A DNA stretch of 6,456 bases from Anaerolineales bacterium (GTDB lineage Bacteria > Chloroflexota > Anaerolineae > Anaerolineales > DRMV01), in the NCBI GenBank assembly GCA_027026295.1, contig JALVOR010000080.1, positions 1-6,456 on the forward strand. The letters run 5' to 3'. Positions 1 through 6,456 of this stretch are shown here, piece by piece (positions within the stretch are counted from its first letter, which is position 1; each line of letters opens with the position of its first letter). Both the position numbers and the translations under genes were made by a program. The notes below the pieces were generated by a model that did no database searches, had not been told where the DNA came from, and saw nothing but the letters and a program-made list of their open reading frames with translations.

Positions 1-297
1 CGGGCGCTCCTGATTCAGTTCGGTCACCACATCACACGCTGCCTGGCGAAAGAAATCGTGCGTCGCGGTGCAATCGGTCACACCGTCACGAATATAATAG
101 AAGCCGTCACTGGAAAAGCGCGCCGCGTTGCGGGCTGCGTCGCCCAGTGCCAGGTAAGTCGTCAGCCAGAACCCGACTTCTATCAGACCCGAAAAAATGA
201 TCAGCAAAATCGGGAAAAGCAGCGCTGTCTCGACTAGGCTCTGGCCCCAGCGGCGCTTGTTTCGCCCAGCAAAGCGGTCAAACGAGAAACGCTTCAT
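1..297 (-). CDS. TadE-like pseudopilin (Flp/Tad pilus family), 3' end outside window
   Basis: Reading the minus strand from an ATG at 297 gives 99 codons that stay open to the left edge. After a basic N-terminus (residues 1-17, rich in Lys and Arg) comes GQSLVETALLFPILLIIFSG (18-37), then a segment ending GDAARNAARF (52-61). The order is a short cytoplasmic basic stretch, a G-Q-S-L-V-E-T-A prepilin-like motif with the conserved Glu (residue 23), one hydrophobic helix, and an A-x-x-A-A-R motif, which is the TadE/TadG pattern. Such proteins are minor membrane-anchored pseudopilins of tight-adherence pili. A purine-rich GGATGG lies four bases before the ATG (302-307). A GTG three codons upstream of that stretch's end (307-309) is in frame but would place the site inside the gene. 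No other Tad gene is visible, so role in an actual pilus is inferred from the family only. Confidence 0.85.
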   Translation of the reverse strand, partial: MKRFSFDRFAGRNKRRWGQSLVETALLFPILLIIFSGLIEVGFWLTTYLALGDAARNAARFSSDGFYYIRDGVTDCTATHDFFRQAACDVVTELNQERP

Positions 298-352
298 TGT
301 TCCATCCACAGTAAAGACAAAAAAGGCAAATGGTAAAGAAAGGGCTTCTAAC

Positions 353-381
353 ATTATAACCGCATTTTGTCGGAACGTGCA
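353..381 (-). promoter_or_regulatory. Candidate promoter for the TadE-like gene
   Basis: A perfect TATAAT lies on the minus strand at 353-358, about 55 bases before the ATG at 297. The hexamer 17 bp upstream (376-381, TGCACG) is a poor -35, so the promoter may need an activator or may simply be weak. The predicted start is near 346, leaving a leader of roughly 50 nt. Confidence 0.4.
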
Positions 382-403
382 CTTGGTTACTAATTTAAGA
401 TGA

Positions 404-416
404 AAATGTAACATTT
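404..416. promoter_or_regulatory. 13-bp palindrome, possible regulator site
   Basis: AAATGT-A-ACATTT is a perfect inverted repeat with 6-bp arms around one base. It sits about 46 bp upstream of the TATAAT box that precedes the TadE-like gene, where an activator would bind, and in the 159-bp gap behind the DUF711 stop codon. Function is inferred from position and symmetry alone. The rest of the gap (298-456) holds no gene; a short CGGGA-T-TCCCG palindrome near 421-431 has too small a loop to be a convincing terminator. Confidence 0.25.
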
Positions 417-456
417 CCCCCGGGATTCCCGTGACACTCCTCGGCATCCTGCAGAA

Positions 457-1656
457 TCAACTGCGAGGACGCAAATCATACGCTTCTGCCATCAGCGCAC
501 CGCCCAGCGGGGCAGCCTGCAACGGCATCACGCGGCTGTTGGCAAAATAGGGGAAGTCGAACTTGACGGCGTCGCCCGCCTGCTTGCCGGGCATAGGCAT
601 CAGCCGCGCCGTCAGCGGCTTGCGCAGCCGCCGCGCCAACGCGGCCACATCGGCGAGCACAGCAGCCAACTGGTCGGCGCTGGTATCGCCGGGCAAGGGC
701 ACGGTATCCAGCCCGGTGCCGCACATCGCGCTGAAGAGCAGCAAATCCTTCACGCTCAACATGCCCTCAGCGGCGCGCGCCGCCAGCACGGTATCTTCCA
801 GCACCGGCAGCATCAGCCCGCTGAAACCCGCCCGCGGGAAAGCAGCACGGTCAATGGCATCGGCCAGGAAAGCGGCTGCCGCGAGGGAGCCGTGGCTGCC
901 CAACGCTGGCACGCCGAGGCGTTCCAGCGCCGCGCCCAGCGAAACCGCGTCGTCGGGGAAGGGGGCGAGGGAAAAATCCACCCCCAAGAAACGCCCGCCG
1001 TGCTTTTCTGCTGCTGCCGCGGCCAGAGAAGCCAGCCGCGCGCCGTGGCTTTCCAGCGCGGCGACCAGTGCGGCGCGGGCTTCTTCCGCCGTGGCAGCCG
1101 CGGAGAACACCGTCACCGCCAAATCGGCGGCTTCCAGCGCTAGGGCTACCAGCACATCGCCGCGCCGCAGGTGCCGCGGCGCATAAGCCGCCGGGAAGAA
1201 CGGCGCGCCCGGCGGCACCGAAGCCAGCGCCGCAAAGCGCAGGTTGGCGAAGCCGTTGGGTGCCAGCGGGGCCAGGGCGGCCATCACGTCGGCGCTCGCC
1301 TGCACCGCGGCGGGATGAATGCCCTCATCGTCGGCAACGACCGCCGAAGCAAACACCCGCGTCGCGCCTGCCAGCATTTCGGGCAGCCAGGCATAGGTTT
1401 CGGGGCGCTCAGGCAGGGCAGGCCCCAAAGCGACATAATCCAGCCCGTAGCCTGGCAGGGCAGCGTCCATGCGGCGGGCGAGGTCAACGGCAGCGGCGCG
1501 ATCTGCTGCCAGCAGGGGGAAGGGCGGCAGCGCCCAGCGGGTGGTCTGGACGTCGTAATCGGCGGCTTCCAGCACCAGCCGCACCGTGGCGGCGACTTTG
1601 GCTGCCTGGGTTATGTCTTCGGGGTGGGAAAAGACGGTGACAGCACGGACTTGCAC
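457..1656 (-). CDS. DUF711 / UPF0210 family protein
   Basis: This 399-residue protein of unknown biochemical function belongs to DUF711 (UPF0210). Recognisable family blocks are FANLRFA (136-142) followed by VPPGAPFFPAAY (147-158), FLGVDFSLAPFPDD (223-236), GFSGLMLPVLEDTVLAARA (277-295), CGTGLDTVPLPGD (312-324) and RLMPMPGKQAGDAVKFDF (351-368) ending in a Y-F-A-N-S-R-V-M run. As I recall, a family structure resembles the pyruvate-formate-lyase-like fold, but no enzyme activity is established to my knowledge. The start is taken as GTG at 1656, because GGAGG lies 7 bases upstream and the family's N-terminus begins with a V/I-R-x-V-T-x-F motif right there. An upstream in-frame ATG (1746) would add 30 residues encoded by the repeat cluster and lacking family character. 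The gene is very GC-rich. It is co-directional with ogt but separated by about 160 bp of repeats, so an operon is not assured. Confidence 0.9.
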   Translation of the reverse strand: MQVRAVTVFSHPEDITQAAKVAATVRLVLEAADYDVQTTRWALPPFPLLAADRAAAVDLARRMDAALPGYGLDYVALGPALPERPETYAWLPEMLAGATRVFASAVVADDEGIHPAAVQASADVMAALAPLAPNGFANLRFAALASVPPGAPFFPAAYAPRHLRRGDVLVALALEAADLAVTVFSAAATAEEARAALVAALESHGARLASLAAAAAEKHGGRFLGVDFSLAPFPDDAVSLGAALERLGVPALGSHGSLAAAAFLADAIDRAAFPRAGFSGLMLPVLEDTVLAARAAEGMLSVKDLLLFSAMCGTGLDTVPLPGDTSADQLAAVLADVAALARRLRKPLTARLMPMPGKQAGDAVKFDFPYFANSRVMPLQAAPLGGALMAEAYDLRPRS

Positions 1657-1663
1657 GTGGGTG

Positions 1664-1668
1664 CCTCC
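1664..1668 (-). promoter_or_regulatory. Ribosome binding site deciding the DUF711 start
   Basis: On the minus strand GGAGG is followed by seven bases and then GTG-CAA-GTC. No comparable site precedes the in-frame ATG at 1746, so this site fixes the start at 1656. Confidence 0.75.
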
Positions 1669-1685
1669 ATTTTTAGGGAGAATAT

Positions 1686-1849
1686 CACGGAGCACACGGG
1701 GGCACGGAAGGACACGGTTTTTTGGGGATAGGCCGCGGATGAACACGGATGGGGGCGGATGCGCGCGGATGAAGTGACATCACACGGGAAACACGGGGCT
1801 TGTTGCTCAAATCCGCTCTAATCCGTGCCAATCTGTGCAATCTGTGGAT
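1686..1849. repeat. Short-unit repeat cluster with about 10-bp phasing and inverted halves
   Basis: Three runs of short units make up this stretch. CACGG recurs at 1686, 1695, 1703 and 1713, and again at 1783 and 1792. CGGAT recurs at exactly 10-bp steps at 1736, 1746, 1756 and 1766. The inverted form ATCCG/ATCTG recurs at 1811, 1821, 1831 and 1840. The cluster is therefore roughly palindromic: CGGAT units on the left, their complements on the right. It covers nearly all of the DUF711-ogt gap and enters the end of ogt. Similar CACGGAT / ATCTGTGCAATCTG arrays are, from general experience, dispersed between genes in some environmental bacterial genomes. Their mechanism of spread is not known to me, and no transposase or target duplication is visible. 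Confidence 0.75.
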
Positions 1850-2357
1850 ATTCCCGGTTGCCTTCCAGCGCCAGCAGGCGGGCTTTGGTTGCCAGGCCGC
1901 CGGGGCCGCTGTAGCCGTGCAGCGCGCCGTTGCTGCCCACGACCCGATGGCAGGGAACCACAATAGGCATCGGGTTGGTCGCCACTGCCCGCCCTACCGC
2001 GCGCGCAGCCTTCGGGCGGCCAATCGCGGCGGCAATTTGCCCATAGGCGCGCGTTTCGCCATAGGGAATGGCCGCCACGGCCTGCAAAACCACCCGCTGA
2101 AAAGGCGGCAGCGCACCCCATGCAATTTCCAGCGGGAATTCGCGGCGCGAACCGGCGAAATATTCCCGCAGGTGGGCAAGCCATTGGGAAGCCGCGCAAC
2201 GCAGGGCCTTGGCGATCACGTTGTCGCCTTCCCCTGATGCGCCGGCGACCAGGCGCTCGGCTTCCCTTCCCCACAGCACCGCCAGCAACCCCTCCGGGCC
2301 CACACGCACGCCCATGGGATACCAGTTGTCTATGGTAATGATGGCTGTGTATTCCAT
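1818..2357 (-). CDS. ogt: Methylated-DNA--[protein]-cysteine S-methyltransferase (O6-alkylguanine repair)
   Basis: The 179-residue product is a suicide DNA-repair protein that moves the alkyl group from O6-alkylguanine in DNA to its own cysteine. The active site VPCHRV (134-139) is intact, with acceptor Cys136 and His137. Other family positions are present: Tyr105 in PYGETRAYGQIA (98-109), the arginine-finger position Arg119 in AARAVG (117-122), hinge Asn128 in NPMP, Tyr149-Ser150 in GYSGPGG, and Glu165 in LLALEG. Residues 1-80 correspond to the weakly conserved N-terminal domain, and total length is normal for the single-domain Ogt type; there is no Ada N-terminal domain. AGGA (2366-2369) precedes the ATG by eight bases. 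The last 13 residues (167-179) lie beyond the usual end of the family and are encoded by the adjoining repeat, with the stop codon inside a repeat unit. A terminator lies directly upstream and I see no clear promoter of its own. Confidence 0.95.
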   Translation of the reverse strand: MEYTAIITIDNWYPMGVRVGPEGLLAVLWGREAERLVAGASGEGDNVIAKALRCAASQWLAHLREYFAGSRREFPLEIAWGALPPFQRVVLQAVAAIPYGETRAYGQIAAAIGRPKAARAVGRAVATNPMPIVVPCHRVVGSNGALHGYSGPGGLATKARLLALEGNREYPQIAQIGTD

Positions 2358-2389
2358 GCCTTCAATCCTACCACATCTTGCCCTGCAGC

Positions 2390-2416
2390 AAAAAACCGCC
2401 CTCTTTACAAGGGCGG
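2390..2416 (-). terminator. Rho-independent terminator of the small lipoprotein gene
   Basis: On the minus strand a perfect 7-bp GC-rich stem (CCGCCCT / AGGGCGG, 2396-2402 with 2410-2416) around a 7-base loop is followed directly by six Ts (2390-2395). It starts ten bases after the lipoprotein stop codon and should isolate that transcript from ogt. Confidence 0.9.
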
Positions 2417-2426
2417 CTGTTTATCG

Positions 2427-3047
2427 CTAAGGGCAACCACTGTAGGGAACAATTGGCACGGAAAGCGGCCTTGGACCCCACCCAATAGCAAAAGGAATCG
2501 TAACCGGCGGATTATCACCACAGACCACCGTTAAACGCTCCAATTCCTTACTCCCCATGACGACGTCAGCCGTGCTGTCGTCCGGACTGAACATAATCTC
2601 AAATGCCAAAGGGCCACTTACATCTGTGATAACGCATGCAGCGTTTGTTGATGCGCCACTGCCTGAATAAGGCGCCTCACCACGCACTGTGAATTCGTTT
2701 GGCGGAAGTGTAAACGCCATCGAACCTGAACCGCTGATATGCATGCTGGCATCTGTCAACTCGATATCAAATGCGCCTTCCCACGAACCATGAATACCTG
2801 AGCAAGTATGCACCGAAACGTGCAAAGTGGCCAAACCACTGGAAAGCGGCTGCGTGAATTCCAGAGCATAGCCTTTCGAAGCCGACGGAGGAATACCGGT
2901 GGGTGCGGAAGGCACAAGAACTGGTGTCGGTGTTGGCGTCGCCGTAGGCACAGACGTGGCACTCGACGCGACCGGTGTCCCGGGTGTAAAGACACAAGCA
3001 GAGAGCATGAGCGCTGAAAGCAAGGCAAGGACAAACGGGCTTTTCAT
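2427..3047 (-). CDS. Small secreted lipoprotein, unknown function
   Basis: The 206-residue product starts with a lipoprotein signal peptide: Lys2, a hydrophobic core (4-15) and the lipobox LSAC, so Cys18 would be lipidated and anchor the protein outside the membrane. A Thr/Pro/Ser linker (about 21-56, with repeated TP) leads to a beta-rich-looking domain (58-206) that I do not recognise. That domain holds four cysteines (82, 138, 176, 205), suggesting two disulfides. The start at 3047 is chosen because AGGAGAGGA (3054-3062 on the complement) lies just upstream and the signal peptide begins there; the longer frame to 3119 would add 24 residues across a hairpin. The gene has its own promoter near 3411-3439, a leader of about 360 nt and a strong terminator, so it is probably monocistronic. 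It is divergent from the larger lipoprotein gene. Composition is less GC-rich than that of the DUF711 gene. Confidence 0.85.
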   Translation of the reverse strand: MKSPFVLALLSALMLSACVFTPGTPVASSATSVPTATPTPTPVLVPSAPTGIPPSASKGYALEFTQPLSSGLATLHVSVHTCSGIHGSWEGAFDIELTDASMHISGSGSMAFTLPPNEFTVRGEAPYSGSGASTNAACVITDVSGPLAFEIMFSPDDSTADVVMGSKELERLTVVCGDNPPVTIPFAIGWGPRPLSVPIVPYSGCP

Positions 3048-3404
3048 TTTTCTTCCTCTCCTTTGGCGGCTTTGCCGCCCAACAGGAATGGCACTTGCCC
3101 CCGAGAACAGGCAACCCAAAGAACCTTAGCCAAAAACAGTGCAACTTCATTTCTCCCCCACGCTCCGCCAAAGGTGGGCGGCACAAGCGCATCGTAAAAC
3201 GACTTACTCGGGCGAGGTACCGTACCCCTCCGGCAAATTTCCCCCACCAGGAATCTTCCGGAGCAGATACCCGGGCAAATGCTCTGCTTCCAGCAGAGTT
3301 TTCCCTCTCGTTCTGTTACCTGACCGTCCGGTGGATCTTCGTCCGAGCCTCAAAGCCCGCGTCAGCATGTGTTGCTCTTCGCTCGAAAATCCACGCTTCT
3401 ATCC
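3048..3404 (-). promoter_or_regulatory. Candidate structured 5' leader (or ncRNA) upstream of the small lipoprotein
   Basis: Between the predicted transcript start near 3404 and the ATG at 3047 there is no gene but much inverted-repeat structure. An 11-bp helix (3384-3394 with 3331-3341, one G-U pair on the minus strand) encloses 42 nt. A 7-bp hairpin lies at 3282-3298. A broken 12-bp hairpin joins 3228-3233 to 3258-3263 with inner pairs TTCC/GGAA (3239-3242 with 3250-3253). GAGGTA (3214-3219) pairs with part of 3223-3230. Two GC-rich hairpins are at 3165-3181 and 3065-3079, the latter three bases before the ribosome binding site. No U-tract terminator is seen before the gene, so a cis-acting leader is favoured over a free RNA. 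I could not assign it to a known riboswitch, 6S, SRP, tmRNA or RNase P consensus. Confidence 0.5.
3065..3079 (-). promoter_or_regulatory. GC-rich hairpin abutting the small lipoprotein ribosome binding site
   Basis: GGCGGC-AAA-GCCGCC on the minus strand is a perfect 6-bp stem ending three bases before AGGAGAGGA. Its 3' arm plus the following AAAGG (3060-3069) is an exact complement of 3165-3174 in the same leader, so the arm has two alternative partners. Confidence 0.5.
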
Positions 3405-3410
3405 AATTAA

Positions 3411-3439
3411 AGTATAGCCCACGTTCCCTGTAAATGCAA
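3411..3439 (-). promoter_or_regulatory. Sigma-70-type promoter for the small lipoprotein
   Basis: On the minus strand TTGCAT (3434-3439), a 17-bp spacer and TATACT (3411-3416) form a good promoter. The start is expected near 3404, ten bases before the 11-bp leader helix. Confidence 0.65.
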
Positions 3440-3446
3440 CTTAAAT

Positions 3447-3474
3447 TTTACATAAACCTCTCTGTGTTGACACA
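3447..3474. promoter_or_regulatory. Operator-like inverted repeats between the divergent promoters
   Basis: TTTA-CA-TAAA (3447-3456) lies in the 27-bp space between the two -35 boxes, and TGTGT-TG-ACACA (3463-3474) is a 5-bp-arm palindrome that includes the plus-strand -35 box. Either could let one regulator act on both promoters. This rests on symmetry and position only. Confidence 0.3.
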
Positions 3475-3494
3475 CGAAAAGTTTGTGCTATCAT
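3467..3494 (+). promoter_or_regulatory. Sigma-70-type promoter for the large lipoprotein
   Basis: A consensus TTGACA (3467-3472), a 16-bp spacer and TATCAT (3489-3494), with an extended -10 TGC just before it, make a strong promoter. The start is expected near 3501, which gives a leader of about 250 nt before the ATG at 3750. Confidence 0.75.
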
Positions 3495-3500
3495 GAATAT

Positions 3501-3749
3501 GTAAAGACGCGCAAAATCTACAATACCGATACGCATCCTCCTTATCTTCTGACCTTTCAACACGGCGCTTGATAAAGGGGAAAGTATCAACGGGACACCA
3601 GGCGCCTTCATCGCAAATTTCTATGTTTCAAAACCCTGGGGGTGCGGCTTTTGCGCTGGCTTTATTCGTGCGCCATACGTTGCACCGGCCACGCTTCGCC
3701 AGTGGCCGAATCGTCCCTTGTCAATGATGCTCTCCATAAGGAGGATGAC
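3501..3749 (+). promoter_or_regulatory. Candidate riboswitch- or thermosensor-like leader with a perfect anti-Shine-Dalgarno
   Basis: CATCCTCCTTAT (3534-3545) is an exact 12-nt complement of ATAAGGAGGATG (3736-3747), which contains the entire ribosome binding site of the large lipoprotein gene. The closed form would enclose three hairpins. H1 is GGCGC/GCGCC (3564-3568 with 3602-3606), with TTGATA/TATCAA (3569-3574 with 3585-3590) stacked inside and an 11-nt one-sided bulge (3591-3601). H2 is GGTGC/GCACC (3641-3645 with 3682-3686), with TGGC/GCCA inside. H3 is CGGCCAC/GTGGCCG (3686-3692 with 3702-3708). Base 3686 can pair in only one of H2 and H3. A 12-bp basal stem that hides the SD, with a multi-hairpin junction above it, is the layout of a translational riboswitch or RNA thermometer. 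I recognise no known class, and the fold is read by eye. Confidence 0.55.
3738..3744 (+). promoter_or_regulatory. Ribosome binding site deciding the large lipoprotein start
   Basis: AAGGAGG lies five bases before ATG at 3750, where a signal peptide begins. The longer open frame back to GTG at 3642 has no such site and encodes no signal peptide at its start. This is the element masked in the leader model. Confidence 0.85.
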
Positions 3750-5639
3750 ATGCTCTTCTCGAAGGCTTCTTCACGGTATTGGCTTGCCGTTTTGGCGCTC
3801 CTGATGGCGCTGGCACTTGGGGCTTGCAATTTTCCCTCTCCCACGCCAACCCCCGAACCCAGCCCAACGGCCCCTCCAACCTGCACACCTGCTCAACTGC
3901 AACGCCCCACCAATGGAGCGCCTGCAAATTGGGAAGTAGTGACAAACACGCTCACCCCAACGCTTTCGTGGGATTACCCAGGCTCTGGCTGTGTGCCGGA
4001 GGCCTATGAAATTGAGATGCGCACCGGCCCGTTTTTCAGCGCAACCGACGCCGTGACCATCACAATTTCAGGAACACAAACTTCGGTGGACTGGCCCTAT
4101 ACGCTGGACCCCGCCACCGAATATGCATGGGCAGTCAGGCCTATGTCGGGGGGAACGCGCGGGCTTTCTGGCGGTTTCTACAAATTTCTCACCGGCCCCA
4201 TGTGTGGAGGTGCCAGCGCATTGGTAGCGCCCGTATTGGTTGCCCCACCCGATGGAGCAACCTACGACGACATTCACGACGATGGGCTAATGTGGGAATA
4301 TCCAGAGCCCTGCTTACCCACAGGATACCGAATCGATGTTTCCCCCTCGCCCGACTTCTCCGACACTTCGCTGAGCGGGGGAACGGGGAACCCCTCCACA
4401 GTGTGGGGCGTGGGGCACCCCATGGAGTCCTGCCAAGTTTATTATTGGCGGGTTGCCGCCATGATAGACGGCACTTCAGGGCCCTGGTCTGAAGTACGCT
4501 CCTTCGTTACACCCTCAGGCGCGACAAGTGAAGATTGCTCTCCCGCCACCATCCAAGGCGTGGTATGGCATGATCTTTGCGCCACACCTGCTGACAACAC
4601 TTCACCCCTGCCAGAGGGTTGCGTGGAAGAATCCGACGGCAGTATACACGCGGATGGCATCCGACAAGCAGACGAACCTGGCATCGAAGGTGTGGAAGTC
4701 GCTTTGCACGCCAATGCGTGCAGTTCCCCCGTGGTGGCGGTCGCCGTCACGGATGCCAACGGGGCTTATACCTTTGACAACATCACAGCCATGGGACATT
4801 ACTGCGTGAGCGTGACAGCGGCCGATCCTGTCAACACCGCAATTTTAGTTCCGGGCACGTGGACTTACCCGGAAGGCTTCCTGGACACAGACCCTGCAAC
4901 AACCGATGTCATCACCGCCGTTGGTGAAACTTCCACGGCTGATTTCGGCTGGGATTACCAATTCTTACCCATTCCACCGATGAGCGGCGGCAACTCACCT
5001 TTCTTCCATCTGACGAAAAACGCCTTTTGTCGGGAAGGCCCCGGCAAGGCTTATCCCAAAGTGGCAACGCTGACCGCCGGCACAGAGGTGCCTGTGGAAG
5101 GCCGCCTGGCTAACAACAGTTGGCTCTATGTTTACTGGAAACCTTACGATGTACATTGCTGGGTAGCGACTTATCTGGGTGAAGCCAGTGGAATTGAAGA
5201 CATCGTTGTGTTGACCCCGCCGCCACCACCTCCCACAGCCACCCCTTCCGATACAACACCTCCCACAATTTCCGATGTCCACGCCTTGGAACGCATACTC
5301 CATTATGCCAGCACAGCCAGCACAAGTTGCAGCAACACCACGCTGCACGTGGCAGCCAGGGTAAGCGACGACGGCGGCATCACCCAAAACAACATCCAGT
5401 TGGTATACCGCCTGGTGCCTGATAGTGGTAGTGCCGGGGCATGGCAAACGGCCCCCGTGCATGACGCCGCGATGGGCGGCCAGTTCGGCTTTTGGGTAGA
5501 GATGAATACGAAAGAGGTCTATGCCTTTATGCAACGACACAACGGGCACGTCGAGTTTTACGTGAGGGCTGTGGACAACGTAGGTAACGCTGCGCAAAGC
5601 GCCACGCAAAGTGTGCCGCTGCAATATTGCAACAGGTAA
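3750..5639 (+). CDS. Large multidomain lipoprotein (FN3-like x2, SdrD/Cna-B-like, SH3, C-terminal Ig-like)
   Basis: The 629-residue product has a signal peptide with lipobox LGAC (lipidated Cys26) and a Pro/Thr linker (29-47). Two tandem FN3-like domains follow (about 54-151 and 158-255), each with a W-[DE]-Y-P...C-x-P-x-x-Y-x-I core (73-88 and 182-196) and a later YAWAV or YYWRV strand. Residues 267-403 read as an SdrD/Cna-B-type domain, starting GVVWHDLC and including ADEPGIEGVEVAL (307-319), TDANGAYTF (334-342) and a D-F-G-W end. Residues 419-477 resemble a bacterial SH3 domain (CREGPGKAY...W...CWVATYL). A second proline-rich linker (489-505) leads to a beta-sandwich-like C-terminus (506-629) with FYVRAVDNVGNAA. 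Fourteen cysteines besides Cys26 suggest disulfides. The layout indicates an extracellular anchored adhesion or wall/ligand-binding scaffold; the ligand is unknown and no enzyme motif is seen. The gene has its own promoter, structured leader and terminator. Confidence 0.9.
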   Translation: MLFSKASSRYWLAVLALLMALALGACNFPSPTPTPEPSPTAPPTCTPAQLQRPTNGAPANWEVVTNTLTPTLSWDYPGSGCVPEAYEIEMRTGPFFSATDAVTITISGTQTSVDWPYTLDPATEYAWAVRPMSGGTRGLSGGFYKFLTGPMCGGASALVAPVLVAPPDGATYDDIHDDGLMWEYPEPCLPTGYRIDVSPSPDFSDTSLSGGTGNPSTVWGVGHPMESCQVYYWRVAAMIDGTSGPWSEVRSFVTPSGATSEDCSPATIQGVVWHDLCATPADNTSPLPEGCVEESDGSIHADGIRQADEPGIEGVEVALHANACSSPVVAVAVTDANGAYTFDNITAMGHYCVSVTAADPVNTAILVPGTWTYPEGFLDTDPATTDVITAVGETSTADFGWDYQFLPIPPMSGGNSPFFHLTKNAFCREGPGKAYPKVATLTAGTEVPVEGRLANNSWLYVYWKPYDVHCWVATYLGEASGIEDIVVLTPPPPPPTATPSDTTPPTISDVHALERILHYASTASTSCSNTTLHVAARVSDDGGITQNNIQLVYRLVPDSGSAGAWQTAPVHDAAMGGQFGFWVEMNTKEVYAFMQRHNGHVEFYVRAVDNVGNAAQSATQSVPLQYCNR

Positions 5640-5680
5640 GATCTGCTCTATATTTTGAGCAAGCGCTCCTGAAATCGATT

Positions 5681-5715
5681 GAGGCCTGATGGTTTTCCCA
5701 TCAGGCCTCTTCGTT
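5681..5715. terminator. Terminator between convergent genes
   Basis: A perfect 12-bp stem (5681-5692 with 5698-5709) with the 5-base loop TTTTC lies 41 bases after the large lipoprotein stop. It is followed on the plus strand by TTCGTT, a weak U-tract, and on the minus strand by an A/T-rich but broken tract. It probably serves the plus-strand gene and may also stop transcripts of the ABC gene, whose stop codon is 57 bases away. Confidence 0.75.
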
Positions 5716-5765
5716 GCTCACTTCGCCTCTCCTTATCATAACCTTCGATTGCATCGGGCACGCCA

Positions 5766-6456
5766 CTAAAACACATGCACCGCCGAAGCCTTGAAAGCCA
5801 CGAACACCTCCCCGCCCGGGCGCAGGCGCAGGGCCTCGCGGGCGCGGCTGGTGATGGCGCTCACGAAGCGCACCGGCTTGCCCCCCTCACCTTCTACCAC
5901 CACGCCAACGTAAACCAGCGCCCCGCGCGGCTCAATGCTTTCCACCCGCCCGCGAAACACATTCCGCTGGCTGGTTTCCAAAGGCTGGGGGGCGAGCACC
6001 ACATCTTCGGGGCGCACCGCGACATGCACCTCGCCCCGCAAATCCGTCACGGCGTAAATCACCGCGCCGCCCAAGTCTAACCGCGCCATGCCCTCGCCCG
6101 CGGGTTCGGCGCGGGCCGCGAACAGGTTGCGCACGCCGACGAATTCCGCCACGAAGGGCGTGGCCGGGCGGCGGAAGATGTCTTCGGGCGTGCCCACCTG
6201 CTCCACCCGCCCCTGGTGCAGCACGGCCACCCGGTCGCCCAGGGCTACGGCTTCCTCGAAATCGTGGGTGACATGCAGCACCGTCGCACCCAAAGTGCGG
6301 TGCAGGCGGCGCAGTTCCCGCCGCAGGGCTTCCCGCCGCTGGGGGTCGAGGGCGCTCAGCGGTTCATCGAGCAGCAGCACCCGCGGCCCGCCCACCAGCG
6401 CCCGCGCCAGCGCCACCCGCTGGCGCTCCCCGCCGCTGAGGCGGGCGGGCTTGCGC
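5766..6456 (-). CDS. ABC transporter ATP-binding protein, probably molybdate/tungstate type; 5' end outside window
   Basis: The visible 229 residues are the C-terminal part of an ATPase that powers an importer. In order they show the ABC signature [15 protein letters not shown] (6-20), Walker B VLLLDEP (26-32), D-loop SALD (34-37) and H-loop THD with His64. A regulatory tail then carries AVRPEDV (146-152) and one TOBE domain (about 163-229) ending [11 protein letters not shown]. The TOBE pattern ([28 protein letters not shown]) resembles that of ModC/WtpC/TupC ATPases for molybdate or tungstate, more than the sugar or spermidine types. The substrate is therefore an inference. Walker A and the Q-loop, roughly the first 120 residues, must lie beyond the right edge. 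Reading continues upstream of the GTG at 6416 to the window edge, and the signature motif lies partly there, so that GTG is not the start. Permease and binding-protein genes are not in the window. Confidence 0.9.

Follow-up and report, generated by a model that had tools for sequence, protein, structure and literature searches.

A 12-nt upstream complement of the Shine-Dalgarno region in the predicted leader of a lipoprotein gene from an Anaerolineales bacterium

Introduction

Translational riboswitches occlude the Shine-Dalgarno (SD) sequence within leaders that form alternative helices, and in the maturation gene of phage MS2 a leader with multiple hairpins is closed by an SD-complementary sequence located upstream, with translation preceding the folding of this leader. 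The MS2 5' untranslated region (UTR) has been mentioned to exemplify metastable structures that act in gene control (PMC6733600). In the type I toxin mRNAs hok and aapA3, an anti-SD sequence occludes the SD over a short or a long distance, and transient hairpins are formed during transcription. In these mRNAs, the long-distance anti-SD is located downstream, and a small toxin and an antisense RNA are involved (PMC6733600).

Here, we analysed a stretch of 6,456 nt (the window, referring to this whole stretch) from contig JALVOR010000080.1 of an Anaerolineales bacterium (assembly GCA_027026295.1), in which a putative long-distance anti-SD precedes a lipoprotein gene. The arrangement resembles the MS2 maturation-gene leader in that an upstream complement of the SD would close a leader containing several hairpins. 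Unlike in MS2, the gene resides on a bacterial chromosome, the predicted leader is longer, and delayed folding is a property that we infer. SD occlusion and putative alternative helices would relate the predicted leader to translational riboswitches, but a conserved aptamer was not found in 17 family and 395 class genomes. With hok and aapA3, it would share the occlusion of the SD by a complementary anti-SD, whereas the upstream position of the anti-SD and the product, a 629-aa lipoprotein, are different. We tentatively favour a model in which the complement pairs with the SD and likely damps translation of the lipoprotein gene in cis, with no ligand involved.

The lipoprotein gene and its predicted leader

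The lipoprotein gene is located on the forward strand (3750–5639, with the ATG at 3750) and was identified by its open reading frame (ORF) and Pfam domains. Ig_Rha78A_N and SdrD_B domains score above the Pfam cut-off and an SH3_3 match falls below the curated cut-off, while a lipoprotein-type signal with a lipobox-like LGAC motif was read from the translation. This 629-aa multidomain product differs from the small toxins encoded by type I toxin mRNAs. Among 7,994 candidates scored, 202 protein homologues were identified at E ≤ 1e-20, and the nearest ones outside the window's own cluster share 51–52% identity; this cluster is listed with three member sequences and a longest contig of 11,705 bases. 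Relatives in two sister species are 54% identical, a paralogue in the same genome 49%, and the proteins in six further Chloroflexota records compared 39–47%.

A sigma70-type promoter is predicted at 3467–3494 on the forward strand (TTGACA-16-TATCAT, the second hexamer being preceded by TG) and matches 11 of 12 consensus bases. This score was reached in one of 1000 shuffles of 3421–3735, a score of 10 in 24 of 1000, and the best promoter-like site between the two complementary arms described below (3546–3735) scores 7. Judged from this match, transcription most likely starts near 3501, and the predicted leader would extend over approximately 249 nt up to the start codon (3501–3749, forward strand). 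The position of the promoter match ahead of both arms suggests that these are most likely contained in one transcript. A 34-codon ORF (3623–3727) was considered as a putative leader peptide and rejected, with no SD seen ahead of it; the one match to this ORF among 198 other genomes (E 2.1e-4) contains an internal stop.

Complementarity to the ribosome-binding region

The sequences CATCCTCCTTAT at 3534–3545 (forward strand) and ATAAGGAGGATG at 3736–3747 are perfect reverse complements of each other; the latter constitutes the ribosome-binding region of the lipoprotein gene, in which the SD core AAGGAGG occupies 3738–3744. The 12-nt anti-SD described in the original prediction is hence confirmed in both position and sequence. 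Pairing is exactly 12 bp long and is stopped by G3533/A3748 on the outside and by C3546/C3735 on the inside. AAGGAGG occurs once in the window, as does its complement, and ATAAGGAGGATG was found at these two places only in the 2.15-Mb assembly (82.5% complete). An interpretation of 3545–3534 as the start region of a minus-strand gene was rejected, as its SD would directly adjoin the ATG of an ORF of just 31 codons.

The original prediction also stated that a specific 12-mer is not expected by chance within about 200 bases; such a complement is rare for a single gene but not for a survey of many windows. Dinucleotide shuffling of the leader (5000 shuffles) never produced a 12-nt complement to the SD region and reached 11 nt three times, whereas five of 60,000 first-order Markov leaders contained a 12-nt complement at the lipoprotein-gene site. 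For a sister genome, of which 400 kb were sampled for 129 SD starts, Markov leaders contained one in 4 of 51,600 cases. The chance rate of such a complement is approximately 8e-5 per SD start (about 8 in 100,000), which provides a measured yardstick for similar finds. Extrapolated to the ~690 such starts per genome (scaled by length), about 0.05 would be expected per genome, and one chance occurrence would be encountered in a survey of some twenty genomes.

Fortuitous complementarity, i.e., a 12-mer that arose by chance in a little-constrained intergenic stretch, was noticed through the inspection of many windows and has no selected role, is a serious possibility and a close rival of damping in cis. 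In this case, the complement would perhaps have little effect, with ribosomes loading before the RNA closes. In addition to the base rate, the ordinary frequency of such repeats agrees with a chance origin: perfect inverted repeats of at least 12 bp with spacers of 60–250 nt show no enrichment in the sister genome, with 17 in 400 kb compared to 14 after one shuffle of each stretch. A chance origin is less easily reconciled with the placement of the complement exactly on the SD and behind a strong promoter match, and with its length, as none of the other 204 SD starts scanned has a complement of more than 9 nt. At real starts, the longest complement was at most 9 nt both for the 129 sister-genome starts and for 68 starts in other loci, and for the eight starts in own-genome loci it was 12 nt at the window gene and at most 6 nt at the others.

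The 12-bp inverted ends, which flank the interior of a 214-bp segment (3534–3747), could also be read as those of a small mobile element. However, the segment is present as a single copy in the assembly, none was found in 395 class genomes and a target duplication was not seen in its flanks; this reading is already contradicted and its probability next to negligible. Glycosyltransferase debris was considered as a source of the region because a 24-nt match elsewhere in the genome (L002) seemed collinear with 3588–3726; it was rejected, as the gapped alignment score of 165 is lower than the best of 1000 shuffles (191). Further short own-genome matches to 3640–3663 were observed (L003, L007 and L008). 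A phage origin was likewise discarded, with three phage records matching at E 0.8 over 30 bases, and the gapped pair of 12-mers had no match in viral contigs.

Predicted folding of the leader

The minimum-energy fold of 3501–3800 closes the 12-bp helix with a predicted P of 0.998 at 37 °C. As in an SD-masking leader, the anti-SD is part of the same predicted transcript as the SD and is predicted to pair with it, and the closed junction with a masked SD that had been envisaged from the sequence was also predicted by folding. The promoter match would put both arms in the transcript. Opening of 3736–3752 would cost 14.0 kcal/mol. When the anti-SD is removed by truncation of the transcript, this cost is still 6.2 kcal/mol, which indicates that masking is partly local. 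The opening cost of a 10-nt SD window is 12.4 kcal/mol compared to a median of 6.0 kcal/mol over the 129 sister-genome starts, five of which have predicted costs that are equal or higher (≥12.4 kcal/mol).

An RNA thermometer, in which warming would melt the helix and free the SD, had been put forward as one possible function of the leader, and the location of the SD within a helix is consistent with it. The helix consists of twelve perfect pairs, however, and is predicted to remain closed at 65 °C (P 0.98) and to persist even at 80 °C (P 0.85). By this prediction, it would not open at growth temperatures, which makes a thermometer extremely unlikely.

The interior between the arms is no more structured than its shuffles (z −1.1, with 42 of 300 folding as well; z −0.8 with the arms fixed). 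Fold z-scores were −1.2 for 3500–3770 and −2.0 for 3501–3749, and a value of −3.6 for 3534–3747 was set aside because this segment had been picked for its arms. Two of the three hairpins initially proposed for the interior were recovered in the predicted leader fold, namely H2 (3641–3686, forward strand; 15 of 300 shuffles of 3639–3687 as good) and H3 (3687–3707, forward strand; 4 of 300 shuffles of 3687–3710 as good). Together, H2 and H3 are somewhat stable, with five of 300 shuffles of 3641–3712 folding equally well. The third hairpin, H1, with its 11-nt one-sided bulge (3591–3601), can be drawn but is absent from the predicted leader fold, and its energy is −8.6 kcal/mol, whereas the optimal fold of these 43 nt reaches −13.0 kcal/mol.

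Folding of the growing chain predicted a competing local hairpin around the anti-SD (3528–3588, forward strand), which is formed by the pairs 3528–3532:3584–3588, 3536–3540:3577–3581 and 3542–3546:3571–3575 and is mutually exclusive with the predicted 12-bp helix. The anti-SD is predicted to reside in this hairpin while the chain end lies between 3590 and 3740, and the long helix is first predicted with the chain end at 3750. Equally good folds of 3528–3590 were obtained in two of 300 shuffles. Leaders with shuffled flanks paired the anti-SD as fully in 21 of 400 cases by 3610 and in 28 of 400 by 3735, and the best duplex of the anti-SD with the interior was matched by 512 of 3000 shuffles. 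At these rates, the competing hairpin provides only mild support for a switch. A hairpin that is only mildly unusual (21/400) and an interior that is not unusual also agree with fortuitous complementarity.

Both structures would be used in a cellular folding timer, in which the early 5' hairpin (3528–3588) holds the anti-SD while the SD emerges and ribosomes load only on nascent mRNA, before the leader refolds to the stable closed junction and switches off the finished messenger. If this were true, output would track new transcription rather than mRNA abundance. We consider such a timer unlikely.

Distribution among related genomes

A homologous leader was not found in searches with DNA and a covariance model, which covered 17 other family genomes and 395 others of the class. 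In the family, the DNA of 3440–3830 had no match at E ≤ 0.01 in any of the 17 other genomes. In the class, where two candidates were scored per genome, 3050–3760 yielded short matches at E ≤ 0.1 in 68 of 395 other genomes, none of them longer than ~51 bases, and the best match (E 6.9e-4) is located outside the leader. A covariance model of 3564–3712, which was built from one sequence, retrieved the window alone at E ≤ 0.1 from 396 genomes under stricter filters, and its best match outside the window within the family had an E-value of 0.21. In Rfam, no family reached its gathering score.

These searches bear on the suggestion of a new translational riboswitch, in which a metabolite bound by the hairpins between the arms would decide between the closed helix and the 3528–3588 hairpin. 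The mutually exclusive predicted helices and the somewhat stable H2 and H3 are in line with such a switch, but neither an Rfam family nor a homologue was detected, a conserved aptamer shared by homologous leaders was not found in the 17 family and 395 class genomes, and the interior resembles its shuffles and has no conserved core. A riboswitch is therefore unsupported and, in our view, very improbable. The same low probability applies to an RNA or protein acting in trans, which would open the SD by binding to the anti-SD or the junction. High-level production of the protein from the masked state would require such an opener, but a conserved site was not seen.

The comparison of relatives of the lipoprotein gene was restricted to the nine that have a readable start and match over the full or nearly full length (L011, L012, L023, L032–L036 and L043); L037 was looked at and dropped, and partial matches, most of which concern the SdrD domain, had been removed before counting. 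All nine have an SD-like site, which is weak in L034. Their longest complement within 300 nt is shorter than 5 nt in three cases and 5 or 6 nt in six, their best promoter match comprises 5 to 9 of 12 bases, and their SDs are more open, with predicted opening costs of 1.7–7.8 kcal/mol (leader lengths of 60, 120 and 249 nt). An SD kept without the complement (≤6 nt), which the original prediction had named as evidence against a regulatory leader, was hence observed in 9 of 9 relatives compared. As the leaders of these relatives are not recognisably homologous, this demonstrates a lack of conservation and not a lack of function. The lack of conservation also agrees with fortuitous complementarity. 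Judged from the genomes compared, the anti-SD/SD arrangement appears to be specific to one species or its close kin.

Proposed mode of action

According to the damping model that we tentatively favour, the anti-SD at 3534–3545 would pair with the SD in messengers made from the predicted promoter and likely damp their translation. Ribosomes would be kept off the closed SD, and expression would be low or derive mainly from nascent transcripts. The SD is made ~200 nt after its complement, and translation might thus be possible before the SD is captured; the local hairpin at 3528–3588 would hold the anti-SD meanwhile and lengthen this open period. The simplest reading of the model is a constitutive damper, with translation being low and perhaps occurring mainly on nascent mRNA. 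Provided that the transcript is as predicted, the mask should be present irrespective of how it arose.

Masking in cis is supported by an exact complement that is unique in the assembly and was obtained in 0 of 5000 shuffles and five of 60,000 Markov leaders, by a promoter match before both arms with no good promoter between them, and by the predicted helix (P 0.998) with its opening costs of 14.0 kcal/mol for 3736–3752 and 12.4 kcal/mol, versus a median of 6.0 kcal/mol, for the 10-nt window. Evidence against it includes the lack of a homologous leader in the genomes searched, the missing complement and more open SDs in the nine relatives, the five of 129 starts with an equal or stronger predicted masking, the 6.2 kcal/mol that are required even without the anti-SD, the shuffle-like interior and the chance expectation of ~0.05 per genome. 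If the mask works, a Chloroflexota lineage would provide an example of SD masking over a long distance in a leader that lacks a recognisable aptamer. As only one species was seen with the mask, masks of this type would escape comparative RNA searches.

Additional features of the window

A divergent small lipoprotein-like ORF is located on the minus strand (2430–3047). The 17 other genomes of the family contain no relative of it at E ≤ 1e-5, and its own genome has just one weak match (26%) elsewhere. This ORF would have a long, GC-rich leader of 394 nt (3047–3440, minus strand), the fold of which is not clearly better than that of its shuffles (z −1.4, five of 100 as good). The only Rfam match in this leader is sX4, with 18.8 bits compared to a gathering score of 70.

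At the beginning of the window, positions 1–126 are 100% identical to G000:C142:5353–5478, and 748–778 has an exact 31-nt match directly beside it on the other strand, which perhaps reflects an assembly overlap or a misjoin at the contig end. Furthermore, the intergenic segments 1721–1770 and 1810–1852 have many copies with 84–88% identity in both the own genome and the sister genome G005 and represent a dispersed short repeat.
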